A program made the translations under genes and the position numbers. Below the pieces are notes generated by a model. It was not told where the DNA came from. It did not search any database and was given only the letters and a program-made list of their open reading frames with translations. From assembly GCA_945862135.1 (NCBI GenBank), contig CAMAYE010000002.1:1-58761 (forward strand): a stretch of DNA of 58,761 nucleotides, written 5' to 3'. The number at the start of each line of letters is the position of its first letter. Position 1 is the first letter of the stretch. Below are positions 1-58,761 of this stretch, piece after piece. This DNA is from Bordetella parapertussis (GTDB lineage: Bacteria > Pseudomonadota > Gammaproteobacteria > Burkholderiales > SG8-41).

Positions 1-530
1 CGCGGCAGGCTGAGCGCTTCGCGCAACTGCGCCATCAGGGGCGGTGCCGCGGGCACGCCGACCTTGGCCGGCGACAGATCAGTCGCGGGCGGCTCGCTGC
101 CGTCGTACACAAAACCCAACGCCCAATCGAGCGGGATCACCAGCCAGCGCATCCGCTCGCCGTAGCGGGCGGTTACGTCCCGCGCTTCGCCGATCACACT
201 CGTCAGGCCGTTGCCGCTTTGCGCAAAATTGTAGGTGCTGACACCCGTGGGAAAAGCGTCTGCAGTGATCGACATCGCGGTTGATGAGCCGAACACTACC
301 GCATTGATTTGCGGTGAACGGTCGGCCAGACGCAGCGCCTTGAATGCGCGGTTGCTGCTGATCGGTGGCGCGTAGGTCACCCCGCCGGTTTCCTGCTGCC
401 ATTGGCTGGCCAGTCGGTTCTTGTCATGACGGTAATCGTTGGCAAGCAGCATCAGGTTCAGCGCCAGCACCGGCGCCAGCACCGCGAGGCATCCGCCGAT
501 CACCCAGGCCGTGTATGCGCGCGGCGTCAT
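1..530 (-). CDS. SGNH/AlgJ-like membrane-anchored partner of MBOAT acyltransferase (partial, C-terminus off window)
   Basis: The ATG at 530 shares one base with the stop of the upstream MBOAT gene (TGATG), so the two are probably translationally coupled. The frame stays open to the left edge, giving about 176 residues. Residues about 8-30 form one hydrophobic anchor (rich in V, L, A), and the rest looks periplasmic. A GSS motif at residues 81-83, after a hydrophobic beta strand, resembles the nucleophile block of SGNH-type AlgJ/AlgX/DltD-like proteins. Proteins of that group often follow an MBOAT gene and finish O-acylation of an envelope glycan on the outer face of the membrane. The Asp/His half of any catalytic triad would lie outside the window, so the family call is moderate. 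Confidence 0.68.
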   Translation of the reverse strand, partial: MTPRAYTAWVIGGCLAVLAPVLALNLMLLANDYRHDKNRLASQWQQETGGVTYAPPISSNRAFKALRLADRSPQINAVVFGSSTAMSITADAFPTGVSTYNFAQSGNGLTSVIGEARDVTARYGERMRWLVIPLDWALGFVYDGSEPPATDLSPAKVGVPAAPPLMAQLREALSLP

Positions 531-2083
531 CAGAACTGAAAGTACAAGAACTCGGAATGCCGACCGAGATTGACGATCACTGCAAGCGCCAGCACCACGG
601 TCAATGCGGCAGTGACCGGCGCGACGCGCCAACAAATCCGCGATGCGGCTTCCGCGGGAACACCCAGCGCAGGTTTTGCCGCAGCCATGATCTGCTGCGT
701 GTTCGGTGCCAGCCAGACCACTAGCAACAATACCCAGATCCAGTTCAGCACACCAGTCCGCGCCAGCGCCGGCGTAGCGCCGAATTCAACGCCCTGCGCA
801 GACAACGTCGCACCGACTCCGGCAAATTTCGCAGCCCATGCTTCCGGCAACACCAGACCATTAAAACCGGCCATCGCACGCAGGATGCTCAGCGCCGTAT
901 CCACATCGGGCGCACGGAACAGCACCCAGCCGACAACCACAGCAATAAAGGTCAACAAACATCCCGCTCGCCTTCCCCATGGCGTCGACTGATGCAGGTT
1001 GTGACCGAGCCGGCGGCGAAATTCACGCCAGCCATGGTTGATCACCAGATAGACGCCGTGCAGCACACCCCACAGCACGAAGGTCCACCCCGCGCCGTGC
1101 CACAGGCCACCCAGCAGCATGGTCAGCAACAGGTTGGTGTAGCGACGCACCCGGCTTTTGCGGTTGCCGCCGAGCGGCACATACAGATAATCACGCAGGA
1201 AACGCGACAGCGTCATGTGCCAGCGCCGCCAGAAATCGATGACGTTGACGGCCTTGTACGGCGAATGAAAATTGACCGGCAGGCGTACGCCGAACAGCAG
1301 CGACAGGCCGACTGCCATGTCGGAATACCCTGAAAAATCAAAATACAGCTGAAAGGTATAGGCCAGCGCGCCGCACCACGCCTCCAGCATGGTCAGCGTG
1401 ACCCCCGCACCCGGCGCATCGAACACCGGCGCCACATAGGGTGCGACACCGTCGGCGATCAGCACTTTTTTGGCGAGTCCCAGCACAAACAATGTCAGCC
1501 CGGCAGCGATCAGGTCGTACTGCGGGCGGTAGATTTCGCGCCTTGCGAACTGCGGCATCATTTCGCCGTGATGCAGGATGGGCCCGGCAATCAGGTGCGG
1601 AAAATAAGTGACAAACAATCCGTAGTGCACGAGGTTGTATTCACGCACCTTGCCCTGCCAGGCATCCACAAGAAAGGCGATCTGGGTAAAGGTGAAGAAT
1701 GAAATGCCCAGCGGCAGGATCACCTGCGCGAAATGCCAATCCGTACCGGCAATCGCATTGAGATTGCCGATGAAAAAATTGGCGTATTTGTAATAAGCCA
1801 GCAGCACCAGATTGGCAACAATGGCCAGTTGCAGCAAGCGCCGGCTACGCAACACGGCACCTGCCGCATGGGCACGTGCAATCGCTCTGCCAGCGGTGAA
1901 ATTGAACAGGATAGATGCCAGCAGCAGAACAACATAGGCCGGATTCCACCAGCCGTAGAAAAACAGCGAAGTTGCCGCCAGCCACCCTGCCGCCAGTTTC
2001 ACGCTGAAACGGCCCAGCGCGAAAAACACCAACGCAGTCAGCGGCAGGAACAGGAAAATGAAGGCGTGGGAATTGAACAGCAC
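530..2083 (-). CDS. MBOAT family membrane-bound O-acyltransferase (AlgI-like)
   Basis: This is a 517-residue polytopic protein, close to the usual 470-520 for AlgI/DltB/PatA-like enzymes. The hallmark DFWRRWH block is at about 283-289, followed by LSRFLRDYLYVPLGGNR to about 308. The second signature, GGLWHG, holds the invariant histidine at H329. These enzymes move acyl (usually acetyl) groups across the cytoplasmic membrane to a glycan or to a partner acyltransferase. The next gene is such a partner. The gene starts 18 nt after the RffA-like aminotransferase stop and runs in the same direction as the sugar genes. The acceptor cannot be read from the sequence; the context suggests a glycan carrying the amino-deoxy sugar made by the neighbours. 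Confidence 0.9.
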   Translation of the reverse strand: MLFNSHAFIFLFLPLTALVFFALGRFSVKLAAGWLAATSLFFYGWWNPAYVVLLLASILFNFTAGRAIARAHAAGAVLRSRRLLQLAIVANLVLLAYYKYANFFIGNLNAIAGTDWHFAQVILPLGISFFTFTQIAFLVDAWQGKVREYNLVHYGLFVTYFPHLIAGPILHHGEMMPQFARREIYRPQYDLIAAGLTLFVLGLAKKVLIADGVAPYVAPVFDAPGAGVTLTMLEAWCGALAYTFQLYFDFSGYSDMAVGLSLLFGVRLPVNFHSPYKAVNVIDFWRRWHMTLSRFLRDYLYVPLGGNRKSRVRRYTNLLLTMLLGGLWHGAGWTFVLWGVLHGVYLVINHGWREFRRRLGHNLHQSTPWGRRAGCLLTFIAVVVGWVLFRAPDVDTALSILRAMAGFNGLVLPEAWAAKFAGVGATLSAQGVEFGATPALARTGVLNWIWVLLLVVWLAPNTQQIMAAAKPALGVPAEAASRICWRVAPVTAALTVVLALAVIVNLGRHSEFLYFQF

Positions 2084-2101
2084 GGCAGCGCCGGGGCCGC
2101 G

Positions 2102-3238
2102 TTAACGCTTGAAAAAACTGCGCACGTGGCCGGCGATGTCGCGCGCAGCGGCATCATCGAGATTGAAGAACAGCGGCAGCCTTACCAGCCGCTCGGCCAG
2201 ATCCTCGGTCACCGGCAGTGCACCCGCGGTCCGGCCGAATTTGCGTCCGGCGGGGGAAGAATGCAGCGGTACGTAATGGAACACTGCATGCACACCGGCC
2301 GCTTTCAGATGCGCCAGCAGCGCGCCGCGTTCCGCAGCAGTGCGCGTAAACAGATAAAACATGTGGCCGTTGCCGGCAACCCCTTCGGGCTCCGGCTGCG
2401 GCAATTGCAGCAGGCCGGCATCGGCGACATCCTGCAATGCATTCTGATAAAGCGCGCACAACTGGCGGCGGCGGTTGCTGATTTCTGCAGCATGCTGCAA
2501 TTGCGCCCACAGGAAGGCGCCGATCAGCTCGCTGGGCAGGAAGGAAGAACCAATATCAACCCAGGTGTACTTGTCGACTTCGCCGCGGAAGAACTTCGAG
2601 CGGTTGGTGCCTTTTTCGCGGATGATCTCGGCACGCTCGATCAGATCCGGGTTGTTGATCAGCAGCGCACCGCCTTCGCCGCTGATGACGTTTTTGGTTT
2701 CATGGAAGGACAGGCAGCCGAGATCACCGATCGCACCAGGACGCCGGCCCTTGTATTCAGCCAGCACCGCCTGCGCGGCATCTTCGACCACCAACAGATT
2801 GTGACGGCGTGCGATGGCCATGATCGCATCCATCTCGCAGGCCACGCCGGCGTAATGAACGGGCACGATGGCGCGTGTCTTCGGCGTAATCGCCGCTTCG
2901 ATCAGCTTTTCGTCGAGGTTCAACGTGTCCGGACGGGTATCGACAAACACCGGCACGCCGCCGCGTAGCACAAAGGCATTGGCGGTGGAGACAAAGGTGT
3001 ACGACGGCATAATCACTTCGTCGCCGGGCTGGATGTCGCAAAGAATTGCTGCCATTTCCAGCGCCGCGGTACAGGAATGCGTCAGCAGCGCGCGTTTGGC
3101 GCCCAGTTGTTCTTCCAGCCAGCGGTGGCACAGCTTGGTGTAATGCCCGTCACCGGAGAGATGGCCGCGCGCCACGGCGTCGGCGATGTATTCCAGCTCC
3201 GGGCCGATGATGAAGGGTTTGTTGAACGGTGTGCTCAT
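2102..3238 (-). CDS. rffA: dTDP-4-amino-4,6-dideoxygalactose transaminase (RffA/WecE type)
   Basis: A 378-residue fold-type I PLP aminotransferase of the DegT/DnrJ/EryC1/StrS family. The family's cofactor Asp is in VEDAAQ (D153) and the Schiff-base lysine is in SFHETKN (K182), followed by SGEGGALL. The HETKN block and overall length match RffA/WecE, which transfers an amino group from glutamate to dTDP-4-keto-6-deoxyglucose to make dTDP-Fuc4N. The nearby acetyltransferase looks like WecD/RffC, which uses exactly this product, and that supports the call. The gene starts 10 nt after the methyltransferase stop. The rest of the enterobacterial common antigen set (wecA, wzx, wzy) is not in the window. 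Confidence 0.87.
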   Translation of the reverse strand: MSTPFNKPFIIGPELEYIADAVARGHLSGDGHYTKLCHRWLEEQLGAKRALLTHSCTAALEMAAILCDIQPGDEVIMPSYTFVSTANAFVLRGGVPVFVDTRPDTLNLDEKLIEAAITPKTRAIVPVHYAGVACEMDAIMAIARRHNLLVVEDAAQAVLAEYKGRRPGAIGDLGCLSFHETKNVISGEGGALLINNPDLIERAEIIREKGTNRSKFFRGEVDKYTWVDIGSSFLPSELIGAFLWAQLQHAAEISNRRRQLCALYQNALQDVADAGLLQLPQPEPEGVAGNGHMFYLFTRTAAERGALLAHLKAAGVHAVFHYVPLHSSPAGRKFGRTAGALPVTEDLAERLVRLPLFFNLDDAAARDIAGHVRSFFKR

Positions 3239-3248
3239 ATCGAAAAAG

Positions 3249-4121
3249 TCAGGCCTTGCGCCTCGCCACCGCCAGCAGTGACCCGCCGAACGGCAGCGGC
3301 AAGCCGGTACGGATCACTGCACGCTCAACATCCAGCGCCAGTTCGAGCAGCGTGTTGGTCAAGCGCCCGATGCGCAACTCCGCCAGCGGATCGTAATCCG
3401 GCGATTCGGTGCGTCGGGTCAGGCGGGACAGCATCATCAGCGGCAACAGTACGGAAACAAAGGAGGTCATTTTAACGGTCTCGAAGCCCGCCCGCGCGAG
3501 CTTCTGGCGCAATTCGCCGCCGGTATATCGCCGGACATGGTGGGCGCGCACGTCGTATTCGCTCCACAGGAAGGGATGTTGCGGCACTGTCAGCAGCAGA
3601 TGGCTGCCCGGGCGCAGTGCGCGATGCATTTGCGCCAGCACGGTTTCGTCTTCGCCGATGTGTTCGATCACATCAAATGCACCGATGACGTCGAACTCGC
3701 GATCAAAGGGCATGTGTCTAGCGTCCATTTGCAGGAAAGTCGCGCGAGGCACGCGGCTTGCAGCGAACTGCAGACCTTCGGTCTGCGCTTCGGTACCGCA
3801 AATACCGGCGCCGGGAAACGCGGTCGCCACACCCTGCAGCACATAACCGGTGCCGCAGCCGACCTCGAGAAAATTGGTGAATGACGGCGCATATCGCTGC
3901 AGCGCCCAGACAATCAGCCGGTTGCGCGCGCGAAACCAGAAGTTGTTTTCCTCGAGTGCCGCCAGCTCGGCGAACATTGCGGGATCAAATCCTTCTGACT
4001 GCGCAGCCAGTTCAGGGGCCAGCGCAAGAAATCCGGCACGCAGCTGCGGCTGATGGCCACAGGCCGGACAATTCCAGCCTTCAGCAGCCAGCGGCGCAGC
4101 GCAGGCCGGACACAACCTCAA
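3249..4121 (-). CDS. Class I SAM-dependent methyltransferase with N-terminal zinc ribbon
   Basis: I place the start at TTG 4121, whose bases overlap the TGA stop of the upstream SMR gene (TTGA). An upstream ATG at 4178 would run through the SMR gene and add a low-complexity, Arg-rich tail. From the TTG the protein has 290 residues. Two CPAC motifs (C4, C7, C18, C21) form a zinc ribbon. Then come motif I VGCGTGYV, an acidic block DARHMPF, and the post-I strand with FDVIEHI, as in UbiG/methyltransf_11 enzymes. Its place inside a sugar-nucleotide and glycolipid cluster suggests methylation of a sugar or lipid-linked sugar, but this is inferred from position only. Confidence 0.78.
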   Translation of the reverse strand: MRLCPACAAPLAAEGWNCPACGHQPQLRAGFLALAPELAAQSEGFDPAMFAELAALEENNFWFRARNRLIVWALQRYAPSFTNFLEVGCGTGYVLQGVATAFPGAGICGTEAQTEGLQFAASRVPRATFLQMDARHMPFDREFDVIGAFDVIEHIGEDETVLAQMHRALRPGSHLLLTVPQHPFLWSEYDVRAHHVRRYTGGELRQKLARAGFETVKMTSFVSVLLPLMMLSRLTRRTESPDYDPLAELRIGRLTNTLLELALDVERAVIRTGLPLPFGGSLLAVARRKA

Positions 4122-4480
4122 CCCTGGCTCCCGACGATGATACCGACGGTGATCAGCGCGAGCCCGGCGATCTTCCAAGCATTCACCGGCTCATGGAACA
4201 CCAGTGCGCTCAACACCAGCACCAATACGAAAGCGAGGCTCATGAAGGGGTAGGCATGCGACAGATCGAGCTTGGTCATCGCCGCCATCCACGACACCAC
4301 GGCGAGAAGGCCGGCCGCGAGCGCGGAGATCACCCAGGGATTGACCAGCAGTTTGGCAAGAAACCACAACCGATCCGGCGTTTCCAACGGAAACGCGCCG
4401 GCCGCAACAACCTGCCATTTGATCACGATCTGGCTATAAACCGTCAGAAAAATTGTAACAAAAACAAATAGATAGCTCAT
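4118..4480 (-). CDS. SMR/EamA-type four-TM small membrane protein, candidate lipid-linked sugar flippase subunit (ArnE-like)
   Basis: A 120-residue protein with four predicted transmembrane helices, the size and layout of the EmrE/ArnE/ArnF group. The ATG at 4480 overlaps the upstream acetyltransferase stop by 4 nt (ATGA), and its stop overlaps the next start. In the Arn pathway, paired SMR-like proteins flip undecaprenyl-phosphate-aminoarabinose made by the GT2 enzyme ArnC. Here a single SMR gene sits two genes after an ArnC/DPM1-like GT2, so a role in flipping the loaded lipid carrier is a reasonable inference. A drug-efflux SMR is the alternative, but tight coupling to sugar genes argues against it. 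Confidence 0.75.
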   Translation of the reverse strand: MSYLFVFVTIFLTVYSQIVIKWQVVAAGAFPLETPDRLWFLAKLLVNPWVISALAAGLLAVVSWMAAMTKLDLSHAYPFMSLAFVLVLVLSALVFHEPVNAWKIAGLALITVGIIVGSQG

Positions 4481-5145
4481 GTCGTCATCCGATGGTAAAT
4501 ATCGACGGGATGGCGCAGCCGGAAGCCCAGTGTCAGGTAGAGATTTGCGGCTGCAATGTTGGCGGCAGAAATTGAGCTGCTGACTTCAGCGTGGCCCTGT
4601 GAAAATAGTTCATCACACACGACTGTCCACAGAAATTTGGCAATGCCGCGCCCGCGGAATTTTTCAGCCATCGCATGCAGTACAAACCGGCTGCCGTCGA
4701 TGGCCATGAAACCAGCAAGCTCGCCGTCGAATAAAAGTCCGCGAGCACCGCCTGCGGCATGCACCTGTCGCAGCCAGTTGTCGTAACGCTGGTCCGCCTG
4801 CGCTTTCGGCAAATTGAAATCGCGATGAAAACGGCCATGCTCGAAGGCGCCGTGGCAGATTGTCAGCAGTTCAGCGAGGTTTGCATCACGGGAAAGCGTT
4901 GCCCGGGGATCGCGATGGCCGATAAATCGTTCTGCATGGCAGTGCGGTTCGAGCAGCGTGTCGCAGTAATAAAAACCGTGTTCGTGCAGCAGGACTTTCG
5001 ACGTCAGCGGATTAACCTTGATTGAATAATGGCCCGGGTACTTTGTTGCGGCACGCAGGGCATTCTCATCCAGCGCAGTGATTTCGTAGCAATCGCGCCC
5101 GAACGCAGCGCTGTCCCACTCAACGCGCCGGATCGCGGGATGCAT
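4477..5145 (-). CDS. GNAT acetyltransferase, WecD/RffC-like (dTDP-Fuc4N N-acetyltransferase)
   Basis: A 222-residue GNAT protein, close to the 224-residue length of WecD. The segment FHRDFN (106-111) is typical of WecD-type sugar N-acetyltransferases. The acetyl-CoA loop RGRGIAKFL is at 164-172, and the C-terminal helix block AANLYLTLGF is at about 199-208. WecD acetylates dTDP-4-amino-4,6-dideoxygalactose to dTDP-Fuc4NAc, the product expected from the RffA-like enzyme three genes on. The reading frame overlaps the upstream GT2 gene by 26 nt and the SMR gene by 4 nt, consistent with one transcript. The sugar stereochemistry (Fuc4N or Qui4N) cannot be decided from sequence. Confidence 0.82.
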   Translation of the reverse strand: MHPAIRRVEWDSAAFGRDCYEITALDENALRAATKYPGHYSIKVNPLTSKVLLHEHGFYYCDTLLEPHCHAERFIGHRDPRATLSRDANLAELLTICHGAFEHGRFHRDFNLPKAQADQRYDNWLRQVHAAGGARGLLFDGELAGFMAIDGSRFVLHAMAEKFRGRGIAKFLWTVVCDELFSQGHAEVSSSISAANIAAANLYLTLGFRLRHPVDIYHRMTT

Positions 5146-6067
5146 GGTCGAACGTTGTTTTCATCACGATGTACAGCGGACGCTTCTTCGCCTCATCAAA
5201 AGTCTTGCCCAGATAAATCCCAAGTACGCCGAGTATGCTGATGATGATGCCGCCAATGAAATAGACCGATACAAACAGGCTCGGCCAGCCGACCACCGTT
5301 GATCCGTAGAGCGCTGCTCGCACCAGGATGAACAAGCCCGCCGCAAAAGCCAGCAAGGACATCATGAATCCGAATCGTACCGCCAGCCGCAAGGGTTTAT
5401 CGGAATAGGCAATGATGGTGTCCGTAGCCAAGCGCCACAGCTTGGAAAAAGTATAGGTCGATTGCCCTTCGTGCCGCAGCGCGTGGCTCACCTCAATTGC
5501 CGCGGTCGGGAATCCCATCCAGTTCACCAACCCGCCAAAAAAGCGCAGCTGTTCGCGCATCTGTCGGCTGGCCATCACCACCTTGCGCGAGATGATGCGG
5601 AAGTTGCCGGTCGCACTGTCGTATTCGGTATCCGCCAGCCAGCTGAGCAGCTGATAGAAACACCACGACGAAAACCGCTTCAGCGCACCGTCGGTACGGC
5701 CGCCGCGGCGGGCGAGTACCACGTCATAACCTTCCTGTGCCTTCGCATACAGCGCGGGAATTTCTTCGGGGCGATCCTGCAGATCACAGTCCATCACCAC
5801 CACCCAATCGCCTTCAGCAACATCCAGCCCTGCGGTAATGCCGTAATGCTGGCCGAAATTGCGGCTGAACTGCAGGCCTTTCACACGAGGGTCCGCCGCA
5901 GCAAGGCTGCAGATGATGTCCCAGGATCGATCACCGCCGCAGTCCTCGACCATGATGATCTCGAAATCCGCAGTCACCGGCTCGATGGCTGCGACCAGCC
6001 GCCGATACAGTTCATCCAGGCAGCCTTCGGCCTTGTATACGGGAGTGATCACAGACAGATGCGGCAC
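5120..6067 (-). CDS. Family 2 glycosyltransferase, DPM1/ArnC/GtrB-like polyprenyl-phosphate sugar transferase
   Basis: A 315-residue GT-A enzyme. The N-terminal strand SVITPVY, the acidic DCDLQD motif (93-98) for nucleotide-sugar and metal binding, and SATGNFRI match DPM1-like polyprenyl-phosphate glycosyltransferases. Two C-terminal helices (about 229-250 and 262-287) anchor it in the cytoplasmic membrane, as in ArnC and GtrB. The expected reaction moves a sugar from its nucleotide donor onto undecaprenyl phosphate. With RffA and WecD homologues downstream, the donor is probably dTDP-Fuc4NAc or a methylated form of it. The start lies 3 nt from the msbA stop, so the cluster may be one long operon beginning at msbA. 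Confidence 0.88.
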   Translation of the reverse strand: MPHLSVITPVYKAEGCLDELYRRLVAAIEPVTADFEIIMVEDCGGDRSWDIICSLAAADPRVKGLQFSRNFGQHYGITAGLDVAEGDWVVVMDCDLQDRPEEIPALYAKAQEGYDVVLARRGGRTDGALKRFSSWCFYQLLSWLADTEYDSATGNFRIISRKVVMASRQMREQLRFFGGLVNWMGFPTAAIEVSHALRHEGQSTYTFSKLWRLATDTIIAYSDKPLRLAVRFGFMMSLLAFAAGLFILVRAALYGSTVVGWPSLFVSVYFIGGIIISILGVLGIYLGKTFDEAKKRPLYIVMKTTFDHASRDPAR

Positions 6068-6070
6068 GAC

Positions 6071-7813
6071 TCAACCCTCCCCGCTTGAAAGGAACTGATT
6101 GCGATACAGCTGTGCGTACTTGCCGCTGCGCGCCAGCAATTCAGCATGCGCGCCGCTTTCGGCGATACGCCCGCCATCAAGCACGACGATGCGATGCGCG
6201 TTTTCGATGGTCGACAGGCGGTGCGCAATGACGATGGTGGTGCGGCCGCGCATCAGCACTTCCAGCGCGGCCTGCACATGGCGTTCGGATTCGGTATCAA
6301 GCGCAGAGGTGGCTTCGTCGAGAATCAGCACCGGTGCGTTTTTCAGCAAGGCGCGCGCAATCGCCAGACGCTGGCGCTGACCGCCCGACAACTTGACGCC
6401 GTTCTCGCCGACCATGGTATCGAGCCCTTGGGGCATCTGCTGGATGAATTCCATCGCATGCGCTGCCTCAGCTGCCGCAACAATGTCGGCGCGCGACGAC
6501 TGGTTCATCGCGCCGTAGGCAATGTTAGCCGCCACGGTATCGTTGAACAGCACCACGTCCTGACTGACCAGCGCGATATTGGCGCGCAGCGCAGAAAGCT
6601 TCAGTCCGGCAATATCCTGACCGTCAAGCAGGATGCGTCCGCCCGTTGGCTGATAGAAGCGCGGCACCAGATTGGCCAGCGTGGTCTTGCCGCTGCCCGA
6701 GGCGCCGACCAGCGCCAGCGTTTCACCCGGCGCAATCGCCAGATCGATGCCGTCCAGCGCTTGGCGGCCATCGGCGCCGTAGGCGAAACGGACTTGCTCG
6801 AAACGGATTTCGCCGCGTACGCGACCCGGATCAGCGCTGCCGGTATCGGTTTCGCTGTGCTGGTCGACCAGTGCGAAAACGCTCTCCGCGGCAGCAAGCC
6901 CGCGCTGCAGCGGTTCATTGATGCTGGTGACCCGCTTCAGCGGCGCCGTCAGCATCAGCATCGCGGTAATGAAAGACACAAATCCACCGACGGTGATCTG
7001 GTCGGTGTTCGACTGCTGGGTGGCCAGATAAACAATCGTCGCCAGCGCCAGGGCCGCAATGAATTGCACGATCGGCACACTGGCGGCAGACGCAGCGACC
7101 TGCTTCATCAACTGGCGGCGCACATTGTTCGCCTGTGCATCAAAGCGTTTCTGCTCGTAATCCTGTCCACCGAACAGCTTTACCACGCGATGGCCTTCGA
7201 TGGTTTCCTGGATCACCTGTGTCATGTCACCCATTTGCTGCTGCACCTGGCGGCTGGAATTGCGCAGGCGCACGCTGATCACCCGCACGACCAGCACAAT
7301 GACGGGGGTCATCACCAGCGACAGCATCGTCAGTTTCCAGTTGAGCCAGAACATCCAGCCGAGCAGGCCGATGATCACCAGGGCATCCTTGAATACCGCA
7401 GTCAGCACGCTGGTCGCTGCAGTAGTCACCTGCATGACATCAAAAGTCAGCCGCGAAATGAGATTGCCCGAAGCCTGATCGTCGTAATAACGCGCGGGCA
7501 ATGTCAGCAGCTTGCGGAACATGATGCCGCGCAGGTCCATCACCAGCCGGTTGCCGACCCAGGACAGCGCGAACTGCGCCACATATTCGGCAAGACCGCG
7601 CAGCACAAACAGGCCGACGATGAACACCGGGGTCCAGCGGATTACCGACGGGTCCTTGTTGACGAATACGCCGTCGAGCAGCGGTTTCAGCAGTGCCGGC
7701 AGTGCCGGTTCGGTGGCCGCAACCACGATGATGCCGAGCACGCCGATACCGAACGTGCGCCAGTACGGCCGTACATGGCGCAGCAGTCGTAAGTAGAGCT
7801 CGGTTCCGGACAT
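6071..7813 (-). CDS. msbA: Lipid A / lipooligosaccharide flippase ABC transporter MsbA
   Basis: From the ATG at 7813 this is 580 residues, against 582 for E. coli MsbA. I reject an upstream ATG at 7903, because those 30 extra codons run through the terminator of the next gene. An N-terminal six-helix membrane domain is followed by one ATPase domain with Walker A GASGSGKTT (370-378), signature LSGGQRQ (475-481), Walker B LILDEA (about 496-501) and the H-loop histidine H531. MsbA flips lipid A-core across the inner membrane as a homodimer. It heads a run of sugar-modification genes, suggesting the decorated product may be lipid A, core or another lipid-linked glycan. Confidence 0.9.
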   Translation of the reverse strand: MSGTELYLRLLRHVRPYWRTFGIGVLGIIVVAATEPALPALLKPLLDGVFVNKDPSVIRWTPVFIVGLFVLRGLAEYVAQFALSWVGNRLVMDLRGIMFRKLLTLPARYYDDQASGNLISRLTFDVMQVTTAATSVLTAVFKDALVIIGLLGWMFWLNWKLTMLSLVMTPVIVLVVRVISVRLRNSSRQVQQQMGDMTQVIQETIEGHRVVKLFGGQDYEQKRFDAQANNVRRQLMKQVAASAASVPIVQFIAALALATIVYLATQQSNTDQITVGGFVSFITAMLMLTAPLKRVTSINEPLQRGLAAAESVFALVDQHSETDTGSADPGRVRGEIRFEQVRFAYGADGRQALDGIDLAIAPGETLALVGASGSGKTTLANLVPRFYQPTGGRILLDGQDIAGLKLSALRANIALVSQDVVLFNDTVAANIAYGAMNQSSRADIVAAAEAAHAMEFIQQMPQGLDTMVGENGVKLSGGQRQRLAIARALLKNAPVLILDEATSALDTESERHVQAALEVLMRGRTTIVIAHRLSTIENAHRIVVLDGGRIAESGAHAELLARSGKYAQLYRNQFLSSGEG

Positions 7814-7869
7814 CGATTGCACGGCCCGAACAATAGCAAACTTTTGATAATTAAGGAAAAGCTGCGATG

Positions 7870-7896
7870 AAAAAGCCGCGCAATGCACGGCTTTTT
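7870..7896 (-). terminator. Intrinsic terminator behind the BtuB-like gene
   Basis: A perfect 9-bp inverted repeat, AAAAAGCCG (7870-7878) and CGGCTTTTT (7888-7896), with a 9-nt loop. It begins 20 nt beyond the receptor stop on the minus strand, and the stem ends in a T run on both strands. It also separates the receptor from msbA. Confidence 0.85.
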
Positions 7897-7916
7897 CTGC
7901 CAACCATGGCAGCGCT

Positions 7917-9893
7917 TCAGCGGAAGGTATAACGCGCTGTCACATACAACACGCGTTCCGGCGCCGGCAGCGCCGAGTAGGTCGGGAAACCGGTGAACAC
8001 ACCGTATGAAAAATAGTGTTCATTAAACAGGTTCTGGATGCCGGCCGTGACGCGCCAGTCGGCCTGGTCATACGCCAGCTTCAGATCGACAACGGTATAC
8101 GCCGGCATTTTCTGGTTGAAGGTGTTCAGCTCGTCGCCGTCGTAACGCTGCTCGCCGGTATAACGCAACACGGCATCAACCCGTGCCCGCGACATGAATT
8201 TCCAGCCCGCCCCCAGGCTGGCGGCATGACGCGGCACCAGCGGTACATCGTTTCCGGCTATGGGCGTACCGCCAAAGCTGCCGGAACGAAACTCCGCTTC
8301 GGCGTAGGTATAGCCCGCTGACAGATCAACGCCGGGCATCGGTTGCCAACGCGCTTCCGCTTCAACGCCACGACGGCGCGTCGGCGGCAGGTTACGATTG
8401 GTGAAAGTCACCGGATCGAGCAGGATTTCGTTTTCCAGCTCGATTTCATACAAAGCCAGCCGGTAACGTGCCTTTGCACTGACGGACTCCAGACCGATTT
8501 CGCGGTCACGCGCAGTCTGCGGTTCGAGCAGATTCACCGTTGCGGTGAACAGGCTGTAGTTGTCGTTGACGTTGGGCATGCGGAAACTGCTGCCGATCTT
8601 GCCGTATGCCGCCCAGTTGCCGCCCAGCGGCTGACGCAACGCAATATCGTATGCATCCAGATTACGTTTGCGTTCGGCGCGGACAGCAGCATTGGCCGGA
8701 TCCGCGACGCCGTAGGTCACGCGCTGGCCGCGCGCGCCAATGGCAAACGAAGTGCCGCCGGCAAACAGCGTCGTGTGCTGGGCATATAACGCATCGCTGC
8801 GCTGAGTCGCCTGCGGGCGGCCGACGATGGACGGCCCGGCCGTACCCTGGAAATCCCAGTCTTCGACATCAATGCCCGCCACCAGCGTGTGGCTCATGCC
8901 ACCGAACTCATACGGCAGCCTGGCGCGCGGCGTGAACAGCCACTGCGTTGATTCCGTCTGCACGTTGTTACGGAATGGCGTGGAGACAAAAAACGACGAG
9001 TCGGTGTCTTTCTTTCGATAAGAAATATTGGCGGCGACTTCCCCCTCGCCCATCTTCATGCTGCCGCCAAGATTCAGGTATCCGCCACTCAGCAAGCCGA
9101 AATCGCCGGGCAGCGCGGCTTGTTTGCGATTCACTGCAATCTGCGCTTCGCTGATCGATCCCGGCAATTCGGTGCGCTGGTCATCAGCGCCGGCTTTGAG
9201 CGTCAGCGCGCCATGGTCACCGGTGTAGCGCCAGTCGAGCTGCGCGCTGTCGATGCGCAGCGCATTGTTGTCGCGGTAACCGTCGCTTTCACGGTGCGCC
9301 ATAGTCAGGCGCAGGCCGGTGCGTTCGCCGGCGATGTTGGCGCCAATGCGTACGTCACGCGTGCGATAACTGCCCACACCGCCTTCAACAAATCCGCTGC
9401 GGGTGTTTGCTACCGGCGTCTTGGTGATGATGTTGATGGTGCCGCCAGTCGCGCCCGCGCCGTAGAGCACTGAACCGCTGCCGCGCATGACTTCGATGCG
9501 TTCGATGGCGTCCAGCGGAATCGCTGACCAGTTCACCGTGAGCTGTTCGTTTTCGCTGATGCGCTGGCCGTCGAGCAGCACCAGCGTGTTCTGGTCGCCG
9601 AAAATGCCGAAACCGCGCAGATCCACCTGCAGGTTGGGGGAGCCCGAAAGGTCACGGGTCTGCACACCGGGCAGCATGCGCAGCAATTCGGGGACGGTAC
9701 TCGCGGTGCTGTTGCGGATATCTTCTTCGGTAATCACGGTGACACCGACCGGAAACTGGCGCGGGATATCCGGGAAACGTGTCGCAGTCACCACGACCGG
9801 TGGCAGCGCGGCAGCCAGGATCACGGGTTCCGCGGAAAAACCGGGGGGAGCTGCCGCGGACAAGGCCGCGGCGACGATGGGAAAACTCTTCAT
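7917..9893 (-). CDS. btuB: TonB-dependent outer-membrane receptor, BtuB-like (cobalamin)
   Basis: I place the start at ATG 9893, which begins a signal peptide. The in-frame extension to 10184 would translate the riboswitch, so it is rejected. The product is 658 residues (E. coli BtuB 614). After the signal comes a TonB-box-like PPVVVTATR, a plug domain with the TVPELLRMLPGV and LRGFG blocks, VLLDGQRIS, and IERIEVMRGSGSVLYG, all typical of TonB receptors. The C-terminal strand ends in aromatic residues (YVTARYTFR). A cobalamin riboswitch directly upstream is the main evidence for vitamin B12 or another corrinoid as ligand. No other B12 transport or synthesis gene is nearby. Confidence 0.88.
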   Translation of the reverse strand: MKSFPIVAAALSAAAPPGFSAEPVILAAALPPVVVTATRFPDIPRQFPVGVTVITEEDIRNSTASTVPELLRMLPGVQTRDLSGSPNLQVDLRGFGIFGDQNTLVLLDGQRISENEQLTVNWSAIPLDAIERIEVMRGSGSVLYGAGATGGTINIITKTPVANTRSGFVEGGVGSYRTRDVRIGANIAGERTGLRLTMAHRESDGYRDNNALRIDSAQLDWRYTGDHGALTLKAGADDQRTELPGSISEAQIAVNRKQAALPGDFGLLSGGYLNLGGSMKMGEGEVAANISYRKKDTDSSFFVSTPFRNNVQTESTQWLFTPRARLPYEFGGMSHTLVAGIDVEDWDFQGTAGPSIVGRPQATQRSDALYAQHTTLFAGGTSFAIGARGQRVTYGVADPANAAVRAERKRNLDAYDIALRQPLGGNWAAYGKIGSSFRMPNVNDNYSLFTATVNLLEPQTARDREIGLESVSAKARYRLALYEIELENEILLDPVTFTNRNLPPTRRRGVEAEARWQPMPGVDLSAGYTYAEAEFRSGSFGGTPIAGNDVPLVPRHAASLGAGWKFMSRARVDAVLRYTGEQRYDGDELNTFNQKMPAYTVVDLKLAYDQADWRVTAGIQNLFNEHYFSYGVFTGFPTYSALPAPERVLYVTARYTFR

Positions 9894-10023
9894 GCAATTT
9901 CCTTGATTGCGCGTGCCCGCCGCACGCAGGTTGCAACACAAAGGAAAATCGACAGAGTTACCCAAAGGAATGAAATGCACGCAATGTGCATGATCCGGTA
10001 GGCCGCCCTGCGCGACTGTTCCT

Positions 10024-10235
10024 GACTGGCGAACCAGGCCGGTCTCCGGGCTTGCAACCTCTGGCACATCGCCTTCCCATCCCCTTAGAGACAGTGGCTT
10101 CTGACGCGCCATGGCATTCGCTGGTCTGAACGCCGGTTGCTTACCGTTGCGGGGGCAGCACAGGAATTGGTCTTGCGACCGCACCTGTTTCCCGTTTCAC
10201 CGACGTCCCTTGCGGGGAGCGTCGGCACCTGAAAC
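10024..10235 (-). promoter_or_regulatory. Cobalamin (B12) riboswitch
   Basis: Reading the minus strand, the leader has the conserved features in order: GGTGCC near 10229, GGTGAAACGGGAA, then CTGCCCCCGCAACGGTAAGC, then GCCACTG followed by a GGGATGGGAAGG block near 10075-10095, then the B12 box AGCCCGGAGACCGGCC near 10030-10055. This is the standard AdoCbl-type aptamer order. It ends about 130 nt before the receptor ATG, leaving room for an expression platform. Bound cobalamin would be expected to reduce receptor expression. Exact ends are approximate. Confidence 0.95.
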
Positions 10236-10240
10236 GCGTC

Positions 10241-10480
10241 CGGAACGCACCGCATGCGGTAGCGGTTCGTCCTGGACAGGCGGGATTGTAGCGCAGGCTG
10301 CGCTGGGCATCGCCAGCAGACGCCACATCGAAAAAATAATATTCAATAAAAACATATACTTATTAATCTTCAGCTTTCTGGATTAGCGAAAACGAAGCGG
10401 TAGGTTTGGCCCGGCATTGCCGGCAACAGCAAGCGCCGTGGCAAACATGCCAAATTACATTCAAAACGACGCCTTAGCGG
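10241..10480. other. Intergenic region between the riboswitch and the zapA locus
   Basis: This stretch holds no convincing gene. An AT-rich block at about 10330-10382 is the likely site of the promoter for the riboswitch-btuB transcript: TATTAT on the minus strand at 10341-10336 could be a -10, but I see no good -35. The promoter of the divergent zapA locus begins at 10481. Confidence 0.4.
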
Positions 10481-10510
10481 TTGACCCTGCTGGATTTTCC
10501 CCACTATAGT
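10481..10510 (+). promoter_or_regulatory. Sigma-70-type promoter of the TIGR02449-like/zapA/6S locus
   Basis: TTGACC (10481-10486), an 18-nt spacer, and TATAGT (10505-10510). The expected transcription start, 6-8 nt downstream, falls on or next to the ATG at 10517. There is no room for a ribosome binding site. Confidence 0.65.
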
Positions 10511-10516
10511 GCGCGC

Positions 10517-10717
10517 ATGGAAGCGGAACTGAAAACGCTCGAGGACAAATTGAGTCAGTTTGTTGACGCCAATCAGCGACTGCGTGATGACACGCAGCGG
10601 CTGCGTCAGGAATTGGCCTCGGCCCTACATCGCAACAAACAACTCGAAGAAAAAATTGATGTCGCGAGCAGCCGCCTTGAACAGATCGTGCAGCAGATTC
10701 CTGCCGAGGAAACATGA
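10517..10717 (+). CDS. Small coiled-coil protein upstream of zapA (TIGR02449/ZapB-like)
   Basis: A 66-residue protein that is almost entirely a charged heptad coiled coil rich in L, Q, E and R (blocks such as LEDKLSQF, LRQELAS, NKQLEEKI). Small proteins of this kind often precede zapA in beta- and gammaproteobacteria and are thought to work with FtsZ-ring accessory proteins. The stop overlaps the zapA start by 4 nt (ATGA), so translation is likely coupled. An in-frame TTG at 10481 would place the start inside the promoter -35, so the ATG at 10517 is preferred. With that start the message would be leaderless or nearly so. Confidence 0.75.
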   Translation: MEAELKTLEDKLSQFVDANQRLRDDTQRLRQELASALHRNKQLEEKIDVASSRLEQIVQQIPAEET

Positions 10718-11025
10718 GCGCTGACGCAAAGAGTTTGCAGATCAACATCATGGGGCGCGAGTTTCGCGTTGCTTGTGCGGAACACGAGCAAAAGGGCCTT
10801 CTTGAAGCTGTGGACTATCTGAATGCCAAAATGCAGGAAGTCCGCGACCGCAGCAAAGTCATCGGCACCGAACGTGTCGCGATCATGGCAGCACTGAACA
10901 TCGCGCATGAATTTCTTTCGATGAAAGTTGGTGGCAGCTTTGATATCGCAGAAACCAAGCGTAGAATTCAACGCATGGAGACGGCCATCGATCAGGCGAT
11001 GGCGGAGCAAAGCAAACTGTTCTGA
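10714..11025 (+). CDS. zapA: Cell division protein ZapA
   Basis: A 103-residue protein of normal ZapA length. The N-terminal domain has the typical pattern LQINIMGREFRVACAE, then LLEAVDYLNAKM and ERVAIMAALNIAHEFL. A C-terminal helix (RRIQRMETAIDQAM) forms the dimer/tetramer coiled coil. ZapA binds FtsZ in the cytoplasm and cross-links protofilaments in the Z ring. It is coupled to the preceding coiled-coil ORF by a 4-nt overlap and followed by the 6S RNA gene, the usual arrangement in many proteobacteria. Confidence 0.93.
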   Translation: MSADAKSLQINIMGREFRVACAEHEQKGLLEAVDYLNAKMQEVRDRSKVIGTERVAIMAALNIAHEFLSMKVGGSFDIAETKRRIQRMETAIDQAMAEQSKLF

Positions 11026-11082
11026 GTTTCGCAGTTTGTTGTTAACTGCTCCACCGGCAGTCCGCCGATCATCAAGCCGTCC

Positions 11083-11268
11083 AGAGTTTCCCCTGCGGTG
11101 TTTGTTCAGGCCATATACTCTTTGAGCCAATAGATACTGCACAGGTCGCCGACCATAGCGGTTTCGGTGTGCGCGTCCCACGCGGATGTGCCTGAAGAAA
11201 TCCGGAAGGTGGCCGCCTTGAACCTTAGGTTCAGGATGCTGGTCTGTGACGGCACATGCGGGGGACCC
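11083..11268 (+). ncRNA. ssrS: 6S RNA
   Basis: It lies directly after zapA, the usual ssrS position. The closing stem pairs TTTCCCCTGCGGTGT (from about 11087) with ACATGCGGGGGA (about 11254-11265). Near the 3' half is CGCCTTGAACC followed by GGTTCAGG, matching the conserved CCTTGAACC...GGTTCAAGG hairpin of known 6S RNAs. A large central bulge is flanked by GAGCC. 6S RNA mimics an open promoter and binds the sigma-70 holoenzyme. Ends are judged from the stem and are good to about 5-10 nt. A strong terminator follows. Confidence 0.9.
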
Positions 11269-11272
11269 ACAC

Positions 11273-11297
11273 AAAAATGCGGCTGTGCCGCATTTTT
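11273..11297 (+). terminator. Intrinsic terminator after 6S RNA
   Basis: An 11-bp perfect stem AAAAATGCGGC / GCCGCATTTTT with loop TGT, followed by more T residues to 11300. It lies a few bases beyond the mature 3' end of 6S RNA. Confidence 0.9.
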
Positions 11298-11326
11298 TTT
11301 GGCCACCAATCACCGATGATTTCGAC

Positions 11327-11779
11327 ATGCGCTACTGGCTGATCAAATCCGAACCCGACGTTTACGGCATCGACGCCCTCGCCCGCGACAAAACCACGCC
11401 ATGGACCGGCGTGCGCAACTACCAGGCACGCAATTTCATGCGCGACCAGATGAAACCCGGTGATCAGGCGTTTTATTACCACTCCAACTGCGACGAACCC
11501 GGCATTGTTGGCATCGCCGAAGTCAGCAAGTCGGCTTACCCTGATGCCACGCAGTTTGACCGCAAGAGCAAGTATTACGACGAAACCGCGACACCCGAGA
11601 ATCCGCGCTGGCTGCACGTCGATTTCCGTTTCGTCAAAAAAACGCCTCTGATCTCGCTGACTGAACTGCGCAAACACAAACCACTGGCCAAAATGCGCGT
11701 ACTCGCCAAAGGCAGCCGCCTGTCGATCACACCGGTGGATCCCGACGAATGGAAGTTCATTCTCGGCCTGATGAAATGA
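11327..11779 (+). CDS. EVE domain protein (putative modified-base/RNA-binding)
   Basis: A 150-residue single EVE (PUA-like) domain. It starts with the canonical MRYWLIKSEP and continues with W-GVRNYQARNFMRD, GDQAFYYHSN and PGIVGIAEVSKSAYPD, all hallmark blocks of the family. The ATG at 11327 is chosen because 27 upstream in-frame codons run through the 6S terminator. EVE proteins have an aromatic cage and are thought to bind modified bases in nucleic acid. The gene lies behind zapA-ssrS, as commonly seen in betaproteobacteria. Its exact ligand is unknown. Confidence 0.9.
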   Translation: MRYWLIKSEPDVYGIDALARDKTTPWTGVRNYQARNFMRDQMKPGDQAFYYHSNCDEPGIVGIAEVSKSAYPDATQFDRKSKYYDETATPENPRWLHVDFRFVKKTPLISLTELRKHKPLAKMRVLAKGSRLSITPVDPDEWKFILGLMK

Positions 11780-11795
11780 CCCGGGACTGACGTCG

Positions 11796-12593
11796 ATGTT
11801 TGAGTGGTGGTGGGCCTATCTCGCCCTCGGCGCCTTTGTCGGCTTTTTCGCCGGGCTGCTGGGCATTGGCGGCGGTGCTGCGATGGTCCCGGTTCTGGCA
11901 TTCGTCTATGCAGCAAAGGGTTTCGATCCGTTGCAGGTAGTGCATCTGGCGCTCGGTACGTCCATGGCGACGATTCTGTTTACATCGGTATCGAGCGTAC
12001 GTGCGCACCACAGCCACGGAGCGGTGGACTGGGCCATCGTCAAACGCATGGCGCCGGGCATCATCGCCGGCACCTTCAGCGGGGCATTACTGGCCAGCGT
12101 ACTGGATGTACGGTTGCTGACCGTAGTGTTTACGCTGTTGATTTACTACATCTCGGCACAAATGTTTTTCGGCAAAAAGCCGCAGGCCGGAGCCGCGCCC
12201 ATCTCGACCGCTGGACTGAACCTCTCCGCAGCTGTCATCGGAGTGATTTCCAGCCTGACCGCCACCGGCGGCGCGGCGCTGGTTGTGGCCTATCTGGTCA
12301 AACGCGGCATTGCCATCCATCGAGCCATCGGCAGCGCAGCGGCTATCGGCTGGCCGCTCGCGGCCGCAGGCACGGCCGGATTTCTGGTCACCGGTATCGG
12401 ACAGCCCGGATTGCCACAGTACAGCCTGGGGTTCATTTATCTGCCGGCACTTGCAGGCATTGTCATCGCCAGCATGTCGCTGGCGCCGCTCGGCGCCCGC
12501 CTCGCCCATCGCACACCGGGTGCGCTGCTGAAAAAAATCTTCGCCGCCGTGCTGTTTACGCTGGCAACGAAGATGCTGATCAGTTTTTTCTGA
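11796..12593 (+). CDS. TauE/SafE family membrane permease (sulfite exporter-like)
   Basis: A 265-residue integral membrane protein with about eight hydrophobic helices. The N-terminal GLLGIGGGAAMVP and the mid-protein repeat AVIGVISSLTATGGAALVV are the glycine-rich repeats of the TauE/SafE (DUF81) family. Members export or import sulfite, sulfoacetate and related anions, but most are uncharacterised. The gene starts 16 nt after the EVE gene and is probably read with it. Its stop is 10 nt from the convergent CoA-transferase stop, with no obvious terminator between. Confidence 0.87.
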   Translation: MFEWWWAYLALGAFVGFFAGLLGIGGGAAMVPVLAFVYAAKGFDPLQVVHLALGTSMATILFTSVSSVRAHHSHGAVDWAIVKRMAPGIIAGTFSGALLASVLDVRLLTVVFTLLIYYISAQMFFGKKPQAGAAPISTAGLNLSAAVIGVISSLTATGGAALVVAYLVKRGIAIHRAIGSAAAIGWPLAAAGTAGFLVTGIGQPGLPQYSLGFIYLPALAGIVIASMSLAPLGARLAHRTPGALLKKIFAAVLFTLATKMLISFF

Positions 12594-12603
12594 CCGCCGC
12601 GGC

Positions 12604-13827
12604 TCAGACTGCGCCGGATGCCTTCAGCGCAGCAATTTCCGCATCAGTTTTCTTCAGCACGCTGCGCAGAATTTCATCGGTATGCTGTCCCACCACAGGC
12701 GGCGGGATGTCGTGTTGCAGCGGCGTACCGGAAAACTTCATCGGGCTCGCCACCAGCGGCACCTTGCCCGCCGCCGCATGCGGCAATTCGATTTTCATGC
12801 CGCGGGCTATCACCTGCGGCTCCTCGAACACTTCCTTGATGGTGTTGATCGGGCCGTTGGCGACACCCGCGTCGTCGAGCAGCTTGACCCACTCCTTGGT
12901 CGTGCGCTTTTCGAACACCTCGTTGAGCAGCCGCGTAATCTCGACGCGGTTTTTCACGCGCTCGGCATTGGTGGCGAAACGCACATCCTTGGGCAGATGG
13001 GGACAGCCGGCGGCATCGCAGAACTTGTTGAACAGGTTGTCATTGCCGCAGGCGAGGATGATGGCGCCGTCACTGGTCTTGAAAGTCTGATACGGCACGA
13101 TGTTCGGATGCGCGTTGCCGATGCGGGTGGGCGATTCGCCGGTGGCAAAATAATTCATTGCCTGGTTGGCAAGGAAGGCTACGCAACTGTCGAGCAACGC
13201 GACATCGATCCACTGCCCTTTGCCGGTCACCGCACGGTTGGCTAACGCCGCGCAGATCGCGATCGTCGCGTACATGCCGGTGGTCATGTCGATGATCGGA
13301 ATGCCGACACGCTGCGGTCCGCCACCGGGCACGCCATCGGCCTCTCCGGTGATGCTCATCAGCCCGCCCATGCCCTGCGCCATGAAATCGTAGCCGGGAC
13401 GATCCTTGTACGGGCCGGTCTGACCGAAGCCAGTGACTGAACAGTAGATCAGGCCGGGATTGAGTTTGGCGAGGTCGTCATAACCAAGACCGTAACGCGC
13501 CAGATCACCAACTTTGTAATTCTCCACCAGTACATCAACGCCTCTCGCCAGTTCGCGCACCAGCTGCTGGCCCTCGGGCTTGCTCAGGTTAACCGTGATC
13601 GATTTCTTGCCGCGGTTCGCGGCGCAGAAATAGGCGCCTTCCTTCGTTTCATTGCCCTGCTCGTCTTTCAGGAACGGCGGTGCATAACTGCGTGAATCGT
13701 CGCCCTTGCCGGGACGCTCCACCTTGATCACCTCTGCCCCGAGGTCGGCCAGGTTCTGTGCGGTCCACGGTCCGGCGAGCACTCGCGAAAGATCCAGCAC
13801 TTTGATATGCGATAACGGTCCAGCCAT
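12604..13827 (-). CDS. Class III CoA-transferase (CaiB/BaiF family)
   Basis: A 407-residue protein of typical length. The N-terminal block VLDLSRVLAGPWTAQNLADLGAEVIKVERP is a family hallmark in its shorter parts (for example DLSRVLAGP). The catalytic aspartate expected to carry the acyl-CoA anhydride is D180 in IIDMTTGM. Enzymes of this class swap CoA between a carboxylate and an acyl-CoA donor. It is the last gene of the operon hydroxyacyl-CoA dehydrogenase - azlC - azlD - crotonase - CoA-transferase, 32 nt after the crotonase stop. This suggests activation of a carboxylic acid for beta-oxidation-like breakdown. The substrate is not readable. Confidence 0.88.
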   Translation of the reverse strand: MAGPLSHIKVLDLSRVLAGPWTAQNLADLGAEVIKVERPGKGDDSRSYAPPFLKDEQGNETKEGAYFCAANRGKKSITVNLSKPEGQQLVRELARGVDVLVENYKVGDLARYGLGYDDLAKLNPGLIYCSVTGFGQTGPYKDRPGYDFMAQGMGGLMSITGEADGVPGGGPQRVGIPIIDMTTGMYATIAICAALANRAVTGKGQWIDVALLDSCVAFLANQAMNYFATGESPTRIGNAHPNIVPYQTFKTSDGAIILACGNDNLFNKFCDAAGCPHLPKDVRFATNAERVKNRVEITRLLNEVFEKRTTKEWVKLLDDAGVANGPINTIKEVFEEPQVIARGMKIELPHAAAGKVPLVASPMKFSGTPLQHDIPPPVVGQHTDEILRSVLKKTDAEIAALKASGAV

Positions 13828-13859
13828 GATGTTTCCCAGTGTCGTTGAATTAAAGCGCG

Positions 13860-14645
13860 TCAGCGCCCGGTGAACCGGGGCTTCTGCCGATTGATGAAGG
13901 CATCGTAGCCGATGCGGTAATCGTCGGTGTTGAAGTAATCGAAATTAGCGTTGATCTCGGCTTCGCTCAACGGCGCCGGCTGCGGCGTCAGACGCTGAAT
14001 GAACTGCTTGTGCCAGCGCGCCACAAGCGGCGCACCGTCGGCGATGCGCCGCACCGACGCCGCAGTTTCAGCAGCCAGTTCATCGTCATCCACCACACGC
14101 GTCAGCAGACCCTTGGCGTACGCTTCATCGGCGCCCAGCATCCGGCCCTCGATCAGAATCTCCAGCGCCGCCGCACGTCCGATCAAGGGCAACAGCGCCG
14201 CCAGCTCGTCGTAGGCTATCGCGAATCCCAAGCGATTGATCGGCACTCCGAACCGCGCGCTTTTCCCGGCAATGCGCAGATCACACTGACAGGCCAGCTC
14301 CAGACCACCGCCGGCGCAGGCGCCATAAATCATTGCCACCGTCGGATGCCGGCATTCTCCGACCGCGCGCAAAGCGCCGAACACCAGCTCACGGTGATAA
14401 CTCTTGCCCTGCTCGACGGTGTTGCGCTCGGTAGCAAACTCGGCGATGTCAGCGCCCGCAGCAAACGCCTCCGTACCTGCGCCGCGCAACACCACGCAGC
14501 GCAACGCATCATCCTCCGACAGACGATGCATCACCGCCGCCAGTTCGCGCCACATCGCGACCGTCAGCGCATTCAGTTTCGGGGGATTGGAGAACGTGAC
14601 GGTGGCCACATCGGCCTGGCGCGTCATCAGAATTTCGCCGCTCAT
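13860..14645 (-). CDS. Enoyl-CoA hydratase/isomerase (crotonase) family protein lacking the second catalytic Glu
   Basis: A 261-residue crotonase fold. The oxyanion-hole segment AFAAGADIAEF (61-70) and GGGLELACQCD (112-121) are present. E116 corresponds to the first catalytic Glu of rat enoyl-CoA hydratase. In the block FGVPINRLG the place of the second catalytic Glu (PE in classical hydratases) is N137, so a simple hydratase is unlikely and isomerase, hydrolase or lyase chemistry is possible. It starts 9 nt after azlD and precedes the CoA-transferase. A close relative with the same substitution lies at 25170-25958. Confidence 0.85.
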   Translation of the reverse strand: MSGEILMTRQADVATVTFSNPPKLNALTVAMWRELAAVMHRLSEDDALRCVVLRGAGTEAFAAGADIAEFATERNTVEQGKSYHRELVFGALRAVGECRHPTVAMIYGACAGGGLELACQCDLRIAGKSARFGVPINRLGFAIAYDELAALLPLIGRAAALEILIEGRMLGADEAYAKGLLTRVVDDDELAAETAASVRRIADGAPLVARWHKQFIQRLTPQPAPLSEAEINANFDYFNTDDYRIGYDAFINRQKPRFTGR

Positions 14646-14654
14646 GGCGTAATT

Positions 14655-14996
14655 TTAGAGGATTACGCTGCGCAGATGCGTTGCAGCAACGAAAATGAGT
14701 ACGCCGCTGAGCAGCCCGACAAACATATTGCCGCGGGCCAGTCGGTAGGCGGCAAATGCGGCAACACAGGCGAGCAGGCGGTCGGTCAACGCGGTCTGCG
14801 CCATCAGCCCAGACGGCGCAACAATAATGCGGGCGATCAGCCCGGCCACCAGCGCGTAGGCGACACACGACACCCATTCAAACACCGCGCTTTGGGGATT
14901 GAGCCGTCCCGACAACATCACGCCCAATCCACGCCACAGATAGGTGGCGCCGCCGCAGGCCAGCATCAGCAACCACAGTTCAGCGGCGGCGGACAT
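14655..14996 (-). CDS. azlD: AzlD family membrane protein
   Basis: From the ATG at 14996 this is a 113-residue protein with about four transmembrane helices. The block MLACGGATYLWRGLG near the N-terminus is typical of AzlD. A longer frame to 15155 exists but would be an Arg/Pro-rich tail inside azlC, so the shorter start is used. It overlaps the azlC end by 17 nt. AzlC and AzlD together form a transporter linked to branched-chain amino acid (and azaleucine) export. In this operon, with acyl-CoA enzymes on both sides, the cargo may differ. Confidence 0.87.
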   Translation of the reverse strand: MSAAAELWLLMLACGGATYLWRGLGVMLSGRLNPQSAVFEWVSCVAYALVAGLIARIIVAPSGLMAQTALTDRLLACVAAFAAYRLARGNMFVGLLSGVLIFVAATHLRSVIL

Positions 14997-15690
14997 GCGA
15001 CCCCTGCCAGGCCCAGGCGATGGTGCCGCCGATGAAACCCGCGCCGAACAGGCTCCATGCCGGCGCGTAAACATGCAACACCAGTGCGACAGCCGTACCG
15101 CAAACCAGTGCGGCGATGGCCATGCGCGTACGCGCTTCGCCCACCAGCGTGACAAAAAAGTACAGTGGTGTCAGCAAGGCCAGACCATAACGCGCCAGCG
15201 GCGGTAGCGCGCCGATCAGTAATTGTCCAATCGCCGCAAACAGCAACGCTGAACCAATGCACACTGCGGAAAATCCGAGAAAATAATTCCAGCGCGCATC
15301 GACATCCATCTCCTCGAAGCGGCGCATCGCCACCGCCCAGGTCGTCATCGACACCAGCTGTGCAGCAAACAGAAATTGCCATAACCGGCGTACCCGGCTG
15401 CCGCCGCGCATCAACGGCATCAGCGTCAGGGTCATCGGCAGAAATCTTGCTGCGCTCAGCGACACCGCAAATACGGTCGCCAGAAAGGCGGCTTCACGCG
15501 CGTGCATTTCCATCAGCACCAGTTGGCCGGGCAGCGCCCAGATCGCCAGCGTCGCCGACAGCGTCAGCCAGATGGAATAACCTGCATCTCCCGCCAGAGA
15601 GCCGTAACCGAGAAATCCGGCGCCGAGCACGGCGGCCGGTACGCCCAAGGCCTCACGCGCACCGGCGCGCAGCGCCTGACCGGATGTCAC
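14980..15690 (-). CDS. azlC: AzlC family permease
   Basis: A 236-residue inner-membrane protein with several hydrophobic helices. The family pattern PAAVLGAGFLGYGSLA near the N-terminus and the SLSAARFLPMTLTLMP block are typical of AzlC, the large subunit of the AzlCD exporter. The start overlaps the hydroxyacyl-CoA dehydrogenase stop by 4 nt (ATGA), and the end overlaps azlD by 17 nt, so the three genes are one operon. Known AzlCD systems export branched-chain amino acids. Here export of an acid intermediate is an alternative. Confidence 0.87.
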   Translation of the reverse strand: MTSGQALRAGAREALGVPAAVLGAGFLGYGSLAGDAGYSIWLTLSATLAIWALPGQLVLMEMHAREAAFLATVFAVSLSAARFLPMTLTLMPLMRGGSRVRRLWQFLFAAQLVSMTTWAVAMRRFEEMDVDARWNYFLGFSAVCIGSALLFAAIGQLLIGALPPLARYGLALLTPLYFFVTLVGEARTRMAIAALVCGTAVALVLHVYAPAWSLFGAGFIGGTIAWAWQGSHVRRR

Positions 15691-16604
15691 TGCCGCGGAT
15701 CGCGCGGCTTGGGCTGGGTCTTGGGCGCGGACTTGAAAACGTCGGAATCGAGAAACTCGGTCAGCTTCGCCAGTTGCTCGGAAGCCTGCTTGCGCACCGC
15801 TCCGGTATCACAGCCTTCCCAGTCATAAAAACCCTTGCCCGCGGCTGTGCCTGTCTCGCCGCGCTTGACCATGTCCTGCAGCATCGGATTGGGAACGCCG
15901 TTGTGGAAAAGCTCGGGGACGATCGACGCCTGCGCACCGGCATGAATGCTCAAGCCGCTCAGATCTTTCTGTGCAATCAAACCGTTGATGCACATCCGCG
16001 GCGCGAGCATGCGCCGTGCGGCGTGATCGATGTCGGCAGCGCTCGCCACGCCAGCTTCGATCAGATAATAGGCTTCGTGAAGAATCGCGTGCTGCAGCCG
16101 GTTGACCAGAAAACCGACGATGGGTTTGTACAGCACCACCGGTTCCTTGCCGGTACGCCGCAGCACCTCGGTACACAGATCGACCAATGCAGCCGGTGTC
16201 GAAGGGCCCGCCATCACTTCCACCACAAGTGCCTGGTCCGCAGGCATGAAGTAATGCAGTCCGAGAAAACGTTCTGGATGTTTCAGCGGTTTAGCCAGCT
16301 CCACCAGATCAAGGCCGGAGGTACCGGTGGCGATGATCACATCTGCGCCCGGATACGCGGCCTCCACTTCCAGATAAACCGCCTGCTTGGTTTTCACTTC
16401 TTCCGGCACCAGTTCCAGCACCAGGTCTGGCGGCGTCTCCGGCAGTTTGGCGACTGCACGCACGCCGGCGGGCAGATCTTTCAGTTCCGAGGCACGACTG
16501 CTGCGGATGATGGTGTCAAACCCGGCCTTGGCAAAGGTGCGGGCCACGCCCTGGCCCATGACGCCATAGCCGTAGATCAGGACCGTCTGGATTTTTTTGG
16601 TCAT
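15687..16604 (-). CDS. 3-hydroxyacyl-CoA dehydrogenase family protein
   Basis: A 305-residue NAD-dependent enzyme. The Rossmann motif GYGVMG is at 12-17, the mid-domain ATGTSGLDL at 92-100, and the catalytic-type histidine H117 lies in LHYFMPADQALVVEVM (classical enzymes have HFFNP here). A C-terminal helical domain follows with the GETGTAAGKGFYDW block. It oxidises a 3-hydroxyacyl-CoA or a related beta-hydroxy acid. It is the first gene of the minus-strand operon with azlCD, crotonase and CoA-transferase, and is divergent from the Bug gene at 16833. Several lysine-rich and proline-rich residues end the protein. Confidence 0.85.
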   Translation of the reverse strand: MTKKIQTVLIYGYGVMGQGVARTFAKAGFDTIIRSSRASELKDLPAGVRAVAKLPETPPDLVLELVPEEVKTKQAVYLEVEAAYPGADVIIATGTSGLDLVELAKPLKHPERFLGLHYFMPADQALVVEVMAGPSTPAALVDLCTEVLRRTGKEPVVLYKPIVGFLVNRLQHAILHEAYYLIEAGVASAADIDHAARRMLAPRMCINGLIAQKDLSGLSIHAGAQASIVPELFHNGVPNPMLQDMVKRGETGTAAGKGFYDWEGCDTGAVRKQASEQLAKLTEFLDSDVFKSAPKTQPKPRDPRQ

Positions 16605-16675
16605 GTGCGAATTTTTTCCGGAGAAGGTTTCGTATGCACAGCGCTTATCGCCGCACCAACTGAGCGCGTAGGCTA

Positions 16676-16690
16676 ACGAGTTTGACTCGT
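16676..16690. promoter_or_regulatory. Short palindrome in the divergent HCDH/Bug intergenic region
   Basis: ACGAGT (16676-16681), TTG, ACTCGT (16685-16690). It lies between the divergent hydroxyacyl-CoA dehydrogenase and Bug genes, about 33 nt upstream of the candidate Bug promoter. It may be an operator, but no adjacent regulator gene is present to match it. Confidence 0.35.
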
Positions 16691-16722
16691 GTTGCCAACT
16701 GTCCGCAAAGACTCGAATACGG

Positions 16723-16751
16723 TTGACACCGTGTAGCGTACGGTTTAACGT
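16723..16751 (+). promoter_or_regulatory. Candidate promoter of the Bug gene
   Basis: TTGACA (16723-16728), 17-nt spacer, TAACGT (16746-16751). The -35 is perfect and the -10 is weak. A ribosome binding site, GGAGG, precedes the Bug ATG at 16833. Confidence 0.45.
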
Positions 16752-16832
16752 TTTCGCGCAAGAATCACCAGAAAATCAATACCAACGGCCGCACTTCATG
16801 CCGCCGGAAAAACCACACTGGAGGAGTTACTG

Positions 16833-17789
16833 ATGAAACAAATGCTACTGGCTGTCGCCTGCGCTTGCGCGGCCTCAACTGCCCTTGCCCAGGGTTTCCC
16901 GAACAAGGCCATGACCATCGTCGTGCCGAATCCGCCGGGCGGCATGAACCAGATTCACGCGCAGCCGCTGTCGGCCATCATCGAGCGCCTGACCAAACAA
17001 CCCGCGCCTGTAGTCAACCGCTCCGGCGGCACCGCAGCCGTCGGCACGGCCTTCGTCGCCAACCAGCCGGCCGATGGCCACACGCTGCTGGTCACAACGC
17101 CGAATCTTTATCTGGTCATCGAGAAAGACAAACTCTACGGCATCAAGTCGCCTTACACGCTGGCGCAGATCCAGCCGGTCGCGCTGATGAGCGCCGACCC
17201 GCTGATCATGGTGACCCACCCTTCAGTGCCGGTGAAAACAGCCAAGGAATTCGCGGCGCTGCTGAAAAAGAAGACCGGCGTTTACACTTTCTCCTCATCC
17301 GGTCCGTACGGAATCACGCACGTACCGTTTGAAATGTTCGTCGATGCAGTTGGCATCAAGATGCGTCACGTGCCGACCACCGGCGGCGGCCCCGCCATCA
17401 CCCAGGCGCTGGGCGGCCATGTTGATGCCACAGCCAGCGGTCCCGCCGCCGTGCACCCACATGTGGCCTCCGGCAAGCTCAAGGCCATCGGCAACACCGG
17501 TCTCAAGCGCCATCCGTCTTTCGCAGACACGCCAACACTCAAGGAACAGGGCATCGATATCGAGGCCTATCTATGGGTTGGCCTGTTTACCGCAGCGGGT
17601 ATTCCCGATGCCACGCTGAACCAGTTGCGCGACCTGGTGCGCAAAGCGGCCGCGGATCCATCATTCATCGAGGCACTGAAAAAAGTGCAGGTCGTACCGG
17701 ATTACCGCGATACCGCCGAGTTCAAGACTTTCTTTGAAGCCGATTACGCCCGCATGGCCAAAGCCGTACAGAAGATCGGTAAACTCTGA
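16833..17789 (+). CDS. Bug-type tripartite tricarboxylate transporter substrate-binding protein
   Basis: A 318-residue periplasmic protein with a signal peptide ending near ALAQ (about residue 20). The family blocks are present in diverged form: FPNKAMTIVVPNPPGG in the N-lobe, VGTAFVANQPADGHTLLVTTPN, and the C-terminal GLFTAAGIPDATLNQL. Bug proteins bind small carboxylates between two lobes, with the ligand acid held by main-chain loops. No TctA or TctB membrane gene is nearby, as is usual for orphan Bug genes of Burkholderiales. GGAGG lies before the ATG. It precedes a MLE-type enzyme, after a terminator. Confidence 0.9.
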   Translation: MKQMLLAVACACAASTALAQGFPNKAMTIVVPNPPGGMNQIHAQPLSAIIERLTKQPAPVVNRSGGTAAVGTAFVANQPADGHTLLVTTPNLYLVIEKDKLYGIKSPYTLAQIQPVALMSADPLIMVTHPSVPVKTAKEFAALLKKKTGVYTFSSSGPYGITHVPFEMFVDAVGIKMRHVPTTGGGPAITQALGGHVDATASGPAAVHPHVASGKLKAIGNTGLKRHPSFADTPTLKEQGIDIEAYLWVGLFTAAGIPDATLNQLRDLVRKAAADPSFIEALKKVQVVPDYRDTAEFKTFFEADYARMAKAVQKIGKL

Positions 17790-17821
17790 TTTTATTTCCA
17801 GGCATTTGATTCAATTGATAT

Positions 17822-17849
17822 AAAAGCGGCGCTGCGGCGCCGCTTTTTT
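17822..17849 (+). terminator. Intrinsic terminator after the Bug gene
   Basis: A 10-bp stem AAAAGCGGCG (17822-17831) / CGCCGCTTTT (17838-17847) with loop CTGCGG and a T tail. It lies just 15 nt before the next ATG, so the enolase-superfamily gene may depend on read-through. Confidence 0.85.
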
Positions 17850-17863
17850 CCGGGACTCTCATC

Positions 17864-18970
17864 ATGCGTATCCAGCGTATCCAAGCCATTGCCATCAGCC
17901 TGCCGATGATCAAGCCGGTGAAAATGTCGTTCGAAGAAGTGCGCAACGCAGAGAACGTACTCGCGCGAATTGAAACCAGCGACGGGATCATCGGCTGGGG
18001 TGAAGCCGCTTCGGCACCGACGATGACCGGAGAAACTCCGGGCAGCATGGTCGCGGCGATCCGTTACCTCGCCGATAAACTCGAAGGCCTGCCGGCGGAT
18101 GACATCGACGCCGCGATGCACCGCGCCGGCCAGTATCTGTACGGCAACAACAGCGCCAAGGCCGCCATCGAAATGGCCTTGTGGGATGCACTGGGCCAGG
18201 CCAAAGGCAAACCAGTTTACGAATTGCTTGGGGGCGCCAAACGCATGCGTGTGCCCGCGCTGCGCCTGATCGGTACCGGCAGCACTGAAGGCGATATCGC
18301 TGAAACACAAAAACGGCTGGCGGAGGGTTATGTCGCGATCAAGATCAAGGTCGGTGTTGCATCACCTGAAGCCGATGCTGAACGCTCGCGCGCGATCTGC
18401 GCAACGGTAAAAGACGACAAGGTACTAATCTGCACCGACGCCAATCAGGCGTGGACACCGGATGAAGCAATCCGCTTCGTACGCGGCATCGCCGACACTC
18501 GCATCGAATTTTTCGAGCAGCCGGTCGCCGGCCATGACGTTGCCGGCATGGCGCGCGTCGCCGCCGCCAGCCGCGTCAAGATCGGCGTCGATGAAGGCCT
18601 GCACAGCATCGATGACCTCCAGCATCACCACGACATGAAGGCCGCGCAGGGCTGCAGCCTGAAAACCATCAAGCTCGGCGGCATGCGTCCGGTGTATGAC
18701 TCTGCCCTGCTCTGCGAAAAACTCGGCATGCAGGTCAACCTCGCCTGCAAGATCGCCGAAGCGGGTATTGCGAGCGCCGGACTGATGCATCTCGCTGCGG
18801 CGATACCGGCGGTGGACTGGGGCGTCAGCCTGTCCAGCCCCTACCTTGCAGATGACATCGTGACGGAGCCAATCAAGCTCGAGGGCGGCTGGCTTAACGT
18901 GCCCACCGGCCCGGGACTGGGCGTTCGCGTGGTTGAAGCAAAAGTGCGGCGCTACACGCGGGAAGCCTGA
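17864..18970 (+). CDS. Enolase-superfamily enzyme, muconate lactonizing (MLE) subgroup
   Basis: A 368-residue mandelate racemase/muconate lactonizing family protein. The barrel carries the K-x-K acid/base motif K160-I-K162, metal ligands D192 (TDANQAW), E218 (FFEQP) and D243 (GVDEGL), and a second-face lysine K267 or K270 in SLKTIKLGG. That Lys-Lys arrangement marks the MLE subgroup, which includes cycloisomerases, dipeptide epimerases and succinylbenzoate synthases. It follows the Bug gene and a terminator. The substrate is probably a carboxylate imported with help of the Bug protein, but this is inference. A related but MR-type enzyme is at 34951. Confidence 0.87.
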   Translation: MRIQRIQAIAISLPMIKPVKMSFEEVRNAENVLARIETSDGIIGWGEAASAPTMTGETPGSMVAAIRYLADKLEGLPADDIDAAMHRAGQYLYGNNSAKAAIEMALWDALGQAKGKPVYELLGGAKRMRVPALRLIGTGSTEGDIAETQKRLAEGYVAIKIKVGVASPEADAERSRAICATVKDDKVLICTDANQAWTPDEAIRFVRGIADTRIEFFEQPVAGHDVAGMARVAAASRVKIGVDEGLHSIDDLQHHHDMKAAQGCSLKTIKLGGMRPVYDSALLCEKLGMQVNLACKIAEAGIASAGLMHLAAAIPAVDWGVSLSSPYLADDIVTEPIKLEGGWLNVPTGPGLGVRVVEAKVRRYTREA

Positions 18971-18986
18971 CGCCGATAATCAGCGG

Positions 18987-21914
18987 TCAATCCGCGAGGG
19001 CTGCCTCCAGCACCCGCGCCACATGGATCGCATCGCGTTTTGCGCCGTCATGAATCTGGTGCCGGCAACTGGTGCCGTCGGCCACAATCAATGTGTTTTT
19101 GCCGGCCTCGCGGATTTTCGGCAACAGCGACGCTTCGGCCATGCGCATCGACACATCATAGTGTCTTGCCTCATAACCGAAGCTCCCGGCCATGCCGCAG
19201 CAGCTTGACTCGATCACCTCAACAGCGAGCCCCGGCACCAGACCCAGCACTTTTTTCACCGTGGGCATCACCGCAAACGCTTTCTGGTGACAATGCCCGT
19301 GCAGCAGCGCTTTCGGCTGCGGCAGGGCTTTCAGTTTCAGCTGCAGGCGACCGGCATCATGCTCGCGCGCCAGAAACTCCTCGAACAGGAAGGCATTCAA
19401 TGCCAGTTCGGCACTCTCGCCGCCGGGCAGCATCGATATGAATTCATCACGCAGGCTGAACAGGCAGGACGGCTCCAGCCCGACCACCGGCACGCCGCGA
19501 TCCACATAGGGCTTCAGCGTCGAAATCATGCGCTGCGCCTCACGCCGCGCTTCATCAACCAGGCCGCTGGAGAGAAATGTCCGCCCACAACACAAGGGTC
19601 GTTCTTCGTCCGCCGGCAAGGGCAGATGTACGGTGTAGCCCGCAGCTTCAAGCACTCGTAATGCCGCGCGTGCATTTTCCGGTTCGAAGTAGGTGCTGAA
19701 GGTATCGACAAACAACACCACTTCACGGCTTGTCGTCGCACGGGCGGCGGCCGGCGCAACAAAGGCATCGCTGCGCCAGGCCGGCATTGAACGTTTGGAT
19801 GCAAAACCCAGCAAAGGTTTGCCGATGCCCTGCAGCAGATTCAGTACCGGGGCCAGCCGTTTTGCCCATGGCGCATAACGCGGCAAGTAGGCAATCAGGC
19901 GTTCCTTCAACGGCAGGCCGTGATGCCGCCGCCAGTGATGCAGGAACTCGATTTTCATTTTCGCCATGTCGATGCCGGTCGGGCATTCGCGCTTGCAGCC
20001 CTTGCACGAAACGCACAGATCCATCACCTCACGCACGGCATTCGAGGTCAATGCATCCGGACCCAACTGACCTGAGAGCGCAAGCCGTAGCGTATTGGCA
20101 CGACCGCGGGTCAGATGTTTTTCATCACGGGTCGCCCGGTACGACGGGCACATCGTGCCCGCGTCAAATTTACGGCAATGTCCGTTGTTGTTGCACATCT
20201 CGACGGCCTTGGCGAAGCCGCCTCCACGAGGCTCCGCACCGACCTCCCACTCCGACCAGTCCAAAGCGGGCATCGGCGGCTGCGCCTGATAGTCGGGCTT
20301 GAAGCGGAAGAGGCTGCGGTCGTCCTGCTTCGACGGCCGCACGATCTTGCCGGGATTGAGCAGGCCTTTCGGATCAAACAGGTCCTTGATTTCTTCAAAT
20401 GCGGCGGTGATCTTCGGTCCGAAAAACGGCGCGATCCATTCCGAACGCACCAGCCCGTCGCCATGCTCACCCGAATATGAACCTTTGTACTGCTTGACCA
20501 TCGCCGCAGCCTCTTCGGCAATGGCACGCATTTTCTCGGCGCCGTCGCGACGCATGTCGAGTATCGGCCGCACATGCAGGCAACCGACCGATGCATGCGC
20601 GTACCAGGTGCCCTTGGTGCCATTCTTGTGGAACACCTGCGTCAGGCGATCCGTGTACTCCGCAAGGTGTTCCAGCGGTACCGCGCAATCCTCGATGAAC
20701 GACACCGGTTTGCCGTCGCCCTTCATCGACATCATGATGTTGAGACCGGCCTTGCGCACCTCCCAGAATTCGCGCTGCACAGCGGGGTCAATCACTTCGA
20801 CCACACTGCCGGGAAGGCCGCGGTCGGCCATCAGCTCAACCAGTTCTTTCAGCCTGCGGATCTGTTCATCACGATCATCGCCGGCAAACTCGACGAGCAG
20901 GATCGCGGCGGGCTCGCCTTTGACACACTGATTGACGATGGGCAGGAAGGCCGGGTTGCTGCGCGCCAGCCCGATCATCGTGTCATCAACCAGCTCGACC
21001 GCCGCCGGTTTCAACTTGACGATGTGCTGCGGCGCCTCCATTGACTGATAAAAGGTCGGGAAATGACAAACGCCCAGCGTTTTGTGTTTCGGCAACGGCG
21101 ACAGCTTCAGTTCGATGCGCCGCGAAAAGGCCAGCGTGCCTTCCGAACCGACCAGCAGATGCGCCATGTTCGCACCGACAGGCAACATCATGTCGAGGTT
21201 GTAGCCGCCGACACGACGCAAGACTTTTGGATAACGAAGCTCGATTTCTTCAGCTTCGCGCATAGCAATTGAATTGATGCGCAACACCAAGTCCCGGTAA
21301 CCCTGTGGCGCATCGAGCTGCTCCAGGTTCTCGGGGAGTGCGCCAAAACGGTACGCCCCGCCGTCGGCGAGCCAGGCATCGATGCCCAGCACGTTGTGCA
21401 CCATATTGCCGTACTGAATCGAACGCGAACCACAGGAATTGTTGCCGGTCATGCCGCCGATGGTCGCCTGCGCGCTGGTCGATACATCGACCGGAAACCA
21501 CAGGCCATGCGGTTTCAGCCAAGCATTGAGATGGTCGAGCACCAGACCCGGCTGCACCGTCACCGTCGCCGCGTCCTTGTTGAAGGCGATGATTTCGTTG
21601 AGGTGCTTCGATACATCGAGTACCAGCGCCGCGCCGACGGTCTGGCCGCATTGCGAAGTCCCGCCGCCTCGCGGCAAAACCGGCACCCCGGCATCGAGCG
21701 CGATCTGCATCGTGACCAGCGCGTCGTCTTCGTCCCTCGGCACCACCACGCCGACGGGTTCGATCTGGTAAATCGACGCGTCGGTCGAATAACGTCCACG
21801 CGAAGCGGCATCGAACAGCACCGCACCGCGCACTTCGCGGCGCAACTTCTGCGACAGTGCGCTGTGCTCCGGCGAGGAGCGCGCGAAATGAACCGGTTTT
21901 GCGGGGGCATTCAT
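18987..21914 (-). CDS. FAD/4Fe-4S fused 2-hydroxyacid dehydrogenase (D-lactate/glycolate dehydrogenase-like)
   Basis: A 975-residue fusion. The FAD-binding PCMH domain (about 45-275) has PRGGGTSQCG (81-90) and GGMTGNNSCGSRS (153-165). A FAD-oxidase C-terminal domain spans about 280-525 (GEHGDG at 482-487, GLLNPGKI near 517-524). Then come an Fe-S ferredoxin section with C574, C580, C589 and C634, C637, C640, C644, and two CCG domains with CCGRTF and SSCCGMAGSFG. This is the GlcD-GlcF/Dld-type architecture that oxidises D-2-hydroxyacids and passes electrons to quinone. It overlaps the GntR gene by 4 nt and is divergent from a glyoxylate-type aminotransferase, so glycolate, D-lactate or a related acid is plausible. 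Confidence 0.9.
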   Translation of the reverse strand: MNAPAKPVHFARSSPEHSALSQKLRREVRGAVLFDAASRGRYSTDASIYQIEPVGVVVPRDEDDALVTMQIALDAGVPVLPRGGGTSQCGQTVGAALVLDVSKHLNEIIAFNKDAATVTVQPGLVLDHLNAWLKPHGLWFPVDVSTSAQATIGGMTGNNSCGSRSIQYGNMVHNVLGIDAWLADGGAYRFGALPENLEQLDAPQGYRDLVLRINSIAMREAEEIELRYPKVLRRVGGYNLDMMLPVGANMAHLLVGSEGTLAFSRRIELKLSPLPKHKTLGVCHFPTFYQSMEAPQHIVKLKPAAVELVDDTMIGLARSNPAFLPIVNQCVKGEPAAILLVEFAGDDRDEQIRRLKELVELMADRGLPGSVVEVIDPAVQREFWEVRKAGLNIMMSMKGDGKPVSFIEDCAVPLEHLAEYTDRLTQVFHKNGTKGTWYAHASVGCLHVRPILDMRRDGAEKMRAIAEEAAAMVKQYKGSYSGEHGDGLVRSEWIAPFFGPKITAAFEEIKDLFDPKGLLNPGKIVRPSKQDDRSLFRFKPDYQAQPPMPALDWSEWEVGAEPRGGGFAKAVEMCNNNGHCRKFDAGTMCPSYRATRDEKHLTRGRANTLRLALSGQLGPDALTSNAVREVMDLCVSCKGCKRECPTGIDMAKMKIEFLHHWRRHHGLPLKERLIAYLPRYAPWAKRLAPVLNLLQGIGKPLLGFASKRSMPAWRSDAFVAPAAARATTSREVVLFVDTFSTYFEPENARAALRVLEAAGYTVHLPLPADEERPLCCGRTFLSSGLVDEARREAQRMISTLKPYVDRGVPVVGLEPSCLFSLRDEFISMLPGGESAELALNAFLFEEFLAREHDAGRLQLKLKALPQPKALLHGHCHQKAFAVMPTVKKVLGLVPGLAVEVIESSCCGMAGSFGYEARHYDVSMRMAEASLLPKIREAGKNTLIVADGTSCRHQIHDGAKRDAIHVARVLEAALAD

Positions 21915-22615
21915 CGTGCGGCCTCCGCTTTGCGTTTATCGAGAGCTTCCATGACCAGTACCAGTTTGTTGGCGAGATGATCCCGCAGCAGCACCTGCAA
22001 CCGTGCGCCGTCGCGGCGGGTCAGCGCATCAAGAATCTCGCCATGCTCCTGCACAGCCTTGTCCCAGCGTTCGCGAGACAGGTTGGCAAGATAACGCGCC
22101 CGTTTCACATGCGCATTGAGGCTGCGATACGACGCCGCGAGCGTCGCATTGCCGGCGCAATCCATGATCCGGCTGTGAATCTGCTGATTGAACTTGAAAT
22201 ATTGCGCCAGTTCGCCGGCGGCATGGTGGGCAAGCATGTGGAAATGCAGCGCGCGAATGTCGGCAATATCTTCTTCGGTCGCATTGCGGCAGGCGAGGTC
22301 GCCAGCCAGCGCTTCCAGCGCGCCCAATACAACGAACACTTCCTTCATCTTTTCCGGCTTCAGCGGCGCCACCACTGCGCCGCGGTTGGGCAGCAGTTCA
22401 ACCAGGCCTTCGGAGGCCAGAAACTTGATTGCCTCGCGAAGGGGCGTGCGTGATGTACCGAGCCGTTCGGCCAGCACGCGTTCATTAAGCTTGGTTTCAG
22501 GTGCGAGTTCACCTTGCACAATCAGATCGCGCAACTGGTCGATCACGGTTTCATGTAGCAACCGGCGGTCGACCAGCGAAGTCACATTAGAGGGGTGAGG
22601 CAAAGCATCAGGCAT
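21911..22615 (-). CDS. GntR family regulator, FadR/FCD subfamily
   Basis: From the ATG at 22615, preceded by GGAG, this is 234 residues. An earlier ATG at 22672 would place the N-terminus across the candidate operator and lacks a clear ribosome site. The winged helix spans about residues 20-80, with the typical LNERVLAERLGTSRTPLREAIKFL segments, then an all-helical FCD ligand-binding domain with HFHMLAHH and metal-type histidines. It is cotranscribed with the FAD/Fe-S dehydrogenase by a 4-nt overlap and divergent from the aminotransferase. TTTGTATACAAA and TTTGTATGCATAA in the intergenic region are likely binding sites. The ligand is unknown. Confidence 0.88.
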   Translation of the reverse strand: MPDALPHPSNVTSLVDRRLLHETVIDQLRDLIVQGELAPETKLNERVLAERLGTSRTPLREAIKFLASEGLVELLPNRGAVVAPLKPEKMKEVFVVLGALEALAGDLACRNATEEDIADIRALHFHMLAHHAAGELAQYFKFNQQIHSRIMDCAGNATLAASYRSLNAHVKRARYLANLSRERWDKAVQEHGEILDALTRRDGARLQVLLRDHLANKLVLVMEALDKRKAEAAR

Positions 22616-22627
22616 GGCAAGGCTCCA

Positions 22628-22640
22628 TTTGTATGCATAA
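22628..22640. promoter_or_regulatory. Candidate GntR operator, imperfect
   Basis: TTTGTATGCATAA, 13 nt upstream of the regulator start. It shares the TTTGTAT core with the perfect palindrome at 22748. Binding here would block the GntR-dehydrogenase transcript (autoregulation). Confidence 0.5.
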
Positions 22641-22747
22641 TACCGCTGATGCCGATTCCTGGCAATATTCAATAAATAACAAAATAATCATATGTTTATT
22701 GAATAGTTACACGTGAAACATGCGCTGTTTTTTTGAAGTTTTATATG

Positions 22748-22759
22748 TTTGTATACAAA
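22748..22759. promoter_or_regulatory. Candidate GntR operator, perfect palindrome
   Basis: TTTGTATACAAA is a perfect 12-bp palindrome, matching the TTGTATACAA-type site known for FadR-subfamily GntR regulators. It lies about 70 nt before the aminotransferase ATG at 22827, in the divergent region. Confidence 0.65.
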
Positions 22760-22826
22760 AATGGATTGCCTAAGTCCGCCAACCGGTATTACCATGCCCG
22801 CTCTACCCTCGCCCTTGGAGCGCACC

Positions 22827-24026
22827 ATGACCTACACCGCCGGCCGTCACTTCCTGCAGATTCCCGGACCGAGCACTGTCCCCGAGCGCGTGATGCGCGC
22901 CATCGACATGCCGGTCATCGACCATCGCGGTCCGGAGTTCGGCCAGCTCGGCAAGGATGTCCTCGCCGGCATGAAGCGCGTGTTCAAAACCAAGGGGGAC
23001 GTCGTCATTTATCCAGCCTCCGGTACCGGGGCCTGGGAAGCGGCGCTGGTCAACACGCTGTCACCCGGCGATACCGTGTTGATGTACGAATCCGGCCAGT
23101 TCGCAACGCTGTGGAAAAACCTCGCGCTGCGCCTTGGCCTGAAACCCGAATTCATCACTGGCGACTGGCGTCATGGCGCCGACCCCGCCGCAATCGAGAC
23201 ACGCCTCGCCGCCGACACCGCTCACACCATCAAGGCGGTGTGCGTCGTGCACAACGAAACCTCTACGGGCGCCACTTCGCGCATCGGCGAAGTGCGCAAG
23301 GCCATTGACCGCGCCAGACATCCGGCGCTGTTCCTGGTCGACACCATCTCTGGACTGGGATCGGTCGACTATCGCCATGATGAATGGGGCGTCGATGTCA
23401 CCGTCGGCGGCTCGCAAAAAGGCCTGATGCTGCCACCCGGCCTGTCGTTCAACGCCATTTCCGCGAAAGCCCTCGCGGCCAGCAAGAATGCCGGCCTGCC
23501 GCGCTCCTACTGGTCGTGGGACGAAATGCTCGCGCCGAACAAAAACGGTTTTTTCCCCTACACCCCGGCAACCAACCTGCTCTACGGCCTGCGGGAAGCG
23601 CTGAAAATGCTGCTCGACGAGGAAGGCCTCGACAACGTATTCGCCCGTCACCATCGCCATGCCGAAGCAACCCGTCGGGCGGTCAATGCATGGGGCCTCG
23701 AAATCGTCTGTCAGAACCCCGCGGAATATTCACCGGTACTGACCGCTGTGATGATGCCCGCCGGTCACAGCGAAGTCGCATTCCGCAAAGTTGTGCTGGA
23801 ACACTTCAACATGTCGCTGGGCAGCGGTCTCGGCAAGGTCGCCGACAAGGTGTTCCGCATCGGCCATCTCGGGGATTTCAACGACCTCACGCTGATGGGT
23901 ACTCTCGCCGGTGTTGAGATGGGCCTCGAACTCGCCGGTGTGCCACACAAAAAAGGCGGCGTTGATGCCGCGATGGCCTGCCTCACCGGCGACAAGTCCG
24001 CGGCACGTACAGCCCGGGCCGCATGA
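22827..24026 (+). CDS. Serine-glyoxylate / alanine-glyoxylate type aminotransferase (class V)
   Basis: Start ATG 22827 with GGAG 9 nt upstream; an in-frame ATG at 22749 lies inside the operator and is rejected. The 399-residue class V PLP enzyme has IPGPSTVPERV near the N-terminus, the SGTGAWEAAL cofactor loop (65-74), D172 in LVDTISGLGSVD, and PLP lysine K198 in GGSQKGLM. These fit the serine:glyoxylate aminotransferase (SgaA) group, which makes glycine and hydroxypyruvate. Divergence from a D-2-hydroxyacid (possibly glycolate) dehydrogenase fits glyoxylate supply by that enzyme. Other amino donors cannot be excluded. Confidence 0.85.
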   Translation: MTYTAGRHFLQIPGPSTVPERVMRAIDMPVIDHRGPEFGQLGKDVLAGMKRVFKTKGDVVIYPASGTGAWEAALVNTLSPGDTVLMYESGQFATLWKNLALRLGLKPEFITGDWRHGADPAAIETRLAADTAHTIKAVCVVHNETSTGATSRIGEVRKAIDRARHPALFLVDTISGLGSVDYRHDEWGVDVTVGGSQKGLMLPPGLSFNAISAKALAASKNAGLPRSYWSWDEMLAPNKNGFFPYTPATNLLYGLREALKMLLDEEGLDNVFARHHRHAEATRRAVNAWGLEIVCQNPAEYSPVLTAVMMPAGHSEVAFRKVVLEHFNMSLGSGLGKVADKVFRIGHLGDFNDLTLMGTLAGVEMGLELAGVPHKKGGVDAAMACLTGDKSAARTARAA

Positions 24027-24125
24027 ACCCTGCCCCGCCCGGTGATATGCTTTGATCACCGGAGCGGCGCTGCACCGAAACCCCGCACCACCACCGACTC
24101 CGGCCATAACCATAAAGGAGGAGTC

Positions 24126-25091
24126 ATGATCAAATACTCAGCAATCGTTGCTGCTGCGATAACGGCAGTCATGGTGGCAGCCCAATCGGCCGCAGCGTAC
24201 CCCGAGCGTCCCATACGCATGGTGGTGCCTTTCGCAGCCGGCGGCGGCAGCGACATCAGCGCCCGCCTGCTGGCAGATGGCATCAGCCCGTTGATCGGAC
24301 AGACCGTGGTCATCGACAACCGCGGCGGCGCCGGCAGCTCGCTGGGCACCGACATCGTGACCAAGGCCACGCCCGATGGCTACACGCTGCTGCTCGGCAA
24401 CATCAGCCTCGCCTTCAACGCGGCCCTGTACAAGTCTCTGCCTTACAACGCCGTGCGCGATCTGGCGACCATATCGCTCGCCACCGAGCAACCCAACATC
24501 GTCGTCACCCATCCGTCGCTGCCAGCGAAAAATTTCCAGGAATTCATCGCGCTGGCCAAGTCGCAGCCAGGCAAGCTGACTTACGGTTCCGCCGGCCTTG
24601 GTTCGGGCACCCACCTGGCTATGGAGATGCTGATACTGTCGCAGAAACTCGACATGGTGCATGTGCCGTACAAAGGCACTGGCCCGGCGATCACGGCGCT
24701 GCTCGGCAACCAGATCGGCTCTTTCATGTCGACATTCGCCTCGGCACTGCCGCACATCAAGGCCAATCGCATGCGCGGCATTGCCGTCACCAGCACCAAA
24801 CGCGCTCCGACGCTGCCGGAAGTGCCCACAGTGGCTGAATCAGGGGTTCCGGGTTTTGAATACAGCACTTGGTACGGCGTGCTCACCCCGGCAGCCACGC
24901 CAAAACCCGTCGTCGAAAAACTCAACAAAGCCATCGTCACTACCCTCAACACCAGGGAAATGCAGCAGCGTTACGCTGCACAGGGCATGGATCCGCGGCC
25001 GACCACGACAGCTGAATTCGCAGCGCTGCTCAAATCGGAAACCGTCAAATGGGCCAAGGTCGTACGCGAAGCAAAGATTCCGCAGCAATAA
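24126..25091 (+). CDS. Bug-type tripartite tricarboxylate binding protein
   Basis: ATG 24126 follows a strong AAAGGAGGAG site; the longer frame from 24042 lacks a signal peptide and is rejected. The product has 321 residues with a signal peptide ending near SAAA (about 23). Canonical blocks are YPERPIRMVVPFAAGGGSD, VVIDNRGGAGSSLGTDIV, TPDGYTLLLGN, and the HVPYKGTGPAITALLG strand. It is a typical high-similarity Bug protein, unlike the more diverged copy at 16833. It lies 100 nt after the aminotransferase and before a crotonase, consistent with uptake of a carboxylate used by the same operon. Confidence 0.93.
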   Translation: MIKYSAIVAAAITAVMVAAQSAAAYPERPIRMVVPFAAGGGSDISARLLADGISPLIGQTVVIDNRGGAGSSLGTDIVTKATPDGYTLLLGNISLAFNAALYKSLPYNAVRDLATISLATEQPNIVVTHPSLPAKNFQEFIALAKSQPGKLTYGSAGLGSGTHLAMEMLILSQKLDMVHVPYKGTGPAITALLGNQIGSFMSTFASALPHIKANRMRGIAVTSTKRAPTLPEVPTVAESGVPGFEYSTWYGVLTPAATPKPVVEKLNKAIVTTLNTREMQQRYAAQGMDPRPTTTAEFAALLKSETVKWAKVVREAKIPQQ

Positions 25092-25169
25092 ACAAAACCG
25101 GGGGCGCAGCGCTGAATTGCGGTGCCCCCCCCGCATTGGCGCCGGTAACGGCGCGGCGTCGCAAACCGA

Positions 25170-25958
25170 ATGAAACTGATGAACGACACCATCCTCACAA
25201 CCCGTGACGGTGACATCGCCACCGTCACACTGAACCGGCCCGACAAACTCAATGCGCTGAATCGCGCAATGTGGGAAGGCCTCGGCGAAGCCATGCGCTT
25301 GCTGTCGAACAACGACAGCCTGCGCTGCATCGTGCTGCGCGGTGCCGGCGGCAAGGCTTTTGCCGCTGGCGCCGACATTGCCGAGTTCGCCACCGAGCGC
25401 GCCAACACCCGTCAGGCCAAACACTACGGCGACCTGATCCACGCCACCATGCAATCGGTGGCGCAGTGCAAACATCCCACGGTCGCCCTGATCGAAGGCG
25501 CCTGCGTCGGCGGCGGACTGGAAATCGCGGCGATGTGCGACATGCGCGTGTGCGGCAGTTCGAGCCGCTTCGGCGTACCCATCAACAAACTCGGCCTGAC
25601 CATGGGTTACGGCGAACTCGCCGGCCTGCTGGCGCTGGTCGGCCGCGCCGTGGCGCTGGAAATCCTGCTTGAGGGCCGCGTCTTCAGCGCCGACGAGGCC
25701 TATCACAAGGGGCTGGTCAACCAGGTCGTCGCAGATGACCAGGTCGAAACCGAAGCCTATGCACTGGCCCGGCGCATCGCCAACGGCGCACCGCTGGTCG
25801 CGCGCTGGCACAAGCAGTTCATCGAGCGCCTCACCGTACGCGCTGACATACCCGCTGAAGAATGGGATACCGGTTTCGCCTGCTTCGACACCGATGATTA
25901 CCGCACCGGCGTCAAAGCCTTCATCGACAAAACCAAACCGAAATTCGGAGGCCGCTGA
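25170..25958 (+). CDS. Enoyl-CoA hydratase/isomerase family protein lacking the second catalytic Glu
   Basis: A 262-residue crotonase (a start at ATG 25179 would shorten it by three residues). AFAAGADIAEF (64-73) and GGGLEIAAMCD (114-124) with E118 are conserved. The block FGVPINKLG has N139 where classical hydratases have the second Glu. Sequence and substitution are shared with the crotonase at 13860, so the two are recent or functionally linked paralogues in separate operons. The stop overlaps the next gene's start (TGATG). Likely chemistry is isomerisation, hydrolysis or a retro-aldol type step on a CoA thioester rather than simple hydration. Confidence 0.85.
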   Translation: MKLMNDTILTTRDGDIATVTLNRPDKLNALNRAMWEGLGEAMRLLSNNDSLRCIVLRGAGGKAFAAGADIAEFATERANTRQAKHYGDLIHATMQSVAQCKHPTVALIEGACVGGGLEIAAMCDMRVCGSSSRFGVPINKLGLTMGYGELAGLLALVGRAVALEILLEGRVFSADEAYHKGLVNQVVADDQVETEAYALARRIANGAPLVARWHKQFIERLTVRADIPAEEWDTGFACFDTDDYRTGVKAFIDKTKPKFGGR

Positions 25959-26695
25959 TGCGCGCATGGTTTGCGATCCTGCTGAGCGCTGCAAGTCTGC
26001 ACTGTTTTGCGCAGGCCGATTACGCCCGCGAACAACGCTGGGCTGATGAAATCACTCCGACCATCCTTGTTGGCGATCCGGTGCAGCTCGCGCTGCCGGC
26101 AGGCCGCAAGTTCCTCGCCATTTATACGCCGAACACGAAGGCGAAAGCCGGCGTTGTTGTTGTGCACGGACTCGGCGTACATCCGGACTGGGGCCTGATC
26201 AATCCGCTGCGCAGCAAGCTCTCCGAGCAGGATTACGCCACACTGTCGGTACAGATGCCGGTGCTCGCGAGCGATGCGCCCGGCAGCAGCTATCCGCCGA
26301 CATTTCCGGAAGCGGCCGAACGCATCGCAGTGGCCGTGAAATACCTGCGCGGCAAGGGTTATAAAAAAATCGCCATCGTCTCGCATAGCCTCGGCACGCG
26401 CATGACCAATGTGTTCCTCAACCAGGCCGACGCGCCATCAATCGACGCATGGGTCGCGATCGGACTTTCCGGTGAATACACCAAACCGGAAATGTTCAAA
26501 GCGCCGGTGCTCGACCTCTACGGCGAAAAGGACCTGCCCGCGGTCATGCAAGACGCCGCCAAGCGCGCCAACGCCATCCGCAACATCCGTGGCTCCGCAC
26601 AAATCCGCGTCCCCGGCGCCGACCATTTTTTTAACGGCATGGATAACGAGCTGCTGCGCAACGTCCGGCTGTTCCTCGACCGCGCGATAAAATAA
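25958..26695 (+). CDS. Secreted alpha/beta hydrolase (DUF3530-like)
   Basis: A 245-residue protein with an N-terminal signal peptide (cleavage near CFAQA, about 20). It has an alpha/beta-hydrolase pattern: oxyanion strand VVVVHGLG (66-73), nucleophile elbow SHSLG with S144, and a late GADHFF histidine. It resembles DUF3530-type periplasmic hydrolases. It is coupled to the crotonase by TGATG. An esterase or thioesterase-like role outside the cytoplasm is possible, which is odd next to a cytoplasmic CoA enzyme. Substrate unknown. Confidence 0.72.
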   Translation: MRAWFAILLSAASLHCFAQADYAREQRWADEITPTILVGDPVQLALPAGRKFLAIYTPNTKAKAGVVVVHGLGVHPDWGLINPLRSKLSEQDYATLSVQMPVLASDAPGSSYPPTFPEAAERIAVAVKYLRGKGYKKIAIVSHSLGTRMTNVFLNQADAPSIDAWVAIGLSGEYTKPEMFKAPVLDLYGEKDLPAVMQDAAKRANAIRNIRGSAQIRVPGADHFFNGMDNELLRNVRLFLDRAIK

Positions 26696-26726
26696 TCAAC
26701 ATATTCATATAGTTACAGGGCAATAC

Positions 26727-27278
26727 ATGGCGCAGATGTATACCGAACTGTCGACGCGGCATTGTGCGTTCATCGCCGCGCAGAAAATGTATTTCGTCGG
26801 GACCGCCACCGCCGACAGCCGCATCAATGTCTCGCCCAAAGGCATGGATTCGCTGCGCGTGATTGATCCTCAACGCGTGGCCTGGCTCAACGTCACCGGC
26901 AGCGGCAACGAAACTTCCGCACATGTGCAGGCCGATGCACGCATGACCATCATGTTCTGCGCTTTCGAAGGTGCGCCACTGATCCTGCGGCTGTATGGCA
27001 ATGCCCGTGTCGTGCATTTCAATGATCCGGACTGGGCCGGCCTGTATGCACGCTTCAACCCCCTGCCCGGCGCACGACAGATTTTTGATCTCGCCATTGA
27101 TCGTGTGCAGACCTCTTGCGGCATGGGTGTCCCGCTGTACGACTACAAGGCCGAACGCGGACAGCTTGAAGCGTGGGCGGAGAAAAAAGGCAATACCGGT
27201 CTGCGCGAATACTGGGCACTGAAAAACCAGAACAGCATTGATGGACTGCCTACCCACATCCTCGACCGCAACGCTTGA
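26727..27278 (+). CDS. Pyridoxamine 5'-phosphate oxidase-like flavin protein
   Basis: A 183-residue split-barrel protein. The N-terminal FIAAQKMYFVGTAT and INVSPKGMDSLRVIDPQRVAWLNVTGSGNETSAH segments are typical of PNPOx-like FMN proteins of the PF01243 group. An AGG site precedes the ATG. These small flavin proteins are mostly uncharacterised and are found widely in Burkholderiales. The gene lies 31 nt after the hydrolase and before glutaryl-CoA dehydrogenase. It may bind FMN or F420-like cofactors; no activity is inferred. Confidence 0.8.
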   Translation: MAQMYTELSTRHCAFIAAQKMYFVGTATADSRINVSPKGMDSLRVIDPQRVAWLNVTGSGNETSAHVQADARMTIMFCAFEGAPLILRLYGNARVVHFNDPDWAGLYARFNPLPGARQIFDLAIDRVQTSCGMGVPLYDYKAERGQLEAWAEKKGNTGLREYWALKNQNSIDGLPTHILDRNA

Positions 27279-27317
27279 GGGGCTAAAATCACGGATTCAC
27301 GCCATCACGGAATCCGC

Positions 27318-28520
27318 ATGACCATCGACCATAGTTCCGTCACCCTCACCGGTGGCCAGTTCCAGTGGGACGACCCGCTGCTGATCGAAGCGCAGCTCAC
27401 GGACGAAGAACGCATGATCCGCGACACCGCGCGCCAGTATGCACAGGAAAAACTCGCGCCGCGTATCCGCGACTGGAACCGCCACGAAACCTTTGACCGC
27501 GAAGTCATGCGCGAAATGGGCGCGCTGGGTTTTCTCGGCGCGCCGCTTGAGGGTTACGGCTGCGCCGGCATCGGCTACGTCGCCTACGGCCTGATCATGC
27601 GGGAACTCGAACGCGTTGATACCGCGTTCCGCTCGGCCGTCGGTGTGCAGGGCGGACTCGCCATGACACCGATCTATGCCTACGGCACTGAAGAACAGCG
27701 TCAGAAATATCTGCCGAAAATGGTTACCGGCGAACTGCTCGGCTGTTTTGGATTGACCGAACCGAACCACGGCTCCGATCCCGGCAGCATGCTGAGCCGC
27801 GCGCGCAAGACCGACGGCGGCTGGCGCCTCAGCGGCAACAAGATCTGGATCACCCACGCGCCCATCGCCGACATCATGGTGGTGTGGGCCAAGGACGACG
27901 GTGGCGTGATCCGCGGTTTCATTCTTGAACGCGACATGGAAGGCCTGTCGACGCGCAAGATCGAAGGCAAATTCTCGGTGCGAGCCTCGCCCACCGGTGA
28001 AATCATCATGGACAACGTGTTTGTGCCGGAAGCCAACCTGCTGCCCAACGTGTCGGGACTCAAGGGCCCCTTCGGCTGTCTCAACAACGCGCGTTTCGTG
28101 ATCTGCTGGGGCGCACTCGGCGCTGCCGAAGCGTGCTGGCACACCGCACGCCAGTACACCCTGGATCGCAAACAGTTCGGCAAACCACTGGCGGCAAATC
28201 AGCTGATCCAGAAAAAACTCGCCGACATGCAATCCGAAATCGCGCTGGGCCTTCTCGCCTGCCTGCATGTCAGCCGCCTGCGAGACCAGGGACTGGCGAC
28301 CCCGGAAATGGTATCGCTGCTCAAACGCAACTCCACCGGCAAGGCGCTCGATATCGCCCGCGCCGCGCGCGACATGCTCGGCGGCAACGGCATTTCCGAC
28401 GAATACCCGGTGATCCGCCACATGCTCAACCTCGAAACCGTCAACACGCTGGAAGGCACGCACGACATCCATGCGCTGGTGCTGGGCAGGGCGCAGACGG
28501 GTCTATCAGCATTCAATTAA
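27318..28520 (+). CDS. gcdH: Glutaryl-CoA dehydrogenase
   Basis: A 400-residue acyl-CoA dehydrogenase with the GcdH pattern. [15 protein letters not shown] (around 145-159) binds substrate/[16 protein letters not shown] follows, and the C-terminal [15 protein letters not shown] carries the catalytic base E379 (E370 in human GCDH). The N-terminal [25 protein letters not shown] block also fits. The enzyme oxidatively decarboxylates glutaryl-CoA to crotonyl-CoA, feeding beta-oxidation. In many Burkholderiales gcdH is next to a CaiB-type CoA-transferase, but here it stands after the Bug-crotonase series. It is 39 nt after the flavin protein. Confidence 0.92.
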
Positions 28521-28640
28521 ACAGTGTTGAAGGCTTCCGTGATAACGGTGCGTAGCCTGCAGACAATGCTGGCGTGCGTTGCAAGGTATTGATTAAAATG
28601 GATCTGCATATAATTAAAACAAAACCATCGTGATGTTCAC

Positions 28641-29126
28641 GTGGTCGGGAAGGAACTGATTTTGGCTGGCATCGCAGGGGTATATCGCAGTGAAAAGTAT
28701 GTGGTGGTCGAGCGTCATCGCCACCAGTTTCCCCAGCAATGCATCTGGTGCGGCAATGCCCTGCCTGAAAACGAAATGCCGCAATCTCCGGACAAGGATG
28801 GCGACATCAAGCCGCCGATGTGCCACAACTGCACAGCCACCCGCAACCGCCTGCCCAAGACCGTGGGTATTTTTGGCATTGTCACCATCATCGCTTCACC
28901 GCTGGTGTATCCCGGCATGGGCGTCATGGTTGCCGGCGCATTGCTGCTGACCGGCTTCATCGATCTGGCCGTGGCGTGGCGGCTGCATGTGGCCGCCAGC
29001 GGATTCAGCGCTGTGCGGGCGGACGAACAGTATGTGTGGATACGCAGCGCGCACAGCAGTTTCCTCTCAGCGCTGCCGCAATGGCATGGCATGAAACTGG
29101 GCGAGATGACTGCCCACGACCGCTGA
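28641..29126 (+). CDS. Unrecognised small membrane protein with two Cys pairs
   Basis: I do not recognise this 161-residue protein. It has C34-x2-C37 and C61-x2-C64 (treble-clef or zinc-ribbon-like), then two hydrophobic segments (about 73-88 and 92-112), then a soluble tail with a PQWHGMKLGEM end. The start is uncertain: GTG at 28641 is used, and no strong ribosome binding site is visible. The arrangement of a cytosolic zinc-binding head and a membrane hairpin recurs in hypothetical proteins of proteobacteria. It lies between gcdH and an AlkD-like gene, with no clear link to either. Confidence 0.6.
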   Translation: MVGKELILAGIAGVYRSEKYVVVERHRHQFPQQCIWCGNALPENEMPQSPDKDGDIKPPMCHNCTATRNRLPKTVGIFGIVTIIASPLVYPGMGVMVAGALLLTGFIDLAVAWRLHVAASGFSAVRADEQYVWIRSAHSSFLSALPQWHGMKLGEMTAHDR

Positions 29127-29142
29127 CCTAGCGGGGGGACGG

Positions 29143-30264
29143 GTGGCTGCATCCCTGAAAAGCAAGTACGGTCCGGAAATCCCGGCGCGCATCGCCGACA
29201 TGATCACGCGTGTGCATGCGCCCTTTCCCAAACGCGCATTCCTGCGCGATGCCCTGTCCGGTTACGAAGCACTCGAGCTGATGCCGCGCGGTCGCCACAT
29301 CGCCCGTGCGCTTCGCACCCACCTGCCACAGGACGTACCCGCTGCGCTGGACATCCTGATCGCATCGATCGATCCGCCGCGCAGCACCAGCGAAGGCTCA
29401 GGGCTTGCGCCCTTCCTCTACCTGCCGCACACCGTTTATGTCGCTGACTACGCGCTCGAACACTTTGACGCCGCGATGCGAGCGCAACACGCACTGACGC
29501 AGCGTTTTACCGCCGAATTCAGCATCCGTCCGTTCATTGAAAAGTATCCGGAACGCACGCTGGCGCTGTTGCGTACATGGACCAGCGACCCGAGCCCGCA
29601 TGTGCGCCGACTGGTGTCCGAAGGTACGCGGCCGCGCCTCCCCTGGGCTTCACGGCTGCGCGCATTGCAGCGCGATCCACATCCCGCGCTTGAATTACTC
29701 GAACTGCTGAAGGACGACCCCGAACTGTATGTGCGCCGCTCGGTCGCCAACCACCTCAACGACATCGGCAAGGATCATCCCGAACTGCTCAACAGCACCG
29801 CACGGCGCTGGCTCAAGAACGCCAGCCCGGAACGGGCATGGATAGTCCGCCATGCGCTGCGTTCAGCGATCAAACGCGGCGATGCCGGTGCGCTTGCCGT
29901 CTCGGGGTTCGGATCAAAGGCGAAGGTTACAGTGCGCGGCAAAAGCATCACGCCGCAACGTCCGCGCATCGGCGGCGCCTTGACCATTACATTCGAGCTG
30001 GTCAACAAACTGGCTCGCAAACAACGCGTGCTTGCCGACCTGCGGGTGCACTACATGAAGTCCAATGGAAAGACCGCACCGAAAGTGTTCAAGCTCAAAA
30101 GCATCGAACTTGCCGCCAAAGCCGTACTGCGTTTCGGGAAAAAACTGTCACTGGCCGATCTCACCACACGCCGGCATTACACCGGCACACATACTGTCGA
30201 AGTGCTGCTGAACGGACGCGCCGTTTTACTCGGCAGCTTCGAACTGGCCAAAAGCACGCGTTAA
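29143..30264 (+). CDS. DNA alkylation repair-like HEAT-repeat protein (AlkD/COG4335 type)
   Basis: A 373-residue, mainly helical protein. The SPHVRRLVSEGTRPRLPW and DDPELYVRRSVANHLNDI blocks, together with the final all-beta tail, match the AlkD-like/COG4335 family of HEAT-repeat proteins, some of which are DNA glycosylases that remove alkylated purines. A GTG start at 29143 follows a GGGGGGA stretch. The C-terminal part (from about 265; GKSITPQRPRIGGALTITF) looks like an added beta-sandwich, not part of the HEAT fold. It is unusual compared with AlkD (about 230 residues), so the function may differ. Confidence 0.75.
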   Translation: MAASLKSKYGPEIPARIADMITRVHAPFPKRAFLRDALSGYEALELMPRGRHIARALRTHLPQDVPAALDILIASIDPPRSTSEGSGLAPFLYLPHTVYVADYALEHFDAAMRAQHALTQRFTAEFSIRPFIEKYPERTLALLRTWTSDPSPHVRRLVSEGTRPRLPWASRLRALQRDPHPALELLELLKDDPELYVRRSVANHLNDIGKDHPELLNSTARRWLKNASPERAWIVRHALRSAIKRGDAGALAVSGFGSKAKVTVRGKSITPQRPRIGGALTITFELVNKLARKQRVLADLRVHYMKSNGKTAPKVFKLKSIELAAKAVLRFGKKLSLADLTTRRHYTGTHTVEVLLNGRAVLLGSFELAKSTR

Positions 30265-30275
30265 ACCCGACACCG

Positions 30276-30827
30276 TCAACCAGGCGGCGTAACTTTTGTG
30301 CGCCGGCGCCACCACCATTTCACCGATTGGCTCGACGCCCAGGTCAGCACCACCGATGGAATCAGCGCCAGCAGCAACGACGTCGGCCCCCAGATGCGGA
30401 AATTCACCGGCGTAATGGTCGTGCCGTCAGTGATGTATGTCGAATACAACACATAATCATCATTGTTCACCGTGACCGCCACCTTCGTCCGTCCATCCGT
30501 CTCGGGCGTCGTGTTGAACTGTACCTTCGGCTCGAATTCGCCAACCTTGGGCAAGGCAAACTCGCCAGCCGGTTCCGGCAGCTTGAAGCGCTGTGCAGGC
30601 GGCAGATCGCGCAGTCGCGCCCAGAGCATCAACTGGTATTTGGCGCCCGGTTCTGCTTCACCCGGCTTCTGGGGCACGGCCACGATTGAAAACAGCCGGT
30701 TCGGTTCGCCTTCGCCGGCATACCGTTCTGCCATGACAAAAGTGATCGCCTTCGACAGCACGTTCATCAACACCAGAAACAACACCAGATGCAGCATCAG
30801 CCGGCCGCTACGGATCAGGAAAGGCAT
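30276..30827 (-). CDS. Two-TM membrane protein of unknown function
   Basis: I do not recognise this 183-residue protein. It has an N-terminal hydrophobic segment (about 11-31), a periplasmic region with beta-strand-like sequence (KVQFNTTPETDGRTKVAVTV), and a C-terminal helix (about 149-167) followed by a short basic tail (KWWWRRRTKV). The layout suggests a two-pass inner-membrane protein with an external domain. It is convergent with the AlkD-like gene and divergent from the methyltransferase at 30993. No operon partner is evident. Confidence 0.65.
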   Translation of the reverse strand: MPFLIRSGRLMLHLVLFLVLMNVLSKAITFVMAERYAGEGEPNRLFSIVAVPQKPGEAEPGAKYQLMLWARLRDLPPAQRFKLPEPAGEFALPKVGEFEPKVQFNTTPETDGRTKVAVTVNNDDYVLYSTYITDGTTITPVNFRIWGPTSLLLALIPSVVLTWASSQSVKWWWRRRTKVTPPG

Positions 30828-30992
30828 GGGACTCCAGGGAACAAGGTAAACATCGCACTAATGTAATGCTTCCGGGCCCGCGGCGACACTACAAGGCAGC
30901 CTTGGCCCATTGCGCGTACACTGCGGACACGCGGTTGACGCCGCTGTCCCCGCTGCCAATCCCGGCGGCCCCGACTTCACCGCGAGCGCCCT

Positions 30993-31652
30993 GTGCCTGG
31001 TTACGAAGTCGAGACGGTCACCCATCACATCGGCGGCAGCGATTTCCACATCCGCGCCCTGCTCAACCGCCAGCAGTTTTCCGACCCCGACGGCAGCGCT
31101 GAACGCGCCGGCGTTTCCCCCGCATCTTGGCCGCTGTTCGGTGTGGTGTGGCCCGCCGGCCTCGCACTGGCGGAAGAGATGAGCCACTTCCCGATTGCCG
31201 GCAAAAGCATTCTTGAACTCGGCTGCGGCATTGCGCTCTCCAGTCTGGTGCTGGCCCGACGCGGCGCCGACATCACCGCCTGCGACCACCATCCACTCGC
31301 GGAAGCCTTCCTGCAGCACAACGTTGCACTGAATGCGTTGCCGGCGCTGCCGTTTCGCACCGCACCATGGCTGGGGCCGAATCCGTTACTTGGCCGTTAC
31401 GACCTGATTGTCGGCAGCGACCTGCTGTATGAGCGTGACCACGCCGCCCTGCTTGCCGGCTTCATCGGCATGCACGCCCATCCGGTGTCGCAGGTGCTGA
31501 TCGCCGATCCGGGCCGCGGCTACGTCAGTCCGTTCAGTGCGCTGATGACGGCGCTGGGATACGTGCGTAGCGCCAGCACCATGCCGATGGCGAATTCGAT
31601 CGGCATGCCGGATTCACGCGGCCAGCTGTTCAGCTTCACGCGGAATCACTGA
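30993..31652 (+). CDS. Class I SAM methyltransferase (METTL21/lysine-methyltransferase-like)
   Basis: A 219-residue protein with motif I ILELGCGIALSSLVLA (73-88), then the acidic residue in CDHHP and the post-motif block YDLIVGSDLLYERDH, typical of the METTL21/EEF-lysine methyltransferase-like family found in proteobacteria. The start is taken as GTG 30993. Its N-terminal region contains VWPAGLALAEEM, a marker of this group. These enzymes methylate proteins, often lysine. The target is unknown. It stands alone, divergent from a membrane protein and convergent with a secreted unknown. Confidence 0.78.
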   Translation: MPGYEVETVTHHIGGSDFHIRALLNRQQFSDPDGSAERAGVSPASWPLFGVVWPAGLALAEEMSHFPIAGKSILELGCGIALSSLVLARRGADITACDHHPLAEAFLQHNVALNALPALPFRTAPWLGPNPLLGRYDLIVGSDLLYERDHAALLAGFIGMHAHPVSQVLIADPGRGYVSPFSALMTALGYVRSASTMPMANSIGMPDSRGQLFSFTRNH

Positions 31653-31665
31653 CTGCAAAGTGCTT

Positions 31666-32436
31666 TCAGCCGCCGGTAAGCAGGGTGTCGTGAATATCGA
31701 CGCGTTCGTCTTTGCCGACATTGACCACGGTCACATCGCCGCTGCGAGTATAGGTCATCGGGTCACGTGAATCCGTGGCGACCGGCTGCAGCTTGACGAA
31801 CAGAATGCTGCGTTTGCTGCCATCGGGCCATTGCACCTCCACCGTGGCCGTGCCGTCATAACCGCGGCGGATCACATAGACATCGCAATGGCGAACCTGC
31901 GGATTGCTCGGTTTGGCGCAGGCGGTATTGGCCGACGCATGAAACGGCGTGCCGCGAATCACCGCATCCTTCGTCGAGGATGTCGGCGGCAGCGCCTTGC
32001 CGTCGAGCGCGATGTTCAGCGTGTAGTTGCTGACTTCGTTGCGGCGTGCCGCGGCGCGCATCAGATACACCCGCACCACAAACTCGCCGTCGGTGGGGAG
32101 GATGCGCTTGAACTGATTGCCGGATGTGCTGCCGACAAACATCGACATCTCGTTACCCGGCGGGTTGATATTGAAGTAATTCTGCAGATTGCTTGCCTTC
32201 AAGGTCACGGCCAGCGTCTGGTTAGCACCGCCGCGCACCCTGTAATCAACATATTGATCACCCTTCAATTCGCCACTGATGGCGACCGTGGTCGCCCCCT
32301 TGGCGAACTGCACCGCTTCCACACGGTTACCCGCGGGTGCGGGTGCGATCGCCGCTGCAACCGTCAGCGCTGCGCCAGCCAGCAAAAGCGCGCCTGCATA
32401 CCGCGCCATCCCTGATTTCCATTTTGATTTGTTCAT
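31666..32436 (-). CDS. Secreted protein of unknown function
   Basis: From ATG 32436 (AGG site 7 nt upstream; ATG 32445 is an alternative) this is 256 residues with a signal peptide (positive start, then a long hydrophobic stretch ending near APAPAG). The mature protein has beta-rich blocks ISGELKGDQYVDYRVRGG and a YTLNIAL strand, resembling bacterial pre-peptidase C-terminal (PPC)-like sandwich domains. A Cys pair (AKPSNPQVRHC region) may form a disulfide. It stands alone between the methyltransferase and a Bug gene. No function is assigned. Confidence 0.62.
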   Translation of the reverse strand: MNKSKWKSGMARYAGALLLAGAALTVAAAIAPAPAGNRVEAVQFAKGATTVAISGELKGDQYVDYRVRGGANQTLAVTLKASNLQNYFNINPPGNEMSMFVGSTSGNQFKRILPTDGEFVVRVYLMRAAARRNEVSNYTLNIALDGKALPPTSSTKDAVIRGTPFHASANTACAKPSNPQVRHCDVYVIRRGYDGTATVEVQWPDGSKRSILFVKLQPVATDSRDPMTYTRSGDVTVVNVGKDERVDIHDTLLTGG

Positions 32437-32594
32437 GCCATACACCTGAAAGACTCATTATTTAATTCATTGTCTTGAATGATAACCCGCGCACCAGCAC
32501 GGGCGCAGCCACAAAAATACGCAGAAAAATTCCGCGGCTATAATGGAATGCCAACAATATCAACAATGTTACCAACCGCTTCCAGGGGGAGTTC

Positions 32595-33557
32595 ATGACA
32601 CGCCTGCTTTTGCTCGCCGCCGCGTTGCTGACCAGCATCAGCGCATTCGCGCAGAATTTTCCCACACGTCCGATCCGCATCGTCGTGCCCTTCGCCGCCG
32701 GCGGCCCTGCCGACATCACGGCACGCAACATCGGCCCGCGCATGACCGAACTGCTGGGCCAGCCCATCGTCGTTGACAACCGCGGCGGCGCCAACGGCAC
32801 CATCGGCGCTGAAACCATGATCCGCTCGCCCGCCGACGGCCACACGCTGCTGATGACCACCGCCAGCGTGACCTCGATCAACATGGTCACTTACGGCAAA
32901 CCGCCGTACGACACGCTGCGCGACATGCTGCCGCTGTCGCCGGTAATGACCACCGGCAGCCTGATCGTCGTGCACCCCTCACTGCCGACGAAAAATCTGA
33001 AAGAGTTTGTCGCGCTTGCCAAATCGCGCCCCAACCAGATCGCCTTTGGCTCCGCCGGCACCGGCGGCACGCTGCATCTCGGCCTCGAAATGCTGATGGC
33101 CGAAGCCAATATCAAGATCACCCATGTCGTCTACAAAGGCGCGGGTCCGGCCACCAGCGACGTGGTTGCCGGCCAGATCCAGGGCATGTTCGTCGATCTG
33201 CCGGTGATCTCGCCCTACGTCAAAGCCGGCCGCGTGAAGGCCCTTGCGGTAGCCGCGCACAAACGCTCGCCACATTTCCCCGACATTCCGTCGACCAAGG
33301 AACAGGGGCTCGAAAACGTCAACATGCTCAACTACTACGGCCTGCTCGCCCCCGCGAAAACACCGCGCGACGTCGCCAACAAGCTGCACGATGCGATCAT
33401 CAAAACCGTCAACACGCCGGCAGTACGCGACCGCCTGCTGTCGGTCGGCGCCGATCCGTTGACCATGAGCATCGAGGAATTCACCGACTACATCCGCAAC
33501 GACATCGAGAAGTGGCGCAAGGTGGTCAAGGCCGCGAACATCCAGATCGACCGCTGA
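32595..33557 (+). CDS. Bug-type tripartite tricarboxylate binding protein
   Basis: A 320-residue periplasmic protein with a signal peptide ending near SAFAQ. Canonical blocks are FPTRPIRIVVPFAAGGPAD, VVDNRGGANGTIGAETM, SPADGHTLLMTTASV, and SAGTGGTLHLGLEML, then the VVYKGAGPATSDVVAGQ strand. The GGGG-rich ribosome site lies 8 nt upstream. A methyltransferase and a GlcG-like protein follow at 33651 and 34523. The ligand, a small carboxylate, cannot be read. Confidence 0.93.
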   Translation: MTRLLLLAAALLTSISAFAQNFPTRPIRIVVPFAAGGPADITARNIGPRMTELLGQPIVVDNRGGANGTIGAETMIRSPADGHTLLMTTASVTSINMVTYGKPPYDTLRDMLPLSPVMTTGSLIVVHPSLPTKNLKEFVALAKSRPNQIAFGSAGTGGTLHLGLEMLMAEANIKITHVVYKGAGPATSDVVAGQIQGMFVDLPVISPYVKAGRVKALAVAAHKRSPHFPDIPSTKEQGLENVNMLNYYGLLAPAKTPRDVANKLHDAIIKTVNTPAVRDRLLSVGADPLTMSIEEFTDYIRNDIEKWRKVVKAANIQIDR

Positions 33558-33650
33558 CCGCAGCAATACGGAATACAACGGTGCCCGACCGCTCCGCACT
33601 GCCCGGCGATAACGGCGGCCACCGTTGATTGAAGCGCTTGAATTGATCCG

Positions 33651-34454
33651 ATGAATCTCAATCAGATCCGGCTGGCGCTAAACCGGCAGTTCAGGCGTTT
33701 TTTCTACAATCACATTTATTACAGTGATTGGCTGAGCGGGGATCTGCACTTCTTCAATCTGGGCGTGGTACCGATCGACTCCGCCATCGTCTCGACCCTG
33801 CCGTTCCCGGATGAACAACATCAGGCGCAGGTTTACGTTGAAGCCATCAAGGCCTTCCGGCGACACAGCAGCCATCCTGCGCCGGCCCGCGTCCTGGAAG
33901 TGTCAACCGGACTGGGTGGTGGCCTGGGCGTCCTGGCGCAGTGCTTTCCGGCGGCTGAAATTTTTGGTCTGGACTACGCGCGCGTATCCATCCGCCGCTC
34001 CAGGCGCACACAAGCCAGCGCTGTACTCATCGTCGCCGATGCGCAGGCTGCGCCGTTTAACGACCGCAGTTTTCAGCTTATTGTGAATGTTGAATCCTTT
34101 CACGCCCTCAATGCCTTGACGTTTCTTTCCGAGGCCAGACGGATGCTCACTGCTGATGGCCTGCTGATCATCATTGATTTCCGCAAAGCCCCTGTTGATC
34201 GCCTGCAGCACTGGATCAACGAACAGGCCGAAGCGTCTGGAATGACGATCGTCGAATTCCTGGACCTCACGCAAAACGCGATTGCATCCGCCCGTTCCGA
34301 TACGCCGCGACGCAACCGCCTGCTGCAACGCATCCCGCCGCCGTTCAAGAAACTGGCCAACGAAATGACGGCAGGTGAAGGCTCGGAACTGCTGAAGCAG
34401 TACATGGACGGCGAAAAAACCTATTTTCTCTGTGTATTGAAACAATCGGGCTGA
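33651..34454 (+). CDS. Class I methyltransferase with unusual motif I
   Basis: A 267-residue protein with Rossmann order motif I VLEVSTGLGGGLG (81-93), then FGLDY, then LLIVADAQAAPFNDRSFQLIVNVESFHAL. The usual E-x-G-x-G-x-G core of class I methyltransferases is replaced by EVSTGLGGG, the pattern seen in phthiotriolone- or sterol-type lipid methyltransferases. The N-terminal 75 residues are rich in F, Y and H. It lies 94 nt after a Bug gene, and the acceptor is unknown. It is one of three class I methyltransferases in the window, all different. Confidence 0.75.
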   Translation: MNLNQIRLALNRQFRRFFYNHIYYSDWLSGDLHFFNLGVVPIDSAIVSTLPFPDEQHQAQVYVEAIKAFRRHSSHPAPARVLEVSTGLGGGLGVLAQCFPAAEIFGLDYARVSIRRSRRTQASAVLIVADAQAAPFNDRSFQLIVNVESFHALNALTFLSEARRMLTADGLLIIIDFRKAPVDRLQHWINEQAEASGMTIVEFLDLTQNAIASARSDTPRRNRLLQRIPPPFKKLANEMTAGEGSELLKQYMDGEKTYFLCVLKQSG

Positions 34455-34522
34455 CCCGAACGATTTTTATCGTCAAACAACGCACTTCCAAAAATCAACT
34501 TTAACTGCAAGGAGACAAACCC

Positions 34523-34939
34523 ATGTCCGACCCCACAACCCTTCCCATCGCCAAAGTCCGTGCCGCGATGGACGCGATGACCGACAAGGCCCTGCAAACT
34601 CCGGATGACATCGTCGCCATCGCGATTGTCGACAGCACCGGCAATCTCGTCGCCTATTCGCAGACCGGCCACCTGCGGCTGTTCAGCCGGCGGCATGCGA
34701 TCCGCAAGGCGTACACCGCCGCAGTGATGGCGACTGACACCGGAACCAACGGCCAGAAGCTAAAGGAACAGGGCCGCAGCATCAGCGAAATGGGCGATCT
34801 GCAGCTCACCGGAATGCAGGGTGGACTCGTCATCAAAAAAGATGGTGTGCTGCTCGGCGGCATCGGCGTCGGTGGTTATAACGGCGGCCATCTCGATGAA
34901 GCGCTGGCGAAGATCGGTCTGGATGTGTTGATGAGCTGA
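34523..34939 (+). CDS. GlcG/HbpS-like heme-binding family protein (DUF336)
   Basis: A 138-residue protein of the GlcG/DUF336 group: ALQTPDDIVAIAIVDSTGNLVAYSQ, then FSRRHAIRKAYTAAVMA, and a GGLVIKKDGVLLGGIGVGG strand block. It is of family-typical length and has a GGAGAC ribosome site. GlcG-like proteins often accompany glycolate or other hydroxyacid genes, and HbpS binds heme, but most members are uncharacterised. The gene starts 68 nt after the methyltransferase and lies 11 nt before the enolase-superfamily enzyme at 34951, so these two are probably cotranscribed. Confidence 0.85.
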   Translation: MSDPTTLPIAKVRAAMDAMTDKALQTPDDIVAIAIVDSTGNLVAYSQTGHLRLFSRRHAIRKAYTAAVMATDTGTNGQKLKEQGRSISEMGDLQLTGMQGGLVIKKDGVLLGGIGVGGYNGGHLDEALAKIGLDVLMS

Positions 34940-34950
34940 CGGCAATCGTC

Positions 34951-36072
34951 ATGACCCTGCAACCCGCACGCATCGAGACCTTCCTGCTTGAAGCGCCGAT
35001 TGCCAATCCGGTCCGCAATTCCTTCCGCACGCTGACGGCGCGGCCCGCGCTGCTGCTGCGGATCACCGATGCGGATGGCGCGTTTGGCTGGGGCGAGGTG
35101 TGGTGCAACTATCCGCCGGGCGGTGCGGCGCATCGCGCGCGCCTGCTTGAGCAAGTGGTGGCGCCGCTGATCATCGGGCGCCGTTTCGCTGATCCGGCTG
35201 CTGCGTTTGAATATCTGGAACAGGCCACCCGCGTACCGGCAATTCAATGCGGCGAGCCCGGACCCTTCGCACAGGTGGTCGCCGCCATCGACATTGCGTT
35301 TTGGGATCTCGCCGCGCGACGCGCCGGAATCCCGCTGTGGCGCCATCTCGGCGGCAGCGCATCGGTACGAGTTTATGCCAGCGGGCTGGGCCCCGATCAA
35401 CCGGAACAACTTGCCGCGCAAAAACTGGAACAAGGTTATCGCGCCGTCAAAGTGAAAGTCGGTTTCGATGCCGCCACCGACGCACGCAATCTGCGTGCCT
35501 TGCGTAACCTGCTGGGCGCTGACAACGCGTTGATGGTCGATGCCAACCAGCGCTGGACAGCGGCGCAGGCTGCTGTCGCCGGCGAAGCCTTTGCCGAATT
35601 CAGACTCGAATGGCTCGAAGAACCGATTCCCGCGGATGAAGCGGTCGCGCACTGGCAGACCCTCGCTCGCACACTCGCAACACCGCTCGCCGCCGGAGAA
35701 AACCTGCGCGGCGTCGAATCATTCAGCAGCGCCATCAACAGCGGCGCCCTCGCCGTGATCCAGCCCGACATCGGCAAATGGGGCGGATTTTCCGGATGCC
35801 TGAAACTCGCATCGATTACCAACAAAGCGGGCGTGCGGTTTTGCCCGCACTGGCTCGGCGGCGGCATTGGCCTGCTCGCTTCGCTGAACCTGCTGTCTGC
35901 TGCAGATGCCCAAGGCTGGGGTGAAGTCGACGCCAATCCGAATCCGCTGCGCGAATCACTGCTGCCCGCGAATTTCAAGGTCCACGATGGCCGCGTGCAA
36001 CTCAGTGAAAACCCCGGCCTCGGTCATGAACCCGATCCCGCAGTGCTGCAACGATTCAGCGTGGCCCGTTAA
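34951..36072 (+). CDS. Enolase-superfamily enzyme, mandelate racemase subgroup
   Basis: A 373-residue enzyme. It has K167-V-K169 (K-x-K), metal ligands D197, E223 and E250, and H300 (CPHWLGGG) with D273 (QPDIGKWGG) on the opposite face. The Lys plus His-Asp dyad is the mandelate racemase signature, in contrast to the Lys-Lys enzyme at 17864. This subgroup includes racemases and sugar-acid dehydratases. It is read with the GlcG-like gene 11 nt upstream. A hydroxy acid is a plausible substrate. The stop is adjacent to the convergent thioesterase stop (36072/36073), leaving no room for a terminator. Confidence 0.88.
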   Translation: MTLQPARIETFLLEAPIANPVRNSFRTLTARPALLLRITDADGAFGWGEVWCNYPPGGAAHRARLLEQVVAPLIIGRRFADPAAAFEYLEQATRVPAIQCGEPGPFAQVVAAIDIAFWDLAARRAGIPLWRHLGGSASVRVYASGLGPDQPEQLAAQKLEQGYRAVKVKVGFDAATDARNLRALRNLLGADNALMVDANQRWTAAQAAVAGEAFAEFRLEWLEEPIPADEAVAHWQTLARTLATPLAAGENLRGVESFSSAINSGALAVIQPDIGKWGGFSGCLKLASITNKAGVRFCPHWLGGGIGLLASLNLLSAADAQGWGEVDANPNPLRESLLPANFKVHDGRVQLSENPGLGHEPDPAVLQRFSVAR

Positions 36073-36525
36073 TCACCACGCCACCCGAACCGCCAGCACA
36101 TCACCGCGCGCGCATTCCTGATCACCGGCATACAGCGAACAGGTAATGCGCGTTTTTTTCGGGCCGGCTTCAACCACCTTTGCGCGCAAGGTCAGCGGCC
36201 GGTCAATCGGCGTCGGCTTCAGGTAATCGACTTTCATCGACGCCGTCGCGTACCAGAGCTGCGGATCAGAACCGATGGCGCGGCCTTCGCGGCGGTAGGC
36301 GTCGGCGAATGCGGTGCAGATGCAGTGGCAGTCAATCACCGTGCCGATGATGCCGCCGTTCAGCACATTGGTCGGCCCGGCCATGTGGAAGGGCTGCGGC
36401 GTAAACGTTGATACCGCTTCGTCACCATCCCAATAACTTTTGATGCGCAGGCCCTGCGCGTTATGCGGGCCGCAGCCAAAGCAGTGGTTATCGGGGATCT
36501 GGTTCTGAAACGCGGGTTCTTTCAC
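36073..36525 (-). CDS. PaaI-like hotdog thioesterase
   Basis: Start chosen at GTG 36525, which overlaps the stop of the upstream small ORF (GTGA); the in-frame extension to 36579 adds a Gly/Arg-rich tail. The 150-residue protein has the hotdog pattern HCFGCGPHNAQGLRIKSYW, then LNGGIIGTVIDCHC (the residue region of the acyl-CoA pocket), and YLKPTPIDRPLTL. CFGCGxxNxxGL is characteristic of the PaaI/YbgC-like group. It should cleave a short or aryl acyl-CoA. Two more hotdog genes lie within 3.3 kb. Confidence 0.85.
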   Translation of the reverse strand: MKEPAFQNQIPDNHCFGCGPHNAQGLRIKSYWDGDEAVSTFTPQPFHMAGPTNVLNGGIIGTVIDCHCICTAFADAYRREGRAIGSDPQLWYATASMKVDYLKPTPIDRPLTLRAKVVEAGPKKTRITCSLYAGDQECARGDVLAVRVAW

Positions 36526-36758
36526 GCCGCTTCCGGTTCGCGCAGCGGCACCGTCGTTGAGTCGTAACCATAAACCCACGACGGATCAGTCTTGCCCATC
36601 AGCCAGATATTGGCGCTGGAACCCGCCTGAGTTGCCGAGGCGCGCGGCTTGCGGATCGCTTCAAACAATTTGAATGTCGCACTGAAGAAAGGTGCCTTCC
36701 CTTTGGCACATCTCAAAATAGGCAAGAACCTCGTTTTCAGCAGCCATTTGGATAGCAT
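36522..36758 (-). CDS. Small ORF coupled to the thioesterase; possible gene remnant
   Basis: A 78-residue frame ending exactly on the GTG of the thioesterase (4-nt overlap), with the C-terminal half (GKTDPSWVYGYDSTTVPL) looking like real protein. The N-terminal half is Lys/Leu/Phe-rich and atypical. In another frame from ATG 36747 a different peptide (begins MAAENEVLAYFEMCQ) runs 28 codons to a stop. This mixture suggests a frameshifted or fused remnant, but a true small protein is possible. No family assigned. Confidence 0.35.
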   Translation of the reverse strand: MLSKWLLKTRFLPILRCAKGKAPFFSATFKLFEAIRKPRASATQAGSSANIWLMGKTDPSWVYGYDSTTVPLREPEAA

Positions 36759-36853
36759 GATTTGACCAGTGGCGTTACATACGATTTCCGTCGGGCAGAA
36801 TATCCCATATCCTTCGCTCCTATGACCATTCGCTAAACGGAGTTTAGAAACCC

Positions 36854-37333
36854 ATGCCTCTCCCCAGCAAAAAGAAAAAACCCACCCGCCGTATCAAAGT
36901 CGATCCCGCCCAGCTTAAAAGCGCCAGCGAGATCTTCCACTTCGGCCCGTCCACGCTGATCGGCGTCGAGCCGCTGGTGATCAGCGCGCGCAAGGTCACT
37001 GCCCAGCTGGTGGTGAAACCCCATCACATGAACCGCAACCACCGCGTCGGCGGCGGCATTCTGATGGCGATGGCGGATGTGATGGGCGCCGCGGGCGCCG
37101 TGGTCAACCGGCCGCCCAATCACAGCGGCGGCACGATTGAATCCAAGACCAATTTTTTCGGCGCGGCCGTCGGTCCGGTGCTGAAGGCGACCAGCGTGCC
37201 GCTACATATCGGGCGCACTACCTCGGTCTGGGAAACCACGATCAAGGGCGGCGACGGCAAGGTTGCGGCGATCGTCACCCAGACGCAGATCATGCTGCCG
37301 CGGCCGGTGCCGGCCGCCCCTGCAAAAGACTAA
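36854..37333 (+). CDS. Hotdog thioesterase, PaaI-like
   Basis: A 159-residue hotdog protein with a Lys-rich start (SKKKKPTRR). The helix block HRVGGGILMAMADVMGAAGA is the part that carries the catalytic acid in PaaI relatives, and GGTIESKTNFF follows. It is divergent from the small ORF and thioesterase at 36073-36758, and its stop overlaps the convergent carboxymuconolactone decarboxylase gene by 4 nt. Substrate unknown, likely an aromatic or short acyl-CoA. Confidence 0.8.
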   Translation: MPLPSKKKKPTRRIKVDPAQLKSASEIFHFGPSTLIGVEPLVISARKVTAQLVVKPHHMNRNHRVGGGILMAMADVMGAAGAVVNRPPNHSGGTIESKTNFFGAAVGPVLKATSVPLHIGRTTSVWETTIKGGDGKVAAIVTQTQIMLPRPVPAAPAKD

Positions 37334-37950
37334 GCCTTCGCCATCTGCAGCGGCCAGGGCAGCAGCGGCAGGTCCTTGCGCCCGGGAATTTGCGTGCGCG
37401 CGACGTTCATGATCAGCGCCAGGCCGCTGTAGTAGCCGACCACACCCATCAGGTCCATCAGGCTTTCTTCGCCGAACTGTTGGATGCCGCGCGCGTAGGT
37501 CGCGTCGCAGACGCCGTGGCGCGCGAGCAGTTCGCTGACAAAGTCATAGGTCACCGCTTCATCTTCGGCCATGTTGTCGGGGCGGCGGCCTTCGGCAATC
37601 GCGGTGATGATGTGATCGGAAAGGCCTTCAGCACGCGCATGTTTCTCATGCGCCTGCCATTCGAACTGTGAGGTCCAGTGCCGCGCGGTGATCAGCGCGG
37701 CCATTTCATTGATGCGTAATTCCAGTTTGCACTCGAAGCGGATGTAGGCGCCAAGCTGCTGCATCGGCGTGGTCAGCCCGGGGCTGCGCAGGATGCAGTT
37801 GTACGGGCCTTTGACCGCGCCGCGCGGCCCGGCGCAAATCAGGGCCGCGGCCTGCTGCTGGGCCGGCGTGCGCTGTGCTTCGGGGATCGGCGGCATGCGC
37901 TCGGGCAACAGGGTGTAATGCAGCGGCAGTTTTGTTTCCGGTGACGACAT
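37330..37950 (-). CDS. Carboxymuconolactone decarboxylase (CMD/AhpD-like) family protein
   Basis: ATG 37950 follows GAGGAG, 7 nt upstream; the earlier ATG at 38016 is rejected for lack of a site. The 206-residue helical protein has GPYNCILRSPGL, then ELRINEMAALITARHWTSQFEWQAHEKHA, the helix block conserved in CMD proteins (E, H, and the EWxxH pattern). No CxxC redox pair is present, so AhpD-like peroxidase activity is unlikely. It is convergent with the thioesterase at 36854 and divergent from the Bug gene at 38119. Confidence 0.85.
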   Translation of the reverse strand: MSSPETKLPLHYTLLPERMPPIPEAQRTPAQQQAAALICAGPRGAVKGPYNCILRSPGLTTPMQQLGAYIRFECKLELRINEMAALITARHWTSQFEWQAHEKHARAEGLSDHIITAIAEGRRPDNMAEDEAVTYDFVSELLARHGVCDATYARGIQQFGEESLMDLMGVVGYYSGLALIMNVARTQIPGRKDLPLLPWPLQMAKA

Positions 37951-38118
37951 GACGTTCTCCTCGATCAGTGGCGGCTTGGGGCGCACCCTTCCGCTGGCTG
38001 ACCGTAATGTGAACATACGATTGTCAGGGTGGGGCCTGCCGCCTATGCTAGCTTCAAAACATCAATAAAAAAGCACGAACAAGCGCTTCGCCACACCGGC
38101 CACCTTCAGGAGGAGTCC

Positions 38119-39114
38119 ATGTGCAATTCACGCTTCAGTGTCTTTCTGCGTCCGCTCACTGTTTTTGCGTCACTCACGCTGCTGCTGTGCGGTCCCCTGG
38201 CCACAGCGGCCCATGCACAGGGTGAACAAAAACGCCCGATCCGTCTTCTGGTGCCATCGGCGCCGGGCGGCCCTTCGGATTTTGCGGCGCGGCTGATTTC
38301 AACGCGCCTTGGTGAAACGCTGGGCCAGAGCGTCATCGTCGACAATCGGCAAAGTGTCAACGGCATCATCGCCTCCGAGATCGCCGCGCATGCGCCGCCC
38401 GACGGTTACACGCTGCTGATCGGCAACATCGGCACGATGGTGATGAACACCGGGCTCTACAAAAAGCTGCCCTATGACCCGCAGCGTGATTTTGTGACCA
38501 TCGGCCAGTTGGTCTCGGCGGGCACGGCGCTGGTGGCCAACCCGAAATTTCCGGCGAACAATTTCCGCGAGTTTGTTGCCGCCGCGAAAAAACAGCCAGG
38601 CAACATCCACATTGCCGTCGCCGGAGCCAACGGCGCGGTCGCGACGGAAGTGCTGAAGTACATGGCCGGCATCACGCTGAACAACATTCCGTACAAAGGA
38701 AGCTCGCCATCGGAAATTGCGCTGCTGTCGGGTGAGGTCTCGTGTGCGCTGCTGTCGATTCCCGCCGTAACGCCGCATGTGCGCGCGGGCCGCATGAAAA
38801 TCTACGGCGTCACCACCGCCAAACGTTCACAGTTGCTGCCGGATACGCCGACCATCCAGGAACAGGGGCTTGCGGGTTACGAGTTCGGCAACTGGCACGG
38901 CCTGCTCGCGCCGAAAGGCACCTCCAATGCGGTGATCCGCCGGGTGAACAAGGCCGCGGTCCAGGTGCTCAGCCAGAAGGATCTGGTCGATATCGCGCTG
39001 GCGCGGGGCAATGAAATCATCGCCAACAGCCCGGAGGAATTCGCGGCGAACCTGGCGCGCGACATTCCCCACTTCAAGAAAATCATGGCCAGCGCGGGGA
39101 TTGTTCCGCAATAA
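38119..39114 (+). CDS. Bug-type tripartite tricarboxylate binding protein
   Basis: ATG 38119 follows AGGAGGAG. The 331-residue protein has a long signal peptide ending near AHAQG. Family blocks are KRPIRLLVPSAPGGPSD, VIVDNRQSVNGIIASEI (diverged from the usual GGA), PPDGYTLLIGN, and IPYKGSSPSEIALLSG. The ligand loop (NIGTMVMNTG) differs from the other copies, suggesting another carboxylate. No TctAB genes are nearby. It is a single-gene unit, followed at 39368 by a thioesterase. Confidence 0.92.
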   Translation: MCNSRFSVFLRPLTVFASLTLLLCGPLATAAHAQGEQKRPIRLLVPSAPGGPSDFAARLISTRLGETLGQSVIVDNRQSVNGIIASEIAAHAPPDGYTLLIGNIGTMVMNTGLYKKLPYDPQRDFVTIGQLVSAGTALVANPKFPANNFREFVAAAKKQPGNIHIAVAGANGAVATEVLKYMAGITLNNIPYKGSSPSEIALLSGEVSCALLSIPAVTPHVRAGRMKIYGVTTAKRSQLLPDTPTIQEQGLAGYEFGNWHGLLAPKGTSNAVIRRVNKAAVQVLSQKDLVDIALARGNEIIANSPEEFAANLARDIPHFKKIMASAGIVPQ

Positions 39115-39367
39115 AATCTCCATGGCGGAGCCGCTTCGAACCACGATCCAGTCTATGCGCACACCCAGGCGCATTTGACTGGCTTGCGGTGTCCACGGGG
39201 TCCCATGCCTGCGCTCCAGGAGCGGGGTGCGCCGTTATTGACGATGCCATCGCTTTGTTAAGCAAAGCGCAACCCGGCATTCACTCATCGTTGCAGTTTG
39301 CGCAGCTTGACACGACTTCAGCGCAAACCCTAGGCTCGATACCCATCATTTCTATCATTCGCACATC

Positions 39368-39763
39368 ATGAAACCATTACCCGTAGCGCCCTTCGTTGAT
39401 CATGCCGGCATCGTCGCCCAGACCATGGATGCAGATGGCGCCGTCAGCGTCGTGCAATTGGAACCGCACCACCTGAACCGCCTGGACTCCGCACACGGCG
39501 GACTGATCGCGACCTTGCTCGACAACGCGATGGTGAATGCCGCCCGTGCGGTCTCGGGCCCGGATGCGCGCCTCGCGACTATCGAGATGAAGATCAACTT
39601 CATGCGCGCCGGAAAAGGGTCGCTCCGCTGTACCGCCCGCTGCCGTCACTCGACCACAAAGCTCGCGTTCTGCGACGCCGAAGTGCACGACGCATCAGGC
39701 AAACTGGTGGCCACTGCGAGCAGTACGCTGCAGTACATGGTTGGGAGCGGACGCAAGTCCTGA
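39368..39763 (+). CDS. PaaI-like hotdog thioesterase
   Basis: A 131-residue hotdog protein with the PaaI pattern LNRLDSAHGGLIATLLDNAMVNAARA (HGG followed by the acid D), then MKINFMRAGKGSLRCTARCRH. No strong ribosome site is visible before the ATG. This is the third thioesterase of its type within 3.3 kb. The neighbours (Bug gene upstream, toxin-antitoxin pair downstream) give no specific role. Confidence 0.85.
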   Translation: MKPLPVAPFVDHAGIVAQTMDADGAVSVVQLEPHHLNRLDSAHGGLIATLLDNAMVNAARAVSGPDARLATIEMKINFMRAGKGSLRCTARCRHSTTKLAFCDAEVHDASGKLVATASSTLQYMVGSGRKS

Positions 39764-39991
39764 TCCAATGGCTGCGGGAATGCGCGGCATTCACCTCGCG
39801 CTGTTCTTAATTCGCTGCTCCTGCTTCGCCTTCACTGCTGATTTCCCGCTGAAAAAAAATACGTCGGATCCTCGCCCATCTTGGGCTGCGGCTGACTGGC
39901 TTATGAACTGGCGCAGCCTTGTGGCCTGTATATTCACTGATGCGGTGTCTGTAAGTAATTGATTTTATTAATTATTTATGTCTTCCCCCGG

Positions 39992-40036
39992 TTGATTTCT
40001 ATATGAATTTAAAGTTATACTTCTTTCAATAGAAAT
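39992..40036 (+). promoter_or_regulatory. Toxin-antitoxin promoter with inverted operator half-sites
   Basis: TTGATT (39992-39997), 17-nt spacer, TTATAC (40015-40020). ATTTCTAT (39995-40002) and ATAGAAAT (40029-40036) are an exact 8-bp inverted repeat that frames the -10. The extended copies align as ATTTCTATwTGAA. This is the usual layout for an autoregulated antitoxin promoter. The region 39764-39990 shows no gene. Confidence 0.6.
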
Positions 40037-40059
40037 TCCTGTCCCCTGCTGGAGGCGCC

Positions 40060-40443
40060 ATGAAAACCGCTCCCGCTGCAAACCCCGCAGCCGAACGCCG
40101 CCGCGTGCTGACCGGCGCCACGCTGAAAGCCGCTGAACTGCTGGATATCCGGCAAGCGGTACTCGCCCGGCTGCTGGGCATCAGCGCACCGCAGGTCAGC
40201 CGCATGGCCAAGGGCAGTTACCTGCTCGACGAGAACCGCAAGGAATGGGAACTGGCTGCGCTGTTCGTGCGCCTGTACCGCGCGCTGGATTCAATCACCG
40301 TGAACAGCCTCGATGAAGCACGCGCCTGGCTCAACAGCCGCAATCGCGGCCTCAACGGTGAAAAGCCGGTGGCGTTGATCACCTCCGCGATGGGACTGGT
40401 GCGCGTGGTCGATTATCTTGATGCCGCCCGCGCCCGCGTTTAA
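40060..40443 (+). CDS. Antitoxin, Xre/MbcA/ParS-type (DUF2384)
   Basis: A 127-residue protein. The N-terminal helix-turn-helix (TLKAAELLDIRQAVLARLLG, then SAPQVSRMA) and the C-terminal toxin-binding domain (LDSITVNSLDEARAWLNSRNRGLNGEKPVALI) fit the Xre/MbcA/ParS antitoxin class. GGAGGCGCC precedes the ATG. The stop overlaps the toxin gene start by 23 nt, so translation is coupled. It should bind its toxin and repress its own promoter through the inverted repeat upstream. Confidence 0.9.
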   Translation: MKTAPAANPAAERRRVLTGATLKAAELLDIRQAVLARLLGISAPQVSRMAKGSYLLDENRKEWELAALFVRLYRALDSITVNSLDEARAWLNSRNRGLNGEKPVALITSAMGLVRVVDYLDAARARV

Positions 40444-41122
40444 GACTGAAGCCCTCCGCGCCCGCCTGTGGCGCGCCGTCGAAGCGCAGCACAAGGTGTC
40501 GACGATGCGGCTGGTCGACAACAGCCTCACCGATCAGGCCATTCTTGAAAACATACTCGAAACCAGCAAGCCGCCGGTGCCGGAAGAAGCGCGCGACAAA
40601 CACTGGCTGATTTTTACGCCCTTCCGTTACACCCCGCCGCCGCCCGGTAGCCGTTTCCGCGCGCCGCAGGACCCCGGCGTGTTCTACGGCGCACTTGAAC
40701 CGCGTACGGCCTGTGCGGAAATCGGTTACTGGCGCTGGCGCTTCGTGCAGGACAGCGAAGGTCTCGATCAACTCGTCGCCAAACCGATGAGCCTGTTCGC
40801 GGCCGACCTCAAAACCCGCAGCGCGATCAATCTGCGCAAGCCGCCACTGTCGCGCCAGCGCAAGGCCTGGATGAATCCAGACAGTTATGTGGAAACTCAG
40901 GCGCTGGCACGCAAGGCGCGCACGCAGGACATCGAAGCCATTGTTTATGAATCGGTGCGCGATCCGCAGCATGGCAGCGCTGTGGCGGTGCTGACGCCAA
41001 AGCCGCTGAACGGTCCGGTTGGCCATGCCGAGAGCTGGTTTCTGACCGTCACGAAGGATCGCGCGATCTGGCAACGGGCGCTGGGGGAAGGATTCGAGTT
41101 CGGGTTTACGGCCGGCAGTTGA
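40421..41122 (+). CDS. RES domain toxin
   Basis: ATG 40421 lies inside the antitoxin gene; a TTG directly before it is possible but unlikely. The 233-residue protein has the RES pattern: R69 in FTPFRYTPP, GVFYGAL, E100 in TACAEIGYW, and S178 in YESVR. RES toxins degrade NAD or ADP-ribosylate a target and are blocked by Xre-type antitoxins. It is paired with the preceding antitoxin (23-nt overlap). It is longer than some RES toxins (about 150-160), with a basic N-terminal extension. Confidence 0.9.
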   Translation: MPPAPAFKTEALRARLWRAVEAQHKVSTMRLVDNSLTDQAILENILETSKPPVPEEARDKHWLIFTPFRYTPPPPGSRFRAPQDPGVFYGALEPRTACAEIGYWRWRFVQDSEGLDQLVAKPMSLFAADLKTRSAINLRKPPLSRQRKAWMNPDSYVETQALARKARTQDIEAIVYESVRDPQHGSAVAVLTPKPLNGPVGHAESWFLTVTKDRAIWQRALGEGFEFGFTAGS

Positions 41123-41204
41123 TCACGCAGGCTTCACGGAAATCAGATTCCAACAATCGGCTGCGGCACCTCGCCTTCGAAGGCCCGCCGGAATAATTTT
41201 TAAA

Positions 41205-41783
41205 TCAACGGGATGCGGTAACCGGGCGCGAGGTTTCTGAACTGAACGCAGCGGTCAGTGTTTGCTGCAAGCGCTTCACACCTTCTGGCGCACCCTCGAA
41301 ACGTACGACGCCGGTTCTTATGGCGTCGGCCAGCGTCAGCCGCCGTTCCACCAACGCCTGCAGCGCCGGTTCGCCGGTGATCAGCACGATGTCGCCCATC
41401 GCCGGCGTCGCCACATGCGGCTCCATCGCCAGGCCGCTGCCCTGCTTGCGATAACGCGTCCACAAGCCCGGCTCCACCAGCAGCACCGCAAAATCCGGAG
41501 CCGTAGCGGCGTGCTGTCCGGCCCAGCGACCGAAGTTTTCAAGCCAGCGCGTACTGCGCGTGAGGCCCAGCAGCGGCGGTACCGTGGTTGCAGCTTTCAG
41601 TTGATTGCGGTCGAGCGCGCTGCGCAATGCAATCGCCACATCGATCGAGCCCGGATAACTCGCGGAAAACGAGTCACCGATCAGGCCGTGATAACCACAG
41701 GCGCCGGCCGGCGCTGCAGCCAGTGCCCAGAGCAGGCACTGTGCTGCGGCGAGACGGCGCGGGCTGAAGGTTCTGGGCAACAT
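41205..41783 (-). CDS. Secreted protein of unknown function, coupled to the alkylsulfatase
   Basis: I do not recognise the family. The 192-residue protein has a signal peptide (ending near PAGACG) and a mature part rich in A, L and T, with blocks such as DVAIALRSALDRNQL and a late LADAIRTGVVRFEGAPEGVK. Its ATG shares one base with the stop of the alkylsulfatase gene (TAATG), so it is translated with it. This and its signal peptide suggest a periplasmic role in alkyl sulfate use, but the evidence is positional. Confidence 0.6.
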   Translation of the reverse strand: MLPRTFSPRRLAAAQCLLWALAAAPAGACGYHGLIGDSFSASYPGSIDVAIALRSALDRNQLKAATTVPPLLGLTRSTRWLENFGRWAGQHAATAPDFAVLLVEPGLWTRYRKQGSGLAMEPHVATPAMGDIVLITGEPALQALVERRLTLADAIRTGVVRFEGAPEGVKRLQQTLTAAFSSETSRPVTASR

Positions 41784-43759
41784 TACGGCGTAACGACGTT
41801 GAACCAGAACGGGAAGCTGTCCATCAGGCCCATGAACTCGCTGAAGGCTTCGCGTTTGCCGTCGATCTTCAGGTCGCCCTTGGTGATCGCGGCTTCAAGC
41901 GTGGTTTCCTTGAGCTGGATGGCGTCGAGCGTGGCCTTGGTCATGGTCAATTTGACGTCAGGTTTGGCCAGCGGCTTGCCGTGGTTGAGCACGGCGTTTT
42001 CAACAGCAAGGCCGTACTGTTTTTTCAGATCGGTGAAGTCGATGTTCATGCTGATTTTTTTGCCAGCGGCTTTGGGGCCGTTGAGGCGCACCGCGAGGTA
42101 ATCAAAGAGCATTTCCGGCGGCATTGCCTTGATGGTGTCCGGGCTGGCGGCGTTGATGCCACCGGCCTTGGGTACGCCGTTGCGCAGTTCAAATGCGCCC
42201 TGCAGGTACACCGAACGCCACGGGCCGGATTCGGCCTGGTAACCGAGCTGTTCGTAGGTATCTGCAAGCAGGTTTTTTGCATCGGCATTGCCGGGGTTGG
42301 CGAAGACCACATGTTTCATCGCTTCGGCAACCCAGCGATATTCACCCTTGTCGAAATCGGCGCGGGATTTTTTGATGATCTCGGCTTCGCCGCCCATGTA
42401 CTCGACATATTTCTTCGAAGCCGTTTCCGGCGGCAGGTTGTCGAGGCTGGAAGGGTTGCCGTCATACCAGCCCATATAGCGCTGATACACCGCACGCGAG
42501 TTGTGGCGCAGCGTGCCGTAGTAGCCGCGGTTGTACCACTGCTGGTCCAGTTCCGGCGGCAGCTTGATCATCTCGGCAATCTCGGCGCCGGTGTAACCCT
42601 TGTTCATCAGGTTGACTGACTGGTCGTGGATGTACTTGTAGAGATCACGCTGCTTTTTGATGTATTCAACGATTTTTGCGTTGTCCCACATCGGCCAGTG
42701 GTGGCTCTGAAACTTGACCTCGGCCTTGTCGCCGTAAAGCGCGATGGTTTCGTTCAGATATCCGGCCCACTTCAGCGCATCACGCACCTGCGCGCCGCGC
42801 AGCGTGAGGATGTTGTGCATGGTGTTGGTCGCATTCTCTGCGGTCCACAGCGCTTTCAGTTCGGGGAAGTAAGTGTTCATTTCCGCCGGCGCTTCGGTAC
42901 CCGGGGTCATCTGGAACACCATTTTCACACCGTCAACGGTCATTTCCTGACCGGTCTTTTTGATGATGTCGGTCGGCAGGATCAGCGTTGCCGTGCCCGT
43001 CGAGGTGGTCTGGCCGAGGCCGCCGTTGACGCCGCCCTGCGCATTGCGCGGCAGCATCGCACCGTACATGTAAATCGCGCGGCGGCTCATCACGTTGCCG
43101 GCAATGACGTTCTCGCTGATCGCGTGCTCGGAGAAGTGCTCCGGGGCGATGATTTTCACTTTCTTCGCCTTGACATCCTTTTCGTCAATGATGCCGCGCA
43201 CACCACCGTAGTGATCCACATGCGAATGGCTGTAGACCACGGCGACAATCGGCTTCTTGCCGAGATGCTGCGTCACCAGATCAAAAGCGGCTTTGGAAGT
43301 TTCGGCGGAGAGTAGCGGGTCAAATACGATCCAGCCGGTCTTGCCCTGGATGAAAGTGATATTGGTGATGTCGTAACCGCGAACCTGATAAATTTTTTCA
43401 GTGACCTTGAACAGGCCGTACTGCATGTTCAACTGGGCATTGCGCCACAGGCTCGGGTTGACGGTGTCCGGCGCCGGTTTATCGGTGCTGATGTATTTCT
43501 TGTAGGCCTCGAGGTCCCAGACCACATCGCCCTTGGCATTCTTTATGGTCAGCGTGTCGGGCTTGGCGATGAACCCACGCTGCGCGTTGGCGAAATCTAC
43601 CTTGTCACTGAACGGCAGCGCCTTCAGCACCGCCTCATTCGCAGCTTTGGTTGCCGCGGTGGCGGGCTTGGAAGTCGCCGGTGCCGATTGGGCTAACGCG
43701 AGACCGGACAGCGACATGCCGATCAGCAGCGCAGATAAACCAGTAACTCTTGTTTTCAT
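41783..43759 (-). CDS. sdsA: SdsA-type alkylsulfatase (metallo-beta-lactamase superfamily)
   Basis: Start ATG 43759 with AAAGGAT site; an in-frame start at 43999 would add a sequence overlapping the transporter gene. The 658-residue protein has a signal peptide ending near LALAQ. The metal site HSHVDHYGG has H178, H180, D182 and H183, as in SdsA1 (THxHxDH). EAPAEM and a C-terminal SCP2-like domain (from about 545; GPKAAGKKISMNIDF) complete the three-domain layout. SdsA1 cleaves primary alkyl sulfates such as SDS to alcohol and sulfate. It lies between an outer-membrane transporter-like gene and a secreted unknown, in one operon. Confidence 0.93.
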   Translation of the reverse strand: MKTRVTGLSALLIGMSLSGLALAQSAPATSKPATAATKAANEAVLKALPFSDKVDFANAQRGFIAKPDTLTIKNAKGDVVWDLEAYKKYISTDKPAPDTVNPSLWRNAQLNMQYGLFKVTEKIYQVRGYDITNITFIQGKTGWIVFDPLLSAETSKAAFDLVTQHLGKKPIVAVVYSHSHVDHYGGVRGIIDEKDVKAKKVKIIAPEHFSEHAISENVIAGNVMSRRAIYMYGAMLPRNAQGGVNGGLGQTTSTGTATLILPTDIIKKTGQEMTVDGVKMVFQMTPGTEAPAEMNTYFPELKALWTAENATNTMHNILTLRGAQVRDALKWAGYLNETIALYGDKAEVKFQSHHWPMWDNAKIVEYIKKQRDLYKYIHDQSVNLMNKGYTGAEIAEMIKLPPELDQQWYNRGYYGTLRHNSRAVYQRYMGWYDGNPSSLDNLPPETASKKYVEYMGGEAEIIKKSRADFDKGEYRWVAEAMKHVVFANPGNADAKNLLADTYEQLGYQAESGPWRSVYLQGAFELRNGVPKAGGINAASPDTIKAMPPEMLFDYLAVRLNGPKAAGKKISMNIDFTDLKKQYGLAVENAVLNHGKPLAKPDVKLTMTKATLDAIQLKETTLEAAITKGDLKIDGKREAFSEFMGLMDSFPFWFNVVTP

Positions 43760-43839
43760 CGTTGAATCCTTTCGATGCTTTTGTTGAATAACCTGTGTTT
43801 TAAAGTTTTGTTTTGTCAGTATCTTGTTCAGCACCGTGT

Positions 43840-44649
43840 TCACTTCGGAAAGAGCAATGTGAGAGTCGCGCGAAGGCCCCAGCCGCTCGGGCCACTGGCG
43901 GGCGCATCGGCCCAATAACGCGCGCCTACACCGAACTGCACCCGTTGATTTCCAACTTTTGTCAGTTGGGCAACCGACAAGTGGATCGGCACCGACCATT
44001 GCTCAGACTTCCAATCGTAGGTCGATTCGGTATTCAAACTGAAAGAAAGTGCGGACTTGGTGGTGTAGCTGAGGAACGGCTGGAGAAACGTCGAACTGAT
44101 GTCGGCGCGATTGCTGTCACCTCCAACTGACCAGACATGATTGCCGAGCGCCCCAATGGTCCATGGGCCGTTCTGCTTCAGCGCGACACCGGTGGGCCCG
44201 AGCCCCCACTTCTCGCCGCCAAGTCGGGAATCGCTCGCAGTCGGCAGAAGGAATACGGGACCCGCGCCCCAAATCAGTCCACCGGACGTCGGCTTTTTGG
44301 GCGAAAAGAACACGCTTTGCAGGATATCGCCTATACCGGACTGATTTCCGGACGGGCCCGCAATGTTGTTCTGATCTACGACCGGCAGGATCGTCCGGGA
44401 GATTACATTCCAGTCGTCGTTGAGCGAAAGCGGGATTACCGGCTGAACGTTGATGAAGGATTTGTGACCATTGGCTGTGCCGATATCCTTATCGTAGTTG
44501 TACTGGATCGGAACGCTGATCAGGCTCGCGACAGGATTGGAGAGTTTCTTCGCAAGTTCCTCCGCATCCTGCGCAAGCGCCTGATACGAAATGCACGCAA
44601 GCGCCAGAGTCAAAATCCTCGCCACTAATCGGGAATTGGGGGCATTCAT
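43840..44649 (-). CDS. Outer-membrane transporter-like protein (phenol MetA-type family)
   Basis: ATG 44649 is preceded by AGGAG (about 11 nt upstream). The 269-residue protein has a signal peptide ending near ALAQD and a beta-barrel-like pattern of alternating hydrophobic strands ending in a terminal aromatic/Leu strand (LRATLTLLFPK). Blocks such as NVQPVIPLSLNDDWNVISRT and GIGDILQSVFFSP match the MetA-pathway-type transporter family of outer-membrane proteins. It is 80 nt upstream of the alkylsulfatase and shares its direction, so uptake of alkyl sulfate or its products is a plausible role. Confidence 0.8.
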   Translation of the reverse strand: MNAPNSRLVARILTLALACISYQALAQDAEELAKKLSNPVASLISVPIQYNYDKDIGTANGHKSFINVQPVIPLSLNDDWNVISRTILPVVDQNNIAGPSGNQSGIGDILQSVFFSPKKPTSGGLIWGAGPVFLLPTASDSRLGGEKWGLGPTGVALKQNGPWTIGALGNHVWSVGGDSNRADISSTFLQPFLSYTTKSALSFSLNTESTYDWKSEQWSVPIHLSVAQLTKVGNQRVQFGVGARYWADAPASGPSGWGLRATLTLLFPK

Positions 44650-44691
44650 GACCAGGTTTTCTCCTTGCTGCATAGGACACGTTCAGCGTTG

Positions 44692-44723
44692 GCAGTATAT
44701 TCGTACTGCTCGCAATGGATCAA
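44692..44723 (-). promoter_or_regulatory. Promoter and overlapping palindromic operator of the alkylsulfatase operon
   Basis: On the minus strand: TTGATC (44723-44718), 17-nt spacer, ATATAC (44700-44695). GCAGTA (44692-44697), TATTCG, TACTGC (44704-44709) forms a palindrome across the -10 and spacer, the usual repressor position. No regulator gene is next to it. Confidence 0.55.
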
Positions 44724-44918
44724 TGATCGTCACAAGTTGCAAGTCAGTGGCCGATCGCGATAGCGCGGAGCAGCAGCTAAGGTAATCTTAGTCCGTCTGA
44801 ACATGGCACGGAAAACTGACGCGCGGGCCGAAAATGCCAGAGATTGAGATACAAACACGTCGCTCTTTGATTTGAGTCGAGCTGACGATTTTCTCATCCA
44901 GCGCCTGCCCCTGTTTTT

Positions 44919-46121
44919 TCACCCTTCTTCAGTAAACGCGCTGCCGTCGCGCAGCAGGCCATCGATCTCTTTCGCGCTGTAACCGATTTCCGCCAGCACT
45001 TCGCGAGTGTGCTGACCCTTCGCAGGCGCAGCCCGTTCGGCGCTGAAGAATTCACCGTTGTAACGAATCGGCGTGCCCAGCGCTTGCGCGGCATTGGGCA
45101 GGCCGATGTCGATCAGCGGCAGGCAGGCTTTCAGCGCGGGGTCGGCCAGCACATCAGCAACGGTGTTGATCGGGCCGCAGAGGATGTCAGCGGCACGCAG
45201 TTTTTCCAGCCAGTATTCCGACGGTTTGGATTCGAACAGCGGCGTGATCAAGGCGTGGAGTTCGGCGCGATGGGCGACACGCGCAGCGTTGGTCGCAAAA
45301 CGCGCGTCATTGCCCAGTTGTTCAAGCCCGAGTGCCGCGCAGAATTTCTGCCAGTGTGAATCGCGCAATACCGCGACGGTGATGTAACGCCCGCCGGCGA
45401 CTTTGAATGCACCCGCCGGTGCAAGAAGACTGTTCTGGTTGCCCTGGCGCGGCGGCTGCCGGCCTGAGGCGAGGTATTCGGTGAAGCCGCCGCACATCAG
45501 CGAGGCCGCAGCCGCCATCAGGCTGACGTCGATGTGTGCACCGCCCTGTCCGGTGAGCCGCCCATAAAGCGCCAGCAATACGGATTGCACGGCGGAGTTT
45601 GCGGCGGTCATGTCGATCAGCGGAAAACCCACGCGCAGCGGTTCGCCATCAGGCTCGCCGACCACACTCATCACGCCGCTGATTGCCTGCAGAATGGTGT
45701 CGCTGGCGGGCAGCTGCGCGTAGGCGCCGTCCTGACCGAAGCCCGAGATCGTGCAATAGATGATGTCGGGATTGAGCGCCTTGCAGCGCGCGTAATCAAA
45801 ACCCAGTTTCGCCATCACGCCGGCGCGGTAATTGGAAACCACCACGTCGGCCTTGCTGATCAGTCGTTCGACGATGCTGCGGCCTCCTGCGGTGCCGAGA
45901 TCAATGCCGATGTCGCGTTTGTTGCGGTTGAGTGCAATGAACTGCGGATTGCCGAAACGCCCGGGCTCGCCCTTGCCGGCACTGCGCTGCCAGTCGCCAT
46001 CCTGACGCTCGATCTTGATCACCTGCGCACCCATGTCGCCGAGCAGCGTGGCGGCATAGGGCCCGGCCACGCCTTCGGTCATGTCGACGACTTTGACGTC
46101 GCGCAGGATTTTTTTATTCAT
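44919..46121 (-). CDS. Class III CoA-transferase (CaiB/BaiF family)
   Basis: A 400-residue protein with the family N-terminus VVDMTEGVAGPYAATLLGDMGAQVIK (shorter blocks as in all CaiB enzymes), NRNKRDIGIDL, and catalytic D170 in FPLIDMTAANS. It should exchange CoA between a carboxylate and an acyl-CoA. It lies 29 nt before nothing in its direction and is the second gene after the 2-hydroxyacid dehydrogenase (28-nt gap), so the pair may be one operon. Different in sequence from the copy at 12604. Confidence 0.87.
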   Translation of the reverse strand: MNKKILRDVKVVDMTEGVAGPYAATLLGDMGAQVIKIERQDGDWQRSAGKGEPGRFGNPQFIALNRNKRDIGIDLGTAGGRSIVERLISKADVVVSNYRAGVMAKLGFDYARCKALNPDIIYCTISGFGQDGAYAQLPASDTILQAISGVMSVVGEPDGEPLRVGFPLIDMTAANSAVQSVLLALYGRLTGQGGAHIDVSLMAAAASLMCGGFTEYLASGRQPPRQGNQNSLLAPAGAFKVAGGRYITVAVLRDSHWQKFCAALGLEQLGNDARFATNAARVAHRAELHALITPLFESKPSEYWLEKLRAADILCGPINTVADVLADPALKACLPLIDIGLPNAAQALGTPIRYNGEFFSAERAAPAKGQHTREVLAEIGYSAKEIDGLLRDGSAFTEEG

Positions 46122-46149
46122 TGCCTGTTTATGACGCGTGCTGCAGTGG

Positions 46150-47088
46150 TCAATCCACCGGCGTTTTTACCGGCTTGCCGCTGAGGTGCAGCATGATGTT
46201 TTCGATTTGCAGCCCGCCCATCGCAGTACGCGTTTCATTGGTGGCGCTGGCCATATGCGGCAGCAACACGGCGTTGTCGAGTTCGAAGAAGGCCGGATCG
46301 ACATTGGGTTCGTCGTAATAGACATCGAGTCCCGCGCCGGCGATTTTTTTCTCCTGCAGATACTTCAGCAGCACCGGCTGATCCACCACCGAGCCGCGAG
46401 CAACGTTGACCAGATAACCCTGCGGACCCAGCGCGTCGAGTACGGCGGAATTCACAATGCCTTTGGTTTCGGGACCGCCGGGCGTGATCGCGACCAGCAC
46501 ATCGCAATTTTTCGCCAGCGTGACCACGTCCGGGTCATAGGCGTAGGGCACATCCTTTTTGTTGCGGTTGTGATAACGGACGTTCATCTTGAAGGCTTTG
46601 GCGCGCGCGGCGATTTCTTCACCGATGCGGCCGAGGCCGAGGATGCCCAGCGTCTTGCCGCCGAGCGAGGTGGTGAACTGATAGGTGCCCTGGGTTTTCC
46701 ACAAACCCGCGCGCAGATATTTGTCGGCTTGCGGAAATTTGCGCATGGTGTTGAGCACCAGTGCAATCGCGCAATCAGCGACGCAATCATTCAGCACATT
46801 CGCGGTGTTGGTAACAATGATGCCGCGCTGCTTGGCGGCATCGAGGTCGATCTGGTCCACGCCGACGCCGAAGTTGGAAATGATTTCGAGTTTGGGCAGC
46901 GCGTCCATCAGCGCAGCATCGACCTTGCTGTGGCCGGTATGCGCGAGCGCGCGGATTTTAGGCGCGGCAGCTTTGAGTGCCGCTGCGCGGTCCGGCTGTT
47001 CCCACAACTTGATCAGCTCGAACTCCTGCTCCATGCGTTTCTGCGTGCCGGGGTGGCCTTTGGCGGTGAGGATGACGTCGTGTTTCAT
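46150..47088 (-). CDS. D-2-hydroxyacid dehydrogenase (glyoxylate/hydroxypyruvate reductase-like)
   Basis: A 312-residue enzyme. The NAD(P) motif GLGRIG is at 151-156, and the catalytic set is R231 (NVARGSVVD), E260 (YYDEPN) and H278 (LLPHMAS). This matches the D-isomer specific 2-hydroxyacid dehydrogenases such as glyoxylate or hydroxypyruvate reductase, which would use the hydroxypyruvate made by an SgaA-like aminotransferase, although that gene is 22 kb away. It is read before the CoA-transferase and 30 nt after the Sua5-like gene. Cofactor (NADH or NADPH) is not resolved. Confidence 0.87.
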   Translation of the reverse strand: MKHDVILTAKGHPGTQKRMEQEFELIKLWEQPDRAAALKAAAPKIRALAHTGHSKVDAALMDALPKLEIISNFGVGVDQIDLDAAKQRGIIVTNTANVLNDCVADCAIALVLNTMRKFPQADKYLRAGLWKTQGTYQFTTSLGGKTLGILGLGRIGEEIAARAKAFKMNVRYHNRNKKDVPYAYDPDVVTLAKNCDVLVAITPGGPETKGIVNSAVLDALGPQGYLVNVARGSVVDQPVLLKYLQEKKIAGAGLDVYYDEPNVDPAFFELDNAVLLPHMASATNETRTAMGGLQIENIMLHLSGKPVKTPVD

Positions 47089-47118
47089 GAGTGCTCTCTG
47101 TCTGGAAGAGTGATGGGT

Positions 47119-48102
47119 TTAATCAGGTGAGGTTTCGCCGGAACCGGCAGCGGCACGATTTAGGCGGTCACGAATGGCGATCCATTCCGCTTCATCTGGC
47201 GGCTGTTCAACAAGAATCGCATCGCAGCCTGCGTGGTCGAGCGTGCGCAGGTTGGCGTAGAGATCATGTGCGTAACCGGCGGCATCGGCGGGTGCAGCGA
47301 TCCACACCATGTTGTCGATCAGCGGGCGCAGCGAGGTACGCGCCAGCGCGGCCACGCGTTTGCCCTGGCGCGTGAGGCTGCGCGCGAGTTCGGCGACGAG
47401 GTCGCCTTCCATCAGCATCAGCGGCGTCTGCGGTGCGTAATGTTTGTCGAGCATGCCTGAGGCGCGCGGTGCTGCAGCCTGCGGCGCCGCCAGCGCAGTG
47501 CCGAGCGCGGCTTCGAGTTGCTGCGGCGTGATCCAGCCCGGGCGCAGCAATGCGGGTTCACCGCGCGAACAATCGACAATCGTGGATTCAATGCCGACAT
47601 CTGCTGCACCGCCATCGAGCACACAGGCCACGACATCGCCGAATTCTTCATGCACATGCGCCGCAGTGGTGGCCGATACGCGGCCGAAAAGATTCGCGGA
47701 AGGCGCGGCAATGCCGCCGCCGAAAGCGCGCAGCAGCGCCTGCGCCACCGGATGCGACGGCACGCGGATGGCAACGGTGTCCTGCCCGCCGGTGACGGCA
47801 ACCGGCACATTCGGATGGCGCTTGAGCACCAGCGTCAGCGGGCCGGGCCAGAACTTTTTGGCAAGTGTGTGTGCGGCCGGCGGAATGTCGCGCGCCCAGT
47901 CCGCCAATTGCACGGCGGCGGCGATGTGCACGATCAATGGATGATCAGCGGGTCGACCTTTGGCCGCAAATACTTTGCGCACCGCATCGGCATTCGACGC
48001 ATCAGCGCCGAGGCCGTACACCGTCTCCGTCGGGAATGCGACGAGTTCGCCGGCTTTCAGGACGGCGGCGGCGTGGGCGATGTCGGTGGTGGAAACGGTC
48101 AT
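47119..48102 (-). CDS. L-threonylcarbamoyladenylate synthase (Sua5/YwlC type)
   Basis: A 327-residue protein: an N-terminal YrdC domain (FPTETVYGLGADASNADAV, then KGRPADHPLIVHI, APSANLFG) and a C-terminal Sua5 domain. It makes threonylcarbamoyl-AMP from threonine, bicarbonate and ATP for the t6A modification of ANN-decoding tRNAs, in the cytoplasm. The long, two-domain form is Sua5 rather than the short TsaC. It lies before the 2-hydroxyacid dehydrogenase and after a repeat element. Confidence 0.93.
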   Translation of the reverse strand: MTVSTTDIAHAAAVLKAGELVAFPTETVYGLGADASNADAVRKVFAAKGRPADHPLIVHIAAAVQLADWARDIPPAAHTLAKKFWPGPLTLVLKRHPNVPVAVTGGQDTVAIRVPSHPVAQALLRAFGGGIAAPSANLFGRVSATTAAHVHEEFGDVVACVLDGGAADVGIESTIVDCSRGEPALLRPGWITPQQLEAALGTALAAPQAAAPRASGMLDKHYAPQTPLMLMEGDLVAELARSLTRQGKRVAALARTSLRPLIDNMVWIAAPADAAGYAHDLYANLRTLDHAGCDAILVEQPPDEAEWIAIRDRLNRAAAGSGETSPD

Positions 48103-48168
48103 GCTGGCAGTCTGCCGCAGGGTGTTAAAAATATTATTAAAATCAAATACTTATAAAACATGAGAGCA

Positions 48169-48325
48169 GCCACAGAGAGCACAGAGAGCACAGAGAGCAC
48201 AGAGAAAACCGGAACAACAACACCGCTGACAGGATAACGAGAGACGCTGCATCTGAAGAGCGCCGGGTTTCGCCCTTCTGTTTTGCCCTTCTCTGTGTTC
48301 TCTGTGACCTCTGTGACCTCTGTGG
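48169..48325. repeat. CACAGAG-type inverted repeat element, copy 1
   Basis: Left arm 48169-48207 (GCCACAGAGAGC followed by three more CACAGAGAGC-like units) and right arm 48289-48325 (TTCTCTGTGTTC... ending CCTCTGTGGC), about 82 nt apart. The arms are largely complementary. It lies between the Sua5-like gene and dcd, just behind the dcd stop. Related copies lie at 51588 and 57970. Confidence 0.85.
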
Positions 48326-48340
48326 CAAAAGATCTTGGGT

Positions 48341-49516
48341 TTAACCCAGCATCACCAGCGGCTTGAACTGTTTCGACAGCTTGAGTCCCTGCGACTGGTA
48401 ATTCGAACCGATGTTCACACCGTAAAGCGTTTCGGGTTCACCGAGCAGGCGTTCGTAGATCAGGCGACCGACGTCCTGGCCGTGTTCGATCATGAACGGC
48501 ACGTCGTGCGAACGCACTTCGAGCACGGCGCGTGCGCCTTTGAGGTTGTTGGTACCGTAACCGAAACCGGGATCAAAAAAGCCGGCGTAGTGGATGCGGA
48601 ATTCACCGACGGACGGATCGTAGGGCACCATCGACGCGGCGAAGTTGTTGGGGATGCGTACGCGTTCGCGCGACACCAGGATGTAGAAGTCATCCGGGTT
48701 CAGCACCAGCGAACGGTCGGCGTTGCGCTGAATCGGTTCCCAGAAATCGAGCGGATCGTAGTGATTGAGTTTTGACAGGTCGATCAACGGCGCGTGGTGT
48801 TTGGCGCGATAACCGATGATGCCGTTGCTGGAATCACCTTCCAGATCAACCGACACCCACAGGCCGTTCTTGATCATCGCCGGCTGCGGACCGTCAGTAT
48901 CGGAATACACCAGCTTCAGTGTCTGGTCGAGTTCGGTGAGTTTGGCGTCGGACGGCGGCGGATTGCCGCGCATGAAACGGATCTGGTTGAGGCGCGTGCC
49001 TTGTTGTGCAAGGACGCTGAAGGTATGCGGCATGATTTCCACATACAGCTTGCCCTTGTAACCGGCGGCGACGCCTTCAAACTCCACGCCGGCATCGGTG
49101 ATCAGGCGCGTGAAAATGTCGAGTCGGCCAGTGGAGCTTTTCGGATTGGCCGCCCCGGCGATATCGGCGGGCAGCTTCAGTTCTTCCATCAGCTCGGCGA
49201 TGTAGACGCAGCCCTTTTCCAGGACAGTCGGTTTGGTCAGGTCGATCTGATGCATTTTCAGGCGGTCGATTTTCGCCTGCACCGTCGATGACTTTCCCGG
49301 CAGGAAACTCGCGCGCACGCGCCATGCAGTTGCACCGAGACGCAAATCCAGGCTCGCCGGCTGGATTTGTGACGGATCAACGCCGCCTTCGGCACTGATG
49401 CGGCCGCCTTCAATCAGCTTGGCGATGTCGCGGTCGGGCAGGATGCCGGTGGTCACCACGTTTGTGCCGTCGGCATTGGCGCCGTCGGTAAACAGTTTGC
49501 CGGCTTCAGCATTCAT
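48341..49516 (-). CDS. dcd: 2'-deoxycytidine 5'-triphosphate deaminase, two-domain form
   Basis: A 391-residue protein about twice the length of E. coli Dcd (193). The first trimeric dUTPase-like domain has IQPASLDLRLG (51-61) and NPKSSTGRLD (124-133), followed by GVEFEG... KLYVEIMPH. A second, diverged domain (from about 205) has an FDPGFGYG segment and AVLEVRSHD. Tandem DCD fusions of this size are known. It deaminates dCTP to dUTP, supplying dTMP synthesis. It lies 1 nt beyond purC and starts after it in the same direction. Confidence 0.87.
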   Translation of the reverse strand: MNAEAGKLFTDGANADGTNVVTTGILPDRDIAKLIEGGRISAEGGVDPSQIQPASLDLRLGATAWRVRASFLPGKSSTVQAKIDRLKMHQIDLTKPTVLEKGCVYIAELMEELKLPADIAGAANPKSSTGRLDIFTRLITDAGVEFEGVAAGYKGKLYVEIMPHTFSVLAQQGTRLNQIRFMRGNPPPSDAKLTELDQTLKLVYSDTDGPQPAMIKNGLWVSVDLEGDSSNGIIGYRAKHHAPLIDLSKLNHYDPLDFWEPIQRNADRSLVLNPDDFYILVSRERVRIPNNFAASMVPYDPSVGEFRIHYAGFFDPGFGYGTNNLKGARAVLEVRSHDVPFMIEHGQDVGRLIYERLLGEPETLYGVNIGSNYQSQGLKLSKQFKPLVMLG

Positions 49517-49517
49517 C

Positions 49518-50405
49518 TCAGTTACCTAAGAGCATGGTCTGGGCTTCGCGGTACTTTTCCGCGGTTTTTTTCAGCACTTCAGCCGGTAGTCGCGGCGCGG
49601 GCGGCGTCTTGTCCCAGGGCTGGGTTTCCAGCCAGTCGCGTACGAACTGCTTGTCGAAGCTGGGCGGGCTGATGCCGGTGCGGTATTCAGCGGCAGGCCA
49701 GAAGCGCGAAGAGTCCGGCGTCAGCGCTTCATCGATCAGCACGATGTTGCCCTTGGCGTCTTCGCCGAATTCGAATTTGGTATCGGCAATGATGATGCCT
49801 CGCGTCGCGGCAAACACCGCCGCTTCGTTGTACAGCCGGATCGCCACTTCCTTGACCTGCGCCGCATGTTTGGCGCCGACGGTGGCGACCGCTTCGTCGT
49901 AGGTGATGTTTTCATCGTGCTGGCCGGCGGGGGCTTTTGATGCCGGCGTGAAAATCGGCTGCGCCAGTTTTTCCGCCTGCTTCAGCCCAGCGGGCAGCTT
50001 GATGCCGCAGACCGCGCCGGTCTTCTGATAGTCACTCCAGCCGGAGCCGATGATGTAGCCGCGCACCACCGCTTCAATCATCAGCGGCTTGTACTTGTGC
50101 ACGACCATCGCGCGGCCGGCGATCTGTGCGCGTTCTTCGGGCGCAACCACGGTTGCGGGATCAATGCCGGTCAGGTGATTGGGGATGATGTGCTTGAGCT
50201 TGTCGAACCAGAAGTAGGACAGCTCGGTCAGCACGCGGCCCTTGCCGGGAATCGGGTCATCAAGGATGACGTCGAAAGCCGAGAGGCGGTCGCTCTGCAC
50301 TACCAGCAGCTTGTCGTCGCCGACGGCGTAGATGTCGCGCACCTTGCCGCGATGCAGGAAGGGCAGGCTTTTCAGATCAGTCTTGTACAGCGGGGCGTCG
50401 CTCAT
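49518..50405 (-). CDS. purC: Phosphoribosylaminoimidazole-succinocarboxamide synthase
   Basis: A 295-residue SAICAR synthetase: [31 protein letters not shown] near the N-terminus (glycine-rich ATP loop GKVRDIY) and [19 protein letters not shown]. It joins CAIR and aspartate in de novo purine synthesis. Its length is of the longer bacterial/yeast-like form (E. coli 237). It lies 7 nt after purK and 1 nt before dcd, so purK-purC-dcd is likely one transcript. Confidence 0.95.
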
Positions 50406-50412
50406 CTTCGGA

Positions 50413-51549
50413 TCAGTCTTTCCAGTCTGGGTATAACGCTGCGCGCGTAATCAGCGCTTTTTGCAGCGCGGCTTCGACGCTGTGGTCGAGTACGGTGTAG
50501 TGGCCCATCTTGCGGCCGTCGCGCGCTTCATGTTTGCCATAGAGATGCAGCTTGGCATCGGGCAAGTTCAGCACGCGGTCCCATTGCGGCGTACCCTGCT
50601 GCCAGGCATCGCCGAGCAGATTGACCATCACCACCGGCGACAGGAGCTTGGTGTCGCCCAGCGGCAAGCCACAGAGTGTGCGCACCTGCTGTTCGTATTG
50701 CGAGGTCACGCAGGCGTCGATGGTGTAGTGGCCGCTGTTGTGCGGACGCGGCGCCATTTCATTGACCAGCAGTTCGCCGGATTCGGTGACAAAAAATTCC
50801 ACGGCGAGCACGCCGCAGTAATTCAGTTTGTCGGCAGTCCGCAGCGCCCACTCTTCGGCCTGTTTTGCCAGTTCGGGCTTGACCCGTGCCGGTACGATGC
50901 TGATATCAAGGATGCCGTTGCGATGGCGGTTCTCCGACACCGGAAAACTGCGGCCGATGCCGTCAGCGCCGCGCGCGACCACTGCGGAAATTTCGCATTT
51001 GAGCGCAATACGCTGTTCGAGTACGCAGGATTCGTTACCCAGTTCCTTGAAAGCCTTGCGCGCTTCTTCGACATTGGCGACACGAATCTGGCCTTTGCCG
51101 TCGTATCCGAAACGCGCGCGTTTGAGGATGCCCGGAAACAGATGCGCCGGCGCCTGCGCGGCATCGGAATCACATTCAATGACCGCGTATGGGGCAACGC
51201 CGAGATTGCACGAGCGGAAAAAGGCTTTTTCGCGGATGCGGTCCTGTGCCACGGCCACCGCATCACCGGCGGGACGCACCGTGCAGTGACTGGCCAGCCA
51301 GCGCAGGCTTTCGGCGGGGACGTTTTCGAATTCGGTGGTGACCGCAACGCAACTGTCTGAGAGTTGCTGAAGCGCTTCGCGATCCTGATACGCTGCTTTG
51401 AGGTGTACATCGGCCACCGCGCCCGCGGGACTCAGCGGATCGGGGTCGAGCACGGTGACGCGGTAACCCATGCTGTGCGCGGCGAGCGTGAACATGCGAC
51501 CGAGCTGGCCGCCGCCGAGCATGCCGAGCATGGCGTCGGGGAAAATCAT
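50413..51549 (-). CDS. purK: N5-carboxyaminoimidazole ribonucleotide synthase
   Basis: A 378-residue ATP-grasp enzyme. [20 protein letters not shown] is the N-terminal nucleotide-binding loop, [10 protein letters not shown] the grasp strand, and [18 protein letters not shown] the C-terminal signature of PurK. It uses ATP and bicarbonate to convert AIR to N5-CAIR, which PurE then rearranges. It is separated from purE by a 188-nt gap that is mostly a repeat element, where the two genes are usually adjacent. Confidence 0.95.
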
Positions 51550-51587
51550 GAGGAAAAGGCCAAGGTCATGACGAAAAGACCAAGGCA

Positions 51588-51728
51588 GCCACAGAGGTCA
51601 CAGAGAACACAGAGAAAATCCCGGGTGGATCCGGATCTGTGGCAAGCCGCATTGTCTACTGAGAGACACGCAATGAGATTTTCCGGAAAACTCTCTGTGC
51701 CCTCTGTGACCTCTGTGGCTAAAAGGTT
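51588..51728. repeat. CACAGAG-type inverted repeat element, copy 2 (in purE-purK gap)
   Basis: Left arm 51588-51619 (GCCACAGAGGTCACAGAGAACACAG... in shorter units) and right arm 51690-51720 (CTCTCTGTGCCCTCTGTG... ending CCTCTGTGGCT), followed by AAAAGGTTTT. The outer end AAAAGGTTTT reads as AAAACCTTTT on the other strand, the same as the start of copy 3. It lies between purE and purK. Confidence 0.87.
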
Positions 51729-51737
51729 TTAAGCCCT

Positions 51738-52232
51738 TCATTTTTTCACCGGCAGTTTCATCGCACGCACCGAAGCCGTCTGCTTCTTGCGGAAGGCGGC
51801 GAGTTTTTTTGCGAGCCTGGCGTCATTGCGCGCCAGTGTCGCCACGGCAAACAGTCCGGCGTTGGCCGCGCCGGCTTCTCCGACAGCGAAGGTGGCGACA
51901 GGAATGCCTTTGGGCATCTGCACGATGGACAGCAATGAATCGAGGCCCTGCAGCGCGCGCGAAGTGACCGGAACGCCGAGCACGGGAACAATGGTTTTTG
52001 CGGCGAGCATGCCCGGCAGGTGTGCGGAGCCACCGGCGCCGGCGATGATGCATTGCAGGCCGCGCGCTTCGGCTTGTTCAGCATAGCTGTAGAGCAGATC
52101 GGGGGTGCGGTGCGCGGACACCACCTTGGCTTCGCAGGGCACGCCGAACTGCTGCACCATGTTGACGGCATGCTGCATCACATCCCAGTCGCTCTGACTG
52201 CCCATGACGATGCCGACCAGCGGTTTTTTCAC
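51738..52232 (-). CDS. purE: N5-carboxyaminoimidazole ribonucleotide mutase
   Basis: GTG 52232 is preceded by AAGGGG (7 nt); the in-frame TTG at 52247 is less likely. The 164-residue protein has the catalytic GSQSDW loop (11-16) and AHRTP with H41, both invariant in PurE class I, then [16 protein letters not shown]. It rearranges N5-CAIR to CAIR. It is the first of purE, purK, purC, dcd on the minus strand, but a repeat with hairpin potential lies before purK. Confidence 0.95.
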
Positions 52233-52258
52233 TGCATGCCCCTTCAATCCCGGTCATT

Positions 52259-52284
52259 CAGAAAATGGAGAAATCCATTTTCTG
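52259..52284. repeat. Perfect hairpin upstream of purE
   Basis: CAGAAAATGGA (52259-52269), loop GAAA, TCCATTTTCTG (52274-52284): an 11-bp perfect stem. It lies 27 nt upstream of the purE start on the minus strand. It could be a regulatory hairpin in the purE leader or part of the repeat cluster beside it. Confidence 0.55.
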
Positions 52285-52291
52285 CAGTTGA

Positions 52292-52365
52292 CTCCCTGCT
52301 CCCGGCGGGAGAAGGGCCGGGGATGAGGGAGGAGCGCGACCGACAATGATCGAATGATCGCGCTC
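52292..52365. repeat. Intergenic repeat cluster (CTCCCGGCGGGAG type) plus inverted repeat
   Basis: 52292-52332 contains CTCCCTGCTCCCGGCGGGAG followed by AAGGGCCGGGGATGAGGGAGG, matching a GGGAG/GAGGG-type repeat common between genes in many beta- and gammaproteobacteria. GAGCGCGA (52332-52339) and TCGCGCTC (52358-52365) form a further inverted repeat. The 52233-52526 gap holds these and no gene. Confidence 0.65.
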
Positions 52366-52526
52366 TGACAAAGCGATATTTTACAGTACGGACACACGGC
52401 CACGTGTGCAGGAAAGGGCTGCTAGAATCGCCCGACCCGCGCAACAAGGCAACACTCATCAGCCGGTCCCCAGCGGTCACCCTGCTGAACCCTGCAGCGG
52501 CGGCCCTACCCGAGGAGAAACACCCG

Positions 52527-53495
52527 ATGATCAAGTCTTTTCAATGCGCGCGCATCGTCGCCTGCACGCTGGCCTTGGCTGCTGGCAGCGCTGCTGCAGC
52601 CTTTCCCGACAAACCGATCCGTATGGTGGTCATTTCCGCGCCCGGCGGCACGACCGACATCATGTCGCGCCTTCTGGCGCAGGCTATGGGCGAAGGCCTC
52701 GGCCATCAAGTCGTGATCGACAACCGCCCGGGTGGTGGCGGCCTGATTTCGGCGGAAATTGTCGCCGGCGCTGTGCCTGACGGTCACACCATTCTGTATA
52801 CGCACACCAGCTTTTCGGTGATGCCCAGCCTGCACAAGAAGCTGCCGTACGACACCGTGAAAAGCTTTGAGCGCGTCAGTCTGTTCGCGCTGTTCCCCGG
52901 CGTGCTGCTGGTCAATAACAGCCTGCCGGTCAAGAACGTGCAGGAGCTGATCGCTTACGCCAAGGCGCGGCCGGGCAAGGTCAATTACGCTGCGGGTACC
53001 ACCGGCGCCACCGCCCATCTTTCGGGCGAGCTGCTGAAATCAATGGCCAAGATCGATATCGTGCACGTGCCCTATAAAGGTACGGGGGCGCAGCTCACTT
53101 CAATCGTTGCCGGAGAAACGCAGTTCACCTTTGCGTCAGTGCCGGCCGCATTACCCTTCGTAAAGGGGGGGCGTGCCCGCGCGATTGCCGTCGGTTCATC
53201 GAAACGTTCGGCGGCACTGCCTGATATTCCGACCGTCGCTGAATCCGGTCTGCCCGGCTTTGATGTCAACGCCTGGAATGGCGTGATGGTACCGCGCGGC
53301 ACTCCGGCTACCGTCATCGACCGCCTGGGAAAGGAAATGAGGCGCGTCACTACGCTGGCTGACATGAAGGACCGCGCCGCCGCACAGGGCGCCGAACTCT
53401 CATGGACGACACCGCAGGAATTCACCACCTATCTGAATGGACAGATCGCCAAATGGGGCAAACTGGTGCGCGAATCGGGTATGCACAATAATTAA
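52527..53495 (+). CDS. Bug-type tripartite tricarboxylate binding protein
   Basis: ATG 52527 follows GAGGAGAA. The 322-residue protein has a signal peptide ending near SAAAA. Blocks are FPDKPIRMVVISAPGGTTD, VVIDNRPGGGGLISAEI, VPDGHTILYTHTSF, and VPYKGTGAQLTSIVAGE. The N-lobe VVISAPGGTTD differs from the more usual VPFAAGG form. It begins a plus-strand series with SDR, MmgE/PrpD, SMP-30-like and acyl-CoA dehydrogenase genes. Confidence 0.93.
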   Translation: MIKSFQCARIVACTLALAAGSAAAAFPDKPIRMVVISAPGGTTDIMSRLLAQAMGEGLGHQVVIDNRPGGGGLISAEIVAGAVPDGHTILYTHTSFSVMPSLHKKLPYDTVKSFERVSLFALFPGVLLVNNSLPVKNVQELIAYAKARPGKVNYAAGTTGATAHLSGELLKSMAKIDIVHVPYKGTGAQLTSIVAGETQFTFASVPAALPFVKGGRARAIAVGSSKRSAALPDIPTVAESGLPGFDVNAWNGVMVPRGTPATVIDRLGKEMRRVTTLADMKDRAAAQGAELSWTTPQEFTTYLNGQIAKWGKLVRESGMHNN

Positions 53496-53528
53496 TGACC
53501 ATTAACTAGTTGAAATTAAAGGATATTT

Positions 53529-54305
53529 ATGGAATATGAGATCGGCATGCGGCCCGGCGATGAACTCGCCGGCAAAGTCGCACTGGTGACCGGCGGCGCG
53601 CGCAATATCGGCCGCGCCATTTCCCGCGCACTCGCGGCAGGCGGCGCGTCGGTGATGATCAATGCCAACACCTCGCGCGAAGCCGGCGAGGAAACGGTGG
53701 CGATGATCAAAAAGGCCGGCGGCAAAGCCGCACTGTGCATGGGCGACGTCACCGACCCGAAAGCGGTCCAGCATCTGGTGGATGAAACCATCAAGCAGTT
53801 CGGCCGCATCGACATGGTGGTCAGCAACGCGGCGATCCGCGCCGAGACACCGTTCGAAAAAATTTCATTCACTGAATGGAAGCGCGTGATCTCGACCGTG
53901 CTCGACGGCGCTTTCCTCTCTTCGCAGGCGGCGCTGCCGCATCTGATCAAGGCCGGCGGCGGCACGCTGATCTATACCGGTGGCATGACCGGCCACAAGG
54001 GCGCGCTGCACCGTTCGCACGTGGTCGCGGCCAAGGGCGGCCTCGCGGCAATGACCAAGGCAGTGGCTCACGACCTCGCTGAATACAACATTACGGTGAA
54101 CTGTGTGGTGCCGGGCCCGATCGACACCGTGCGCGGCCTGCCCGGTGCGCCAGAGCGCCCGGATCATCGCAAGACGCTGCCGCTGATCGGCCGACGCGGT
54201 CAGCCCCAGGAAATCGCGGCGATGGTGCGCATGCTGTGCGGACCCGACGCGCGTTATATCACCGGTCAATCCATCCACGTCAACGGCGGAGTACTGATGC
54301 CATGA
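53529..54305 (+). CDS. SDR family protein lacking catalytic Ser and Tyr
   Basis: A 258-residue Rossmann-fold protein with TGGARNIGRA (21-30) and the NAA motif (100-102). In a normal SDR the active site has Ser and Y-x3-K. Here G152 is in the Ser place and V165 in the Tyr place (HRSHVVAAKGG), while K169 remains. So it keeps the NAD(P) fold but probably not dehydrogenase chemistry, or uses a different site. It is coupled to the MmgE/PrpD gene by a 4-nt overlap (ATGA) and follows a Bug gene. Confidence 0.88.
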   Translation: MEYEIGMRPGDELAGKVALVTGGARNIGRAISRALAAGGASVMINANTSREAGEETVAMIKKAGGKAALCMGDVTDPKAVQHLVDETIKQFGRIDMVVSNAAIRAETPFEKISFTEWKRVISTVLDGAFLSSQAALPHLIKAGGGTLIYTGGMTGHKGALHRSHVVAAKGGLAAMTKAVAHDLAEYNITVNCVVPGPIDTVRGLPGAPERPDHRKTLPLIGRRGQPQEIAAMVRMLCGPDARYITGQSIHVNGGVLMP

Positions 54306-55708
54306 GCAAGAAATCAAAAACCAATTCCAAAACAACCGTGTCTCCGCTGATGAAGACACTGGCCACGTATATGGCCAATGCCGCGAAAAAGCCGCTGCCG
54401 AAACACGTTGCGGAAAAAACCAAACATCACGTGCTCGACACCATCGCCGCGATGGTTTCCGGTTCGCGCCTGCTGCCGGGCACCAAGGCGATTGCCTATG
54501 CAAAAACCCTGGGCGGTGCGCCGCAGTCGTTGGTGATCGGCTCGAAAGTCGTCACCAATGCTGAACAGGCTGCACACATCAACGGCATGCTCGCGCACGC
54601 TGACGAGACCGACGATTCACATGCGGCATCGCTGTCGCACCCGGGCTGTGCCATCGTGCCGGCGGCGCTGGCGATGGGCGAACGCGAAAAATCCAATGGC
54701 ACGCAGCTCCTGCGCGCCGTGGCACTCGGTTACGACCTCTGTGCCCGCCTCAATCTGTCGCTGCATCCCTATGATTTCCGTCAGGCCGGCCACTCGACGC
54801 ACAGCTTCGGCCCGGGCTTCGGCGCCGCTGCTGCGGCATCGCTGCTGGCAGGGCTGGATTACAACGGCATGCGTCATGCGCTTTCGTACACCGCGCAACA
54901 GTGTTCGGGCATTTCGTGCTGGATGCGCGATGAAGAACACATCGAAAAGGCCTTCGACTTCGGCGGCATGCCGGCACGCAACGGTACCGCTGCGGCTTCG
55001 ATGGTCGCTTCGGGTTTCACTGCGGTGGAAGACGTGTTCTCCGGCGAGCGCAATTTCTACGTCGCCTACGACGAGACCCGCCGCATCGGCCTCAAGCCGC
55101 AACCGCAGCGCCTGATCAAGGATCTCGGCAAGGTCTACGAGATCATGAACACCAACATCAAGCGCTGGTCGGTCGGCTCGCCGATCCAGGCGCCGCTCGA
55201 CGGTCTGCTCGAACTGATCCGTGAACACGGGATCAAGGCAGCCGATGTCGAGAAGCTGATGATCCGTGTCGCACACCAGGCCGCCAACACCACCGACAAC
55301 CGCAACATGCCCGACATCTGCATGCAGCATATGTGCGCGGTGATGCTGATCGACGGCATCGTCACCTTCAAGTCCTCGCACGACGAGAAGCGCATGAACG
55401 ACAAGAAGGTGCTCGATCTGCGCAAACGCATCACGCTGCTCGGCGACGATGCACTGACCGCGGCGCTGCCGTCACGCCAGGGCATCCTCGAACTGAAACT
55501 GAAAAGCGGAAAAACCCTGCATAAACACGTCAAGGCGGTGCTCGGCACGGCGCAGAACCCGATGACCCGCGCCCAGGTCGACGAGAAGTGTTATCACCTG
55601 ATGGCGCCGATTCTCGGCGCTACCCGCGCGCGCAAACTTTGCGATGCGGTGTGGAACATCGAAAAAGTCGGCAACATCACCAAGCTGCGCAATCTGCTCA
55701 CGGCGTAA
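54302..55708 (+). CDS. MmgE/PrpD family protein
   Basis: From ATG 54302 (overlapping the SDR stop), 468 residues. An earlier in-frame start at 54236 lies inside the SDR gene. The pattern HHVLDTIAAMVSGSRLLPG, then ADETDDSHAASLSHPGCAIVPAALAMGE and HSTHSFGPGFGAAAAASLLAGL, is typical of the MmgE/PrpD family, which includes 2-methylcitrate dehydratase and cis-aconitate decarboxylase. It may dehydrate or decarboxylate a tricarboxylate-like acid brought in by the Bug-linked system. Substrate not known. Confidence 0.9.
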   Translation: MSKKSKTNSKTTVSPLMKTLATYMANAAKKPLPKHVAEKTKHHVLDTIAAMVSGSRLLPGTKAIAYAKTLGGAPQSLVIGSKVVTNAEQAAHINGMLAHADETDDSHAASLSHPGCAIVPAALAMGEREKSNGTQLLRAVALGYDLCARLNLSLHPYDFRQAGHSTHSFGPGFGAAAAASLLAGLDYNGMRHALSYTAQQCSGISCWMRDEEHIEKAFDFGGMPARNGTAAASMVASGFTAVEDVFSGERNFYVAYDETRRIGLKPQPQRLIKDLGKVYEIMNTNIKRWSVGSPIQAPLDGLLELIREHGIKAADVEKLMIRVAHQAANTTDNRNMPDICMQHMCAVMLIDGIVTFKSSHDEKRMNDKKVLDLRKRITLLGDDALTAALPSRQGILELKLKSGKTLHKHVKAVLGTAQNPMTRAQVDEKCYHLMAPILGATRARKLCDAVWNIEKVGNITKLRNLLTA

Positions 55709-55721
55709 GCAAGCAGAAGTT

Positions 55722-55754
55722 CCGTTCACTCTGAGCCTGTCGAAGGGTGAACGG
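55722..55754. repeat. Intergenic repeat, CCGTTCAC...GTGAACGG type
   Basis: Arms CCGTTCAC (55722-55729) and GTGAACGG (55747-55754), with a TGAGCCTGTCGAA core. It matches the widespread short repeat of the form GTTCGACAGGCTCA...GAACGG seen in many proteobacterial genomes. It lies between MmgE/PrpD and the lactonase-like gene and may act as a hairpin. Confidence 0.7.
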
Positions 55755-55775
55755 CCTTAGCGTAAAGGGATAGTC

Positions 55776-56678
55776 ATGGCGTGGACATTCGAGCTGCTGA
55801 AAAAGCCGGACGGGCTGCCGATTACCGAAGGTCCGGTGTGGGATGGCGAGTACATTTATTTCACCCACATCCACGCCAACACGATCTTCCGCTGCGATCC
55901 AAAGACCAATGCCATCACGCCATGGCGCACCGGACTGGACCGCGTCAACGGCCTCGCCTTCGATGCCGAAGGCCGGCTGTTCGGCTGCTGCCAGGGCGGG
56001 CGCAGTGTGATGCGTTTTGATGCCGACGGCAAAAACGTGGTGATTGCCGACAAGTTTGAAGGCAAGCGCCTGAATACGCCGAACGATCTCGCAATTGATC
56101 GCAAGGGCCGCATCTGGTTCACCAATCCGTGGAACGACGGCAACATCGACAAGACGGAGAAGCAGGAACTGGAAGACCGCTCGGTTTACCGTCTTGATCC
56201 GCAGAAGGACGGCACGTATTCGATCACCCGTGTAGTGTTCGATACCACGCAGCCCAATGGCATCCTGGTGTCGCAGGACCAGAGCACGCTGTATGTCGCG
56301 GAAAGCAGCTTCACCGCGGGCATCGCGCGCGAGTTGCGTGCCTATCCGATCCGCGATGACGGCAGTCTCGGCCCGTACAAGACGCTGTTCACCTGGGGCG
56401 AGGATTACCGCGACATCCATCGCGGCATCGACGGGATGACGCTGGATATGGAAGGCAACATCGTCGCCACTGCAGGCTGGGAAGTCGCCGGCGCGGGCCC
56501 GATGATTTACGTGTTTTCACCGACCGGCCGCGTACTCGAAACGCATCCGGTACCAGCGATCCGTCCGACCAACTGCTGTTTCGGCGGTCCGGACATGACC
56601 ACCCTGTTTGTCACGACCACGCAGGGGCACTTCTTCCGCGCAGAAACAGATCGCGCGGGCTGGGCGATGTATCCCTGA
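55776..56678 (+). CDS. SMP-30/gluconolactonase/LRE-like beta-propeller protein
   Basis: A 300-residue six-bladed propeller protein. Blocks are ITEGPVWDGEYIYFTHIHANTIF (metal-ligand Glu region near 18), NTPNDLAIDRKGRIWFTNP (Asn ligand region), and the final DMTLDMEGNIVATAGWEV and GPDMTTLFVTTTQGH. SMP-30-like enzymes hydrolyse lactones with a divalent metal. A lactonase would suit a sugar-acid or hydroxy-acid route served by the Bug, SDR and PrpD genes upstream. No signal peptide, so it is cytoplasmic. Confidence 0.87.
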   Translation: MAWTFELLKKPDGLPITEGPVWDGEYIYFTHIHANTIFRCDPKTNAITPWRTGLDRVNGLAFDAEGRLFGCCQGGRSVMRFDADGKNVVIADKFEGKRLNTPNDLAIDRKGRIWFTNPWNDGNIDKTEKQELEDRSVYRLDPQKDGTYSITRVVFDTTQPNGILVSQDQSTLYVAESSFTAGIARELRAYPIRDDGSLGPYKTLFTWGEDYRDIHRGIDGMTLDMEGNIVATAGWEVAGAGPMIYVFSPTGRVLETHPVPAIRPTNCCFGGPDMTTLFVTTTQGHFFRAETDRAGWAMYP

Positions 56679-56812
56679 GTCTGGGCAGCAAAAGCCGTGC
56701 AAGCGGTTTCATAATTATTGCAATAATCCATGATACGGATTCTGTCCGATGTACTGACTCACAGTGCGTCGGGCGGTAAAATCGGTGTTTCCCCAACCTG
56801 CGATTTCAGATC

Positions 56813-57967
56813 ATGGATTTCCACTTTACCCCCGAACAGGAACAGTTCCGCGACGCCGTGCGCGGTTTTGCCGACCGCCATCTGCGTGACGGCGCGCTGA
56901 AGCGCGCACATCAGGAAGAACACCCGTGGGATGTCGCCAAGCTGATGGCTGAACAGGGTCTGATGGGCATCACGATGAAGGAAGAAGACGGCGGCCAGGG
57001 CGGCTCACTGATGGACGCCATCATCGCCATCGAAACCATCGCATCAGTTTGCCCGCGCAGCGCCGACGTAATCCAGGCCGGCAACTTCGGCCCGGTGCGC
57101 GTTCTCGCCGAGTACGGCAGCAAGGACCAGAAAAAGCGTTATCTCGACAAGATTCTCGCCGGTGAATCAGTAATCACCGTCGGCATGACCGAGCCGGAAG
57201 CGGGCTCTGCGGTGACTGACCTGAAAACCTCGGCCACGCCCGACGGCGAGGGTTACCGCATCAACGGTGTGAAAGTGTTCCAGACGCACGCGTCGTACGC
57301 TGACGTAATGCTGACCTACGTGCGTTTCGGTCCCGGCGTCGGCGGCATCGGTTCGGTGCTGATTCCGCGCGATGCCGAAGGATTCAAACAAGGCGCGCCG
57401 TCGAAGTTCCTCAACGGTGAAGAGTGGGTTCAGACCTATCTCGACAACGTCTATGTCGGCCCCGAAAACGTCATGCTGAAAGAAGGCGGCTTCAAGAAGC
57501 AGATCGCCGGCTTCAACGTCGAACGCATCGGCAACACGGCGCGTTCGCTGGCCTTCGGCCGCTATGCCTACAACATCGCCCGCGAATGGGCGCTGCAGCG
57601 CAAGCAGTTCGGTCGCCTGTTGTGCGAATTCCAGGGCCTGCAGTGGAAATTCGCCGACATGAAAATGAAGCTCGATGCCGGCCAGCTGCTGCTATACCGG
57701 GCTGCAGTGAACGCCGACAACGGCATTCCCTCGGCGGATGACACCGCGATCGCCAAGGCCTTCTGCAATCAGGCCGGCTTCGACATCTGCAATGAAGCGA
57801 TGCAGATCATGGGCGGGATGGGTTACACCGATGAGTCGCTGGTCGAGTACTGCTTCCGCAAATGCCGCGGCTGGATGATTGCCGGCGGCTCGATCGAGAT
57901 TCTTAAGAACCGCATTGCCGAAGGCATTTTCGAACGTTCGTTCTCGCAACGTCCGCCGAAAAGCTAA
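56813..57967 (+). CDS. Acyl-CoA dehydrogenase family protein without the usual C-terminal Glu
   Basis: A 384-residue acyl-CoA dehydrogenase fold: FTPEQEQFRDAVRGFADRHL, then VGMTEPEAGSAVTDLKTSATPDGE (FAD/substrate segment), and QRKQFGRLLCEFQGLQWKFADM. The C-terminal segment that usually reads YEGTSEI (catalytic Glu) is IAGGSIEIL with GGS at 358-360, so the base must be elsewhere, as in the isovaleryl-CoA type, or is absent. It is about 130 nt after the lactonase-like gene. The substrate is not readable. Confidence 0.87.
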   Translation: MDFHFTPEQEQFRDAVRGFADRHLRDGALKRAHQEEHPWDVAKLMAEQGLMGITMKEEDGGQGGSLMDAIIAIETIASVCPRSADVIQAGNFGPVRVLAEYGSKDQKKRYLDKILAGESVITVGMTEPEAGSAVTDLKTSATPDGEGYRINGVKVFQTHASYADVMLTYVRFGPGVGGIGSVLIPRDAEGFKQGAPSKFLNGEEWVQTYLDNVYVGPENVMLKEGGFKKQIAGFNVERIGNTARSLAFGRYAYNIAREWALQRKQFGRLLCEFQGLQWKFADMKMKLDAGQLLLYRAAVNADNGIPSADDTAIAKAFCNQAGFDICNEAMQIMGGMGYTDESLVEYCFRKCRGWMIAGGSIEILKNRIAEGIFERSFSQRPPKS

Positions 57968-57969
57968 AA

Positions 57970-58080
57970 CCTTTTAGCCACAGAGGTCACAGAGAGCACA
58001 GAGAACTTCAAAAAACAAAAGGCCTGAACAGCGCTTGCGCTTATCGGGTTTTCTCTGCGCCCACTGTGACCTCTGTGGCA
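57970..58080. repeat. CACAGAG-type inverted repeat element, copy 3
   Basis: Left arm 57970-58006 (CCTTTTAGCCACAGAGG, then CACAGAGAGCACAGAG) and right arm 58050-58080 (TTCTCTGCGCCCACTGTGACCTCTGTGGC in shorter units). The left end shares AAAACCTTTTAGCCACAGAGG with the far end of copy 2. It starts directly after the acyl-CoA dehydrogenase stop. Confidence 0.85.
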
Positions 58081-58102
58081 AACGCTTTTGACCTTGAATG
58101 CC

Positions 58103-58761
58103 ATGTCCAACCAAAAACTCTATCAAGCCGTATTTGATCCCCGCTCCATCGCACTGATCGGCGCATCGAGCGACGAAAAGAAAAACACTTCACGCCCGCA
58201 GCGCTATCTCCGGCGCCACGGCTACAAGGGCACGCTGATTCCGGTGAATCCGGCGCGCGCGGAAATTTTCGGCGACAAAGCCTATCCCGACGTCACGTCG
58301 ATTCCCGGTGAAGTGGATCACGCCTTTGTGATGGTGCCGGCCAAAGCCGTACCGGAAGCGGTCAGGCAATGCGTCGCGAAAAAAATCCCGGTGGTGACGG
58401 TGTACAGCGACGGCTTCGCTGAAACCGGCGCGGAAGGCCGCGAGAAACAACTGGAACTGAACGAGATCATCCGCGGCAGCAACACGCGGCTGGTCGGTCC
58501 GAACTGCATCGGCCTGATGAGCACGCAGACGCATCTGGCGCTGTCGGTGAATGCCGTACTGGAAAAACTTGAAATCACCCCCGGCGGACTGGCGATTGTT
58601 TCGCAGTCGGGCAGCATGATGGGCGGCCTGATGTCGCGCGGCCTCGGCCGCGGCTTAGGTTTCTCGAAACTGATTTCGGTCGGCAATGAAGCCGATCTCG
58701 GCGTAGGTGAGCTGGCCGGCCTGCTGGTCGATGATCCGCATACCGATGCGATCCTGCTGTT
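58103..58761 (+). CDS. ADP-forming acyl-CoA synthetase, CoA-binding domain (partial)
   Basis: ATG 58103 begins a frame open to the right edge (about 219 residues). The N-terminal Rossmann domain has AVFDPRSIALIGASSDE, then a helix with LIPVNPARAEIFG, and VGPNCIGLMS, then VSQSGSMMGGL, which match the CoA-binding and ligase domains of ADP-forming acetate/acyl-CoA synthetases (AcdA/acetyltransferase Pat-like N-terminus). It lies 135 nt after the acyl-CoA dehydrogenase and could activate the acid. The ATP-grasp part would be outside the window. Confidence 0.87.
   Translation, partial: MSNQKLYQAVFDPRSIALIGASSDEKKNTSRPQRYLRRHGYKGTLIPVNPARAEIFGDKAYPDVTSIPGEVDHAFVMVPAKAVPEAVRQCVAKKIPVVTVYSDGFAETGAEGREKQLELNEIIRGSNTRLVGPNCIGLMSTQTHLALSVNAVLEKLEITPGGLAIVSQSGSMMGGLMSRGLGRGLGFSKLISVGNEADLGVGELAGLLVDDPHTDAILL

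Follow-up and report, generated by a model that had tools for sequence, protein, structure and literature searches.

The gene run at the start of the analyzed window most probably encodes a three-component system of the Arn/Gtr type that would add a Fuc4NAc-like sugar to LPS, and it would represent one allele of a polymorphic locus (we estimate the probability of this reading at roughly 0.7). The gene content and order, the families of the WecE, GNAT and GT-C proteins, the replacement of the SMR gene by a GtrA-family gene and the co-divergence of the block are supported by sequence or by models.

In the proposed mechanism the WecE-type transaminase would convert dTDP-4-keto-6-deoxyglucose to dTDP-Fuc4N by amination, the GNAT protein would add an acetyl group to the amino group of dTDP-Fuc4N, and the methyltransferase would add a methyl group to the sugar. 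The GT2 protein would transfer the sugar to undecaprenyl phosphate, the SMR protein would flip the lipid-linked sugar, and an ArnT-like GT-C transferase encoded just past the contig end would transfer it to LPS, with the lipid A-core as the most likely site. The MBOAT and SGNH proteins would O-acylate the product in the periplasm. Each alternative cassette at the locus would act together with its own matched GT-C. We infer all of these reactions, as well as the dTDP origin and the stereochemistry of the sugar, the position of the methyl group, the nature and positions of the acyl group and the acceptor.

The gene run next to msbA

The window, i.e., the whole stretch of 58,761 nt, stems from an uncultured Burkholderiales bacterium, and the gene set adjoins the gene for the lipid A exporter. 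As predicted, eight genes follow each other in one direction, all on the minus strand. They encode the lipid A ABC exporter MsbA (6071..7813; TIGR02203, 792 bits, cut-off 602), a GT2 polyprenyl-phosphate sugar transferase similar to ArnC/PgfS/GtrB (5120..6067; PF00535), a WecD-like GNAT sugar-nucleotide N-acetyltransferase (4477..5145), a four-helix SMR/EamA protein as ArnE/ArnF-like candidate flippase (4118..4480), a zinc-ribbon class I SAM methyltransferase (3249..4121; PF13489/PF08241), a WecE/RffA-type dTDP-4-amino-4,6-dideoxygalactose transaminase (2102..3238), a DltB/AlgI-like MBOAT O-acyltransferase (530..2083; PF03062) and the N-terminal part of an SGNH-like acyltransferase partner (3..530), which starts with ATG at 530 and is cut by the contig end. 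The msbA and GT2 genes are separated by 3 nt, the GT2 and GNAT genes overlap by 26 nt and the GNAT and SMR genes by 4 nt, while 10 nt separate the methyltransferase gene from wecE and 18 nt separate wecE from the MBOAT gene. The methyltransferase gene overlaps the SMR stop by 4 nt when translation starts at the TTG at 4121, as was originally proposed, or by 61 nt with the alternative TTG at 4178. The motifs read in the original prediction were all present, namely K182 of the transaminase in HETKN, H329 of the MBOAT protein in WHGAGW, FHRDFN at position 106 of the GNAT protein, and CxxC/CxxC at 23/26 and 37/40 in the zinc ribbon.

The linkage of the gene set is more than chance, because its order recurs in other genomes. 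Dispersion of the genes in relatives, which would have spoken against the prediction, was not seen; the set stays together. A housekeeping coincidence, with msbA lying beside unrelated sugar genes, was also ruled out by the order kept in relatives. The gene msbA heads the run and behaves as a constant left flank outside of the exchanged block: mean MsbA identity within one genus was 87.7% within cassette type A and likewise 87.7% between types A and B. MsbA was the sole match over the TIGR02203 cut-off in the own genome. A promoter and terminator scan carries no weight in this reading: its 4 promoter-like matches were close to the shuffled mean of 2.9, and its 17 terminator-like matches exceeded the shuffled mean of 9.6 but were scattered inside genes.

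Proposed sugar transfer and acceptor

Of the NCBIfam models, PgfS (227 bits) and the ArnC type (173 bits) came nearest to the GT2 protein, which reached neither cut-off. Hydropathy analysis revealed hydrophobic stretches at 228-256 and 257-290, in agreement with the two C-terminal helices expected. The SMR protein matched the ArnF model with 48.6 bits (E 1e-12, cut-off 99). Neither these two proteins nor the GT-C protein exceeded any curated equivalog cut-off.

Position 1 of the window is base 1 of contig C2, and therefore its left flank cannot be read on this contig. A GT-C transferase had been predicted just past this edge. This prediction was confirmed in relatives, where a GT-C gene follows the SGNH gene in all 13 loci in which SGNH was recognized, and the own genome very likely has the same arrangement: its contig C46 harbors the rest of an SGNH gene, followed by a GT-C gene and core-oligosaccharide genes. 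The join of C2 and C46 rests on a 441-base overlap (positions 1..441 of the window, 17863-18303 at the end of C46) with 89% match, so that the two sequences are not identical. Comparison of the GT-C protein with solved structures by sequence, single or profile, gave no match; fold comparison alone gave one, with ArnT in complex with Und-P on top. A linked GT-C transferase and a GT2 protein of the ArnC/GtrB kind with C-terminal membrane helices, two components that define such systems, were thus found.

The third component, a small membrane flippase, was followed in 28 loci, which are those among 80 loci with a GT2 at least 60% identical to that of the window; in the remaining 52 the available stretch contained no GT2 of this kind, and some of them lie on short contigs. 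A flippase gene of either the SMR or the GtrA family was present in all 28 loci, never both and never neither. In 11 of the 28 it belongs to the GtrA family. A flippase in every cassette is not a general rule: G022, outside of this set, has the cassette with neither gene within it.

An acceptor other than LPS, such as an exopolysaccharide, a pilin or a further lipid, is unlikely. The acceptor cannot be read from sequence, and according to parts of PMC11127046 several glycans are modified by three-component systems. However, wherever the contig extends far enough, the cassettes of types A, B and C lie between msbA and core/ligase-type genes (this was not seen for G028), and ArnT is the nearest solved fold of the GT-C. 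On C46 the neighboring core and O-antigen genes encode a WaaL-type ligase, GT9, GT2s, CapD, a WecA-type transferase and an ABC-2 permease.

The last two genes of the run encode a putative pair resembling the known MBOAT-SGNH acyltransferase pairs of the AlgI/AlgJ and DltB/DltD kind. Both H289 and H329 of the MBOAT protein were present in 35 of 35 aligned sequences, to which some genomes contributed twice. Its partner had no match in Pfam or NCBIfam, even when longer relatives were included. It has one N-terminal hydrophobic stretch and a GSS motif, and the Ser of GSS as well as the Asp and His of DxxH, which would be SGNH-type motifs, are conserved in 31 of 31 sequences. The pair differs from AlgI/AlgJ and DltB/DltD in its linkage to a sugar-transfer cassette, with whose GT-C it co-diverges.

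Alternative cassettes at the same locus

Some relatives carry other donor-sugar cassettes at the same locus, and the cassette of the window is one of several alternatives. One of them has the order GT2'-GtrA-FdtA-FdtC-FdtB (3-amino sugar), another the order GT2y-epimerase-LPG_synthase_TM (UDP-GlcNAc 2-epimerase type), and the GT-C that accompanies them is of one kind throughout. Type B genomes have a different kind of GT2, of amino-sugar genes and of flippase, the last from the GtrA family, together with a diverged GT-C. Within one genus the cassette type strongly affected the identity of MBOAT, SGNH, GT-C and MT2, while MsbA, GT9, GT2b, the WaaE-like protein and CapD were little or not affected. 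The EVE row of the own genome was left out of this comparison. Since the cassette types barely differ in msbA and the core genes, this pattern suggests that the cassette is exchanged as a unit. Part of the effect may be due to shared ancestry, because type B strains resemble one another more closely at some core genes as well.

These observations also bear on an improbable alternative, in which transaminase, GNAT and methyltransferase serve a conventional cytoplasmic O-antigen or exopolysaccharide pathway and GT2, SMR and GT-C form a separate system next to it by chance. WecE and methyltransferase genes also adjoin in loci lacking a close GT2, and O-antigen genes are present on C46. On the other hand, five genes of the run overlap or nearly touch, close GT2 and WecE occur together in 28 loci, and in type B genomes GT2, flippase and amino-sugar genes differ jointly, along with the GT-C. 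The favored reading is further supported by a set of 61 genomes, in which 16 of the 21 genomes that have a close WecE also have the close GT2, compared to 4 of the 40 that do not. Against it speak G030 and G036, which keep GT2 and SMR without WecE or GNAT (G030 also keeps the methyltransferase).

A single system of interchangeable alleles, as favored above, can be extended to a wider proposal, to which we give about even odds. The interval between msbA and the core genes would be a polymorphic LPS-decoration locus of a betaproteobacterial family, in which 4-acetamido, 4-N-methylated, 3-acetamido and epimerase-type cassettes, each paired with its co-adapted ArnT-like GT-C and mostly also with the acyltransferase genes, are swapped in place between conserved msbA and core genes. 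It would act as a serotype-like switch of the lipid A-core surface in free-living bacteria. If the favored reading of an interchangeable donor unit is right, matched pairs of GT-C and cassette from one genus offer a natural experiment that could show where an ArnT-like enzyme recognizes its sugar. It would also explain why the surface varies among uncultured bacteria of the environment, where phages may exert pressure.

The Arn pathway (ArnA, B, C, D, EF, T) transfers L-Ara4N to lipid A. The cassette of the window resembles it in a GT2 that would act on undecaprenyl phosphate, the SMR flippase candidate, the ArnT-fold GT-C and the location next to genes for lipid A export and the core. It has a GNAT and a methyltransferase where Arn has ArnA and ArnD, and none of the eight genes matched either of these two. 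Furthermore, it has a single SMR gene where Arn has two, and an added MBOAT-SGNH pair. GtrA/GtrB/Gtr(type) O-antigen glucosylation, as outlined in parts of PMC11127046, likewise comprises three components with an exchanged specific part, and shares the GtrA-family flippase with the 11 loci and type B. While Gtr is described as a prophage-borne glucose system (PMC7198725, in part), here the cassette carries its own amino-sugar synthesis genes, and the whole donor block varies together with the GT-C at a core-LPS locus. The sections of PMC11127046 at hand name glucose, galactose or pentofuranoses as sugars of three-component systems, with ArnT/Ara4N as a related lipid A case; in the present case a modified 4-acetamido-4,6-dideoxyhexose would serve as the donor, with its synthesis encoded in the gene run itself, and the donor block looks exchangeable in its entirety. 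The LPS3 region of Xanthomonas provides O-antigen with Fuc3NAc side branches, a 3-acetamido decoration of LPS like the one suggested for type B cassettes; it concerns another species and region, and the accessible parts of the paper state no link to msbA, MBOAT or GT-C (PMC12573098). A search of open-licence PMC papers, seen in part and weak as evidence of absence, found no description of this gene set.

Proposed synthesis of the donor sugar

The transaminase clearly exceeded the cut-offs of TIGR02379 (570.6 bits, cut-off 434.85) and PRK11706 (600 bits, cut-off 375), and its best PDB match was the WecE structure 4piw over residues 3-376. An ArnB-type enzyme, as in the Arn pathway, was ruled out by score (201 bits, ArnB cut-off 631), and so was a PseC type (210 bits). 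For the GNAT protein, no solved structure was matched at E 0.01 by a single-sequence search, but in the profile search WecD was the only PDB chain aligned over nearly the full length, including the N-terminal domain, and it was also the top match in the fold comparison. Together these matches back the original reading of a dTDP-Fuc4NAc pathway. The cassette shares this transaminase family and the WecD-type acetyltransferase with wecE/wecD of the enterobacterial common antigen; WecB, WecC, WecF, WecG and WzxE are absent among the eight genes, and an ArnC-like GT2 would instead receive the sugar.

The genes rmlA and rmlB, which the original prediction had named as worth looking for, gave no match over cut-off in the own genome (88% complete), where the best rmlB-like match was on C46 (201 bits, cut-off 365). 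Neither gene was found over cut-off in G000, G003, G004, G029 (partial rmlA match) and G046, the last despite a completeness rating of 100%. Among the 61 genomes rmlB exceeded the cut-off in 16 of the 21 WecE-positive ones and in 29 of the 40 others; its presence does not track that of WecE, which rules it out as a linked marker. The missing rml matches and the CapD/WbpM-type gene in the adjoining core cluster fit a WecE-like enzyme acting on UDP-4-keto-6-deoxyhexose (e.g., via the CapD-type dehydratase) to form a UDP-linked diamino or amino sugar, but this is quite improbable given the large score difference between the WecE and PseC models, a CapD gene that also adjoins type B cassettes, and rmlB in most WecE-positive genomes, with three of the five exceptions less than 90% complete.

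Four loci have a methyltransferase gene in the place of the GNAT gene, and therefore N-acetylation is not general. Among the relatives of the methyltransferase, 38 of 45 sequences contain at least two CxxC motifs.

Enzyme families and proposed pathway

The eight genes at the left end of the window were arranged as originally described, all on the minus strand and nearly touching, and the motifs named for their proteins were confirmed. MsbA scored 792 bits against an NCBIfam cut-off of 602 and was the sole match over this cut-off in the own genome (G000). By Pfam and NCBIfam, the GT2 was nearest to models of the PgfS and ArnC type, the zinc-ribbon methyltransferase was a class I methyltransferase and the MBOAT family was recognized. 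The same libraries assigned the GNAT and SMR/EamA families, with weak matches to WecD and ArnF, respectively. The transaminase was of the WecE type, above both WecE cut-offs. The partial last gene (SGNH-like) had no Pfam or NCBIfam match.

The enzyme families and the linkage of the genes are observed directly, and from the family of each enzyme we infer its reaction. WecE would aminate dTDP-4-keto-6-deoxyglucose, the GNAT would then N-acetylate the amino sugar and the zinc-ribbon methyltransferase would methylate the sugar. The GT2 would load it onto undecaprenyl phosphate, the SMR protein would flip the lipid-linked sugar, and an ArnT-like membrane transferase (GT-C) would pass it to LPS, most likely to lipid A-core. 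MBOAT and SGNH would be responsible for O-acylation.

Three-component systems of GT2, flippase and GT-C are established for glucose, galactose and pentofuranoses, with ArnT as the nearest sequence example to their GT-C, according to PMC11127046. Further papers mention O-antigen loci where gtr operons, serving side-branch glucose, occur next to separate Fdt/Qdt genes (PMC4869667, PMC7198725), and Xanthomonas LPS with side branches of Fuc3NAc (PMC12573098). A literature search of partial coverage returned nothing on a WecE/WecD donor feeding a three-component system at an msbA locus or on cassette exchange there.

The left edge and the rml genes

Window position 1 is a contig end (window, G000:C2:1-58761); the assembly comprises 310 contigs, with completeness rated at 88% and contamination at 4%. 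A GT-C gene of the kind predicted past this edge was found on own contig C46, the end of which (L004:17863-18303) is 89% identical to window positions 1-441, the break falling inside SGNH. Inward from the shared end, C46 carries the remainder of an SGNH gene and then the GT-C gene (GTC), encoding a 474-residue membrane protein. Beyond it, in the opposite direction, follow a methyltransferase gene (MT2), GT9, two GT2s, a Wzy_C/WaaL-type ligase and a CapD-type dehydratase; a WecA-type transferase and an ABC-2 permease lie farther along C46. SGNH was followed by GTC in 13/13 genome_contigs loci with a recognized SGNH, and 21 of 35 clustered loci, C46 counted, had a GTC-family gene. It is very likely that C2 and C46 adjoin; since the overlap is only 89% identical, they may stem from different strains. 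The G001 and G003 assemblies likewise break near MBOAT-SGNH, and the breaks in all three genomes suggest strain variation at this spot.

Of rmlA and rmlB, expected for a dTDP sugar, neither was over cut-off in the 88%-complete G000. An SDR-family protein on C46 (L004:2286-3224) scored 200 bits to RmlB (cut-off, 365) and has close relatives in G005 and G016. Nine of 14 chosen WecE carriers had rmlA over cut-off; the other five (G000, G003, G004, G046 and G029, the last with a 204-bit partial match) lacked rmlB over cut-off as well. The assemblies of G000, G003 and G004 fall short of completeness, but G046, with completeness rated at 100% and contamination at 1%, carries WecE, GT2, SMR and GT-C and no rml gene over cut-off, a point against the proposed pathway; either the rml cluster was left unbinned or the donor differs there. 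As a marker of WecE, rmlB (TIGR01181) was rejected because it was over cut-off in 16/21 genomes with WecE and 29/40 without, in a set of 61.

Linkage and slot exchange among relatives

WecE at least 55% identical was present in 21 of these 61 relatives' genomes, and a GT2 at least 65% identical in 16 of the 21 versus 4 of the other 40 (G008, G015 as a fragment, G030 and G036). The transaminase was also used for a single scan of genome_contigs. Among the best 80 loci, mostly from metagenome assemblies, 28 had a GT2 at least 60% identical to that of the window and served as the comparison set. SMR was present in 17 and a GtrA-family gene in 11, never both and never neither. Seven GtrA-family genes were of one kind and four of a second, for which L024 showed the GtrA Pfam match. 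This one-for-one replacement fits a flippase role.

The GNAT slot held a GNAT in 20 of the 28 loci, a class I methyltransferase in four (L020:2776-3549, L023:7729-8505, L029:7979-8761 and L037:5911-6696), a hexapeptide acyltransferase in two (L053, L070) and no recognized gene in two (L021, L081), L021 having a 26%-identical GNAT elsewhere. That a methyltransferase can stand in for an acetyltransferase is consistent with a role of this slot in decorating the 4-amino group, and suggests that this group is N-methylated, not N-acetylated, in the four methyltransferase loci.

The zinc-ribbon methyltransferase also adjoins WecE at L045, L050, L052, L058, L077, L088, L091, L095 and L096, whose labels include Deltaproteobacteria, Chlorobiaceae and Chloroflexi; an old pair or transfer are candidate readings.

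Cassette types at the msbA-core locus

Within the window's genus, certain genomes have GT-C but neither a close WecE nor a close GT2. GT-C was searched in 57 family genomes (E 1e-20 in one search, 1e-60 in the other; G046, G047 and G060, GT-C carriers of other families, were left out) and found in 39, with no match at these thresholds in 18. Types were assigned by reading the loci. Type A (close GT2 and WecE) comprised 18 genomes plus three cut by contig ends (G008, G015, G067); in G000, G001 and G003, GT-C sits on a separate contig. G023 and G061 have a methyltransferase in the GNAT slot. G022 and G069 lack MBOAT-SGNH; in G022, another methyltransferase-like gene takes that place and the cassette contains no flippase gene either, which was counted against the pathway. 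The TonB-dependent receptor upstream of msbA (window:7917-10184) is far more variable than msbA: identity among type A strains is 39-95% for the receptor and 82-96% for msbA.

Type B (Fdt) comprised nine genomes plus two cut ones (G011, G080) placed by right-hand genes only. In G005 and G013 the locus is unchanged, the side of the TonB receptor and msbA lying to the left and core genes to the right; ahead of MBOAT-SGNH-GTC stand the type's own GT2 (GT2'), GtrA, FdtA (PF05523, 155 bits for the G013 protein), an acetyltransferase of the hexapeptide type and a DegT transaminase. By the enzyme names in PMC7198725, FdtA, FdtB and FdtC lead to dTDP-3-acetamido-3,6-dideoxygalactose. No acetyltransferase gene was recognized in the cassettes of G076, G077 and G079, and the contig of G076 starts after msbA. 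G028, from a different genus of the same family, has the cassette of G005 and G013 behind msbA; to its right, no core genes were recognized in the part that was read. Between msbA and GT2' of G028 there is an additional open frame with hexapeptide-like repeats (L112:3603-4448). In another genus, type B cassettes frequently contain a second SGNH gene or a second MBOAT-SGNH pair ahead of GT-C (L112:7860-11881; L140, L141, L143, L144, L145, L146).

Type C, the epimerase type, comprised three genomes plus G024 and G032, both cut. Moving away from GT-C, one meets a different kind of GT2, then a UDP-GlcNAc 2-epimerase and an LPG_synthase_TM protein; of the three genomes, G021 and G065 have an additional WecE gene behind GT-C. 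At the epimerase-type loci L044, L051, L121 and L147, a 65%-identical WecE lies behind GT-C without close GT2, GNAT or methyltransferase. Type D (G030; G036 in part) combines GT2, SMR and an epimerase-family gene without WecE, with G030 as its one counted genome; G070 was placed in no type.

Mean protein identities within the window's genus (A-A/A-B/B-B pairs; at most 12 A and three B genomes, so few B genomes and non-independent pairs) were 87.7/87.7/88.7% for MsbA (11 A, two B), 88.2/70.0/86.2% for MBOAT, 66.4/44.0/77.6% for SGNH, 73.4/51.0/76.6% for GTC and 77.7/49.6/84.3% for MT2. Further right they were 72.2/69.4/76.4% for GT9, 72.2/69.1/79.3% for GT2b, 76.0/73.0% for the waaE-like protein (one B genome, thus no B pair), 56.0/51.9/78.1% for WaaL and 75.1/75.0/84.1% for CapD. 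These identities by cassette type indicate that the differing block spans from just past msbA through MT2, and that GT-C, the acyltransferase pair and MT2 travel with the predicted sugar type. For GT2b, WaaL and CapD, A-A and A-B differ little. At these three proteins, too, B strains resemble one another more than they resemble A strains, so common ancestry to the right may contribute to the type effect. The GT-C of G028 is 51% identical to type B and 44% to type A of the window's genus (A versus B within the genus, 51%), a small difference that agrees with exchange.
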